Below, piece by piece: positions 1-64,000 of a stretch of DNA of 64,000 nt. The notes below the pieces were generated by a model. It did no database searches and was not told where the DNA came from. It was given only the letters and a program-made list of their open reading frames with translations. The DNA is from Phorcus lineatus. Lineage: Eukaryota > Mollusca > Gastropoda > Trochida > Trochidae. Numbering within the stretch: the stretch's first letter is position 1; every line of letters starts with the position of its first letter. The stretch lies in NCBI GenBank assembly GCA_921293015.1, contig OV121089.1, positions 38,612,520 through 38,676,519 on the forward strand. Reading direction: 5' to 3'. The translations under genes were made by a program, and so were the position numbers.

Positions 1-669
1 GGCTGGATCTCTCCTCTGTATACCCATTTTCATGGTCTACTGGTTCCTGACTTCCAAGGGTTCTATAAAGACAGTAAGCACCTAAAACATGACGAAATAC
101 TATCTTAAATTTTTTATATTAGCAATACGGCAAGGGCAAGATGAGTAGACAAATCATTTCAGTCGAGAGTCATCTGTATAATGATGCGATTACCTCGGAC
201 TCGCCTTATTTATGATTGCTGTTTCATTTGTTATGCAATGAATATGATTTAACATGAATTAGTGCATAGAAAGGTAACAGCATTTAAAAGGAATGAGAGT
301 TAGATAATCTTTAAAAACTAATCCTAATATGTATAGAAATTTTACGTACGTATCACACAAAGTCTATCCGATCATCCGGCTGGTGATGGAAGACTTTAAA
401 ACGTGGTCACTTCTTCATGATACGGAATGTATCCAAAAATAATTCTTACCTTCTTTATGGCCACAGGCTCTAATCGGGAAATCTACGTTGAACTAAAAAG
501 GTATGTAAAAAGCAATAACCAATATTCTTGTCGTGTATTACAGCGTTTCTTGAGGATGATCACCCCGTCAGAGCGCCCACCTCATGTGAACAGAACTTTT
601 GCTGAAATCAAAGCTTTGAGGTTTGACAGTCTTGACGTGCAACAGACAATGGAGACAGCTCGGGTGTGA
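1..669 (+). CDS. SLC6 monoamine-type transporter, 3' end only (last two coding exons)
   Basis: This is the C-terminal part of a sodium- and chloride-coupled neurotransmitter transporter; the rest lies left of the window. The first exon runs from the window edge to 73. Read from base 2 it gives 24 residues of TM12 (SLLCIPIFMVYWFLTSKG), followed by a GT donor at 74-75. The last exon is 544-669, after a CAG acceptor. It encodes a 41-residue cytoplasmic tail starting RFLRMITPSERPPH and ending TARV, with stop TGA at 667-669. The intron is 470 bp and phase 0. The complete SLC6 gene at 12,123-36,801 has its last intron at the same place and phase, and a tail beginning [14 protein letters not shown], so the two are paralogs. 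The tail here is 17 residues longer than in that gene. Whether the substrate is serotonin or another amine cannot be read from this fragment. Confidence 0.85.
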
Positions 670-846
670 AAATTTTGTGATAAGTAGCGAACACTTCCAT
701 TGGTGTCCCGACCAGTTCGAGACGACGATACACATGTTCGAAAGAACGGATTTCAGTACGGCCATATTGAATGATACTTAATGAAACTGGGGTCTTCCAA
801 TGAGTTTCTACTCACAATAGTCCAAAGTTTTAAGAAGTAAATCAAC

Positions 847-852
847 AATAAA
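847..852 (+). terminator. Candidate poly(A) signal of the upstream SLC6 gene
   Basis: AATAAA lies 178 bases after the stop codon of the partial SLC6 gene and is the first canonical hexamer I see there. A 3' UTR of about 200 bases would be plausible. Confidence 0.45.
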
Positions 853-3664
853 ATTTGGTCTAATGTTTTCTACCGAAAGTTCAGTTCTGTCGGTAAGATG
901 TTGAAGTAAAAAGTGTAAGAAGAATGCGATTGTTTACTGAACAAACCTTAAATACGATACCTGCCTCTCTCTCGATTGGTTTGACCTTCTTATCGCATAT
1001 TTATTGACCAATCAGACCATTGCAGTAATTTGGTGTTTATTATCATAGCTGTACATTAAATGACACTTTTAAAACAAAGGGCTGGTATTGATGATTTTAC
1101 AGGAAATGAATCTCCATACATGTTGTTAAGGCTGGTATTGACTAAAGAGATAAGACTGTTTGTAAATTATTTAGATGTACATGTATGTTGGAAAGACTAG
1201 GGCTGTTGATTGAGAAATTAGCACTAGCTCGCAACAAAGACTTAACTTTGGTTGAAAAATATGTTTATTCCTTAATGAATTGAGTCTTCATCGCTAGTTG
1301 CTATGCTTTAAATGAGCAGTAGCACGTTTTTTTGAGTTAGCAAACGAATCTCGTTATCACGAAAAATATGTTAGCGACTGCAAGACAATCATTCATAATC
1401 AAAAGGAGCAGAACGTAACGTGTTCAATTAACTTACTCTAATCCATTTCCCTACCGTCCCTAAAAGGTGTTCACACTAAAATGGCCACCAGTAGTTTTCA
1501 CTTGATACTTTCGTCTACGAGTACTAACTAATCTTATGACTCCTGAGGCTAAACAAATATTTAACAGGGAAAATTTGAGGAAATAAAATTTCAAAAAAAA
1601 ATTCTCTAATGCTGCAACTAAGCGTTTATCTGCTATAATTACTAACTGTTTGATTATAAACTTGTCCTTTAGGCTTATCTATCAGAGTCGAAGTTAAAAT
1701 TTTTGACAATATGTTATTGGCGGAAGGTGTTTTTGTACAAGTAAAGAAGTTTGGTTGAAAGGTAAAAATTTCAGTGCTTAAAGAAATTTTGCTAGTACAT
1801 ATTACAACTAAAGACATTTAACGACATGCTTTTTTCTACAATATTTAGACTATTGCGTGGCGTGTGTACCAAACAACAAGCGTGAATTATAGGAAATACG
1901 GTACACTTTATATTGTAAACGTGACACATTCGCTTCTTTACCTCCTTCCGAATGAAGGTAATGTGCCAGCCTCTTTCTAGACAATGAATACATATTTTTA
2001 GAGGTTATATGGAAGTGAATGTTGCCATAGTTATTCACCATGTTGTTGATAATTGTTGTTGTTAAGTGTACATAAGTGTTGTTATATCAACGAGACAAAG
2101 GGTGCTTCTGAGGTATATGTTAAATATACTACTTTTATTACACATCATCCGGATTCATTGATCAGTGATCTTCTTGTTATGTTTTACTACCAATAGGTGC
2201 TATTTATTATCATGTACTATTCGACATATACGTTTGTAATATATTCACATTCATGAAATAGAACTTTACGGCAGTCGCTCATATTCTTTTGCATTTGTTC
2301 CCAGAAATACATATGCTCAACTTCACATACATTTTGTTTGTAAGTTTGTATTTATGTCATGTCACACTAGAAAAGAATACTTTTTGAATATGAGCGCATT
2401 TGTAATGAGCAGAGAGGACGCTTTTGATGCTCCAAACTTACAATTTTAAAGAAGTATTTTTAAACCCGTCGCTTTTATTTTGTATATCATTGATAACAGA
2501 CTTCTGTTTCATAACCCATTTGCCATTGAATAATCTTTGATAGATTCGCATACGATGACAGCGGCCATGATATCTGGTGACGACGATCCGCCTTGAGTAT
2601 TTAGTTGGAGCTATTGTCAGCGAATGGTAGGCTCTTATGCTCAGCGTCGGTTACATTGTTCATAATGTTGGTAATAGACGGTATTGTCTCAATACATTCA
2701 TTAGAATGTCCTCGTCAATTTTCATGTTAAAATCTTCATTTTTTGCCCCAATGATATTATGAATGCTTCATTTACGATCGTACGGTCGTTCCATCAACGA
2801 TCTTTTAGCCTAAATCACGTTTAACCCTCATAACATTGATAACTATTGAGCTTAGTGCTTCCATTGGTTTGTTGAAAGGCCCATTTAAAGATATATCATT
2901 TCAAAATAATTCACATTAGAATTAACAATATGTATACATGTATGAATTGTCATTATTGTACAGTACTTTATTTCAACGTTTAATAAATACATTGTAACTC
3001 GCATTTTGGTTTTGTTTTATATGTTGACTTGATATACAGTTGACAAGGAAAGGCAAACATATTACTGAAGTTACTTTTAAGACATTTAAAACAAATTTCA
3101 ACATCCATCTGACGAATGAATTTGCGAATCAACAGATAGACGTGAGTAAATAAACATGCCATATGCAAAGAAGAGCTAGAAGGTTTGCAGATACTATGGT
3201 GTTCACATACATGTACTTTAACCAATCAAGGAAACTTTGTAGAGTACAGACTATGTTGTTGGTGTCAAATATATGACACTTCATAAATGGCGTTATTTTT
3301 TTGATAATTAGTTGTTGTTTCTGAATATCAGTGTGTCAGTGCTTATTAGTTTAGTATTGTGACCAATAAACAAAGTGATTTGTGATCGAAAACTGGATAG
3401 TGGCGCGCAAATGACTCAAACGTAATTTTGGAAACTAATCTCCAACAGAAACAAAGACAAATAGTGTTTATAGGTCATTTAACTAGAATTTCGACTCACT
3501 AACATTTATAAGGCTGTTTTTCATTTATCATTGGAAAGAAGAAAATATCGTAATATCGACATTTTAGAGATAAAGATGCAAGTTTAAAGGGGCGATTGAA
3601 CTTTTCACTAAGCCACACTAAAACATTATTTGTGTCACTTTAACTCAGTTCCCCTATATATGTG

Positions 3665-3665
<1 letters not shown>
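853..3665. other. Intergenic, nothing recognised
   Basis: AT-rich sequence with only short open frames. I see no exon, RNA gene or repeat family that I can name. Confidence 0.5.

Positions 3666-3720
<55 letters not shown>
3666..3720. repeat. (TA)n microsatellite
   Basis: About 27 uninterrupted TA dinucleotides, flanked by further AT-rich sequence. Length is probably polymorphic. Confidence 0.97.
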
Positions 3721-3724
<4 letters not shown>

Positions 3725-6156
3725 TTATGCTATACTGTCTGGCATCCTGTCAGTGTGTCGAGACTAAACACGGGGATATTTCCCTATAACATAAGTAAAG
3801 CGCTAAAAGTTTCGAGGTACAAGAATATATAGGAAAAGGATATATAGCTTTCAAATACATGGAACTTGAATGAGCTACGCAATGACATCTAGCTGATCAT
3901 GAAGAACGTGTTTTGTAAATCGTCACTCAGCTGATAACTTCGATTAAAATCCCGAAGATCGGTCATTATGTTGATATCACGAAATGACGAAGATGTCCCG
4001 TTTGTTGTACCATACTCGACGGAAGTTTGGCAGCGTAGAAGGGACGGATGAGTCACGTATAGTCACCCATAGTTATCAGTTCTGACAACCGATCAAGCAC
4101 CTACAAGATAAGCAACATCTACATACACAAACAGCTTCTACTATGAGTCAAGCACGAAAGAAGGAATGGTGTTTAACACTACCGATCGTGTTCAAGCGAT
4201 GAGTCCTCTTTCTACTGTGTATCGACCTATGGAAGATCTGAACGATCTAATAAAGAGTGCTAACTTCTACGTGGACATATTTCTAAAGAATACGAGCTGA
4301 GTTACTAAAGAACACAAAAAATTCACCTTTTTGCTGAAAAAGGCAAAGTAATCCGGTAGAAACTTTTAAGTAAAAGCTGAGATATTCTAGACTTGAAAAG
4401 GATAATTAACATTCAAATCTTAATCAAACTCCCGATAATGTTGACTTTTAGATGATCTAGAAGACAATAAAAGTCAAACTTCACGCAAAGAAGCGCAATT
4501 ACTAGCAGCTTGTTCAATTTATTCAAAACATAGATTGTATTTTAGAAATTACAAAATGTTTCTTTAGCATTAATAATAACCCTTATGATAATAACTAAAC
4601 CCCTTTTAAAAAGTATTAAAATAATTTTTTTTACATATTATCTCCTTCTCTTGCATTCATTTAACCTAAATAATTAATATTAACATATTATCTCAACTTC
4701 ATAATGTATCATATTTTCTTATCCTTTTTCTAAATTTGACAATAACTCGAATATGCTAAATGATTTTGAAATTAATGGACGATGAGTGCTTGTTTTAATT
4801 TAAAAAAAGGCCAGGTATTTATAAACTGCACATGTAAAATGAACTTATATGTACATAAATAGTGTGGTATTGTGAACAAGCATAGAAATATGCACCTTTG
4901 AATGTAATTTTATATCGCAATTTATGACATGGTGATCGAACTCTCTTGTCAAATAATAACGAGTTTCTATAAACAACACTTCTATTTCCTGCATATGGTT
5001 CTTTGAATAATATTACAATGAATTACACGAATGTCATCCTCTGAATCAAAGAATATCGACATTTAGCAGGCAGCACGATAAATGCTGACGTAGAAATTCA
5101 ACAGATCACACAAAGTGATGACATCATCATTTATTGATTTCCATAAAACGAGTGCGAGGCTGAAGATTTGAACAAAACTGAGTGCATGCCCTGTCAACTC
5201 GATTACTTGAATGGCGGTACAGAAATCTCTCTTTGAAGAAAAATCGTTACTTTTCCACCAGTCCGATGAGCGCTGTCCTGAGTCTGCATATTTCTCATGC
5301 ATTTTTGAAATTGATAACAATCGCTAGAAAAAGAATGAAGGGCACAGTTCAGGAAAAGTTATTTCGTATTCATTCAATAGATATATAAATCCATAATGTT
5401 TACTTTCTTACAAAGCTTTTCCTACAGTCATTCAAGTGTATCAACTAATGTGACCGTCCATTCTAGTTGGGGGACAGATCATGTGGCACTTGACTGCTCC
5501 GTGAAATATTTAGAGGGACTGTGTGACAAGAATCTCGCCCTTTAGTCAGGGGAGGTAACTGCTAATTACACCTGGAATAAAGTAGTGAAACACCGTATTG
5601 TTTCTTTATTTCTTCCTATTTCTATAACCAAAAAGACTTGATTATTTCCAATTATGTTCAGATCCCATCTGGTGTATGCATTACCAAAATGGAATTTAAC
5701 CAACGGCATCACAAAAAGTTCAGCATCTTAATCAATAATAGAGGGAACGTTTTGCGGAAACCATTTGTACTCAATGGGGTTACGTCAAATACTGACTTTT
5801 ATCTTGGTTTTGTGTTCTTTGTGTCAGTATAAATGAGTAAAGTCCACATCCACCTCTATTCATCAAATATTGCTTTACACGAAATACTTCGTCTACAAGG
5901 GTTACATTTATGACTATTTTTAAAGCGATAAACTGGGTTATAACATACGAGTTAGTCGCTTTTTATATATTTATAAACGACTTTACCTAAAACAAACATG
6001 TTAATATTAAATAGTTCCTTCTGAATCGAATATCAATAATTATTTTCACGACAGTCATTGGAAAAATGTGTGTTGCAATATCCCTTTCCAATTGTACATA
6101 ACACATGAAAAACGTTTACAACTTTCTGATAACGAAATATTTGTATTTTCAAAATA
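3721..6156. other. Intergenic, nothing recognised
   Basis: No convincing exon or repeat. Part of the stretch (about 3.87-4.3 kb) is somewhat less AT-rich than its surroundings, but I can assign it no function. Confidence 0.45.
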
Positions 6157-7110
6157 TCACTTATGAGGGGAAGTGAATAACTTCATATAAAACAGAAGCC
6201 GATGGTTGTGAAAAACATTCCCTGGACCTCGATGCACTTTGAGACTATCTATACCCTTGCGGTAGAATTCTTCTGACTGGCCCCACATCGACGCATCAGT
6301 AGCTGCCTTGAGTTCATCATCATTGCCAAATCTTGTACCACACAAGTGTGATTTTAAATAGCGAAACAGATAGAAGAACCTTGGGGCAGATCTTGACTGT
6401 AGGGGATGGTTAAGCTGTTGACAGCAATATTGTCGAACTGCAGCCTGCAGACTCTTGTGCACTGGAGCGTTGTCATGAAGAAGCATAACTCCAGCAGGCA
6501 ACATGCCGCACCTCTTCTTCTTGATTGCCGCTCTCAGTTGCTTTATCAAGTCAGCATAGCAGGCTCCTGTTATAGTATTTATATTTGGTTTATATTCTAT
6601 AAGATTCACGCCTCTTGAATCCCCAAAAATGGTCGCCATAATCCGATCAGCAGAAAGCTGAGTTCTGAACGTCTTGGGTGTAGGAGAGTGCTTATGCTTC
6701 CATTGCACGGATTCTTGCTTGGTGTCAGGATCCTAGTTATAAATCCAAGTTTCATCCCCTGTAACCAGACAGGGATGAACATTATCGGGATCAGCATTGT
6801 AGTTGTCCAAGAGCTCACGATTGAATGCAACTCTCTGGTGTTGATCTCGTGCATTCAAGTTTCCTCGCACCGATCTTGCAGACACCTTGGACATGCACAA
6901 GTGCTCATGAATTGTGGTGCAAACACTTCCATGAGAAACGACACACTCTGAAGATATCTCGTCCACCTTATTATACGATCCGACATGGATATTCCCTGGA
7001 TCCGTGCAACTATATAATTGCTTCAACAGGGTTCCTGACCGTAGGTCATCGTCCAAGGAGCTGAGACTCCGCTTAAATCCAGATGTCTTTTTAGGACAGT
7101 AGAATATTGT
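6157..7110 (-). mobile_element. Decayed mariner-family DNA transposon (transposase remnant)
   Basis: Read on the minus strand, the stretch encodes most of a mariner transposase of the type that carries SHGSV, HEHL and MSKVSAR. In order I see the region around DDDLRSG, the helix-turn-helix-like VSHGSV..TIHEHL.MSKVSAR, VTGDETWIYN with the first catalytic Asp, and HDNAPVHKS with the second. The third Asp is normally in a SPDLAPSDY-like motif; here that position reads SRSAPRFFYLF, so the triad is broken. A TAG at 6733-6735 interrupts the frame just after TWIYN, but the same frame continues to a stop at the 6157 end. I could not identify terminal inverted repeats or a TA target duplication, so the true ends are uncertain. 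It is a dead copy with one internal stop and a lost catalytic residue. Confidence 0.88.
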
Positions 7111-10041
7111 GAGGCTTCTTTCCTATACACATTGGTCATACGTTAATATTCGGTCATATTCACCTCTTCTTTCCTGAGATAATAATCAATAATGACATCA
7201 GCGAGGATGTCTTCAGGGGTGTATCACTACTCACTTCTATAAACTTAATGACGTCTCCTCGCAGGTTGCTAAAACAACTCGAAGCAATGGGTTCATTTAA
7301 CTATAATACGATTGTTTGCAGTTCTTTTCATATTGTCAAATGATAAGTTACTCAAGTTACATATTACGCAATAGTACCAGATGAACTTTTTAAACAATTA
7401 AATAAACGTAAAGCGTTTATGATTTCGACATATCCATTCATACGTGAGCATTTACGTATAACTAACACATTGGTACGTTGGATCCCTAGGATTATAACTG
7501 AAGACCAAAGGTGAGAAACGTCTCATGGCAATTCAGCAATGTCCTCACGAATATCGTGTAGACCCAACATATTTTGTGGCCCCTAATGTCACTCAGAATG
7601 ATACATGGTTTTTGTCATTTTTATCCAGAGACAAATAACGTAACAATGATTGTTTGAAGAAGGGTTCAAAAATCCATGGCGTAAATACACAAACGAACTT
7701 CGGCCATAACAGAGAAAAGATCAAACGGTAACGAAGAAGTAAACTGTATAAAAGCATGTGGCTTCTTCAGTACAGTTCGTCTGTGCACCAGGTTGTATCG
7801 TTGTCATAGATAATTTCTATCTAGAAATTAAGAAATGTTATTTACACAAATCTCCAAGGTATTGCTGGGTAAAGTAAATTCTGAACTGTTGCTGTGTAAA
7901 GTGATTTTTTGGGCGTCAAATTATCCAATTCTGTTTATAAAAAAAGAAATTTGTGATCAAAGACGAAGAAGACTGCAGGTTTTGAAACTAGGACCCCATA
8001 TCAATAGCCGGGGTTGAAACTATGTTTGATTCATGATTCGAGTAATTGGGGGATCATTGCAGCAAGAACATGGCTAAAAATAGCTTAAAAGGATCGGTGA
8101 CGGTCGACAAGATTGCAGTATAATTTCAGGACATTTAACAACGATTCCTCCAAGCATACGCAGGTCAGTGTTTCTGCTACGTTAGATCCCACAGCAGTGA
8201 ACTAAGCACGCATTTAATTTTAAGTGGGAACCATCGAGGAGTCTTTAATCTATACTTAAGCGACCTGCGCCTCTACCAGTGCTTTTCCGCATCGTAAGGG
8301 GCGTCCTTCTGTCCAATCAAATGGCTGGAGATCCAGACACGAGACTGTATACCACGAGATGCTGCTGTGTGTTATGGTTATTCATTGCTTTATGAATGCT
8401 AAGAAGGACCGAATGACGACCCCGACGTTTCCAGTATGCAACCCCCGGCGATGTCCTTGTATCGATGCCTGATTACAATCTCTGCCTTTTGCTACTGAAT
8501 AAGGCGACAGTAACGTTTGCTGCAACTCCGTACTATCTGTAGGTCACGTGACCATGCAAGAGGCGATATCGATACCTTAGTGCCTGGAAGTTCTTCAAAC
8601 CAACACTGTTTTTCTTATTTGCTTCACGTCCAAGTTTTAATAGGAATATGGATAGGAAGTGGAAACACATACTAAATGTATTTATTCTTAAATACAATTC
8701 TGAAATCGCCTCGAGTAGTTATACTAGTCAATGTATCAGTAGATTCTTTAATCAACTTTTAAAACACGAGATCACATCAATCGTACATTTGATTTTTTTA
8801 TCGATTGTATCCTGTTTGTCAATTATTCTATTGTATGATAAAATGTTTTTCGATATGTGAAAGGAATCTTTGAATCAAAATTGAGTTTTTTTTACATCTG
8901 ATAGCTATATTTGAATAAATAGTAATGTACTAAAATCATATATGTTTTTATAATGTGGAGGTAACTTTAAAGAAATTAATAGATACATTAGTTACAAAAT
9001 ATACATTATGTGACAAGTGATCAATTAACTCAATTTATCCTAAAACTCATATTTTACTTCTGAATGTAGAAATACAGAATCAGAGTTGATAATTTTATTT
9101 ATAAATATTTCCAAAGCGTTCTTATTCATACTCCAAACACTGCGCAGAAATGTTCTTTTTAATGACATTCCTAACTTTTAAATTTTTTAAATTATTTTTC
9201 TTTCCTAACTTCATCATCAAAGAAAACAAATCATAGCTTGGTCGGCAAAAGAAACGACGCACTTACAGTTTTCTTATCGTCCAATACTTTTACACTCAAG
9301 GGAAATGTTTATTGCTAAAATCACGCGGATACGGAGGATTTATAAGTGTTGTTCCAACAAATGATTTAATAGAAAAGGAAATTTAACTTTTCTCATACTG
9401 TGTCTTTCTATTATCACTAAAGTAAGATCCGTGTCAAGACTTGCTTATTGGCACGTGGCACTACAACTATGATTTCATGTTCATAAAAATAAAAGTCCAA
9501 TGAATATTATTGCTCCCACTCACAATATCTGCCAAATATATCAGTTCGGGCTTATCTTACATTGTTCTTATACATAACATCATTGAACATGTTCTCAACG
9601 AAGTCTATGCTCAAAATCCACTGTCGATAAGTTATTGTGGGGGTGTTTTGAGGACTTTGTTTATGTCATGTGTTCATGTATAAAACACTATCTTTAATCC
9701 TGGAAACATATAAAATGTCTTCATTCTATGAAGTTTCCTCATTTGGTCAACTATGGTAATGTAATAAAAGATGCATTACTTAAAAGCGGAGTTGTGATCT
9801 TTGTTGATACTGAACAAAGCGTATTTCATTCGGTGCGGCATTAGTATGTATGAATCGAAACGAAATTTCACTCAACATATATTATCAAAGTCAGGTTTCG
9901 TAAGTTGTTTAGTTGAAATGGGAATGAACCACATGGTAGCAGGCAGCGATGACATTTGGTTCCATTTGCTCAGACATTAAGTCGTGCCAGTAAAATGTCA
10001 TGAAACTATGACGATCAGCTTTTAAAAGTCACTTGATACGA
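7111..10041. other. Intergenic, nothing recognised
   Basis: No exon with family similarity. About 7.9-8.6 kb is slightly richer in GC than the rest but has no readable frame. Confidence 0.45.
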
Positions 10042-10075
10042 TAAAAATAATGATAATAACAACAACAACAACAAT

Positions 10076-10167
<92 letters not shown>

Positions 10168-10210
10168 TAATAATAATAATGATAATAATAATAATAATGA
10201 TAATAATGGT
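10042..10210. repeat. Compound (AAC)n / (AAT)n microsatellite
   Basis: An AAC-rich block (about 10,056-10,107) passes into a long AAT block with a few TGA interruptions. The open frames over it (poly-Ile, poly-Leu, poly-Thr) are translations of the repeat and not genes. Confidence 0.97.
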
Positions 10211-11067
10211 GCTGTTTTCATGCATAGATAATGTTAGTGGTGAGGAAAAGCTTGACAGAAGACAAAGGTTTTTAAACTGGCTTTATTTATTTATTATTAT
10301 TTATTTTTCCAAGGGACATTGTGTAAAGTATAAACTTTAGTTTATACGTTCAAGTACCCCCTGTGACCCTTCTGATTAGGCTGTCAATTAACTGAGTTAT
10401 TGCGATGAATGTTAAACAAATCCACCTCATTCAGCTCGTACGAACCAGCAGTGAAATCCTCAGTTTCTACATTACCACAACTTGAAACAACATTTCAAAA
10501 TTTAAAAAAGTGATGATCATGCATGGAAATAAGACTACAGCAGGTTCATGTACAGAGTTATACATTCAGTAATGAATGATATATGTTAAAAAAAAAAAAC
10601 TTGTGCATTATTTTGCTGCAATCCATAATTCTAGAAACCACATTTAGAATAGAAAATGACAAACTATTCTATGTTGAAATAAAACCTTATATCTAGGACC
10701 ATACAATTATACTATTATCTTGAAGAAGTGATCATAATCTGTCTTCGTATACTTGTTCAAGCAGTGTTCTTCATTTTTACGTCGCTTGCTAAAACCGTTC
10801 TATAAGGTACAACTGCACATTTATTGACATAAAACAAAATTTTGCTATGTATTCTTACTTTATTTTGGCTTCGATTTAATATATAATGTTTATTGCTACC
10901 TTCCTGTATTCGTCATTTGGAGGGTTGAGAGGGAGGAATTGACTTGAACATCGAATGTCCGAAATGTGTACGAGACGTTAATGAAAAAGCACAGAAAGGA
11001 TAAATGCAGTTTTGATTCTTATCTGAAACAAGTTTTCGGCAAGAAATCGCCAACGAAGACAAGGCAG

Positions 11068-11165
11068 AGACCTGGTGGTCGAGTGGGTAAGATGTTGGTA
11101 CGATCACTGCAGGTAGTATTGTCTTAGTCTGTTAGAGTGTTTGGTTTGAAACCTCGCATTGTATA
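11068..11165 (+). repeat. tRNA-like SINE head, tentative
   Basis: GTGGTCGAGTGGGTAAG resembles an RNA polymerase III A box. GGTTTGAAACC about 60 bases further on resembles a B box. The arms do not make a good tRNA cloverleaf, so this is at most a tRNA-derived repeat fragment. Confidence 0.35.
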
Positions 11166-11489
11166 GCCGACCTGTATAAAGGAAACGGAATGTTATTGAT
11201 TAAGATTGTTTGATTTTATATATTACAATGCAAAATGTTTTCACTCTCTAAATGGCATGTACTTCTAATTAATATGGAAGTTGTTAAACGTAATTTGTAA
11301 GCTTATCATTTGCATATTATATAAACATGTCTTTAAAGTCATTAGAATACAACGAAACATATATTCATGTAATACAATTATTTAAGATTATCGTGAAAAT
11401 AAGAGGAAGGGGAAGCGTTACAGACCATTCGATAAAGAAAATATCCTCAACAACCCATCTCGATTTAACCATCAGTCGCCTGATGACAC

Positions 11490-12122
11490 TGTCTCAGACA
11501 CTAATTACACTCAGAAAGACGCTTAAGTGGGAAACGCTAGCATTATGCGTCTCTCTTACATGGGAGGGGCAACAAACTTTCTTCCTCATTTGAAGCCTCT
11601 CATTAAAAGCACTGAAGCGTAAGCATCAGCCCTCTGTCAAGCGTCTCGCCTGAATCTGCAGCATATGCTCGAAGGAAGGACAGAATTAACATTAGTTACT
11701 GAAGCTGCGGATACACATGACAAAGAGTTCTATAAGGTAGCCTACAGAATCAGGGAAAAGTGGACAAAACAAGGCAAACATTTCCACAACGTATCTTGAT
11801 GTGAGATCAATGAATAGCTGGCAAAGCCGCAATCAGAAAGCGATACATAAACGATGGATGTGAGATATTCCTGAGGATATCATATCTTGTTTCCCATCCC
11901 TCCAGCCTCTCTGTGTCCAGTCACACGGCGCTGACAAATTGTAATTAAGTGTACCATTACATTGTGAGCATCGATCTTACTAGCCACTACATGCATTTTC
12001 ATGGGTTCCCAAATTGAGTCGGGCAAGTCTTGGCAGACGACTTTCCGTGAGGCCAGCAGACGGCACTAAGAAAGCGCGGGAAAAGGACTACTATCGATTG
12101 GCGGCAAAACCCACCCGGAAGG
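11490..12122 (+). promoter_or_regulatory. Probable 5' flank and leader of the SLC6 gene
   Basis: This stretch directly precedes the first recognised coding exon and is less AT-rich than the intergenic DNA further left. An in-frame TGA at 12,048-12,050 lies upstream of the chosen ATG, with no other ATG between, so the ATG at 12,123 is the first usable start unless an upstream exon splices in after 12,050. I see no convincing TATA box. Confidence 0.35.
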
Positions 12123-12306
12123 ATGACCCCAAGTCCAGGATCGCCTATGGTGGATGGAACCGTTAAAATCATTGAAAAACCTAAAGTCGAACCCGAAAGG
12201 GAATCTTGGAGCAAAAAGACAGAGTTTCTTTTGTCTGTCATTGGATTCGCTGTTGATCTTGGAAACGTCTGGAGGTTCCCGTATATCTGCTACAAGAATG
12301 GAGGAG
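12123..12306 (+). CDS. SLC6 gene exon 1: N-terminus and TM1
   Basis: Residues 1-61 plus the first base of Gly62. A short tail with [14 protein letters not shown] leads into TM1 with Phe42, Asp45 and Asn48. The donor is G|GTAAGA. The start is the first in-frame ATG after a stop at 12,048, but a further 5' coding exon remains possible. Confidence 0.9.
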
Positions 12307-15300
12307 GTAAGAAAGTTTAGGATCATGGTCATTAGACTGGCAAAACTTGTTAAGATATGGGTGTAGAAGTTGATATTACCGAAGAAACCACATGAGATGG
12401 TTGGTTTCTTTGTAATCTCAACATTTCCGAAAACTAGCGTAGGGGGGGGGGGGGGGGGGGGGGCTTTTGAAGTAAAATGGAAAAAAACTTTCCTTGCAAA
12501 ATTATTTTTAGTGAAGTTTCAGGAGGCTTTTAGATCTTTGTTTAAGAGAAGAAGATAATTATAGATGACTCCTCCTTGACAAGACAGAGACCATTCTTCA
12601 TTTCATTTCACATTATTTCTATCACACCAATAGTCGTACAGTGCATCTGGTTTAAGGTTAAAAACGGGAAAATACCCCAAAAAAATGAAATATGTTAAAT
12701 GGGCTTTGTTTTTTGTACATTTAATAGAATCAGAAAGGTTGACTTTGATTTTTAAATTTCGATATACAATTTTGCTGAACGTATCTCTTCATGCTTTTTA
12801 TCGTAATACTGTCTGTTTCTTTAACGACAAGTCTAAAGGAAAGTGATGCAAAACTTGACAACCTTTTTCGTATCGTTATGAATTCTAGAAAATTGACAAA
12901 TCGATTTTAAGTGCTAACGTTTTAAGTAAAGTAGCGCCTTACCACCTTGTCTGCAAATAAGCAAATTATTTAGTTTTCTGTAGCTTATCATTATTTCTAT
13001 CAGTCTTTGACGAATTGCAACCTTTGTTCAGTTTTCAAATAGGAAATTGCTGGAATAACACTTTCAGATCGATGTCCGGAAACTTTGTAACAAGATTTCA
13101 TATCGGATATTTTGCTTAGAATAACACTGTGAAAGATTTCCCATACAAGATTGTAAGGACTAGGCCTAATGGTGTCTTAAGAAATCTACGTTCCGTGATA
13201 CTCCTATGGTATCTATGGAACACAAATAAGACCTGGGAATGTCCCCAGGCATTTGGCCGGTTGATTCAGGCTTTTGGAAATCATTGCAATACCTTGCTAT
13301 TCTCACCTCCGCCCACCTGGTGAGAACGATTGATTTACCTTAAGGTGTTTCCTCTTTGATCTAATAATTACCTGATAACTTTGAAGTCAGAGCTCGCCAA
13401 AAGAAGTAAGGTTGCATTTGTCCATCGTGAAACTGTTATTTCAATGTTACCCGAATCTTGATCTAGAATAGATCTGTACTTTATGACTAAAATAAGACAC
13501 TTTTAACGAAAATATGATACCCCCAGTTATGGATTGTTTAGTTGTTTTCCATGTCTATTGATCCTTGTCTAAATTCCAAAGTAAATGCCATTACAAAGTG
13601 TTAGAATACAACATCAAACTTGTTATACTTAGGTATTCAAACTAACTGTGAAATATACTTCAATTCAAATGTTTTGTGATTTACTTAAAGCACACGTTTG
13701 TAATGCGAAATTTACTACTTTATTTTATCATGAAATCAAAAAGTTTTAGAGTCAATGTATATAGCACGGTATTTCCATTGAAAACACAGGTTCTAAATGT
13801 CGACAGGTGAACTTCAATTGATGACTTCAATTGAATCAATACCTTACTTATTCCCTACATCACAACGATACATTACAACTTAATGTGCCTAATATGAGAC
13901 TGGTGTAATGAAGTATGTTGCTATACTTTGAATGAAATAAGAACCAACGTTATTATTCTATGTAGATAATGCAGTTAAGTAATGTTGGCAATTTCAGAAA
14001 GAACAATGATATTCTAATTAACAATTTATAGTAATAACACTGAACAATGATAAAGAATACTAATTTTTTTTCAATACAACCCTATTTTTCAAGAACGTAA
14101 ATACGTAGTTGTACTTGTACAGTTGGACAATTTTATGCACGATACACACAACAGCAAACAACTTCAATATGCTCTAAGGAAATATTCAAAATGCAAATAT
14201 AGGATTTTTTTTACCAATATCAGTTTTTAAACTCGTTTATATTTCCAAGCTTAAAAAGCAGGCTGAATAAAGCATAATCATTATAAGAAAAACGTAATCG
14301 GTAAATTTTAAAACCCTCGTGTGATAGAGTTATGAAAGATTAGTGTTAGCAACACTGTATTTTCTTTGCGTTTACAAGATTCTATTTAAATGTTTGCATC
14401 AACACAGATATCTCTCAATGGTTGATGATAATGTAATGCTTAGTCTAATGGTCAAATGTTTTTCTTAAACATTCAGAGGATTGTACCTGTACTGTTTCAC
14501 AAGGAGCGACAATCATCTATTGAATCTGGTTAAAACATTGGAATTTGCATCTTTTTTAAAAAAAAAGACCTAGTCATGAGATGTTATTATTAAAATGCCA
14601 TTTCAAACTTGTATTGCCAAAGCGAAGTCTGTTAACACATACAAGCAAACTAAAGAAGGCAATTGATGAAAAGAACTTGAGAGAGTGAGAGATTGTATAC
14701 GGATATACATTAATCTTTTCGTCATGTCTTGGGAATTAAAAACCCTTATATAAACTGATCTTTTGAAGGTCTATTTTCTTCAAAACTAAGGACGTGTAAC
14801 TTAAACATTTACATATCTATGAAAATACTACTCAATGGGTCGACAGGGTCATCTCGTGAGCGTTACATAAAGGTTTGATTTGTCACATCCAATGAATTCG
14901 ATCTTTCGACATTGAAAAGGAATGTTGAATAAGCATGTCTGTTGAAAATCACGGAGAGTTGATATTGTTGATTTCCTATCTGCGATTGTGCTCATGGTCA
15001 AATGTACACCCATAGATTTTGATCTGGCTTGTCAAGATTTAAATCAATAGTGACCATTTGGAGTGAGGTGATCATTTTGTAAATGAAACACTAAGTGACT
15101 ATTTTTTTCATGAATGTTGCATTGAGTTAAGTAGGGGAATGATTGATTTTTAACACTTATCATTGTATTATTCGAAACACAGTAATCTGTAAGATTTAAG
15201 ATGTACCCAAACCTTAAAAGGTTTTGAATGGAACGTAGTTGGATCATTTTGTTCTTCATACGAGAAACACGTTAGATTCCCTTTCAAACGAAATCGTTAT

Positions 15301-18300
15301 TTAAAGTGACACCGATTACGTATCATAGATTTTTGTTTGGCTTTGAAACGTACCAAAATAATACATGTGTTAGTAAATCTGTGATTATTTAATCTTATTT
15401 GAATATAAAATGTAAATTACATGAAACTTGTTTTCAGGTGAAATCTTAACACATTTTATCACTGCATTCGCATTCATACTATTTATAGAAAATGTCAAGC
15501 ACAAGAAAAAAACATTCTGTTGGGATAGCAAGGGCAAATATGTTTTGTAATGAAAAGAAGGAATACCGTAGTTATTCCTGTTTTCATGAAATAGTTACGA
15601 GTATGACAAGCCATTCGATGACTTTCAAAATTACGTTCGTTAAAATGTTGTGCGCAAATCGCTGTACACTGTCCGGTTTGCAATAAAAAAACCTCGACGT
15701 AACCCTTTAATTGTCGCTATGCAGAAAGGCAACTGTGAGTCCCCAAAAGTACAGTGCAGTCTTGATAGCAAACGACAATGATGTCATAATGCTATAATGC
15801 TATTTCAAAGATACTTGCCATAAGAAAATAAAACAGAATTTCTACTGAATAATGTGTAGCACTTATATAATAACTCAAGCTGTTAAAAGTTGACGAAAGT
15901 GTCCTGACGAGGACAGTACATGACCGAGACCAGAGCTTTCATGGTTGTTTCCTGAAGTTCAGACAATGTTGAACGAGAATACAATTCTTCAGGGTAAAGG
16001 TTATGTTAAAAAAAGTCATGGTATCATTTAGAAAAAATAACTGTATTTCACACGCTCGGTTTAAAATATTCGATTTGTGAGCTTCAAGATATCTCTGTTC
16101 CTTAAGCAAAAGATCTCAATGGGAGCATTGGTATGGCCTTGAGGAGATTTCTCAATGAAAGTCTAAGTCACGTATGGAATAGAAGCTCTTAGTTTCTTGA
16201 CGACTATCAGACTTTCAAGGACACTAAAGCGGTCTCTGTTTATCATCCAAATACACCTATACAAATGATCTAGTGTTAGGTACCATAGAGACTGACAGGC
16301 ATCAGACCATAGAACGATGGGTGCTCAGTCTAATACCTTGGTCTGTTATGGCAGACTCAATTCATGAGAACCATGCCTGAGACAAGTCTGACCAAGTGAC
16401 CTTCTCCCTAAAACATTGAAAAAGGTGGAAACTATTGGCCATAATAACATGTATGTATCAGTGTGAAATTTAGTATTTAAAATGTTGCTTTGATACTAAA
16501 TATACTGTGTGAATGATATAGCATGACATGGAAACATTAACAACCACATAATCATTTGGAAACATTTGTTCGTTAATACTTTTGAAATTAAATGTCTTCA
16601 TGATTAAGACTGATATTGGATGATTATCTCTCATTTGTGTATTCTGATTTCAAAATACATAAAACCTCATTAGATAAAGAAAAAACAATCCTCAGCTGTT
16701 AATGAACTTAAACCCATATAAATGAATTTGATTTTTAACGACATTTGGATGAGATTCTCCATTTATTATAAATAAGCATAGGAGGGACAACGTTGAATAT
16801 AGTTACACCCCTTGGGAAGTTATTTCCTTTGTTTTATTTGAAGGTTACATGCCATAACCACCATGTGCGCAGGTTGGTTATCTCATAACTACCATGGTCA
16901 GTAATGAGTGGGCAGATAAGTTGGGGTTTAACTTGGGTTTTTAAAACAACATTTCAGTTACTAAACACTTGATTTGGTTATGAGATGTTCAATGTGAACA
17001 AAAAATGGAATTGTATAATTTGAAATTTCGACAAGCTAGAAATATATGATTTTTAAAGAGCGTATGTGGGATTCGTACCCGGGACCTCTGCGTTGACTAG
17101 CAACGTCTCTTCCACTTTAGCTAACGAGGATCAATGTCAGCTGAGGTACTTTTTGTTGTGTCATTGTGTACACTGATTTCCCCCTTTATATATTTAAAGG
17201 TAATATGTTTTGTATATTTCTGATGTAAAGGATGTAAAGCTTCAAAATCTAAAACAGGCGTGGTTTGTAAATATTCTATTTGACTCGTTCGGGCAGAAAA
17301 CATCAACCTGCAAAGTGTAAAAGTGTCACGTTTTTAAATTCATAAGATATAAATAATTTAGTTTAAAATTATGTTGGGAGTGTTCCGCGGGAGTGTAACC
17401 CAAATAATGACCCGATTGCCTCGCGTTAAGGCAATAAACTCCGCTCGGGCTACGCCCTCGCGAGTTTATTTGCCATAACCGCTCGGGTCATTATTTACTA
17501 CGTAACTGTTTAGGCAAATCATCGGAAAATACAGAATAACAATAACAATACAGTTGCTTTACAGTTTTCCCTCTTGTCGCCATGAGCTTGTTTGAACATT
17601 GTAGAAAATGATTGACATGAACCGGTTTGAATAACGAGATTATGAGTTCCCGGACATATCTTTTCTAAGGGTGTCAATCACGAATGACTCAGTTGTCGAG
17701 AACCCTCTCAAGTTTTTGGTACCTGATGAATGACATGGTTTGCAAGAGAGGCTTGATCGCGATTGTGATTACCTATCTATGTCATGTATCGTTAACGTTA
17801 AGGGCATGGAAGTCACAAGTTTCCAGTATTGCAAAATCTTGATTTAATCAACTCACTAATGTCTTGTATCCTTATTTACAAGCCAATCGAAGAGTAATTT
17901 TCAAGAACTTGATGCAAAGTACACGATGTCTACATAATCGGTCACTTGGTCCTGTGCATAGCTCAGTTGACCGCTATCAGTGAAGTTCAGCACAAACGGG
18001 CGCGGCTCGCCGGATGGGTGGGCTGACTGCGACACTGCTGGATATACTGAGAGTTTGAAGGGTTATTCCTGCCCAACACTGAGACACGAGTTGAGTGTCT
18101 ATTTAGGCAGGAGACTTACTACAAAATGTGCCTCTATGAACCCAGCAAGAAATGGATACCTGGAGTATTTGTAGTGACCTTCTGGCGACAAATATGTCGG
18201 CTTGGGTTACATGGGTAATGAAGCATAGAGCACATTTTGAGTTCTTAAAAGTGGAGATTTGGCGCTATATAAAAGCTATCAATTTATATTATTATAAATT

Positions 18301-21300
18301 TCATAGCCTGTGTCATATTCATATTTTCTAGTAACAATGTCCTATATATAAAATGTAACACTATTTAAGATATTTAAGATATAATGACTACATAATTAGC
18401 TCAGTCTTTTATACACTTTGTAATTCGCACTAACATAACATAGTTACTATTTGATAGTTGTTACGTAATGTTGATACTGCGTTTACAATAGAGTTTTGAA
18501 GATTAATGATCTTTAGCGATGTTATTATCGCTCTTAAATAACCAAAACAATATGCAGAATAAAACTTCATATCCTTATATATCAAGGTCCAAATTTTTGT
18601 TAAAGTTTTTACTTAGATTTCCCAAATATCGTCAATTTTGTATATCAAAATATATCCTTTACATATCAAGGCCAAAATAGTTATTACAGTTTTCATACAT
18701 TTCCCAAATACCATCAATTTAGAAAATCAATCCCCTTTATATATCAAGGCAAATTCTTTTATTAAATCTTTGATGAATTTCGAAATTACATCATTTGTTG
18801 GTATCTTTTCGTATATATCAGTGTTCATATTATTCTTATGTTATATTAAATCTGCAGGTGCCTTTCTCATCCCGTACATCATCATGTTGGTGTTTGGAGG
18901 TCTACCCTTGTTCTACATGGAGCTGGCACTGGGTCAGTTTCAGAGGTGTGGCTGTCTCACTGTATGGAAGAGAATCTGTCCCTGTTTTAAAGGTATACCA
19001 CTTTCGTTGCTTCTACAACTTTATTATGTGTTAATCCTTTCCATTAGCGTATTCGACTTTCATTACTACAGACGTATCTGAATAACTACATACAAGAGAA
19101 CTTTCACAACATACATGGTATATACATGATATGATTTCAGGCATTATGTTACGATGTTGTCAAGTCTTTGACTGCCACGTAAGTTCGTGACGTCCAAGAA
19201 CTTATTTTTCAACACACACACACACACACACATATATACAACTTCTGTCTCGATGTGGGAAAACTTGTTCAGTTTGAAACCACATAGGAAGAAGGTTGAT
19301 GCTGAAAACGAAATTATTAGATGTAGTATGACAATGATGAGTTTTCTCGTAGAAATTTGGTAACCACATTGTTAATATGTATGTAGGATATGTAAATGAA
19401 AACTACAATGCATGTAGTGTTTTATTAATGAAAAACAACATCATATCAGTTGGTTCAAGTCACATGCCCTGAGAATACAACAAAGTTTTTTTAGAAGATA
19501 GTAATACATTATTTATTTGATATTTTAAATATTGTGAATTTAACAGCCTGACCGTATCCATATAGAGTAATTGCAAACATAATACACTCAAAAATAGTTG
19601 TGATGTCTCATCGATAATCAAGTGTTTTGTCACATTCATCATTTCAACTTAAAAATGAATGATGAATTGCACAAGAATTTTGTTGAATACAGCTGCATAC
19701 CAAAACTTTGTTCACATACCTGGGTATACTAGTGCAAATATCATGTAATTTTGGATGTCTACGCGATATCGTAGCATTGCGAAAGGAAACGTATAATGTG
19801 GAAGTTTTAGTACAGACATGCCTATCCATTCTTCATTCAAATGTTCATTCAAATGTTTATTATTCCGATCAAATTAGCCGTAACCGTTTTGGCAGGTCAT
19901 TGAAGTGACCAGGGGTCAAAATTTTGAAAACACTAATTTTTTATTTTTCTCTTCAAAATCCTTTATAAGTTATCAACTTCTTTAAAAATTAGTCATGTTT
20001 GTTCCTTGGCACTAGGTCAATGTGATTTTGCTGATTTTATTCTCTGAGAGTCGATTTGGACGATTTTATTCAGAATACAATTTTGTAAATATGACCCCTT
20101 CTGTCTACTTCAATATGCAAAAATTAAAGCAAAAATTCTAATTTTTGCACGAAAGACCAAACGATCCCTAAATAAGTTAAAGAATTGATATGTCTCACAT
20201 GGACAATTAGTGAACCTTTGTCAGTTTTGATGAACTTATATTATTGACGTCCAAATTACATGATATGTGCAGTTCGATTCAGTGGTAAGTGACCAAACTT
20301 TCGGTATGCAGCTTTATTTTGCTGATGGCAAAAGAGCCGCATTCATCGTCAATTATACATCTGTACTTTAAGTAGCATGACGTTAACCCATGAACAAAAT
20401 AAACATTCAATTTGTTTGATTTCGACACTTCAATACTTAAGATAAAATAACCTCCCATAACACATTTTCATCTCACATAATTTACCACTGCAAGTGCTAT
20501 TCTCTTAGTATTAGCATATGTATCTGCTGATTTTGTTCGGCCTTTTTAGAAACAACTTTTGATGTACATTCTCCCATTTTTTACCAAAGATCATTCTGGT
20601 TACCATAATGTTCTTCTTATCGGATATGCTATAATTAATATCATGACTTTGACAAGGTCATGTGGTGAATCTGAGCGAAGAAAGCTAACGGGCCGACCTT
20701 GTAGGCTCATGACTGTCCTGGTCAGACAAATGAATGCTTGATTATACAAAATGAAGCTTAACTCACATCAGATATGCCTCGTATTTGCAATCTGATCCTA
20801 CCAATCAAAATATATTTATGAATTTTCATAGTTCCACAATGAAATATCCATTGACCCTCTGACCAACTTATCGGAAGCACGTCATGCCGGTTCCGGGCCA
20901 GTAGAAGGAGCTTTTATGGAGCCTCGCTTTCGCTGCAAGAAGGCGACCAGTCAGCTTACATCTACACCCTAATGCTCAATTTGTTGCAAGTTCATTTCCG
21001 AACGACAGCCATAACTCAACTTCACCCTATCTCCAAGTTGAATTTTGGAAAAAGGTTGGAAGGAGCGAGTAGTCCTTATCACTCATTAACATTGAAATGT
21101 GAAGAAGTTACAATCGATTGCCATTATCATTCTGCGATAGCCTTATCAGGCAATGCTATTTACCAGGAGAAGTCCCGACTTAATCCGAGTCCGCCGTTTT
21201 GGCTCGGATTGTAATTAACCGGGCTACGGTCGAAGATAGGGGCTTTCATGTGAAATAAAGACTAATGCAGGAATCATAGGACGGATTGCTTTGGCTCAGT

Positions 21301-24300
21301 TAAACAGGGCCGGAGAAGTCGGCTACAGTTTGTTCGATTTTTGACCCATATGCTTAAATTTGTCCAAACAACAACGCCAATGTTTGATAAGTTATTTTGG
21401 CGAATGGCATGAACGTAATTAGCCTGTTCCTGATAGGGCGACTGGTTGGATCGGGCTCAGCTAATGTGTATATAAGTATACTGTTAAGTGTACATAGCTT
21501 ATTCAGTGCGACAAATTGTCGCCTGTCGGGGAAGCCTTTGATGTAACGTCTACAAGAGATCATCGTTCCCCATAAATGTGCAATCGCTTTAAAGAAAAAT
21601 GTTTTGAAACGACCCCCCCCCCACACCCCAAGAACAAAACCCTTTGATCTCTATTCAGTTAAAGATTAAGTTAAAGGCGTTTGTATTGAAAACCCTTTTC
21701 CAATAATAAGATGACGTGACGTATCTCACGGAAAGCGTTAGAGCGAGTCTTTTACAACTTTTGAACATTCAGTGAGCATTTCCTATGTTATTGTTCTTAT
21801 ATATGCCGATTCAAAACTCATTGAATGTTCAAATGGTGTGAGACTGAGAAGGATTTTCTGACACCGAATGTAATACAATGCATATCTATTGACCAACATT
21901 TTGAGTATGACCGATAATCCATGTCAATGCGCTTGGTAGATTCATCTTATTGTCTATGTTTCTGGCAAATAGGTTATGTATGCATATAGTTAATTGTCAT
22001 GTCCAAAATTTACAAAAGTACCGAGTGCCCTTCTTAATAATGACCAAACGTGTGAGATGATTGTTCGCCGATAAACTGGGTTGTGTCAACTCGTATTCAC
22101 GTCATTACGCCCCGTCAACCCCTCTCTTTACTCACTTCCCCGCTCACTTCACTAGATAGAGACTTTCAGAAACCATATCAAGGGGTTATGGCGGTTAGTT
22201 TCTGAAGTTTAGATCTTTTCTGACTGAAGACGTGTAATTCACTTTGATAACTTTATAGAAGCGTAAGAAAAATGATATGGTACACTTTTCATGTTTAAAT
22301 CTAATTTCGTTTGTTTGGTACACAATGTTGTAAATATGGATCCTGCATGATAGCTTGTAAACAAGCACATATCCTTTAGTGCAAGAGTTTGACAACGTCG
22401 ACGATATAGGGAAGTAGGGAAATTTGATGGCTGATGTTTAGTTGGCCCGGATTTTTTGTTCTAAAAACGTGATATACCTATGCCTAAATTGATAGATAAG
22501 AGGTAGCGTATGAAGAGCAGAAATGCTAACTTTATGGATGTGCAGTCCTCTAAATAAAGATATTTCAGAATAGTGTTAGAATGAAACACATCATAATAAA
22601 GAGAGGACCATTGAAACGTCAGCTGTTTAATGATACATAAGTTAAACATCAGCTATTGTGAGGTGGTTGAGGTAACTTGAGTTTTACGACCCTTTCAAGA
22701 GTTTTTTTCAAATTTTTTCATTTGTTTTTTTAAAAACATTTTTTATTTTTGAATCTCCATCAATACAAGTCATTAAAAACAATTCATTTAATAAGAATGT
22801 TACATAAATATGATTCACAAGTACATGCATATACATAATAAATAGGCGGGCAATGATATTATCAAATTGGATAGGAGCAATAAGCAACAGTTGGTAGATA
22901 AGGTAAATCAGAAAAGATTATGGCATATGGACCAAAACTTTGCGAAGTTTTCATACTTGCATTCTGAATAGTAGTCGAAGCGGTCAACATAATATATTGA
23001 TTTGATTTCTTCTTTGATATGTTTGAGACTTGGTCGTTTGTTCCTTTCTTTCATTTAGTATGTGTTATACTTTACGGTTGTAATGATTAGATTTAGGACA
23101 TAATTTCTCTTTTCACAATATCCTAAAATGACATTTTTACCTGTGAAAGTTATTGATACTCCCGTTTTATCTTGTATCCATTTTGATATTGCTTTCCAGA
23201 TTTCTTGAACGAATATACCTTCGTATAACAGATGCAATATTGATTCTGTGTTAGAGCTGCAGAAGGTGCATTTATTTGAATCTTTATATTTTCAAGAGTA
23301 TTCAACTAATATCCCGGCTGCAAGTATTATTGCTGGAAAACGCCCGCAACGTTGATTAAGCTATATATTGCTGTGAAACCTGCGAGCATCGGCTGGAACT
23401 ATAGCGGACTATAAGAGGTGCTGCGCTAATATTCAATGAAGCATTGCACCCAAACCTAACTGAATGTAGAAAAAGTTCTCTACTGCAGACACAGCTATTG
23501 TGAATGAACATGTCAACATGATCCTACTGTAAAGATTTACCTTACTATTTATATCAACTATGGCTTCACCCAGTAACTGCATTGTAGTCATGATATCAGT
23601 ACAAATAATGTTTCAAAGGTTGTTTTTCACGCTTACATATAGACGACGATGCTTTAAACATATTACCCTAACATGTATATTCGAAAATTTATGGAATGAA
23701 AGAAATACAGAGAAAATAGTTTTATCGATTATTGCATTCCTTCTTTCTTTAATTTGACTTACATCAGAGGGGGGCATCCTTTGTTACTGCCCAAGAGCCT
23801 ATGCAATTTTTCATTAATATATGGATGTCAGCTGCCGGTTTGATACATAAACATTAATAATATTTTAATGTTTTACACAATCTAGGCATCTTGGTTAAAA
23901 ACATGTGGCGACTACCTTTCACACTTCCAAAACGTCTTAGTCTTAAAAACATTTTTAGGGGTCATTTAAAAATTACTGAAATTGATTTTGAGAAAATAAA
24001 ATTGTCTGATCATAAATCATAACTTAATGTTTTATGTATTTCCTTGGAATGAAATCAAAGTATCTTGATGTGGACTATATTGTACATAAGAAGACATAAC
24101 AGAGTTTATCAAGGAATGATGTTGTACCCTGGCTTACGTACGTATCAAAGTGTAATCCCTCGATGTTTTCCGTTTGTATTTCTACCAGACTGACATGACG
24201 TCATGATCAGGACAGTGGTCCAAGAAGAGACAAAGCCAGCATTCACTAAAACATTATTTCCGTTAAATAGAATGAATTTGACAAGGCGGATATGGTTGAG

Positions 24301-27300
24301 TAATACACTGACTTACAGGGTCTTTTATATCGACTTTGTTGTAAACCAGGGAATTTTCATAATTGAATAAGAAAACAGTCCTATGTTATTAAGTAACCCT
24401 ATCGTGGTACTATGCATTCAATATTACTGTGTTAATGTAATGATCATAACTTGTCTTTTCAAAAACTATATGCTTTTGAGGTTTAAATTCCTGAATGAAT
24501 TTTTAAAAATTCCAAATAACATGTCTTTTGACGCTCAGCGTGCTTGTTCCGTCTTGTCTCACTGCTGCTGGGAAAGTACCGCTGAATATAACATGACATG
24601 TCCTTTTAGCGTATAGTGTATACGTATACGTATAGTATATAACTTTTCTCTTCAAGCGAAATAAACTCTGACGTCGACCACGGGGACGGTATTTTTCAAA
24701 AACAAAAAACTAATTTCTGATTACTACATATGTGTCTCCAGTGTCAAAAATAACACAAACACAAGAGGTCAACAATTAGTAATGAGTACTCCGGGCGATT
24801 TATTCATGTCGCTTTTGTCCCTTTTAATATTATTGTTCACAACAATACATTTTCAGTTATATTTCCAAATTATTTTTACTTATTGCTATTTCGTATCCAA
24901 ATCCTTGAATGGGAATGGCTGAATCAGTTCTGACATAGTGCGGAAGCTTTGGCTGTTCCCTTCACCAGAGACAGATTGACGGGAGGTTAGGACAGGCGCT
25001 CAATGAGGGACAAAACCAGCGTGAATAATGGCCAAGTTGGATGTGTCAAAATACCCTTCGCATTGTGCCAGGTCAAGCCTGTTGATAAGGCCGAGTGTTT
25101 CCTTGTCGTTAAATCACAATTGTAATTAAACAGCTATGAATATTCATAAGCCCAGTAAATCTGTTACGCAACTGCGACTGTAAATGCGCATCAGCTTCAG
25201 ACGCCGGAGTAAACAAGATGGCGGCTGGAGTAATGTCTTTTATGACCTTCAAGTAGTGGATTGATGTGGATATTGCATTAGGACGTTAATGCGGACAAAC
25301 TTAGATTATATAGAAATTATAGAAAGATGACTCGACTGTTTTCGTTCATTTTTAATCGCATACATTCCAACAAGCAATCTCAACTAATACCATACATTTA
25401 ATGTGTCAAATGTATAAACTAAATATGAATATGAAAATTATCTGGTAAAAATAAGATACTATAAAAATGTCATTCCTTCGAAAGTAACAAGGAAACCTTG
25501 TTCACGCCATGCTGCGTTAATTGATAAGAAGACATCACAAATCACATGAAATTTGCACTAAGATAAACAAAAAGGAGAACAAAACATTCGACACGCCGAT
25601 GTATGCATATCTCCTTGTGTTTCAGGTTTCATTGATGTAGATCACCCCTTTATATTGCAGGCCTAAATGATGTATATCATCCCCTATTGCAGGCACTAAT
25701 GATGTATAACATCCCCTATTGCAGGCACTAATGATGTATAACATCCCCTATTGCAGGCACTAATGATGTATATCATCCCCTATTGCAGGCACTAATGATG
25801 CATATCATCCCCTATTGCAAGCACTAATGATGTAGATCACCCCCTTATATTGCAGGCCTAAATGATGTATATCATCCCCTATTGCAGGCACTAATGATGT
25901 ATATCATTCCCTATTGCAGGCACTAATGATGTATATCATCACATATTGCAAGCACTAAATTAAACGATGTAGATCACCCCCTTATATTGCAGGCCTAAAT
26001 GATGTATATCATCCCCTATTGCAGGCACTAATGATGTATATCATCCCCTATTACAGGCACTAATGATGTATATCATCACATATTGCGGGCACTGATGATG
26101 TATATCATTACCTTTTGTAGGCAATAATCATGTAGATTATCCCTATACAGGCTTTAATGATGCATATCACCAACACATGAAGATATTTATGATGTATTTG
26201 ACTCTTTATTGCAGGCATTCAAAATGTATATCACCTGTATACTACAGACATTATCATAAACACCACCCCCTTTATACTACAGTCATCAATGATGTATATA
26301 ATTTCCTAGTGTTTGCGTTATCAATGCTGTATATATTCCTTTGCATTGCAGGTATCGGCCTTGCCATCTGTGTTATTGCCTTTTTCGTATCTTGGTACTA
26401 CAATACCATCATCGCATGGGCGGTCTACTTCTTCATATACTCGTTCAGGGCCCAGGTGCCCTGGTTAAGCTGTAACAACACATGGAACACCGACAAGTGC
26501 ACGACGTTTGCTGACCGTATTATAAACGAAACGTTATGCTCTGCCAACACCACCACCCTGCACCCTGACTGTGTCGTCAATGACGATGACTGGCCAAGTG
26601 CAGCTTCAACAGAATTTTTCGAGTAAGGAACAAAATGCCTTTTCATCTCTTTATGTTTTGAATCAACAAACAATATCAGCAAATAACTAAACTTACATCT
26701 CACATCATAGCTGATAAATAGCTGAGTTATCGTTGATGTCATAGTTAAATATTGTTCTCAGATTCTTTGAGAAATTTTCCACCAATCCTAAAACTAAGGT
26801 TACGTTACCGAAATGCAACATATTTGAAATCGTTTTCTTTCGTGACGTGGACTGGTCTTTGCTTTGAATGTAACTGAGTTTCTACCTTTGATGTAAAAGA
26901 AGAATCACTTTTTATATAACGGCCTCTTTAATGTGCAAATACATGACGTATCGGAACGTAAGGTTTTTCATTTATCAGACTGAATGTTTTTCCAAGTGCG
27001 TTACCTCTTTTCAAAGTAGACATATAGTTTAATATATGATATTATTTCATTCAGTTGAGATACCATCTTTTCTTTGTATTTCAACTAAGTAACTATCATA
27101 AAACGTGTTGGTCCTGCTATCTTCTACTGTCTCCAAATCCTAACTTGCTTTAAATTGTGGTAATATGATATGAATTCTAAACTGAAACAAAGTTTTAGTT
27201 CCTCTGCTCTCCACCCTATACATGGACGCGTTTCTTTGTGAATATATAACATCCTCTATAAATGCAAAATATTGGCTGACAGGTTGCTAATTGTCATCGA

Positions 27301-30300
27301 CAGCAGTGTTGTATTCAAGTCTAGAGATCGACACATGAATTACATTTGCATAAGAGGCCTCCGTAATCACCATTACCATGATGGCATGACTCTAATCGTG
27401 TCATGATAAGATCATATCACTTGTGTGTTCATTCAGTGAGGTAACATTTTTCTGATTTTCAAAGTCGAATATCAAACTGTCAAAGCATGATGTTGTGAAA
27501 TTGATGTGTTAAGAAATAATCACATATTTACCTCAGGACATGAATTGCAAAAATGCTTTCAATACTTAATTCTTGATCACAATTAGCACAGAACAACAGA
27601 TACATCAGAACAAAATGTCTCAGGCATTTAGTACAATTCACGTAAACATGCAACAATTGTAGGTATCATTGCAAGATCATTAATACGCAAGTTTCTAAAA
27701 TTCAATAAATATCAATAAACAATTTTGATACATAAGCGATATCACATATCAAGTTTAAGAGGTCGATACATTATAGCCAAATAATTATCACAAACAAAGC
27801 ATAAAATTAATCGTGTAATGCCCCCATATTACACAATTTACAATTTGAGTTTCTGTCGTCAAAACCATGATAACAGCTATTGAATTATGAAATTAATTCC
27901 CCAAATCCTATCTATGCTTATGTCCTTCATCGTACTATGTTTAAGTTACGTGCTCTTCGTTTCAAGATGTATAGCCGCGTGAAATAAGATCCTATGTCAA
28001 GTATTCTTAAGAGCATAGCGGCTTCTTGTGCCTCTGGCATAGTCTTTGTATCTACCGAGAAGATGTATGGATCACCAATGACTGGATACTTCAACCTTTT
28101 AAAGGAAAAATATCTTCCTATAGGAAATGTTGAGAGATAGATTTATATTATAAAGATGTTATCTTAGCGGCATCTAATTTCAGAATCAATTGATTATTGT
28201 TAAATGATTCCTGCTTAAAATGGTTTGAATTTCCACAATCTTAGGTTTTGGTTCTTGCCAATGCCAATCTTTTCATGTTACCAGTGTTTTTAACAACTGT
28301 TTTCCCTAAGTTTAATTTCCTTTGCCTCTTATAGATTTACAATTTAAACGAATTCAGTATGTGATATTTCAAATTTTGATCGTTTCAGACTCGAATTGCT
28401 TTCTAAGTATTTGTGACCTTGGGGTTCAATCGCAAATTATCTCCTATTCAAGTTCACCGATGTTGCATTAGACGTTTTCCTTCAGAAGTGGTTTCTTCAT
28501 TTTAAGATTTGTTTTTGCAATTTTACATTTTTCATTTTGTTTTTAAAATTGTCGTCATTGACGAATAAAAACATTACTTAAATTGTTTTAGGAAATGTTC
28601 TGTGCATGAAAGGAAATTGCAGATGGTAAAATTCTTTAAAACGTTAGTATTGCAGTATACAGCTGCTTATCCATTTTTATTTGACTGTGTAAGAGTTGCT
28701 ATGTAAAAATCATCATTTTGGTAAAAACATTAATTAGTCACCATGTCGTAACAATATATACTGTAATCTTAACCTATTGATTAATGTATGAAGGTATTGT
28801 TCGCACACTGCACATAGAAGGGACAGATACATGGTTTGTCGGTCGGTAACAATTTTGGCGTTTCCAGAACGAGGGGTTAAAATAAGAAAATTTAGAAATT
28901 CTTATTTCTCGAAAACAATATTATTTAAACACGTTTTAGTAAAATGTTTGTTCAAAATAGACACCATCGATTAAAGTCATGATAAATCACTTTTTACAAA
29001 AATATTTTGCATTGACAATTTTATAAGAATATCGAAAATTTCACATTTTTGCTCCTGTAGCAAAATGAGGATCGACTTTCAGTATGTAATAGGAACATGT
29101 TTTGTTTTTATCTTCTTCAATCATTTTAAAAAAGTTTGGATGAATGATGAAGTAAAGTAATGAAACAAACTTTTGTTAAGCACGAAAATCTTTCAATATA
29201 CATTTGTTTGAATATTTTCAGGTCAAATGTCAAAATTGAGTTAATTGATATAAAACCAATACTTAAAATGGTTTCACTTTCTAGAAAGGACAGTTGTTTA
29301 GTTAAACTGAAATATTTCCTTAAATGAATCATATCACATTAGATGTTTGACAAGAAGCGCTGAAGATGCCCGTCTTGTAAATCACCTCTACAAGGAAATC
29401 AAGGATATTGAAGGATGTGTTATTTCTGTGTAGACGAGAGGTTCTAGAGCTGCAGCACTCTAACGGTATAGGTGAATTGGGTGGACTCAAGTACCCCATC
29501 ACGCTCAGTCTACTCGGTGTCTTCCTCCTCGTCTACTTCGCGCTCTGGAAGGGCATCAAGAGCTCTGGCAAGGTAAAAATGTATAACCTACCTATCGTTT
29601 GTATTTTTTAACCTGTTTATGAATACAGATGGTGTATATGGGGCAAATTCTTTATTAAGTTTCCTTTCAAAGACCAAGCTCTTTATTCGACATGATTTTC
29701 GTCAGTGCCAGATAAACTATTTAGTGTGATAAGGGTCTTTTAATTTCCCTACCTGTCAGTTCTCGGCCAAGAACAGAGATATTCGGGTCTTTGGCTTTGT
29801 CGCGATGTGATATAGAGTCTAATGTCATACAACTGATTTATCATATGTTTCTGGTATAATTTTCGAGGTGATGACATTATACTTCTTTATGCTGAACATC
29901 TAGATGTGGTTGTAATATCTAAGAGTTAAATACAGTTTTACACACTTCATGTTGCAAGTGTATCGCTACCTCCTCCAAATTTCCAAACATTAGTCATTTT
30001 GAAGTGAACCTGTGTACAGCAAACGTTGTCTCAATGATATGTTGAACTGGTATCAGGGCGAAGTCGCTCATTTTAGGAGTGCTTCATGTTTCAATCTTTC
30101 GCTTTACACTAAATGCAAGACATCATCTTATACCTATATGACGTTGCTTTAAACACTACTCATCGGGGTAGGAAAATGTTCTTGCTTCACTTGAAATCAT
30201 TTGGTTACCATTACATGAAACCTATTACGAAAATACGATGGGACCATGGTAACCTTGATGAACAGAAATGTGGTGACACGGAGGTATAAAAAGTCAATCT

Positions 30301-33300
30301 TCAGGTCCTTTAGACACATTGTTAGTGCAAATAGTATACTTTGATATTGGTTCCAATTGAGTAGGCAAACACAAATCTATTTATGAATTAGAATGGTTTA
30401 AAATTTTGAGCTTTGCCAATTCGTTCATGTTTGCCAAGTCATTGGTTGAATCGACTGTTCTTGTGTCTAAAATGCATTTAGTATTATAATAGTGGTTTTG
30501 TAGTTTACCACGTTATGTGTTAGTTATACATTTCTCCTGATCTTGACTGAACGCCAAATGATGACTGTTTTAGGCCGTATGGATTACAGCTACGCTTCCA
30601 TATATGGTGTTGTTCATCTTGCTGATCCGAGGTTGTACGCTGCCTGGCGCTATGGACGGTATCGCCTACTATCTCAACCCAACCTGGGACAACCTCCTTA
30701 AACTTGAGGTGGGCTTGGATGAATGTCCACATAGACAATGGCGGTCATGTGTGTTGATGATACCTGAAATGTATTGTCAAACGTATACCTGAAATAATAT
30801 CCGAGAAGCTCTTAATCTTCTCATAAAATTCATGAATGTTAATCTATAACAATCACATTATGCAATTTCTTATCACTTTTAGTTGTACGAATATTCAACA
30901 ATTGATATAATATTCAATGTTTTTGCTTTACAGTGAAACTGTTTATAATTAATGAGACTCTAAGACCTTGAACAACTCTTATATGAAGTAATTAGAAATT
31001 ATCGTCTTGGGTGACTTTCCGAATTCTATTTTTAACATGTTCTTTTTACCTGTTATCCCTATGTTTTGAAAGCCAAAGTAACCTATTCAAATGATGTTTA
31101 CATAATTTTATGAAAAAAATAAATATTTGTCCTTCCCGTTACAGGTGTGGATAGACGCTGCCTCTCAGATCTTCTTCTCTCTCGGCCCCGGGTTCGGCGT
31201 GTTGCTTGCTTTGTCTAGTTACAATAAGTTCAACAACAACTGCTACAAGTGGGTATTGAAATGCCCATTTTGAGTCTTGCCAACTGTTATATAGGCCATT
31301 TGTCTATTACCGTTAACATTTGCAAATTATTCTAATCTTATTAACCCTGCTGTAGACTTTTCATTTTTCACATTCTTCACCTTCACAATGTTTGTTCTTT
31401 TTTCCGAAAAAAGCTCTCTTTTTCTTTCGAATATGAATTTATAAAACGGTTATGTAGCAACTAAAAGAAAACCCTTTCCCGAGTGCTATTTTTCTTTCTT
31501 TTTTTATCGTAATACCAATGGGGTTTTACAGACATGTTATCTGTAAGTCGTGATTATAGCCACAAAATAAAGGCCATGATTTTAATGACATTGAAAGATA
31601 AAATATATAAGCTTATAGAGAAGCCCCCCAAAAATAATGATGCCCCTAAGTTTATGTCAACAATGGGTAGATTCGTGTCTTATATTTCAGAGATGCACTG
31701 ATCACTAGTGCTGTCAATTGCTTCACGAGTTTCATGGCCGGGTTTGCAGTGTTCTCAGTGCTGGGGTATATGGCCAAAACGCAGAACAAGCATATAAGTA
31801 AAGTGGCCAGAGCAGGTGCGTGAATCTTCTTATATTCCATCGACTTCTCTCAATAATTTTCTAACTTTAGAATTTGACTTTCCTATTGAATTGACATATG
31901 TTCATTTTGTAACAATTATTAATTGGTTAACCATTTTCACAATGTGTAGATTTACAGTAACTTGGGTTCATAAGAAAACAAAACTATACAAAGGAAGTTC
32001 AACATCCAACACCTAATGAATAGAGGTCATTGAACATAAGCTCTCAATTACCAGTGCTCAGCGTCGATACATTCAATGATGTTCCAGATAAGGTCTGGTC
32101 TCCCCTTCACACACATCATAAATGAAGTAAATAGTACATTAGATTGATGTATAATAAAGTTTAAATTGTTATAGACGTAGGACTCATCTTCATCGTGTAT
32201 CCCGAGGCTATAGCTACAATAGAGGGATCTTCGTTCTGGGCCATCATCTTTTTCTTCATGCTCATCACCCTCGGGCTGGATACCACGGTAAGAATCATTT
32301 CTAGGTCATCTCACATTGACGTACCCGTATCACAACATGTATACCAACAGTGGACTTTAGCATCATATTCTCAAAACCTGGTGTCAAACTCTTGAGATTA
32401 TGAGATATGTCGTTGACTGGGATGTCAGTTTTACCAAAACGATTTCTGAAGAAATCCGAGTGAAATCTTTCACTAACCTTCTCTAATAGCCTTACCTTTA
32501 ACGCTAAAAACCAAAATGATATAAAGGGATGAGATATATAAAATCTATTATGTAATAAATTCAGTAGTCGCCAGTACACAAATACTTCTTTCGTTTTATT
32601 CCATGAGATCTCACGTTTGTTATGTAATAAGATGTTTGTGTTGTGTAATATGATGTTTGTTGTGTAATATGATGTTTGTTTTGGGTAATGTGACGTTTGT
32701 CTTGTGTAATATGATGTTTGCGTTGGGTAATATGATGCATATGTTTGTCTTGTGTGATATGATGTTTGTGTTGGTACAAACCTATATAAGTCGCAAATAG
32801 CTATATTATACTGTCATAATACGAGTGGATTCTTTACAGAATCAATATAGTGAATATCTAGAGTGCTAGCTCCATTCCTTGATTGGTTATCGAACTGTTA
32901 TTGCCCCTTCCATCAGTTCCTTGTGATTTTACAATATATATCCCAGCATGGTAACATACATAGCGTATATATGCGATATGAACGGTATCAATAATTGTAT
33001 GTACCAGTTCGGTGGTCTGGAAGCAATCATCACGGGTATCCTGGACGAGTGGCCCCAGCTGAGGAAGAGGAGGGAACTGTTCGTTGCTGGTCTCATCTCG
33101 CTCTGCTTCTTTGGCGGACTGGCGACAACAACTTACGTACGTTTTGGCTCCGATAACTCAAAAACTGAATGATTAATGAAATATTTACGAAAGTTTGGCG
33201 GTCTTGCAAAATATATAATGTTGCATGTAGACATCAGTGTCACAAACTCGTCAAGGCATTTAGAAGATAATTCTTAATTAATAACAATTTGTAACACATG

Positions 33301-36300
33301 GGTAGGAAACTACCCAGGACATCAAATATGGGACGTGTTTTCAATACGAATTATTTTGCATAAATGATTGTCAATATAAGGCAACATTGCATTATCCTTA
33401 GCTTCTATGAATGTTTATCCAGTATGAAATGAGAAAGTTGCTCACTTCTGATTTATTGTGTATGAACTTTTGTATATATTGAAGGTTTAGTCAAAAATGC
33501 TCTTACTTGCTTCGGCAAGTGTGATCCTTGACCCGCTGGACGTGCGTCAGATTCAAAACAAAATACATGTTCTGGATCCGAATCCAATTGATCAAACTAT
33601 GTTGAACCTACACAATTATAGGATAAACATAATGCTATTCAGCTGCTAGAGATGCTTTTCTAATATGAGTGATAGGTATATCGCCCTCTGCATTTTTTCT
33701 TCACCATCATTTAACTGTGTTAGTAAATATTTACCCGATGTTTCAGGGAGGAATATACGTGATCCAGCTGTTCGACACATACGCGGCTCCCGTCTCCATC
33801 CTACTCGTCGTCTTCCTGGAGGCAGCTGCTGTGTCCTGGATATATGGTGGGAGCCTTATACCAACGTATTTATGTATTCCCGTAGCCGCTTACAAGTCTA
33901 GGGACTTTTTGCACTAGAAGCAGTCGAGGGCTAGTAAAATGGCCAAGTGACCTGGTTTCGCCATTTTTGGAAAGACTTGAATATTGTTTTTAAGTTATCA
34001 GAACCATGGTAAAAAGTTCCTTTCAAACGGATAGATACGATGTTCTTAGTTTCACGTCATTATCGAGTCATGTAGTAAAGGTTTAGTATTTGGCCAATTG
34101 CTTTTTGTGATTTCACAATAAGGACGAAGGACGAATAAGGACGAAGTCTATATTATCTTTTGCGGCGTTCTTACCGGCTATATTAATTTGTAGCATCAAG
34201 TAAACTAAAAAATATAAATTAAAAATGTTTTTATTTTGTGTAAGACTTACTTTGTATCAGTAATGTAAATTTTATCATATCTAATGATGTGATGTCACCA
34301 AACGCTTAACGCAATATGACACAGAGCTACGATTAGTAATCTGTATCAATATGTTCAGGAGTGAAGCGGTTCAGTCAGGATATTGAGGCGATGCTGGGAG
34401 CGCCTCCTGGTCCCTTCTGGCAGATTACGTGGACTTTCGTTAGTCCCGTCTTCCTTCTGGTGGGTCACGTTTTAGTTTGTTTAATCATTCAAATAAAGTG
34501 TAAGTTTGTCTTTGGGTAATATTATAAAATAATTCTATTTTGAAACACCAGTCGTGACTTCCATCATATATAGCAGTTAAAATGTCCTTACTTTGATGAT
34601 ATACCATTTCATTAATCTGTTTGCATTACATGTCCACGTTCTGTATGATGACTTTATGAATTTATACAGCACAATACAACTGACTGCTGGACATAGCAAA
34701 ACATTAAATTTGCTCTCAGCGTTTTTTAAACTACATGATTTGATTAAGTTATGTTATTGCAACTAAACCCTTTTCCTTATTGTGTAAAAATACCTTTTCT
34801 CGTGTAAGACAATGAAATTACATAACTGAAACACAGTTTGGACAGTAGTAGGGTGAGCGAACGCAATATAACACCATTTGCTATGCAGTAATAATTTTCG
34901 TTGAATTTTACATAGAAATTGAAAGTTGTGGGCACATTAGTGAGAAAATACACTTGCAATTCCTCATTACGTAAGTAAACAAAGGAATAAGATGTAATTT
35001 AATACATTTGCATTAAAATCATTAAAAACGTATCTCGATGAATCATTGAGATTGCTAAGAAGACTGTCTATTTGAGATTTCTCTGATTGCTGTATTTTAG
35101 ACCCTGTTTATTCTGTCGCTGTACAATGCACCCAAGCCCGCGTACGGGACGTACATCTACCCCTACTGGTCTCTTACCGTGGGCTGGCTCATCGTCTCGT
35201 CGTCCATTGCCTGTATCCTGATCTACTTCATCATACACGCCCTTGGCACCAGCGGTTCCCTCTCAGAGGTGAGTGAAGTGCCAGTAAAATATAAAATGAC
35301 ACATCTGCTTGAGATGATTTTTGATAACGTTAAAAAAACCAGGGGAGGTTTTTTTCGAAAAACCAGTCCGTAGAACATCTTAAATCGACGATCTAGCAGA
35401 CAGAATCCAAAATCTAAAGGGATTTAACGAGGTCGAATCCCTTGAAATAAGAATTATATTGTTTGCGTATATATATTTAATATATTGTGTACCTCTTTTA
35501 ACAATGCATTTGTTATCAAAATAGTTTTCTTTTCATTTTGAGTAATAATCTACGTCAAGAGTTTTAGAAAATTCATCATCATTTGAAACTCGTTATGAAA
35601 TTGTGGAGTTCCCCGTGATAATAAGCTTTTTGTAAAAATTATATCTAACCAATTAAGGGGTAAATCTAATTACCTTTTTATGATGTGACGTAGCTTCATT
35701 TTAGTTATCATAACGTGGGTTGGCCATACTGAGTGACCTCAACATCAGTTTTTATTTGTAAACGAAATGAAGGTAAAGGTAAATATGAGTCCATAAGGAA
35801 TTTCAAGTTTTCTTTCATCGGAGCTATAAAAGCTGGTTATATTCATTGCAGATTTCAAGGTACTTCAATGACGCTGGTTGCCATGCTGTTATTCTGTCCT
35901 TGTAAATATATTGAAGGCATATGAAACAAGCCCAATATATTTATGCACAAAATACACTGATACACATAAAGACACAGTTGGCATGGCAGTATTGACACAA
36001 ACTGTTGACTTTATTCATTGGACACACAAGCCCTGCACATCATTGCTTTGATCTAGTTAATTGATTACCAGTCGCTGGTCGTGTACACTTAAATACTATC
36101 TATCATACACCTTTCATCTGCATAATGGTCCCATAATGGTTAAGGCTATAACCCCATATATTTTCACTGAAGTCGTGTTGAAAGCTGTTGTAATGTTACA
36201 AAAGCTTTGCTACGAGCGATTATAATTCTGATTGGATGCAACAGTACTTGTTGTGCTACGACCTTGTTCCTAACTTGGTTTCCATCTGTCTCGGGGAATG

Positions 36301-36801
36301 GATTTTTTGTCACCTTTGCAAGACGGTTATATATTCCATTAGACAAAAGTCAGTCGTCTTATGATAATAAGATTGGAAATCGATTGGATCGGTTCAAGGA
36401 AAGTAATCCATTTTGCAAATTTCCCAATGCTATGGATGTTTCAGATTAACCAAGGATATCAGTGTCTTATTAAAGAGGCTATGTGAAAAGTTGTGACTTA
36501 CGTTATTTTAGGTTGACGAAAAAACTGTCCAATGAACGAGAGAAATGCACAAATAAAATTGGAGTTAAAACCTTGTCTTTCAGCAACATATCTTTCAAAA
36601 CAGAACCATTTACCTGATATTATTTTCAGATTTGTTTCAGACTTTGTAGCATTTAAAGTTGTCAGAGTTACCTGTGATAGATGGTTGGCATTGGGTCAGT
36701 TTCTCAATGCTTTTGTTGTGTTCCAGCGAGTGAAACAGATGATCTGGCCGTCAGAATCACCTAGACACCTTACTGAAGCGGGAAACCCTGTGTACCTCTG
36801 A
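12123..36801 (+). CDS. SLC6A4: Sodium/chloride-dependent serotonin-type transporter, complete, 13 coding exons
   Basis: SLC6 transporters return released monoamine to the cell using Na+ and Cl- gradients. The exons are 12123-12306, 18858-18992, 26352-26622, 29434-29572, 30574-30708, 31145-31248, 31691-31815, 32175-32287, 33008-33136, 33747-33846, 34359-34459, 35101-35268 and 36727-36801. All junctions are GT-AG and frames join to 592 residues, 12 membrane segments. Seen directly: the amine-binding Asp45 in TM1 ([13 protein letters not shown]), Na+ ligand Asn48, Cl- ligands Gln296, Ser300, Asn332 and Ser336, aromatic lid residues Phe299 and Phe305, an EL2 cysteine pair (147/156) and three N-glycosylation sequons. 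TM8 reads [17 protein letters not shown], close to insect SERT. Human-SERT positions Tyr95, Ile172 and Ser438 are Phe42, Val119 and Thr401. The N-terminus is about 50 residues shorter than in human SERT. Serotonin is the likely substrate by overall similarity; another amine is not excluded. Confidence 0.93.
12442..12463. repeat. Poly-G run (22 G) in intron 1
   Basis: Uninterrupted G tract about 135 bases after the exon 1 donor. A G-run this long in the transcribed strand can fold as a quadruplex, and its length is prone to sequencing error. Confidence 0.95.
12464..17050. other. Intron 1, first part: nothing recognised
   Basis: AT-rich intron sequence with only short chance frames and no identifiable element. 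Confidence 0.5.
17058..17128 (-). repeat. tRNA-like sequence (tRNA pseudogene or SINE head)
   Basis: On the minus strand CGTTAGCTAAAGTGG resembles the D-arm/A-box region, CGTTGCTAGTCAACG makes a 4-bp stem with a 7-base loop like an anticodon arm, and CCCGGGTACGAATCCCA resembles a T arm/B box. The acceptor ends do not pair and the base before the apparent anticodon is C, where tRNAs have U, so it is not a working tRNA. Confidence 0.45.
17402..17496. mobile_element. Foldback (hairpin) MITE-like element in intron 1
   Basis: AAATAATGACCCGA at the left is matched by TCGGGTCATTATTT at the right. Inner pairs (GCAATAAACTC and GAGTTTATTTGC) continue toward a centre containing CTCGGGCTACGCCCTCG. The whole 95 bp folds on itself with a few bulges. 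I see no target duplication or coding capacity. Confidence 0.7.
17951..18296 (+). mobile_element. tRNA-derived SINE
   Basis: The 5' end has an A-box-like TAGCTCAGTTGACC and a weak B-box-like AGTTCAGCACA. The 3' end has GATTTGGCGCTATATAAA and an AT-rich (TTA)-type tail. The 3' half matches, with divergence, the minus-strand copy at 56,772-56,935 (shared blocks GGGTAATGAAGCA, TTTGAG and GATTTGGCGC), so both belong to one SINE family. Confidence 0.7.
18567..18810 (+). repeat. Triplicated ~80-bp tandem repeat just before exon 2
   Basis: Three diverged copies begin near 18,567, 18,650 and 18,731. They share blocks such as TATATATCAAGG, TTTCCCAAATA and CATCAATTT. The last copy ends about 50-60 bases before the exon 2 acceptor at 18,856-18,857. 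Confidence 0.75.
18858..18992 (+). CDS. SLC6 gene exon 2: TM2 and first intracellular loop
   Basis: Encodes [20 protein letters not shown] and then [18 protein letters not shown], the SLC6 TM2 with its conserved loop. The acceptor is TCTGCAG and the donor AAAG|GTATAC. It is phase 1 at both ends, so skipping it would keep frame but remove TM2. Confidence 0.95.
19212..19231. repeat. (CA)n microsatellite
   Basis: Ten CA units in intron 2, followed by a short TA stretch. Confidence 0.95.
19232..20880. other. Intron 2, AT-rich part: nothing recognised
   Basis: Only short chance frames. No mobile element could be identified. Confidence 0.45.
20880..21650. promoter_or_regulatory. GC-richer noncoding island in intron 2, candidate regulatory element
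   Basis: About 770 bases clearly richer in GC than the surrounding intron, without a long frame. It includes TTGTAATTAACCGGGCT, a homeodomain-type core that recurs in the second island at 24,880-25,260. Regulatory function is inference only. Confidence 0.3.
22910..23285 (-). mobile_element. LINE 3' end fragment (C-terminus of a non-LTR reverse transcriptase ORF)
   Basis: On the minus strand the translation includes [18 protein letters not shown], followed by [14 protein letters not shown] and then [19 protein letters not shown]. This is the Cys-x2-Cys...His zinc-knuckle-like tail and the following helical block typical of L1/Tx1-type LINE ORF2 ends. A stop codon near 23,055 is followed in the same frame by [17 protein letters not shown], which normally continues the domain. 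Only the 3' few hundred bases are present, as in 5'-truncated LINE copies. Confidence 0.75.
23286..24880. other. Intron 2: nothing recognised
   Basis: Mixed-composition intron sequence. A single palindromic CRE (TGACGTCA) lies near 24,194. No exon or repeat family is seen. Confidence 0.45.
24880..25260. promoter_or_regulatory. Second GC-richer island in intron 2, candidate regulatory element
   Basis: Contains TTGTAATTAAACAGCT, the octamer-like palindrome ATGAATATTCAT and CAAGATGGCGGC, a YY1-like motif, with no open frame. The motif combination suggests a protein-binding region; there is no direct evidence. Confidence 0.3.
25631..26351 (+). repeat. 32-bp minisatellite built of 3' splice-site-like units, ending in the exon 3 acceptor
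   Basis: A regular 32-bp unit starts GCACTAATGATGTATATC and ends CCCCTATTGCAG, repeated with few changes to about 26,090 and in decayed form up to the real acceptor at 26,350-26,351. A variant unit (GATGTAGATCACC...TATATTGCAG) recurs near 25,634, 25,827 and 25,966, giving a higher-order pattern. Each unit holds a CTAAT branch-point-like motif, about 26 bases, a short pyrimidine stretch and CAG. At least ten intact TTGCAG copies precede the functional one. Confidence 0.92.
26352..26622 (+). CDS. SLC6 gene exon 3: TM3 and large extracellular loop 2
   Basis: TM3 contains [13 protein letters not shown] (Val119, Tyr123, Asn124). EL2 has Cys147 and Cys156 at the conserved disulfide positions, sequons at Asn148, Asn165 and Asn172, and two extra cysteines (169, 180) that could pair. 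The acceptor ends TTGCATTGCAG and the donor is GA|GTAAGG. Confidence 0.95.
26623..29433. other. Intron 3: nothing recognised
   Basis: AT-rich intron with no repeat family or RNA gene that I can identify. Confidence 0.5.
29434..29572 (+). CDS. SLC6 gene exon 4: end of EL2 and TM4
   Basis: Begins inside Glu197 and reads [17 protein letters not shown], then TM4 and [12 protein letters not shown]. The last motif (W-K-G-x-K-x-S-G-K) is characteristic of the family. The donor is AAG|GTAAAA, phase 0. Confidence 0.95.
29573..30573. other. Intron 4: nothing recognised
   Basis: About 1 kb of intron without an identifiable element. Confidence 0.5.
30574..30708 (+). CDS. SLC6 gene exon 5: TM5 and EL3
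   Basis: [20 protein letters not shown] followed by [16 protein letters not shown]. The Trp usual after LPGA in human SERT is Met here. Phase 0 at both ends. Confidence 0.94.
30709..31144. other. Intron 5: nothing recognised
   Basis: About 436 bases of AT-rich intron. Confidence 0.5.
31145..31248 (+). CDS. SLC6 gene exon 6: TM6
   Basis: [19 protein letters not shown] continuing to [13 protein letters not shown]. Contains Cl- ligands Gln296 and Ser300, the unwound Gly-Pro-Gly segment of TM6, Phe299 and Phe305. Confidence 0.96.
31249..31690. other. Intron 6: nothing recognised
   Basis: About 440 bases of AT-rich intron. Confidence 0.5.
31691..31815 (+). CDS. SLC6 gene exon 7: TM7 and start of EL4
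   Basis: [18 protein letters not shown] with Cl- ligands Asn332 and Ser336, then [20 protein letters not shown]. It ends in phase 1 (G|GTGCGT). Confidence 0.95.
31816..32174. other. Intron 7: nothing recognised
   Basis: About 360 bases of AT-rich intron. Confidence 0.5.
32175..32287 (+). CDS. SLC6 gene exon 8: EL4 and first half of TM8
   Basis: [20 protein letters not shown] leads into TM8 LGLDTT. Asp400 and Thr401 align with the human SERT Na2 ligands Asp437 and Ser438, so Ser is replaced by Thr. The YPEAIA stretch is the insect-like form. Confidence 0.95.
32620..32775 (+). repeat. ~20-bp minisatellite in intron 8
   Basis: Seven or so imperfect copies of a unit like TGATGTTTGTNTTGTGTAA. 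The repeated HITQ-type frame on the other strand is only a translation of this array. Confidence 0.9.
33008..33136 (+). CDS. SLC6 gene exon 9: end of TM8 and TM9
   Basis: [16 protein letters not shown], the basic LRKRRELF loop, then TM9. Forty-three whole codons, phase 0 at both ends, donor TAC|GTACGT. Confidence 0.95.
33137..33746. other. Intron 9: nothing recognised
   Basis: About 610 bases of intron with no identifiable element. Confidence 0.5.
33747..33846 (+). CDS. SLC6 gene exon 10: TM10
   Basis: [20 protein letters not shown] followed by [14 protein letters not shown], the conserved TM10 Glu-Ala motif and Trp-x-Tyr-Gly turn. It ends in phase 1. Confidence 0.95.
33847..34358. other. 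Intron 10: nothing recognised
   Basis: About 510 bases of AT-rich intron. Confidence 0.5.
34359..34459 (+). CDS. SLC6 gene exon 11: TM10-TM11 loop and TM11 start
   Basis: [20 protein letters not shown] then [13 protein letters not shown]. This is the F-x-x-D-I-x-x-M-L-G loop shared by SLC6 members. Confidence 0.95.
34460..35100. other. Intron 11: nothing recognised
   Basis: About 640 bases of AT-rich intron. Confidence 0.5.
35101..35268 (+). CDS. SLC6 gene exon 12: end of TM11 and TM12
   Basis: [16 protein letters not shown], the [12 protein letters not shown] motif, then TM12 and TSGSLSE. The exon end coincides in position and phase with the exon ending at 73. Confidence 0.94.
35269..36726. 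other. Intron 12: nothing recognised
   Basis: About 1.46 kb of intron. Open frames of 60-90 codons occur here but show no family similarity. Confidence 0.5.
36727..36801 (+). CDS. SLC6 gene exon 13: C-terminal tail and stop
   Basis: [19 protein letters not shown], ending NPVYL, then TGA. The tail is short (24 residues). Its last four residues PVYL fit a class II PDZ ligand (hydrophobic at positions 0 and -2). The start of the exon matches the tail of the upstream paralog. Confidence 0.9.
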   Translation, partial: RVKQMIWPSESPRHLTEAGNPVYL

Positions 36802-36808
36802 GGAAATA

Positions 36809-36847
36809 ACGTCATCGTGACGTCATTGATGGACATTTATGACGTCA
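36809..36847. promoter_or_regulatory. Cluster of three CRE/ATF sites just after the SLC6 stop
   Basis: ACGTCA at 36,809 is followed by two full palindromic TGACGTCA sites at 36,818 and 36,840, all within 39 bases and starting 8 bases after the stop codon. These are consensus binding sites of CREB/ATF proteins. Their use here is inference. Confidence 0.5.
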
Positions 36848-37155
36848 TCACTTTCTGGATTACTTGCCTAGTGTTTATACCGGTTTGAAGGGAATTATGT
36901 CCCGGGACAGATAGTATGACAGTTGATATTTCTACTCCTTGTCGCTCTGCCCTCATTCGACTGGTTGTCTGGCCACGTGACTGTGTATATAACCGAGCGT
37001 AGGTATTGTGTACTGTATGTAGAGGCATTTATCATTTCATTTGCGAAATAATAGTAATGAAAATTAATGATTGATAAATTTTTTCCCTGTGTTTTTTATG
37101 TGGAGAGGAAGTCAGTGAACACATTTAATAGGAACTGCTATCCAACTGTTGTCAC

Positions 37156-37161
37156 ATTAAA
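37156..37161 (+). terminator. Possible poly(A) signal of the complete SLC6 gene
   Basis: ATTAAA, the commonest variant of the poly(A) hexamer, lies about 355 bases after the stop. I saw no AATAAA close by. The 3' UTR may extend further. Confidence 0.25.
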
Positions 37162-37174
37162 ATATATTCCTTAA

Positions 37175-38730
37175 AGTTACTGTTCACCAAAGTTTTGAAA
37201 AGTGGAATTATTTATCGCCCTAACGAATCTATTAATTGGTACCAAAGTGTTTGTTTATTTATTTCAAATCGGTTAGAAATACAGGGTATGTGACAAAAGA
37301 TGTCAATAATCTTATATATAGCCTTTTTAAAGACAGTTTTGGTATAGGCGGAGGTTTAATTTAGCATATGGAGCAAATTAAACGGTTTGTTTTCAAGTCG
37401 GCTAGTTGATAACCGTATATCTATTAATGTTCATTTATTGATAATGACAAAGCAATTCTTTACTAATACCACAAAGTAGTAATTTTGAAAGCTAATATTT
37501 TATGAGCCCTGTGATATTTAATTAAGTGCATGGGCATATACATCGTTTTCAGAAGTTGTTAGCCGTCCAATATATTAATTATTAGTTGTCACTGTGATAT
37601 ATATTGTTTGTTGTTGATTTCTGTTTGTAATGCATTAGTTTATTTCCTTTGTATGAACGCTTCTTCGTATCCCTGAAAGAATGCTTATATCTATATCCTG
37701 TTATCCGCTATCTACAATGTAAGTTTGAAGAATTTACCACATTCTAGAAGGGCACTGGTGTTGCGTCGAACAAAATACCTGAATATCTAAATGAATATTG
37801 AAAACTGAAGTATTCTGTAATCAAGATCTATACGGCCCATATTAAGAACGTCTTATAATCGTATCGTTATATATATAAAACATACGAGATCGTATTGATA
37901 TATTACGATACTCAGAATCTCTATCTGCCATCTTGTATGACCATCTAGTGTTGTTAATATCCTGTCAACGCTATGCTCGTTTTGCTATGTATATCTGTTA
38001 AAGAATGTTAAGCAAACCACATGGGCTAATCCCGTTTCTTGTCCAAGCTATTACTTGTTATATTAGTGCAAGGCAGTGGATATTGAACTCTTAGGAAGTT
38101 GTCCATCGTTAACAATACCTCCTGTGATAGACCTCCTATGTTGTTTACTATTGTTACGGATTGTTTTGACAGATATCGCTGTATCATTGTTGAGACACTG
38201 TGATGGAGCCCTCTCTGTTTGCTGGGTGTTTCAACTAGAAACCCTTTTTGATTTGAATGGATGTCTGGTGTACGTGTTACGACAATCTTGTTCAAACTTA
38301 CCTTCATGTTTTACCCTGTACGATCGACATTCCATCTTGGGAGACTGCAATGTCGACGCAGTCAAACGCTTATTCTTTTGTTCTGATTCGATCAGCAAGG
38401 TACTGGATCAACGTTTCCCGAGATGTAATGACATTTCAGGAGCTTCTGTACAAGTAAACTTGAACCAGATTGGTGTTCTAGAATCTGTTGTTAATGCTCA
38501 TCTTATTTGATATTCATTGTTGAATGGACATCGTTTTGAACGCTGTATGGTGAGTTTTATACCAACGTGGACAATGGGGTTTTGTAATCTTTATATACAC
38601 GCGTATCAATGTCGTCAATACTTCTCTGTAGTCAGGCAAATTAGTGATGTGTGTAATGTGCCTTAGAATCCAAGTAGACGAGGGGTGGCTTGCACGAAGA
38701 TCTCTTAATGCTAAGATAAGGTATGCGCAT
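37175..38730. other. Downstream flank, possibly 3' UTR: nothing coding recognised
   Basis: A 144-codon open frame at 38,076-38,510 shows no family similarity and is Cys/Leu-rich, as chance frames often are. I treat it as noncoding. Confidence 0.4.
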
Positions 38731-38734
38731 TGCA

Positions 38735-39465
38735 AGTCACGTCATGACTCAGATAATTCATTCCGATGGGAAAGAGTGTCTTATATTACAACCTGACTCA
38801 ATAACTCGTGTATTACAGCCACGTGTTACCCCAACGCCACCAAAATACGACTGAGTGTCACACCATTAGGTGTAATACCCTTCAAACTGGAGAAATAATT
38901 CATGTTTCCAAGGGATATCTTTAAAAATGTTCGTGCCTCACTTTCCTTCGTGAAACAACCCCAAATGAGCGAAAATCAATTGTTTAAACTCCATGTCTGA
39001 GGATGTCTGCCATAGATGTGTAAAATAGGTGTCTGTTGACACATCCATTGACAGTAAAAGATATAATCCAGTTGAACTATACCAAAGGTATATGTTCCCC
39101 TTTAGATGAGTATTAAGGATGTCCCATTGATATTAGTATAAAAGAAGTTCGTGTAGGTCCATCTCGCTCTATGTCTTAGCTGATCCAGCGGCACCTCCCG
39201 AGAGCTGTTGAAGAGACGCTCCCATTGGTCGCCATAACGTTGTCTTCATGTTTAGTGTTAGTTGTAGATGCTGTGGGCACACGAGGTGTGAGTGCATGTC
39301 GATATGAGGACTGTCGGACGTGGTGTTCGCTCCTATATGAAACATGCTTCACCCGTGTTGCTGCAGTTGGATAGGTAGATAATTAGAACAACGTGAAGTT
39401 TCTCCATAAACCGCGTCAGTTGTATATATTCAAGGTGAAAGGTGTGATTTTATAAATCGTAGGTG
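38735..39465 (+). promoter_or_regulatory. Candidate promoter and noncoding first exon
   Basis: CACGTCATGACTCA near 38,738-38,752 combines a CRE half site with a full AP-1 site (TGACTCA). A consensus TATA box (TATAAAAG) is at 39,137-39,144. A GC-richer stretch of about 300 bases follows it and ends at a consensus donor, CGTAG|GTGAGT, near 39,463. No coding frame is evident, so this could be a 5' UTR exon of a distant gene or a noncoding RNA. Confidence 0.3.
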
Positions 39466-40129
39466 AGTCGTTTGTAGATTTCTTTTTAATGTGATAGGTA
39501 AGTTGATTTTGTATATTCTTAACATTACGTACAATGACGTATATTAAGTGGCAAATCAAGGACAAAGTAAACACGACTTTATTTTATTTATAACAATTCA
39601 TCATCATCATAATAGCACGGCAAATTGAGGACAAAGTGAACAGGCCAAAACTATTTGCTATCTGCAAGAATTACGTAAAAGATAACAGAGACGGCTGAAC
39701 TTTGATAAAAAAGACATTTTGCTTGTAATGTTTTTGCTAGCAGATGCAGGGTTATCAACACACATATAGAACACAAGTAGCATAGCAGGGGAATATCTAT
39801 ACCGCACAAGCCATTAGCTGCACTAGTTACAGGTTATGCATGAAAGTCATCATTTGACATCAGACTCGAAGTGTTGCCTTAGGCTTATAAACGCACAACA
39901 GGTCGCAAACGTACTATTATATATTTCGTACACACGTAGTCTGCACGTAAATGATAGACATAGTGAACAACTGTAAGGTAATATAGTATTTCATGTTTGA
40001 ACCATGCACTGTACCTGTTTTCTTTACATGATAGTTCGTGTTGATATATTGGCACTAGAAATTTAACTATTTGCCGTATGTGGCAACTCAATTTACCACT
40101 TGCTGTATTCTTTTCCCACTCTTTTGGTG

Positions 40130-42330
40130 ATCTCAGTGGTACCTCTGTTTGCACTGCATGGTATACGTGTTAGCACTCTATTGTATCTGTCATCTCATTA
40201 TGATGACTTGCACTGTATATATAACCCAGTGTGCAATTGCGCTATGTGTTATCTTTGTCTTCACTGCGTGATGTCTCAATGCGCTGTCTTTGTTTTCTGT
40301 CCGTACATATACTCGTATCTCCTTTTGCATTATGCAGTATGCAGTTATAAAGAAGTGTATCTCTTTGTAATATGTTCCTTTGTTGTATATATATATCACC
40401 AACGTTTCAGCGTTTGCACATTTCTGTAATAGATTGTTTATTTGCACTTTTACATTTCTCTTAATAGCATCGTTATGTTTTGTTCTATAAAATATATCAA
40501 CTGTGTCGCATTAAGCACCTATGACATTTCATTTTGCACATTCCTCTTGCACTTATGCACTGAATTATATAGCACTTTACACTCGATAGACCCTTTTATT
40601 GTATGGTATACACACGTCTCTCTTTGCATGTTATATGTCCACTGTCTTGATTGGTATTGTACCTTATATAGGCAGTATCTGCACAATCACGTGCTATCTC
40701 CCGCCACATTGTCTTTGAAGCAGTTCTAGCTCGAACTCCGTCTTGTAGAACAGGATCAGGTGCGTTGTGTAATAAGTCTCAACTCCAATGAAAGATACAA
40801 TGTTGAAAATCTGCAAAAGCAGATCCGTCGTGACATTAAGTGAAATGGTTACAATAATTTAAGTAAATCGATGTCAGCTGGCGATAAGAACATATTCGAG
40901 GAAATTGCATGCATATCAAACTTTACTGCTAGCCACGTTCAAGGTATGAGGTAAATTTTTCCCGTTCGTACATTTTTCATTCAGGTTTTCCTATTCATGA
41001 ACAACTTTAAACATCTTATCTTATCTGGTCCTGCTTTTCGAGCTGCAGTCACATATATTCGATACGTACATATTTAACTTATGTCGATGTGAGATTGCTA
41101 TATTATTACTCTTTCACAAGTAGATTTAAGCATGGCGAAGACAATGAGTTTATTATTTGTTGGACAATGTTCTAGATATAGCATGTATTTACGTTGTCTT
41201 CCGCATGCTCGTACGGTACGGTTTTTCATCCAGTCGTAGCTCTCCCGAGAGTGCGTACAAATTCATACTACAAATTGAAGGTGTATCTTCGAATCGTAAC
41301 GTGAGAACCGGACTTTATAGTATGCACACATTCCACAATAGAGTTGCACAAATAACTGCATGTGCTGCATTGTGTAATACATACCGCTACTTCTTCTGCT
41401 ATTGTCGTACATGCCATTTGAATTCTGCACCATTTTCTCACCAGACAATGCATTACAACGGTGGTCCGTAGATGAAATGATTGTACAACACCTTCAGTAT
41501 CAGTACTTAAGCTTGTATTATCAAGTGTAGTATATTTGCACGATTTATAGTTAAATATATATTGTACGATTGTACTTAAACTTTCATCTGTAGTATAATT
41601 TCACGATAGATTGTAATCCCATTTTGGTAAATTGCATATTTTAATTTTACTGAAACGTTCAACAGCCTATTTACATGTTGCATTTACACATTCTTGCACA
41701 TTGAATTATAGCTTGCACAATCAATGGTAGCACTGTCTGTCATATGTACTGTCAAATGGGTTACATTTTGCACGTTTCTAACATTTTGCACTTTAGCTGG
41801 TACGATGAACTGTATATATATGTGCATGATATATTGTTTTTCATTCCATGCGCAGTTTCCACTTTAACTTGCACTTTCATTTTGCACGGTGTATTGTCAG
41901 GCATAACAAGGCCATATTTGCATGTGATGCACTAGCCGGAATGCCAAGAAGAAATGCAGTAGTGTTTGCACGATATATAGCCTGTTATATTTTGCACACC
42001 ATTTTCAGATTTCACTTTAACTTGCACGTAAATTGTGACATTTTAAAGTTTTACACGGTATATTATTAGACATATCTGGGCAATACTTGCATTTGATTGT
42101 ATAGCTGGAATTCTCAAATGTGCAGTTGATTTATTGTATAATGCACTTTGCACAATACTAGCAAATTACACTGTAGCCTGCACAGTCAACTGCATGATAT
42201 TCACACGATATATTATCGATTGCACTATCAATACAAACAAACATAATAGATCGTTTGTAAACAAGAAGTTTGCACATCAAATGCATATTTCACATTTAAA
42301 GTGATAATTGTTTGTACGATAAAGTGTTTG
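40130..42330 (+). repeat. Decayed tandem repeat rich in TGCAC
   Basis: Over about 2.2 kb the + strand is studded with TTGCAC/TTTGCAC, often alternating with CACGATATATTGT-like blocks. Two neighbouring stretches, from about 41,860 and about 42,017, align over roughly 150 bases (CACTTTAACTTGCAC, then ACACGGTATATT-like, then TATTTGCATGTGAT-like blocks), which suggests a unit near 160 bp. The open frames of 60-110 codons here are Cys-rich by-products of the motif. Confidence 0.6.
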
Positions 42331-43458
42331 AAAGCTTTCTTCATCCTGACACAGTTCACTACTTGTAGGTTTTGTTTTCATGGCCCAGCGTATAATGAAT
42401 ATTTAAAAACACAGCTCTTATCAGACATAGTTACTACTTTGTGCGGTATCTAAGCAGTAGTCTGTTGATGTCTGTGATGATGGTATCACCCGGCCTCAAT
42501 AATATCAAAATACAATTGACACACAATTGAAATGTGCATGTCTTTGTTGTTTATCAACTCGCTTCAAAGCTTTTCATGGGTATGCATGTAAGATAAACCT
42601 TGTACGGACATGATTCATATAATTATAATGTGAATGGTGTTTTAACCTATTATCTACTTATTTAGGATACCATGATTCCAACTCCCTATTGTATCATTAT
42701 TTCTGTACTTATGGAGTGTCATTAAATATATGTGTAATTAACATCAAAGTTACATTATAGATGAGATAATGTGGAAAAAATCCGAAATAATTGAAATATT
42801 GATGCAACCTTAGGTAATTTATACTTGACCTGAAATGATCAGTTATTCATTTATTGATGAAAAATTATATCAACATTTTTCTAACTAGTCTTATCTTTGA
42901 CAAGTTAATGAGATAATTTTGGAATGGTTAATAATCAATACAAGATAATTACAATATTTACCCTTTTAGGAATATCCATAACGGTGGAGATTATTGAAAA
43001 ATGTAAACTGTTTGATATTGTTATAGAACTGACTAATGTAGCACGCACTCGTGTAATATGTGTTTCCTGTCGTGTCTAAGAGGGCAGATGAACCTGCCAC
43101 AGCTGAGAGTTTGCCTGCTAATAAGAGCCCTTTATACATGTTTGAAGAATATTTTCATTTTAAAATTATGAACACAGGCCTAGAGTTTTTAGCGTCTCCC
43201 CGATTTCAGATTGTCGCAAGTCAATAATGAATGTAAATCATGATTTAGGAGTCAAAAGTAATAAAGGTTAAAAAAATAATTGCGAACGTTCCTTTACAAA
43301 TACGTAGGGACATCTTTGATTTGGTTGTCAATGACGTAACATAAGGATTCCTTGTCCAGTATTCTACAATCTGTCTGAGATTAAAGTCATCCTAAAATAG
43401 CACTTTTACTTATGGTAACATTATGGAAGATGCTAGGATCAACGTTACTGACTATTTA
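42331..43458. other. Intergenic, nothing recognised
   Basis: AT-rich sequence with no identifiable gene or repeat. Confidence 0.45.
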
Positions 43459-43974
43459 CAGTAAACCTTGGTTATAATGCCCCTGGTTATAATACCAAAC
43501 TGGATATATTGCCATGTTTTTGGCAGAACGGATGTCCTGCACTTATGTTTCACTGGTCATAATGCCACACTGGATAGAGTGTCATTTGCCGACTATGGAA
43601 CAAAAATCAGTTTTCCCTGAGTTTAACGCCAATGACACCACACTATTTAAGATATTATTTAACTAGTTTAGGTAAATTGGCATAGCTCAAATCAATTCAC
43701 ATTGGGTGCATGTAGTATAGGTACATTAATTGGTGGTTGATAGGCATGAACTACTTGAGTGACATTCTCTCTGCCTCAAATTAATTGAGAAAAGTAATCA
43801 TTTCTTTAAGTAGTGGCTTGTACACCAGTTCATCATGACACAATTAGGAACAAATGACTTGTTAACTTTGTAGTCAACATGTTTCTAAATGCCTCAACTG
43901 GGTGTAATGCCAAACTGGATAAAGTGCCATAATTTCTCTTGGACAAATGGTGGCATTATAACCAAGATTTACTG
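43459..43974. mobile_element. Nonautonomous pogo/Tc1-mariner-type MITE, 516 bp
   Basis: The left end CAGTAAACCTTGGTTATAA and the right end TTATAACCAAGATTTACTG are inverted repeats with one mismatch over the first 19 bases, each flanked by TA (43,457-43,458 and 43,975-43,976). The similarity continues inward as repeated ATAATGCC and AAACTGGATA blocks. No transposase frame is present. Ends beginning CAGTAAACCT-GGTTATAA with TA duplication fit the pogo/Tc1-mariner superfamily. Confidence 0.85.
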
Positions 43975-44734
43975 TACTTGTTTGCTGACATTATAGATAT
44001 TATCCATGATAAAAAAATTGTCCTCGTACGCTAACACATGCCAATATAGTTTTGCGTATATCTTAGTTTCTTTAAAAGTACTTTCATCCATTTAAGAAAA
44101 AATTACTAGCAAACACTTAATGGGTTCTTCCTGACAGGCGCCATATTCTTAGTAAACATATAAGTTAAATACCTATCTACGTGGCACGTGGAGAGGTAAG
44201 TCCGCCATCTTAGATTCTATCCTGTATCCGGAAATTGAACTTTCGGTCCGTCTCATAATTTTTCAAAGCGTGTTTGAGCCGAGAATTCAGTTTATGCTTT
44301 TTCGTGCATAGGAGAGTATCAATGTTTGTGGACTCTGTCCAACCTTTATAACATGTTTTGCTGATGGGTATATCACGTACACGTATACTAAGAGTATGAC
44401 ACTTATGGTATTTCCTCTATGAAGCTGTGGTTGTGTAAAGAGAATGTGATTTACCAATTGTTTTCGCGAACGTGGTATGTGATGTGTTCATTTGTTCGAA
44501 AAACAAGATAATATTAATAGTTAGAATAAGCAAATTAAATTATAGCAATGCCATGTTCTGACCTGTGACATTTGTAAACAGGTTATTTTCAGCTTAAGTT
44601 TGCTCTTCATATATTATTAAACATACTGCTTCTATACTTGGCGGTATTTTTTAGACTTTCCTTGAATCTCATAAAACATTATAACCTTCTAAATAAAGAC
44701 GGGTTTAGGTTTCATTTTAACGGTAGAAACAATG

Positions 44735-44995
44735 TTTTAATCAGTCTACAAATCTGGTTTTAGAAAAATGCCACTCAAGAAAAATATTTCTAAGGAATTC
44801 AAAAACTGTCTTATGTATCGGTCTCAAGATCTGGTTTAAGATTAGAATTCTACTTTTAGAAATGTCAAAAGGTCTTAGAAGTTAACGATTCAGTGAAAAT
44901 CAGTCTCAACATCTGAATTTAAACAATTTGAGTTTGACAATTTAAAGAAATTAAACAATTAGGCATGCCATTTAGGTAAAATCTGAATTAAAACA
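44735..44995. repeat. Degenerate ~80-bp tandem repeat
   Basis: CAGTCTACAAATCTGGTTT, CGGTCTCAAGATCTGGTTT and CAGTCTCAACATCTGAATTT recur at about 44,739, 44,819 and 44,899, a regular spacing of 80. Confidence 0.5.
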
Positions 44996-47900
44996 ATTAA
45001 TACCGTTTTTCTAGCGTTTGTAATTCTGATGATCTGGGTCCTAATTGGTCTTATATGTCAAATGAGCTATTCAGGTCAAATGAATAAATAATGTAAGCTC
45101 AATATTTGGTGATAAAATATCATCCACTGGCGCTTCCAAACGGTTAGCTCACTACCTCAGATTCTAGTACAAATGTTATTTGGATTGCCTTTTAAACTCA
45201 ATTGCAATACTTACGATACAACTAAAGTTGGTCGTGTGTCAGAATGTTAAATAATCTTTCCTGAAACTACAAACTGAGTTCCACGTCTTTGTGAACAGTT
45301 TCCCGAATTTTTCATTATGCACTGCTCAGGAGTTACTTTTCAAAATGATGTTTTTAAAATTAGACAGTGAAGGACATTTTGAAACATTTGCATATTGAAT
45401 GAAAATAGGTATGGAGGGTACGAGATTTTGACTATAATTACAATGATTTTAAACAAGCTGTTACGATTAAATTTAAGGTTAAAAATCGTTTATAGCATTT
45501 TCCAAAAATTTAATTAGAATAGGCCTTCAAAAGATAAGTGAAATTTGTGTTCCCCATATTGCATCAGTTTTACTAAAAAAAATTGATATTTGCACACATT
45601 AGTGCGAGAACAAACTTTTGGGTTGCAGCTGTAAAACATAGTCAAGACACAACATACACCATTCCAATTATAATAATTTGAAGAATAATTGCCTTACATT
45701 CAGAATTTCACGTTTTCATAGAACCTGTCGGAATCAAACGAATCATTTAAAACATCTTTCCTAGGGCATTTTAGGTAATTCATTCATTGTTTTGTTGCAT
45801 GCGTTTCTCTTTGTCAAGTTTTGCAAAGCATGTCGTAGAGTTTTGTTACCAAGACTATCAACTAAGTCTCCAGATGCTTTCCGAAGCGATTTCCCGAAAC
45901 ATCTAGTAAAAGCTTTCCTATGTACATCATTTCTAAATGGCCTTCAAAGATCTGTTGTAACATGAAAACCTAGTCTATTTAAAATTTCAATAATCAAAAT
46001 ATCTCCAGGAAAATTTCTTGTTACTTGCCGAATCATCTGCAGAGCTTTGTCCTACAATTTGCCTGTTATTTGACTATAAGACTTGCATTAACAACTTCTT
46101 CTATTAGAACTGTAGTGACATATTTCTATTGAATATGTATTGCAGCGTTTTTAACATGTATGGTGAAGAGAGACGTTATGAAAAGTCATTCATCTTCTTG
46201 TTTACTGTTAGTTGATGAAACAAATTGACTTACCAAAGTTGTTTCTATGAATCGTTCTGTGAAAACGGGCCTTAAAACGTGTACCCAGGCAATAAATGAC
46301 TAGACACACTAAGCGTACAATTTGCATGTATAGATACACATTAGTTGTGAACGTAGATGATTGTGCAGATAAACTATGTACATACATTGTGTAAATGTAC
46401 CAAGTCTGTGTTGTACCCCATTGTGTTGTAAAGTAGATAGATATATAGACGAGCCCTTATCTGGCCCGTACATCATAGGCACTGTGATATTGTTAGAAAT
46501 AAAATCTGTTGAAAGAAACGTTCATGTGTCATGTGTTTTTATTCATATTTTTCTACAATAGAATCACATTCGAGGTGGAAATAATGCTATGACTTCACGG
46601 TGGCCAATGCCGAAGAAACTGTATGAGATTTTATGTTCTTGATATGTGCATTCGTTTGCTGATAATTATTCATGGATGATAAAAATATCCTGGTGAGATT
46701 ATCAAATGGAGGACATAGGGACACACTTGAACTGATTTAGCTTAATGTGTAAGCTTGGTGTGTGGGTGTTGGTTGAATCTAACTTCTAAAATGCATGTAC
46801 GACGTTGTAAGATGATGACTTTTAGATACGATAACTTGACTACTCTTGATTTATATACAGCAGTGTGTTTTCGACTTCGCGATGTAGTCCAGTTGAATAT
46901 TCTGAATTTAGAAGTTCAAGTTTATTTATTTATTAGAATCTTTCACAACGACGCAACATCATTTAATTTTGCAGAAAAAAACATGTACTATAAATCATAA
47001 TGATATATTTAATTATTTCATCAACAAATCTGTGCAAGTCCTCCTGTATGTATAGGTCTTTTAGAACACTTATTAGGTAATATTGAATTCTTTGTCTACA
47101 ATAAACAATACCATTAAAATATAGTGTAGCTCATCGCGTAAATGCGCTTCCTCATCAAATACGTCCTCAGTTAAAATTGTATTACGCCCACGCCTTACTT
47201 CAAGTTTATTTTTACCAGCTTTTGCTTGTAATAATATATAATTTTAAGCACCAAACATTGGATTTATAGAGTCATATATTGTACATATTTGCCTTTACAT
47301 GATAACGGTTTTCTCTATGTTTTGTTCTAAAATGATCAGTTACGATTTTCTTAACTTTACAGATACGCCAATTGCTAACATAATTCTGATCGTATGAAAT
47401 CTATGACAAAACACACTCATGTAAAATCGCCTTTACACGATTGTAGCCAAGGCGGCTGGTATTAAGTGTTTTTATCAATTGGTAGTAATTCATTATGCAG
47501 CTTAGATAAAATATCATTGTTGTTTTCGTAGTTCATAGACATCAAATTCTTTATCTCATGTACCAAATCGCTTAAGGTCGAAAAAGATATTCCCATATAA
47601 AAAAAAAATACATTTTGAAATTGTGCATACATGATGTATTCCAAACAGTCGTCTGACAGATGGTTGACTTGCAAGCGTTTGCCCAAGTAATATTTGTTTA
47701 ACCTTCCAACAATGAGACGTTATCTATAAATTGCTAGACATTACACATCTTTCAATGTTATCGATCGATGGTTTTGAAGGAGAACATAATACTAACTATT
47801 ACAAACATGTGATCGATAAATCCATTACCCAGTATAAATGATAAACAACAACTTCTCTCATAAATAGTTAAAATCAATGATTAGTCATTATGACATGTCA

Positions 47901-49600
47901 AGTATAATCATTAAAACAATCAACCTGGCTCGATAGCTAAATTGTGACTTGTCAAAAAAATGATATGGAGTAGTTTGATAACTTGTACAAGCGACAGCAG
48001 AAAGTAGTTTGGATTGATGCATTACTCTGGCATTTAAATTCCTTCATAAGTACTTCAATCAAATTAGGAAGGACAATGAAACACGAAACTCTATCATCGG
48101 TATTCATTTTAAAAATATATTGTTGAATGATCGTGTTTTGAGCAACCCTCGACAAAAGACGAATGTTATTACTGAGAGCGCCTAAAGTACGTCACATAGG
48201 GCATGCCGGAAGCATAAGCAGGTTTATCTATGGAATTTCTTTTTTTGTTAAGATTCATTACATAAATAACAAGTTCATTATATATTTATCTCGGTGAAAA
48301 TTATTTGTGAAAATATGTTTTTACAAAGAGTAATCGGTGCCCTAACGTTGAATTGACATTCATCAGAAAAAGGGTAGTATTGTTTATCAATGTATATACA
48401 TACAGCGTGTCACGTATCTTGATGTTTCTGAAGAAACCAATTACATGAGCCCTGGCGTGTAATAATTCCCGTATCGACTGATCGGTGTCTGTAATTGTAT
48501 TCTCTGCAATAATCTTCTCCGAGCAGTCAAAGATTTATTAGATGACGTCAATGTACGACTACAATCAGTGGACAATAAGCCCAAGGAAAGACTTGATACC
48601 ATACATTCATGCAATCCGCTTATAACAATCAATGGTTGGTCTGACTCTTTTAGGCAGATTTTATGAGCGTCAGCGTAAACATATACCAATTACTATTAAC
48701 TCTTTATTTCCTATTCATCAATGTGCAACACTCATGCTGTGAATTTACCACTATTCATCATACGGTTGAATGACTGACATTCTCATTTGATCCGATTCAA
48801 AGCCTTAACCTGGGAACAGGTTTCCGAAGCTCTTGTCTCGTATATCTATATAGGTTAAATACTATTTTAGTGCTAAGAGAACTTCAAAATATAGGCCTTG
48901 ATTTTAAACGACTATTTTCTGATTCACGATTCAATGATGGCTGACGATCACTCACTAAAATCATCAAAACTAGTTGGTTGGCTTATATTGGCCCTCCATC
49001 ATCTGATACAATACGTCAAATTGTCGATGTCATTAAATTCATAATCATTTGTAAACATGCTGTAATCTTACCAAACTGTTTATTCGAATTTGTTGAAGCG
49101 ACATTGAGACTCCAATGATTTGATATTACAAATTAAAAGTCTTGAAGTGATTTTATTAGCACCTAGCAGGAACACATAAACATGTAAAATGATGGACGTG
49201 TTCGTCAGATTTACATCCCCTCCTTTAACATTCGTTAACAATCCGGATATTTCTGTTCATACGTGCGTGAAACTTTAACCTTTGGTTACAGTCTGTTGAA
49301 GGCCACACACTTAATAACTCTATTGCAATACAATCGAGGGTCATTGAATCACTGAATTGTATCATAAAGTATCGATTTTTCTGTGAAGTCTTCTAAATAT
49401 TTTCCAGCTGCAAAACAACTAACAAAGAATTACAAAGACCAAGGCAAAGTATTATTTAAAAAAAACGGAAACCGAATACATGGCCCAAACAAATCAAGAA
49501 GTCAGAAGCCTACCCAAACAAGGTTCTAATTACGCCCGAGTAGCCTGTATTATTCAGAGAAGTGGCGAGTGTTTGATTATATGGTGTTCAGCATGCAACG
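44996..49600. other. Intergenic, nothing recognised
   Basis: Long AT-rich stretch without recognisable exons, RNA genes or repeats. Confidence 0.45.
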
Positions 49601-49639
49601 GGACAAGGAAACTGGATACACATTTGGTGGTGGTTCTGG

Positions 49640-49942
49640 GCGATGACGTGTGACGTCACTCAATCGCTCCTTGACACCCGTCACAAGCCGAGTGGAGAGA
49701 CCAGCAGGCACGCAGGTAGCTGTAGACAGGCAGACAAGCAAGCAGGCGGGTTGAATCTAGCGGGCAGGTTAGCTGAAATCAATAGCCACACACAAAACAG
49801 TTTCCCGACCACCTCGATCAATAACAGTTGGTGGAGATAAAGTTAATGAGAAGGAATCAGTTCTCGGCATTCAGGTGTTCTCCGTATTAAATTGCCTGTG
49901 AAAGCGAAGACTTGCAATTTCCTTCATTAGGGAAAATATAAG
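49640..49942 (+). promoter_or_regulatory. Candidate promoter and 5' noncoding exon of the 222-residue protein gene
   Basis: GC rises sharply here. A CRE half site (TGACGTG, 49,644) and a full palindrome (TGACGTCA, 49,651) lie together. A consensus donor AAG|GTAAGC follows at 49,943, and the next plausible acceptor (GCCGTGCAG, 50,486-50,494) is 12 bases before the ATG at 50,506. That would give a 552-bp intron in the 5' leader. The acceptor has a poor pyrimidine tract, so this is tentative. Confidence 0.4.
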
Positions 49943-50505
49943 GTAAGCCATAGCAATCATGCGTCGTTGGCCAGGAGATCGGAATATGAGCAGACAAGAT
50001 CATGGGACATGCCAAAGTAGCTGACTGCTATATTGAAGTATAATAAGTCAAGTCAGCACGCAAGGTTCTACTGGAGATACAACATGCATGTGTTGTTAAT
50101 ATCAGTTGCACATTAAGCTTGCCACGTCACCTTGTTTTGTTCTGGATACTTTATTGAATAGAAATTCAGACTTTGACACGTCACCTCTTACATGAGCATG
50201 GACTATGTTGCAGAATGGCATTCGAAATGTATCCCCGTTCTCTGGGATGTGAGATTTCGTTAAGGAACAGAACAACCTGTGCCACGAACCATAACCTGAT
50301 ATAAGTCATCTTATTTTATTCAAATTATGCTACATTGACGATTTTTTCAAAGCATGGATATATTATTGAATAGCTTTGAAGAGTTTGCCACGTAGCTTGT
50401 TATCAAAGTATTTGTAATTTGATGACAAAGCTAATCGTTCTTTCCAACATTGCCTAAATGAAGACATGGGATATTACATAGAATAGCCGTGCAGTCTGTG
50501 TCCCA

Positions 50506-51174
50506 ATGGATCAGCGAGGTAAGAGTCCCCGCAATGAGAAGGTGCCGCCCTACAGGAGTGCAAAGAGTCCACTGCTGGGACTCCGACATGCTATGTGTTC
50601 ACCTGCACCGCGGGAGAGAAAGAGCTCGGATGATTCGCTGGAGAGCCCGAGGAGTTCCCAGGAGAAAGTTCCAGGTAAGAAATCAGGAGGATTTCCGTCA
50701 ATCAAGGTAGAGAAATGCGACGCCCTACCGCCTGTAAGGCAATCCTCTGCTAGTTCTGATACAGGAAGGAGGACCCCAAGTACTCCCGTTACCCCGGTGA
50801 GTCCTGAAGGGGTTAACAATCTGTTCGTCCCGTCCCCTGTCCACAAGACACGCTCACAGGACGGTAGGGTGGTGATGGTTACAAACAACTTACAGGATAT
50901 GAAAATATTCAGCAAATCGGATGGGGATTTGGGAGAAGCTGGTACCCCTAGGGGCCAACCATCGGGTCAAGGGGAAAGGGTAAAACGTATTGATGCAAAT
51001 TTTCGCCCAAAGAAAATGACCCGTCCAACAGTTCATCTGACATCAGGGCACGTCCACGAAGAGGTGAAGTGTCTTGACGTGGACAGATCACCAACAACTA
51101 AACGAAAGATCCATCTGATGCCTCTAAAAGAGGGATCAAGGACAAGATCTGATAACGATTTGAGTGCAATGTGA
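50506..51174 (+). CDS. Uncharacterised disordered Ser/Pro-rich basic protein, 222 residues
   Basis: I do not recognise the family. The frame starts MDQRGKSPRNEK and ends SRTRSDNDLSAM, and is GC-richer and more codon-like than any other intergenic frame here. It has no membrane segment, signal peptide or cysteine pattern. Composition is rich in Ser, Pro, Lys and Arg, with eleven SP or TP dipeptides (for example the cluster RTPSTPVTPVSPEG), as in proteins phosphorylated by proline-directed kinases. The C-terminal third is basic (KRIDANFRPKKMTRPTVHL) and may be more ordered. An in-frame TAG at 50,479 lies upstream, so the coding part begins here or just after the acceptor at 50,494. Donor-like GTAAGA sequences at 50,519 and 50,673 lie inside the frame and could mark alternative introns. 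It may be a single-coding-exon gene or the last exon of a longer one. Confidence 0.65.
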   Translation: MDQRGKSPRNEKVPPYRSAKSPLLGLRHAMCSPAPRERKSSDDSLESPRSSQEKVPGKKSGGFPSIKVEKCDALPPVRQSSASSDTGRRTPSTPVTPVSPEGVNNLFVPSPVHKTRSQDGRVVMVTNNLQDMKIFSKSDGDLGEAGTPRGQPSGQGERVKRIDANFRPKKMTRPTVHLTSGHVHEEVKCLDVDRSPTTKRKIHLMPLKEGSRTRSDNDLSAM

Positions 51175-51394
51175 ATACGAGGGTCAAGAAATGAAGCGGT
51201 TGCGAGACATTATTTATTACATCCCACAAATGTGCTGTGAAAACGGAAATGTTGAATCTTTGCTTTCGTAGAAAATGTGTGTTTGTGGTTCTGGGACAAG
51301 GTTGGATGATGTCTTGAATGATAATTGTGAAGAATCGGGTAAGAGTTAGATTGTCCGATACACTGAGAAATATTTGTTTTATTCTATAATATTA

Positions 51395-51400
51395 ATTAAA
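51395..51400 (+). terminator. Possible poly(A) signal of the 222-residue protein gene
   Basis: ATTAAA about 220 bases after the stop. A canonical AATAAA occurs only much later, at 52,495-52,500. Confidence 0.25.
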
Positions 51401-53742
51401 ACTATATTCTTCGCAACTTTTATAACTTCATTAATTCCAAATTTGTGCATATTTCATTCTTGAATGTATGAACCTGAATGATATCGTTTGTTGAATGGAA
51501 TGCAACTTTAAATGGATTTCCGGTTTGATGTATACATCTGTTTTATGCATGATTCAGTAAATGTTGTGCATTGTATTCGCAAAGTATTTCATTGAAAATT
51601 AAGTTGATTCTTCATTACCTGTGGTATTATAACTAAGGTATATGACAGATGTTACTTGCAAATGTTATTGTCATGAAATTGGAGAATGGAATGATCGTTT
51701 TTAATGATTACATATACACGTGTGTTTCAGTGTTTGTGTTCTATCAATTTTGCGGTTCCTGATTAATAAGGTAAATGCCCCTATTGTTGTTTTTGTGAAA
51801 TGATTGTTATTTATACAATGACCGTCAAAAGAATGAATAACCGACGTGTATAAAGATGCGGTGTAAGTGATTACAATTATTCATTTTGGCATTGTGCATG
51901 TCGACTGTCATGGTTAATAAGTAGATAACTATATTGTGTAGTTGATAGAACAAGTTGCCAAAGGTTGTTTCAAACTATTCGTTCCTTGAAGTACCGCCCC
52001 TCCCCAAGAAGCGCCAGGCTATATTAAACGCCGAGTCATAGTATTTGTTTAATTGATTAAAGTGTGAATGTCGTACAGCTTAAGTGATTTGTATATGTGG
52101 CTGTTGCAAACTGAATTCATTTAAAATGTATTAAATGAAAAGATTCAAAGATTAAGATTTCTCTGTGATTCCAAAACGAAGCAAGTGTGTATTAAATGTG
52201 TAAACGACTTCTTTATTCTGTATATACGACGTTTCATCAAGGACTCTCACGTCGTTCCCAAACTTGTTTATCCATACAAATCATCGTTCTTCTTCGGCCT
52301 AACTCTACAATTTATTCAACGATATTAACACATCAAGAGGCAGCTTTTCGTTACTTCCCCACTCATCTGGTCAAGGAATAGGAAAAATCCAGAAACTTCA
52401 TGTTTTAAATGATATAGAACTGATATCAAGATATAGGTTGACCAAGTCAATACCTAACAACTTCAGTGTTCGAATCTGTCTTTTCGAAAACTTGAATAAA
52501 TAACATGATGAATAGCTATAAAGAATGTAACACATTATTTTCTGTTTGCTTTGTCTTCAACCCCAATGTTACGATATTATGCGTACACCATTTCAGTTTC
52601 TGCCAAGAAAGAGTGAAAGATACTTTGGAATGTGAAGTAACAACTTTGAAATGATCTTTATGCTTCATATCTATCAATATATCAATTGTTATACATTTTG
52701 AACGATATTTGGAAATAAAATGTATTTTATCTCATTATCCAAGAGCTGTTCAATTAATTAGAATAATTGTTACCGGTTTTAAAGGAACACGTAAATGGAA
52801 GCGAAAGATTTCCACAATTGATTATTGACAACATTTCCTGCACATTGATTTCCTGTGCTGTTGTATGCTGCATTCATGTAAAGTTCACCTTAGTTCTAAT
52901 CAATATTTTTATTTGAAAGGAATAGCGTATTTTTGGCATAAGAACTCCATGAGTTTGATTATTGAGGCTGTCAACCTTGTAGTGTCTCATGAACATCTCA
53001 TTTCAACAACAATATGAATTCCGAATCCCATGTGATATGAGAACAGAATTGATGTTTAACTCTTGTTGTATCAAACGTCAAACAGTTGTCGTGGTAGCAA
53101 ACACGCATTACCATTACTTGAGGGTATTTATTGACATTATTTACGACACCTTCGTCATATCTTTCTTGTTATGTCTATAATTTGGAGGAGACCCGGTATA
53201 TTTGCTTACTGGATTTGTGTTCGCTCATATGTGGTTACTTTTGATAAAACACTTGGATCGCTAATTTCATCTATTTATGTAAAACAATAATTTAATATCT
53301 CTAAAGATGTATTTACTATGTTTATCAAGATATAAAGTTCATGTTACAAATGCACATTACACTATTAGACATTTGTTCCGCTTCTACTCGCCACACGAAC
53401 AAATCTGTTATTTAAATATGATATATAATTCATCGCAGTTTTTAAATAGAAGTTATGTTTCTATGGTAACGAATATTTCCGCAATATTTCGTCGAGGGTC
53501 TAATGCATAATTAGTGACAAGTGGTAGGAGTCGAACAGTTAGTCCAGGAAATATAAAGTTTAAAACGACAATGTTTTGTCATTTACTTGAAAACCAATGA
53601 CATGGTTTTCTGTTAATGTACTTAGTTCTTGTCTAAAATGTCAACTTTGAAATATAGTGCTCAATAAGGAATTCTAAAGAGGTAATTCTAATTAATGACT
53701 AATGTAAAACGTCAGTTTATAGCAAAGAGTTCCTGTATTTGT
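51401..53742. other. Downstream flank, nothing recognised
   Basis: AT-rich sequence; it may include the 3' UTR of the preceding gene. Confidence 0.45.
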
Positions 53743-53968
53743 GTCAATGCATTTAATTATTTATATTGCCCAAAAGTGAAGGAGAATTAAAAGAGTAATA
53801 AATCTTATAGAACAGTTAGGATGTTTCTGGATGTTTATATTTGACCGCTTCATGCATGTCAATGCATTTAATTATTTATATCGCCCATAGGTGAAGGAGA
53901 ATTAAAAGAGTAATAAATCTTATAGAACAGTTAGGATGTTTCTGGATGTTTATATTCGACCGCTTCAT
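53743..53968. repeat. Tandem duplication, two ~115-bp copies
   Basis: GTCAATGCATTTAATTATTT at 53,743 and again at 53,858. The copies run on to GACCGCTTCAT and differ at only a handful of positions, so the duplication is recent. Confidence 0.95.
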
Positions 53969-54879
53969 ACCCTGATTCGAGCTAAATTGAAAAGGGAAAA
54001 ATGAAACTTCTTTTATTCTTAAAATGAATTCCACTTTTACTATACGTTCAATTACTTGAGTGCAATTTATCGTGACCAATAGAGATATTCGTTCTTTTGT
54101 TAAAAATACCCGTTTGTCATGGACGTTGATAGTGGAAGTTTTCATATTTCACGATAGGTCGATATTGGATCAGTGATATGTTTCTTAAAACTAAAAATAT
54201 ACTGAAAAAAGTACTGAAATTTATTTGTAATGTAATTATAGCCATATCATATGAAAATATAAAAGAAGTATTAACGTGTGATAAATAATGTTTTCATCAC
54301 ATCGTTACGCTGCTTTATTTGGCATGTCGCAACTATATCACATTTCAAGTGACATCAAACCACGACGAAATATCACCTATATATGAATTCAATCTCTAGT
54401 AAATCTTCTCTCCAATAGAACACACAATAGGCACTGAAAAGTAAAAGGGGCCTAATTATCGAGAAGTTGAAATCTTATGTCAGGATAGAACTTCAAGAAA
54501 TACAGGAAATATAGTAAACCAAGTCCAAACGGCTAGTTGTCTGCTGTGGTGGAATAGACCTTACAGTGTAGATCCACATTCATTAGTTATCGGTTAAGCA
54601 ATAAACTTATCACATACATGACGCCTACTGTTCAAATGCAAACATGTGCAATATCTGCTTACTTTGACATATGACTATCGATTCCATAAGATTTTTTAAA
54701 ACTCAGAATTAAACTTTCGTTTGACCAAATTATTAGGTAAGGGATAAACTGTTGAAATAAAAATTTACGTTTACCAATCAAGGCGATCTATATTTGATGA
54801 ATTTAAAAGCCACCTCCTCTTAAATATACGACAACCTAGATTAATAAATACGCAACTTACATACACAAACACTCATTTA

Positions 54880-54928
54880 CCCCCCCCCCCCCCCCCCACC
54901 CCCCCCCCCACCCCCACACACACACACC
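54880..54928. repeat. Poly-C tract with (CA)n
   Basis: Runs of 18, 11 and 5 C separated by single A, then CA repeats. It is G-rich on the minus strand. Confidence 0.95.
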
Positions 54929-55189
54929 CAAACACATGAACACACAATCAAGTTAGTATATACAGTATTTTCTATTGATTATAATTTTGATTCAGTACTG
55001 CAAAAACCACGTAGATAAGGACGTTAAACTACAGGCACCCCATGCAAGGAATTAGTAGTCTTTTAATTGAATTATATATTGACCAATAAAACGTAGGGCA
55101 TGTAATATTTTCTTTATATTTAGAATACAAATAAATATCTTATTCTTTTTTGATAAAGACCTGTACTTAACTGTAATGGGTTTCTTAGC

Positions 55190-55345
55190 TCAAGGGCACA
55201 GCAATCAAATCAAGGATATACTTTCTTTGAATCATGCAATCAAGTGTCAAATCAATCAATCAGCTGTTTCTCTTAACAATTGGTAACCACAGCAAATTAT
55301 TAAACAGCACAGGCTCTCTATTGAAGGTCTAATGCGTTTCGATAC
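55190..55345. repeat. Diverged module, copy 0 (tail part)
   Basis: Shares TCAAATCAATCAATCAGC, CTCTTAACAATTGG and CACAGCAAATTATTAAACA with 56,280-56,400, with scattered changes. It is the leftmost detectable piece of the repeated module described below. Confidence 0.7.
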
Positions 55346-55429
55346 TGTCTTTAATTAAAATTTGTAACATCACTCCTTGATTTAACCATTGGATTTCCTG
55401 TTAAAGGTGTGTTTTCATCTTTATATATC

Positions 55430-56402
55430 TATCTATGTTAACATAAAATTAGTGACAACTCGTATGATCATGTATTATAAATCAATGCCTAAATATGGAA
55501 TATATCCGATGGACAGGATATATTGTCTGGCAGAATGAATGTTAATGGACGACAACGGCTGATCAATGATTCTGGTTTCCCCGTCTGTTGTAGAACAAAC
55601 CATTTAGTACATAAATGGCATTAGTCTGGTATGTGTAAAAAGGCACCTTCACACTGTATTTAGACAACAATCTGTACATCTACTCAATAATGACTGGATT
55701 GTATTGTTTCGGCTCCGATTACCTGACCATTGAACGCTAAAAGGAATAAATGGCGATTACGAAAGTGTTGGACATGCGTAGTTAACGTATGATTATATAG
55801 CTTAGTTGATGTTTTGTTTATTACTGCTGAGCACTCAAGTCGATTAATGATGTGTAATGTTATCAGCAAGGGACCAATTTAGTTTGTATTATTCACTCTT
55901 ACGGCATTTAGTTTACCTTTAGCCAATCCATCACGATATATTTTTAAATTAGGGACCGGTGTCTACTCAGTCAGAACTAAATTGAGCTCATGATCAATGA
56001 TTTAATTTTTTTATTGATTTTAGTATTTAGACAGACCAACAAAAATTATATTTGATTACAGGAATATTAATGATCTTAGGTTACATTGCTATTTCAACAC
56101 ATACGAACAAACAGCTTGTAAAGAGATGATCGACGAATAAACTACGGCAACCCATAACCAGTAGTTAATGACAGTCGATGTACATGGTCGCATGAACAGT
56201 AGGTTACCTTCAAGTGACTATTTCCATCTATCAATATGTTTGTCCAGGCGAAAAGGTACTATCTTCATCCATTAACTTAACAAATCAAGGTCAAACCTGC
56301 AATCAACTGTCAAATCAATACACTCAGCAGTTACTCTTAACGACTGGCAAGCACAGCAAAATATTAAACAGCAAAGATTTTCTATTGAAAGTCAAATGAA
56401 AG
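55430..56402. repeat. Diverged module, copy A
   Basis: Head blocks include ATAAATCAATGC, ATTGTCTGGCAG, GAATGTTAATGGACGAC and GCTGATCAATGATTC. Middle blocks include GCGTAGTTAACG and GCACTCAAGTCGATTAATG. Tail blocks include ATATTAATGATCTTAGG and AAAAGGTACTATCTTCATCC. The same blocks recur in the same order in copy C. No coding function is evident. Confidence 0.8.
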
Positions 56403-56771
56403 GCTAAAACTTACGCGGATCGGTAGATGAAGAAGTCTACTTGTTCTACATTGTTTTCTTACCTGTAATTGATCGCTTTCCTGCATGAATAATATTGCCA
56501 TTGTTCTTTACTTTTGATCGATCTTACATGTAGGTGTTTCGTGAATGTCTACCTTTTACTACATTGTTCAATTCTCCACAGACGTTAGAGAGGAAAAGAA
56601 TTTTGACATACACTCTTTGAAACTTCAGAATAATGATTTAGGTTATCAATACAGTGTATGTTACGTAAGATTCACACATTAATAGTTACGGGAAATCTTT
56701 ACTGATTGTTATTTTAGGAATCATCTCAAACTCAAACTCCTATATCTATTCCTATCAGTTAACGCTATTTA

Positions 56772-56935
56772 AATAATAATAATAAGGATATTTATTTTGC
56801 GCTAAATCCACGTCACTGAGGGATATGCTCAAAGCGCATCCTGCATTATTACCCTGGTCTATCCCAAGCTGCCGGTTACAGCACTCAAAGTCACCTCCAA
56901 CACAATCTACACCAGGTACCCAATTAAATAAATGA
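56772..56935 (-). mobile_element. SINE 3' fragment
   Basis: On the minus strand it reads GGGTACCTGGTGTAG, ACCAGGGTAATAATGCAGG, GCGCTTTGAGCAT, GTGGATTTAGCGC and ends in CCTTATTATTATT. This is the 3' body and microsatellite tail of a tRNA-derived SINE, homologous to the 3' half of 17,951-18,296. The tRNA head is missing. Confidence 0.75.
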
Positions 56936-57199
56936 CAATTACTTTACGTTGATATTTTTCCAAGATTTTATTCTTATCTTATTTTATAAATTCATTGCTC
57001 ATATGAATATTTTCATTTCAAGACAAAAGTCATTTACATAGTCATTAATGATTCATTCAGTCAAATTAACCTCACAGTATTGTAGAAATCACACTTAAGT
57101 GTTAACAATTGGTTACAACGACTTTATTTGGATTCGTAAATTTGATTCCTGGTGAAGATTTGATCACATGTTAAGTTTACCACCTAACCTTTTCTCTTA

Positions 57200-57455
57200 T
57201 CTATCACGTCATGGTATCACCACTTTAGTGAAAACTAGTTTGATCATGAATAATAAATCAATGCATATCTATGGAATATTTCCGATGAGAGCAGGAAATT
57301 GTCTGGCAGGAAGAAATGTTAATGGATGACGGCGGCTGATCAATGATTCAGGTTTCCCTGTCAATTATAACACTACACGTGTAGCAACTACCTCTAATTA
57401 GTCTGGTCAGGTGGAAAAAGGCAGCGACTTACTATAATCTGTACGTGTACTCATT
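57200..57455. repeat. Diverged module, copy B (head only)
   Basis: AATAAATCAATGCATATCTA, TCCGATGAGAGCA, TTGTCTGGCAGGAA, TGTTAATGGATGACGGCGGC and TGATCAATGATTCAGG match copies A and C. The middle and tail are absent. Confidence 0.85.
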
Positions 57456-58674
57456 TCGTAGAAGATGTTCTGTTTACTATGAATTGCATTTTAATCTGTT
57501 ATTTAATCACCCTTGTCGGTAACTAGGTAATTGATAAGTCTGTCTGTGTTGTTTCCATTTTCCAAATTAAAATTGTAGTTTATAGCTTTCTCACCTTCCT
57601 CATACCATTACATTCTAGTACGAATTTGTACACCTTTCTTCCTTCATTTTTTTCAAATTCAAGTTTGACAAGTTCCCAAGCAGTGCTTCGTCAATATTTT
57701 CAAAACATTTATCTTTTGTTCTAGTTCTCTACATTTTTCGTTTTTCATTTTCTCTAGGTATTAGGAATATGAGATGGATTTGCTCCTAACTTCCATCAAT
57801 AATGTTTCTGAAAATAATATATCACTGCTTTTCCATAATTTTGTTTCTTAAGTGATAACAATTGTTAACAACAGTATTCATTGAATTCGAGAATGTGAAT
57901 ATGTGTGAATTTACTCTGTATTCAAGTTCAATAATCAAACAATCATTATCTCTTATCTATCGAGTTATTTTGAAACTGCTTCAGTGGAAACTAGTATGAC
58001 TATGTGTAATAAATCAATGCTTATCTATTGAATATTTCCGATGAGAGCAATAAATGGTCTGGCAGGAACGAATGTTAATTGATGACAGAGGCAGATCAAA
58101 GATTCAGATTTCCCCGTCAATTTTAGCACCGACCATGCAGCAAACAACAGTAATCAGTCTAGTCAGGTGGGAAAAGGAAGTGACACACTGTATGAAGGCA
58201 ACAATCTGTACATGTACCAATTAATGACTGACCTTGATTGTCTGACCACGGAACGATAAAGGAATACATTGCAATTACGAAATTGTTGGATATGCGTAGT
58301 TAATGGATGATGATACCTCGATGCTTTTGCTTTGTTTATTACTGCTGCGCACTCAAGTCTATTGCTGTTTAATGTTAACAGCAAGGTACCAGGTTTTTAG
58401 ATTGTTAAGTCTGACGGCATATAGGTTTACCTTCAGCCAAACCATCACCATCATATAAAAACTTCTGGTTAATCATCACTCACATGCGATCATGAGTAAA
58501 ACGTATTGTATATTGGTTGCAGCTGATATCGAAATGAAGGAACTTGATGCCTTTTAGTTAATTATTCATATCAAAACTTCATTATTTGTATCCGCAAAAT
58601 AAATTGAGAGTTATTGCTCTATTCTATAATTTTTGCCTATCAGCAGTCAGTTGAAGGTTTTGTTTTGGGTTTTG

Positions 58675-58814
58675 GATTTACTCTTCAGGGAGAATGACTA
58701 CATTGTCCATCATTAAACAGGTAGAGCGTAATCCTTACACAAGCTCTTTGTACATGTCCAGCATTGTGACGTCATAATGTAGACAATGTAGTCATACTCC
58801 CTGAAGAGTAAATC
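58675..58814. mobile_element. 140-bp foldback MITE inside module copy C
   Basis: The arms 58,675-58,707 and 58,782-58,814 are inverted repeats of 33 bp with one mismatch (GATTTACTCTTCAGGGAG at the outer end). The 74-bp loop contains TGACGTCA. Copy A lacks it at the matching place, so it probably inserted after the module was duplicated. I found no clear target duplication. Confidence 0.85.
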
Positions 58815-58911
58815 GAAACATGTAGGTGAAAATGTTGTGTGCTGTTGTTTTTTATCAACGTTTTTAACTATGAAGACTGTACACTTGATTGAATTTTGAC
58901 CTTAAATATAT

Positions 58912-58927
58912 ATGTGTGTGTGTGTGT
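58912..58927. repeat. (GT)n microsatellite
   Basis: Eight GT-type units next to a short TA stretch. Confidence 0.9.
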
Positions 58928-59275
58928 ATCTCTGAAATGTTCAGTAACATGTTCACAATTTCATGTTTTAAAAGGCGATTTGTTCCTACCATTCCCTTCT
59001 TGCGACGGACAGACCTATTCATGTATACTATACCAGTGAGAACATTAATGATCTTCAGTTTACAGTACCATTTCAATTCATTCGAGCAAACATCGTGTTG
59101 ATAAATGATCAGCAAATAAACCTCGACACAACGGCAATCAATAATCAGCAGATAATGACAGTCAATTTACATGAACGGATGAATAGTCGTTTACCTTAAA
59201 GTTACGAATTCCATCTTTCAGTTTATTTGTTCATGAAAAGGCATCTTTAACACTCATTGACGTATCTTTATCAAA

Positions 59276-60687
59276 CTTTGTTTGCTATTGCTATTTTTGA
59301 AAGTTGATATGATATCAATGAAAAGGATATTGTCTTCTTTGTCAGTTGAGATGTCAGTTCGTAGATAATAGAATAATAGATTTTTTAAACATAAAATATA
59401 AATACAGTGTACATCCGAAGATTAATGATCAATTTAATCCTCAGTACAATTCAATCGCTAATAAAATAACAGGTTAATATATTTCTAAGAAGATGAATTG
59501 GTAATTAAAAAAGGGAATAGAAGCTTGGATAAGTGGATGGAGTTTTGACTCTCGTCTTTATGTGCACAAACGTCCACTCTAGCTACTACTTCCAGTGAAC
59601 TTCTACTTGTGCCTTTCTCATACACTATAATACTAACTTTAATATTTTTTTCAAAAACAATGTTATAATTATTTTGCAGATTTTAAACTTATTGATGGTT
59701 CCAATAAAAACAAAATGGAGATCATGATAATGAAATATAACAAAGCAAATTTCACGAAAGTAGAAAGATACTTAAAGCAAAATTGAAACATTGAAACAGA
59801 TCAATTTGTTTTAAGCTTGAGGCCAGGCCAGCTACTTATTAAACACCCCTCGTATGTATCGTATAGAGATCTTTTTGTTTTGATGAAGGCTTTCAATGAG
59901 GATTTTTCGGACATAATGAAGGCTTGTTTTTCTTCTATTAGAAGGGTTCTAGACAATCATGAATAACTGACTCTAGGAAATTTGTCAATCAGAATTTGTC
60001 ACTCCGACCATTTGCAACCCCTAACTAACCTAACTGACTGCAGCTGCATATGTAAGTATTTAGCACAGCACTTAAATGGTATAACATTTCTATGAGTGGC
60101 ATAAATGCTTTTCATCAACTATACCAGGTATATTCATTAGACTAGTAGAGTTTGAAATCACTGGTCTCCTTCAATAACAAACATTACTCTTTTTCAAAAT
60201 GACACGTCTATACAGCACCTAAAACTTCAAGAACAGCAATGTATTCTGGATAATAACTGGTCTAATAACTAAGTCTTTAAGTAACTTTAATAAAACAACC
60301 ATATTGACCATAATCGATAAAGAGGCACAACTTTATTTAGAACTGATCTTAACAAGGGTAGTATATATTCAGATGATAGTTATAACTATATAAAAAATTA
60401 ATACATATATTAACGGAATCACCATGACGTCTTGAGTATTGACTTTGTTAATATTGGCTTTCATTATAGATACAAATTACTTTATTATATGAATTGACTA
60501 TTTCCGTCTTTCTGATTGGCCTACTAGGTCACATGACAGCAATAACGTCAAGCGATGTCAACCTGTGTGGATCGGGAGAGGCTGATATAACAATCCAAAC
60601 ACCTCCGGTGGATAAAACTAGATTTAAAAAATCCCGGTCTACCGGAAATTCCAGACAAATGGTAATTCAAGACGAATTAATATAATA
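59276..60687. other. Intergenic, nothing recognised
   Basis: AT-rich sequence. A GC-richer patch at 60,490-60,690 has an open frame without an ATG start and no family similarity. Confidence 0.4.
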
Positions 60688-60826
60688 AAACAATTATAGA
60701 TCGGTTGATCCAATAAGTTGTCGACCTTGGACATGTGATATACAAATCGGCTTCGCCTCTGTGAAAATCACATGTCCAAGGTCAATAAATCATTGGATTA
60801 ACCTCACTTGAAGTCAATAATTGTTT
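60688..60826. mobile_element. Foldback MITE-like element
   Basis: GACCTTGGACATGTGAT (60,723-60,739) is repeated perfectly inverted at 60,767-60,783. The outer parts (GGTTGATCCAAT and ATTGGATTAACC, AAACAATTAT and ATAATTGTTT) extend the fold to about 139 bp. The centre TCGGCTTCGCC resembles the centre of the element at 17,402-17,496. Confidence 0.75.
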
Positions 60827-61039
60827 AATATGAGCCTGTTTAGAGTTTACAAATAAACCATGAAAACATCAAGACTTGCGTTTACATTTTCTGACATGAA
60901 ATTGCTAATGAAACTGACATATTGATATTAACAATCTAAGTGATATTGATTATCAAATAATGATACCAAACATATCACAGAGATTTTAACCGTCATAAAT
61001 TTCCTTTCCTTTTACCATTTTACAATATAAAATACAGTT

Positions 61040-61345
61040 TACGTAGATCTTTCACTGACACACTGTATGAATGCAACGATTTGAACTATGTGACAGATGA
61101 ATCTGAGTATTTCGGCTAAGATTGTCTCTTAATAAATAAATGGCAATAAATAAATGGCCAATGTAAATAAAAAGCAATTAAAAGAGTGCTTGACAGATGT
61201 CGACAATAGTTGCATAGACAGTTTTGATTCGCTTTATGCGCATTCAGGCCTATGAGTGATGTGTAAAGTTGATGACAAGGGAGAATTTCTTGTATTCCAA
61301 CTGTTAAGTCTGAAGGCAGAAAATTAAACTGCAGCCAGACTGCGG
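61040..61345. repeat. Diverged module, copy D (middle part)
   Basis: CACACTGTATGAATGCAAC, GCGCATTCAGG, TGATGTGTAAAGTTGATGACAAGG and TGTTAAGTCTGAAGGCA match copies A and C in order, with more divergence. A possible tail lies at 62,225-62,410. Confidence 0.6.
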
Positions 61346-61890
61346 TTAAATGTTCTCGTGGTCAACTGACCCGTTAGCTATTATGAGCTCGTATCGCTTG
61401 CAATCACTCGGCAGTCATTGATGTTATCTTTATTCCATTCTGATGGATGTGGCTAGGCGCGTCCATGTCAGTTATTACACATATGACATGCGGTTTTGTT
61501 ATAAACACTTCAGTATAAATGGAATAAAACAATGTCAATATGATTACGTATTCGTGATCTTTGTTGTTGCAGTTTAATCAATAAAAAATGCATGTCCACA
61601 AGAGAACACACATCTACTTGATCTGAAGTAGGCCGAGTTGATTTGTGAAACTTTTCCCTGTTGAATAAATTAACTTTCTGGGTTTTTTTCAAACGTACTT
61701 CTTTGTCTATTTTTTATGCATGTCTTCAGATAATAAATATGAAATTTATGAGTAGAGATGAAGCTTAAATGTCCATATGAATTTCAAATGTGTCTGGTAC
61801 CGGTTGTTGCAAGTAGTTATAAATTAATGATATGGCAAATTCACAGATGAAATATCTTCAGCCAGCAACGATCTCGTCACTTATATGTCT
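61346..61890. other. Within or next to module copy D, nothing recognised
   Basis: No gene or named repeat is seen. Confidence 0.4.
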
Positions 61891-61931
61891 GGGTCAAACA
61901 GGGTCAATCACATGGCCCTGTACTGACGTCA
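61891..61931 (+). promoter_or_regulatory. DR4 nuclear-receptor-type site next to a CRE
   Basis: GGGTCA-AACA-GGGTCA (61,891-61,906) is a perfect direct repeat with 4-base spacing, the arrangement bound by thyroid/LXR-type receptor dimers. A palindromic TGACGTCA follows at 61,924-61,931. No gene start is visible nearby. Confidence 0.35.
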
Positions 61932-62224
61932 TGCAGTGAACCAACATGATGCATGGCCATGTGTTTGTTGTCCTTAAAGAAGATGGAGATTGCAGCTATT
62001 GTTTTGAACAAAAAGTTGACATTTCAAAAGTGTGTCATCACAGTTAATCTTTGTCTGGTTACGTAAGTGAATGAAATTCAATTGTTTGTTTGACTCACTA
62101 AAGGTTGACCATTATATTCTTTATAGCCGAACCGATTTATGTATATTTCAACAGTACACTGATGGTTGTCATGTTACAAAGCCAAAACGACCCATTCGGG
62201 TAAACCCATTTAATGTAAACAGAT

Positions 62225-62410
62225 GATCAACTTATATACCCGGAAGAAACACAAATCAATGTTTGGCATATAATGACAAACACTTTTCTTAAAAGGATGA
62301 AGGTGGTTTACCTTAAAAGGATTCGTTTCACCTATCAATATATTTCGGAATAAGGATCTATGGAAAAGGTACTATCCACGTGCATTAACGGGTTTATATC
62401 GTAACGATCT
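62225..62410. repeat. Diverged module, copy D (tail part)
   Basis: GGTTTACCTTAAAAGGATTC, CACCTATCAATATATTTCGG and GGAAAAGGTACTATCCACG correspond to the tail blocks of copies A and C. Confidence 0.6.
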
Positions 62411-64000
62411 TCGAGTTTTAAACACAAAGCCAATGTTTATTAACTTCGGTGGTGATTGTGTACTTAACGAACACAATGCACTATTGTTGTGTCTATTATT
62501 TGAAAGTCCATAACCCTGCTAATTAACATACGGTTATTTAACGATATATAGCGAGCTTGAATGTCAATTCACCATGTACATGTATATACATATGTTTCCA
62601 ACATGATAAATATGACAATTTTAGAATATCAAAGCATAAATGTAAGGAAATTCTTTGTAAATAAGGTAAACTGTTTAACAGCAGAACACTTCCTACCCAA
62701 CAAAGAACCATACTGTTAAGTTGAATAACAAATACTGATATTATCGTAATTACATATAAAAAGCATAAAACTAAAATTTTCTACTACTTCTAGAAAGATT
62801 TCTGTTTAAAATCGCCTTCGTATCTGAGGAAGAGGAAGATATCCAGCAAAAAGGAGTTTTGATACATTTTCAAATATGAGGATATTTGATTGTAATAAAC
62901 CAACTATAATCATATTCTATTTTTTAAAATACGCACAAGGTTCCTATCTTATCCAATTTTATACACTGTTCTTGTAGCCGTAACTATATTATACAACAAT
63001 ACAGAAAATGCAATACGAAACAAAATCATTGCTGAATATTATGTCAAGTTGATCTAGGGAGGTTGGTTAGTCCTTCGCAGTTAATCATACTTTCAATCAG
63101 AATTTGCTTTGTACAGTTTCTTTTCATGAACAAATAAACGAGAAACCTGACACAGGTAATGTACAAATAGACGGGATATTTACTAGTAATTCAGTCAGAA
63201 AAACGTCGAAATATATATCATGTCCCTTTAAATGAACCCATATAAATGACATATCATATAAGTGACACATTTCATGTAGTTGCATGGCATTCTTTGTTCA
63301 TTCGAAATCTTAAAAATAAAAAATATCGGGTTAACATATATAGGGTTCCTGTGTTTACAACTATCGTTTGTTCAAACTCTCGTAGTTAGATTTGTAAGAT
63401 TTGTCTGCGACCTTTTCAACATGCATCGATGGGCAGGTTCTCTGTCAGAAGATCTGTAGATTATCATAAGAATATATTGATACTATGTGTAGTATTTTTC
63501 AATGCGTTGTTAGCATTCATCGTAAAGCATGTTTAAAAACAAGAAGTTATTATATATGAATAATATAACTACTTATTGCGATAGAGGAGACGTTTGTGTT
63601 AAGGTTGTTATTGAACGTGGACATTAGAAGTCACGTATACACTTCGCTAATACAGAACGAAATATTGTTTTTCATTGTAATACTGAGTCTAACATTCCAT
63701 CCTCCTGTCATTTAGAACACCAACAAAAGCCTATTTACATTTTTGTAACACCGATATTGAGAACAGTAAAATTTGTGATTGTTGTATATTGATTTTTGTT
63801 TGAGGTAATTTACCGCAAAGAATTTCATGAAAGAATTTGGACTCTGTCGTCAATGGGACATGACAATAGACCAAAGCGTGCATGACAGAAAGTTGTGAGT
63901 GCCAACGAGGATAGCGCAATCAAAAGCACAGTATTGGAGCAGTTTCACCGTTTAATCTGTGTTAAACAGTGTGACGATTTCAGCGGTGTAGTCAGTAGTA
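62411..64000. other. Intergenic to window end, nothing recognised
   Basis: AT-rich DNA with only short chance frames. Confidence 0.45.

Follow-up and report, generated by a model that had tools for sequence, protein, structure and literature searches.

The window analysed here, a stretch of 64,000 nucleotides, is part of a eukaryotic assembly of 957.8 Mb in 74 contigs, and carries a gene of the SLC6 family. Three stretches of the window matched the profile PF00209 with 61.6, 77.4 and 37.5 bits, all above its curated cut-off of 27 bits. The part of the gene considered below is made up as follows, with a slash marking the cut at each splice site.

18,858–18,992, + strand: predicted exon 2 of the SLC6-family gene; acceptor CTGCAG/GTGCC, donor AAAG/GTATAC; the stretch covering it matches PF00209 with E 1.2e-21
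18,993–26,351, + strand: intron 2, 7,359 bp, its borders predicted from the sequence and the protein match
26,352–26,622, + strand: predicted exon 3, with a translation ending ...EFF; matches PF00209 with E 7.7e-17; donor CGA/GTAAGG predicted from the sequence

The length of intron 2 follows from the predicted end of exon 2 at 18,992 and start of exon 3 at 26,352, and agrees with the 7.4 kb given in an initial annotation of this DNA. Two further repeats were seen in the window. A second intronic minisatellite of the same gene, unrelated to the array described below, lies at 32,618–32,774 and has periods of 21 and 40 bp, and a tandem duplication of 115 bp, 96% alike, occupies 53,742–53,968.

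The final 726 bp of intron 2 (25,626–26,351) form a tandem array, which alignment divided into 22 units. The steps from unit to unit are 30–41 bp, mostly 32, and the register runs without interruption into the acceptor of exon 3, which is itself the final unit. TRF reported 25,653–26,169 as 15.8 copies of 32 bp, together with a higher-order period of 137 bp repeated 3.5 times. The parts of the array are listed here.

25,611–25,625, + strand: left edge, an acceptor-like stretch CTCCTTGTGTTTCAG directly ahead of the first unit (PWM 9.35)
25,626–26,056, + strand: well-kept part, 13 units, mostly of 32 bp, some of 35 and one of 41; superimposed higher-order period of ~137 bp; consensus GCACTAATGATGTATATCATCCCCTATTGCAG
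26,057–26,317, + strand: decayed part, 8 units agreeing with the consensus at 22–29 of 32 positions, the AG at the unit end kept in 6 of 8
26,318–26,351, + strand: final unit, the true exon 3 acceptor, sharing 24 of 32 positions with the consensus

Scored against the unit consensus, the 38 nt that directly precede exon 3 reached 28; elsewhere in the window, 3,017 YAG-ended stretches scored 25 at most, and 22 of 20,000 shuffles attained 28. Register and similarity thus both reach the exon 3 acceptor, and the fusion of array and acceptor proposed in the initial annotation is borne out. Its description of every unit as a complete 3′ splice site was correct in that a polypyrimidine stretch plus YAG builds the array. 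It was too strong as to every unit, since the AG has been lost in four of the 22, those ending at 25,820, 25,951, 26,088 and 26,317, and is kept in 18, the true acceptor included. The motif TTGCAG, of which at least ten upstream copies had been claimed, occurs 11 times in the array upstream of the real one and nowhere else in intron 2.

The strength of these sites was scored with a weight matrix derived from paralogues (74 distinct exon 3 acceptors), leaving out the gene itself, the array-bearing loci L029, L035, L040 and L046, and two intronless cases. Sixteen of the 25 AGs in the array upstream of the true site matched or exceeded the median paralogue acceptor, compared with two of 326 AGs elsewhere in intron 2. 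Six upstream units exceeded or nearly equalled the true acceptor, with scores of up to 12.2 as against 11.5. The CTAAT of the unit, which had been read as a branch point, fared less well. A YTRAY motif was present upstream in 12 of 22 units and absent upstream of the true exon 3 acceptor; it was no commoner at paralogue acceptors (28 of 76) than at spaced positions in the intron (331 of 915), and the presence of CTAAT in the units therefore proves nothing.

The whole 958-Mb genome was searched for the unit, allowing up to three mismatches. All 11 matches fell inside the window array, on one strand, and the reversed pattern used as a control gave none; a search with the whole array likewise gave a single match, and in the nearest paralogue (L014, at a distance of 34 kb and with 50% identity) the 1.2 kb leading up to exon 3 are free of any array. 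The initial annotation had stated in advance that further genomic occurrences of the unit would make the array an ordinary satellite insertion, and none was found outside the array within three mismatches. Because every match lies in the array, the exon's own acceptor is its natural origin, rather than an inserted dispersed satellite. Introners carry splice sites, and an introner-like mobile element, or a satellite with splice sites, could in principle have inserted beside exon 3. The single location of both unit and array speaks against this, as do the arrays of other genes described below, whose units (21–137 bp) are unrelated to one another and each copied from its own gene, and we regard such an insertion as very improbable. 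The identity of the last unit and the single genomic location together support amplification from the exon's own 3′ splice site, as first proposed, the direction of growth being inferred.

A different reading would make the array a functional splicing element. Its copies would compete for the splicing machinery, so that array length sets how often exon 3 is joined correctly, or in-frame acceptors would add 14–77 residues between TM2 and TM3. The acceptor-like scores of 16 of the 25 upstream AGs are in keeping with this, and an intronic VNTR of human ABCA7 offers a precedent (PMC5954066). Part of the array could also be translated.

26,119–26,351, + strand: stop-free stretch in frame with exon 3, holding the AGs at 26,119, 26,149, 26,281 and 26,308

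Only these four proximal AGs, all in decayed units, would give stop-free in-frame extensions (231, 201, 69 and 42 nt respectively). An open frame of 231 nt in the given frame was found in 0.46% of shuffles and in six of 573 stretches from the rest of intron 2; it was noticed post hoc, and at about 0.5–1% such a frame next to exon 3 is unusual for neutral intron sequence. The alternative exon extensions suggested by the initial annotation are thus allowed at these four sites, but most decoys, including all of those from 26,055 upstream, would introduce stop codons or frameshifts. Selection to preserve the decoys as acceptors was looked for in the eight decayed units and left no sign there: their acceptor scores were no better than expected from neutral decay (P = 0.25 and 0.42). 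We therefore rejected such selection as unsupported. The splicing function proposed earlier likewise lacks support, and a functional element appears unlikely.

To see whether other genes carry arrays of this kind, a protein search with exon 3 was used, which gave 83 places in the genome, the gene itself included. Thirty of these loci were examined with 1.5 kb on each side and 53 with 1.2 kb upstream, 40 of the 53 also with 1.25 kb downstream. Arrays whose unit contains a splice site were present in 12 of these 83 partly examined SLC6 genes, corresponding to 11 independent arrays; nine genes have acceptor arrays and three have donor arrays.

L013: exon 3 acceptor, the window array itself
L029: exon 3 acceptor, 74 bp x 17.9
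L040: exon 3 acceptor, 137 bp x 3.2
L046: exon 3 acceptor, 83 bp x 5.3
L016: exon 2 acceptor, 60 bp x 4.7
L025: exon 2 acceptor, 60 bp x 5.6
L036: exon 2 acceptor, 61 bp x 3.3, followed by a partial unit that is the real acceptor
L078 and L085: exon 2 acceptors, 51 bp x 2, one shared event
L028: exon 4 donor, 45 bp x 5.9
L098: exon 4 donor, 36 bp x 12.3
L134: exon 4 donor, 90 bp x 2.6

The units of different genes are unrelated, and each represents the splice site of its own gene, mostly with exon sequence. The array of L029 (C16:4881134-4884313, minus strand) has 96% matches and repeats the acceptor and exon 3 start of a paralogue. Its ~18 acceptors are nearly identical and GT comes directly after each, so that its units could in principle be removed singly as mini-introns. 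A further locus, L035, has an array of 72 bp x 8.7 that ends 35 nt before the acceptor and was held to be ambiguous. Two SLC6 paralogues on C25, L074 and L079, contain 39-bp arrays of 13.7 and 8.7 copies, whose unit is divisible by three in length and has one open frame.

Splice-site arrays were also found in two of 20 P450 loci (1 kb each, taken from 93 matches).

L140, C11:36577848-36578848: P450 acceptor array, 58 bp x 15.2, the unit holding the acceptor and the start of the exon
L148, C13:45226900-45227900: P450 donor array, 21 bp x 4.0

Exon sequence is part of the unit at the acceptors of L016, L025, L029, L040, L046, L078/L085 and L140 and at the donors of L028, L098, L134 and L148. Among the P450 loci, L143 (C11:20144882-20145882) has a long array that stops 18 nt short of the acceptor. 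In 23 of the 93 P450 matches a single reading frame spans almost the entire profile; many P450 genes thus look intronless, and they lie in clusters on C2, C29 and C39. In a control set of 12 myosin loci, four of 3.3–3.6 kb and eight of 1 kb, no array contained a splice junction; the four arrays of period at least 20 found there (L156, L159, L161 and L163) all lie clear of one. That of L159 (C32), 42 bp x 34.4, ends about 64 nt before an acceptor and does not clearly contain it. Thirteen matches to positions ~237–393 of the myosin head profile, at C2:56.26–57.07 Mb, indicate that genes for muscle-type myosin heavy chains are clustered there in tandem.

Whether arrays are enriched at splice junctions was assessed in the SLC6 stretches, where the junctions of exons 2, 3 and 4 were annotated (exon 3 donors approximately), so that arrays at other exons would be missed. 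Eleven loci (L054, L066, L072, L073, L081, L089, L091, L107, L119, L125 and L126) were left out of both null models, and L013 and L036, in which the TRF interval narrowly misses the junction, and the ambiguous L035 were counted as misses. An annotated junction was held by 11 of 38 arrays, and a null model placing whole intervals expects 9.9–10.9 (P 0.39–0.55). A null model placing the seed unit, with exonic seeds and the doubtful L019 removed, gave 10 of 38 against 3.1 expected (P 0.0004), and nine of 36 against 3.0 (P 0.002) when one of each paralogous pair (L085, L079) was also removed. The verdict thus depends on the null, with no enrichment for whole intervals and a roughly threefold excess for seed units. 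We hold the seed-unit null to be nearer to array growth by duplication; as it was picked after seeing the data, the threefold excess is suggestive only.

The whole-interval result is in keeping with another account, in which the window array would be an ordinary minisatellite that arose by chance, abuts exon 3, and has a unit that happened to include a pyrimidine-AG stretch. Long arrays that stop close to an acceptor but do not clearly include it (L143, 18 nt; L035, 35 nt; L159, ~64 nt) fit the same account. Against it, register and similarity continue into the acceptor itself, the units of L016, L029, L040, L046 and L140 plainly carry a splice junction and exon sequence, and the seed-unit null gives a threefold excess. 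We consider a chance origin quite unlikely. At the other extreme, splice junctions might be preferred birthplaces of tandem arrays in this genome. A sizeable share of genes (12 of the 83 partly examined SLC6 genes) would then have to choose among equally strong copies, and the arrays would act on transporter splicing as modifiers of variable length and keep supplying new exon ends and introns, with the decayed inner units of the window array already supplying in-frame alternative starts of exon 3. This proposal is speculative, and we think it unlikely.

The reading that we consider probable is that the gene's own 3′ splice site was amplified locally in tandem, that the copies are mostly neutral, and that the exon-proximal one is used. 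The minisatellite would have originated where it now lies, when the final ~32 bp of intron 2, which make up the 3′ splice site of exon 3, were duplicated in tandem. Unequal exchange or slippage could then have enlarged the array, and its middle may have been homogenised into the ~137-bp higher-order repeat, leaving the exon-side edge to decay. The working mRNA would most likely be made from the exon-proximal acceptor, with the upstream copies either ignored or giving rise to low-level mis-splicing products that are subsequently lost.

The window array and its recurrence on other genes of the genome raise the question of what still leads the cell to the correct copy. In L046 the real acceptor and all four decoys share a score of 11.3, and decoys equal to or above the real site make up two of two in L040 and 10 of 13 in L140; decoys as strong or stronger also occur in L029. 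Since this is true of the window array as well, local strength cannot mark the exon-proximal copy. The candidate deciding factors are proximity to the exon, exon definition and recursive splicing. Exon definition could account for the choice of the exon-proximal site, and recursive removal of units could also do so where the copies read AG/GT (L029, L040 and L046). Such arrays are a natural test of spliceosome choice, examples being the equal-scoring decoys of L046 and the ~18 near-identical copies of acceptor and exon start in L029. Models in which introns are gained by tandem duplication can also take them as intermediate forms.

A minisatellite in the interferon-induced gene 6-16 (IFI6) is said, by the title of a report by Turri et al. 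1995 cited in PMC2915984, to have multiple splice donors. It would thus supply several splice sites of the same kind, as the window array does, but they are donors. The VNTR in intron 18 of human ABCA7 has a 25-bp unit that starts with a splice donor; its length correlates with skipping of exon 19, and retention of one unit (25 bp) is reported (PMC5954066). It resembles the window array in being intronic and in having a unit that carries a splice site, and the site at the end of the ABCA7 unit is usable (PMC5954066). It differs in that the site is a donor rather than an acceptor, and in that RNA and disease genetics stand behind ABCA7, the window array being known from its DNA. In the Rogers model, discussed in PMC3087553, introns are gained by tandem duplication of AGGT. 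Tandem copies of a splice border would be raw material for introns on this model, and the window array is not seen to have yielded a new one.

A search of the open-licence literature found no report of splice-site arrays in molluscs or annelids, and the parts of PMC12783039, PMC3862624, PMC2206037, PMC4039745 and PMC2812944 that were available contain nothing of this kind. The same search found the papers on amphioxus mirages, which are minisatellite-like tandem copies of intron-exon borders, both acceptors and donors. According to PMC3087553 and PMC3902484, mirages occur in Adh3, the globins BflGb6 and BflGb9, PGBD5 and troponin C. Their units are 10–160 bp long and present in few to many copies, many of them with AG/GT. 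The same papers report RT-PCR and length instability, with regular splicing undisturbed (PMC3087553, PMC3902484). The window array is likewise a tandem repeat at an exon-intron border, running into the exon 3 acceptor, and its units keep their splice signals (18 of 22 AGs; 16 of 25 scores). In typical mirages the unit spans the border, whereas the window unit stops at the AG and consists of intron sequence alone. No exon sequence was detectable in it, the unit starts matching the exon 3 start at 4–7 of 20 positions where about five are expected by chance. The window array is therefore a mirage-like variant rather than a member of the class. The arrays of the other genes mostly fit the description of mirages, as far as their sequence allows this to be judged. 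The host also differs, being amphioxus (a lancelet) for the mirages described and probably a lophotrochozoan here. A myosin exon of this genome was most similar to chain 3i5f, from a squid, and next to scallop chains, and for a ferritin exon the nearest chains came from marine invertebrates, among them Dendrorhynchus zhejiangensis. A search for the GFP family gave no match, a weak hint against a lancelet given that its control gave none either. Mirages have been described gene by gene in lancelets; with 12 of 83 partly examined SLC6 genes and two of 20 P450 loci bearing splice-site arrays, they become countable. If the host is indeed a lophotrochozoan, mirages are not confined to lancelets.
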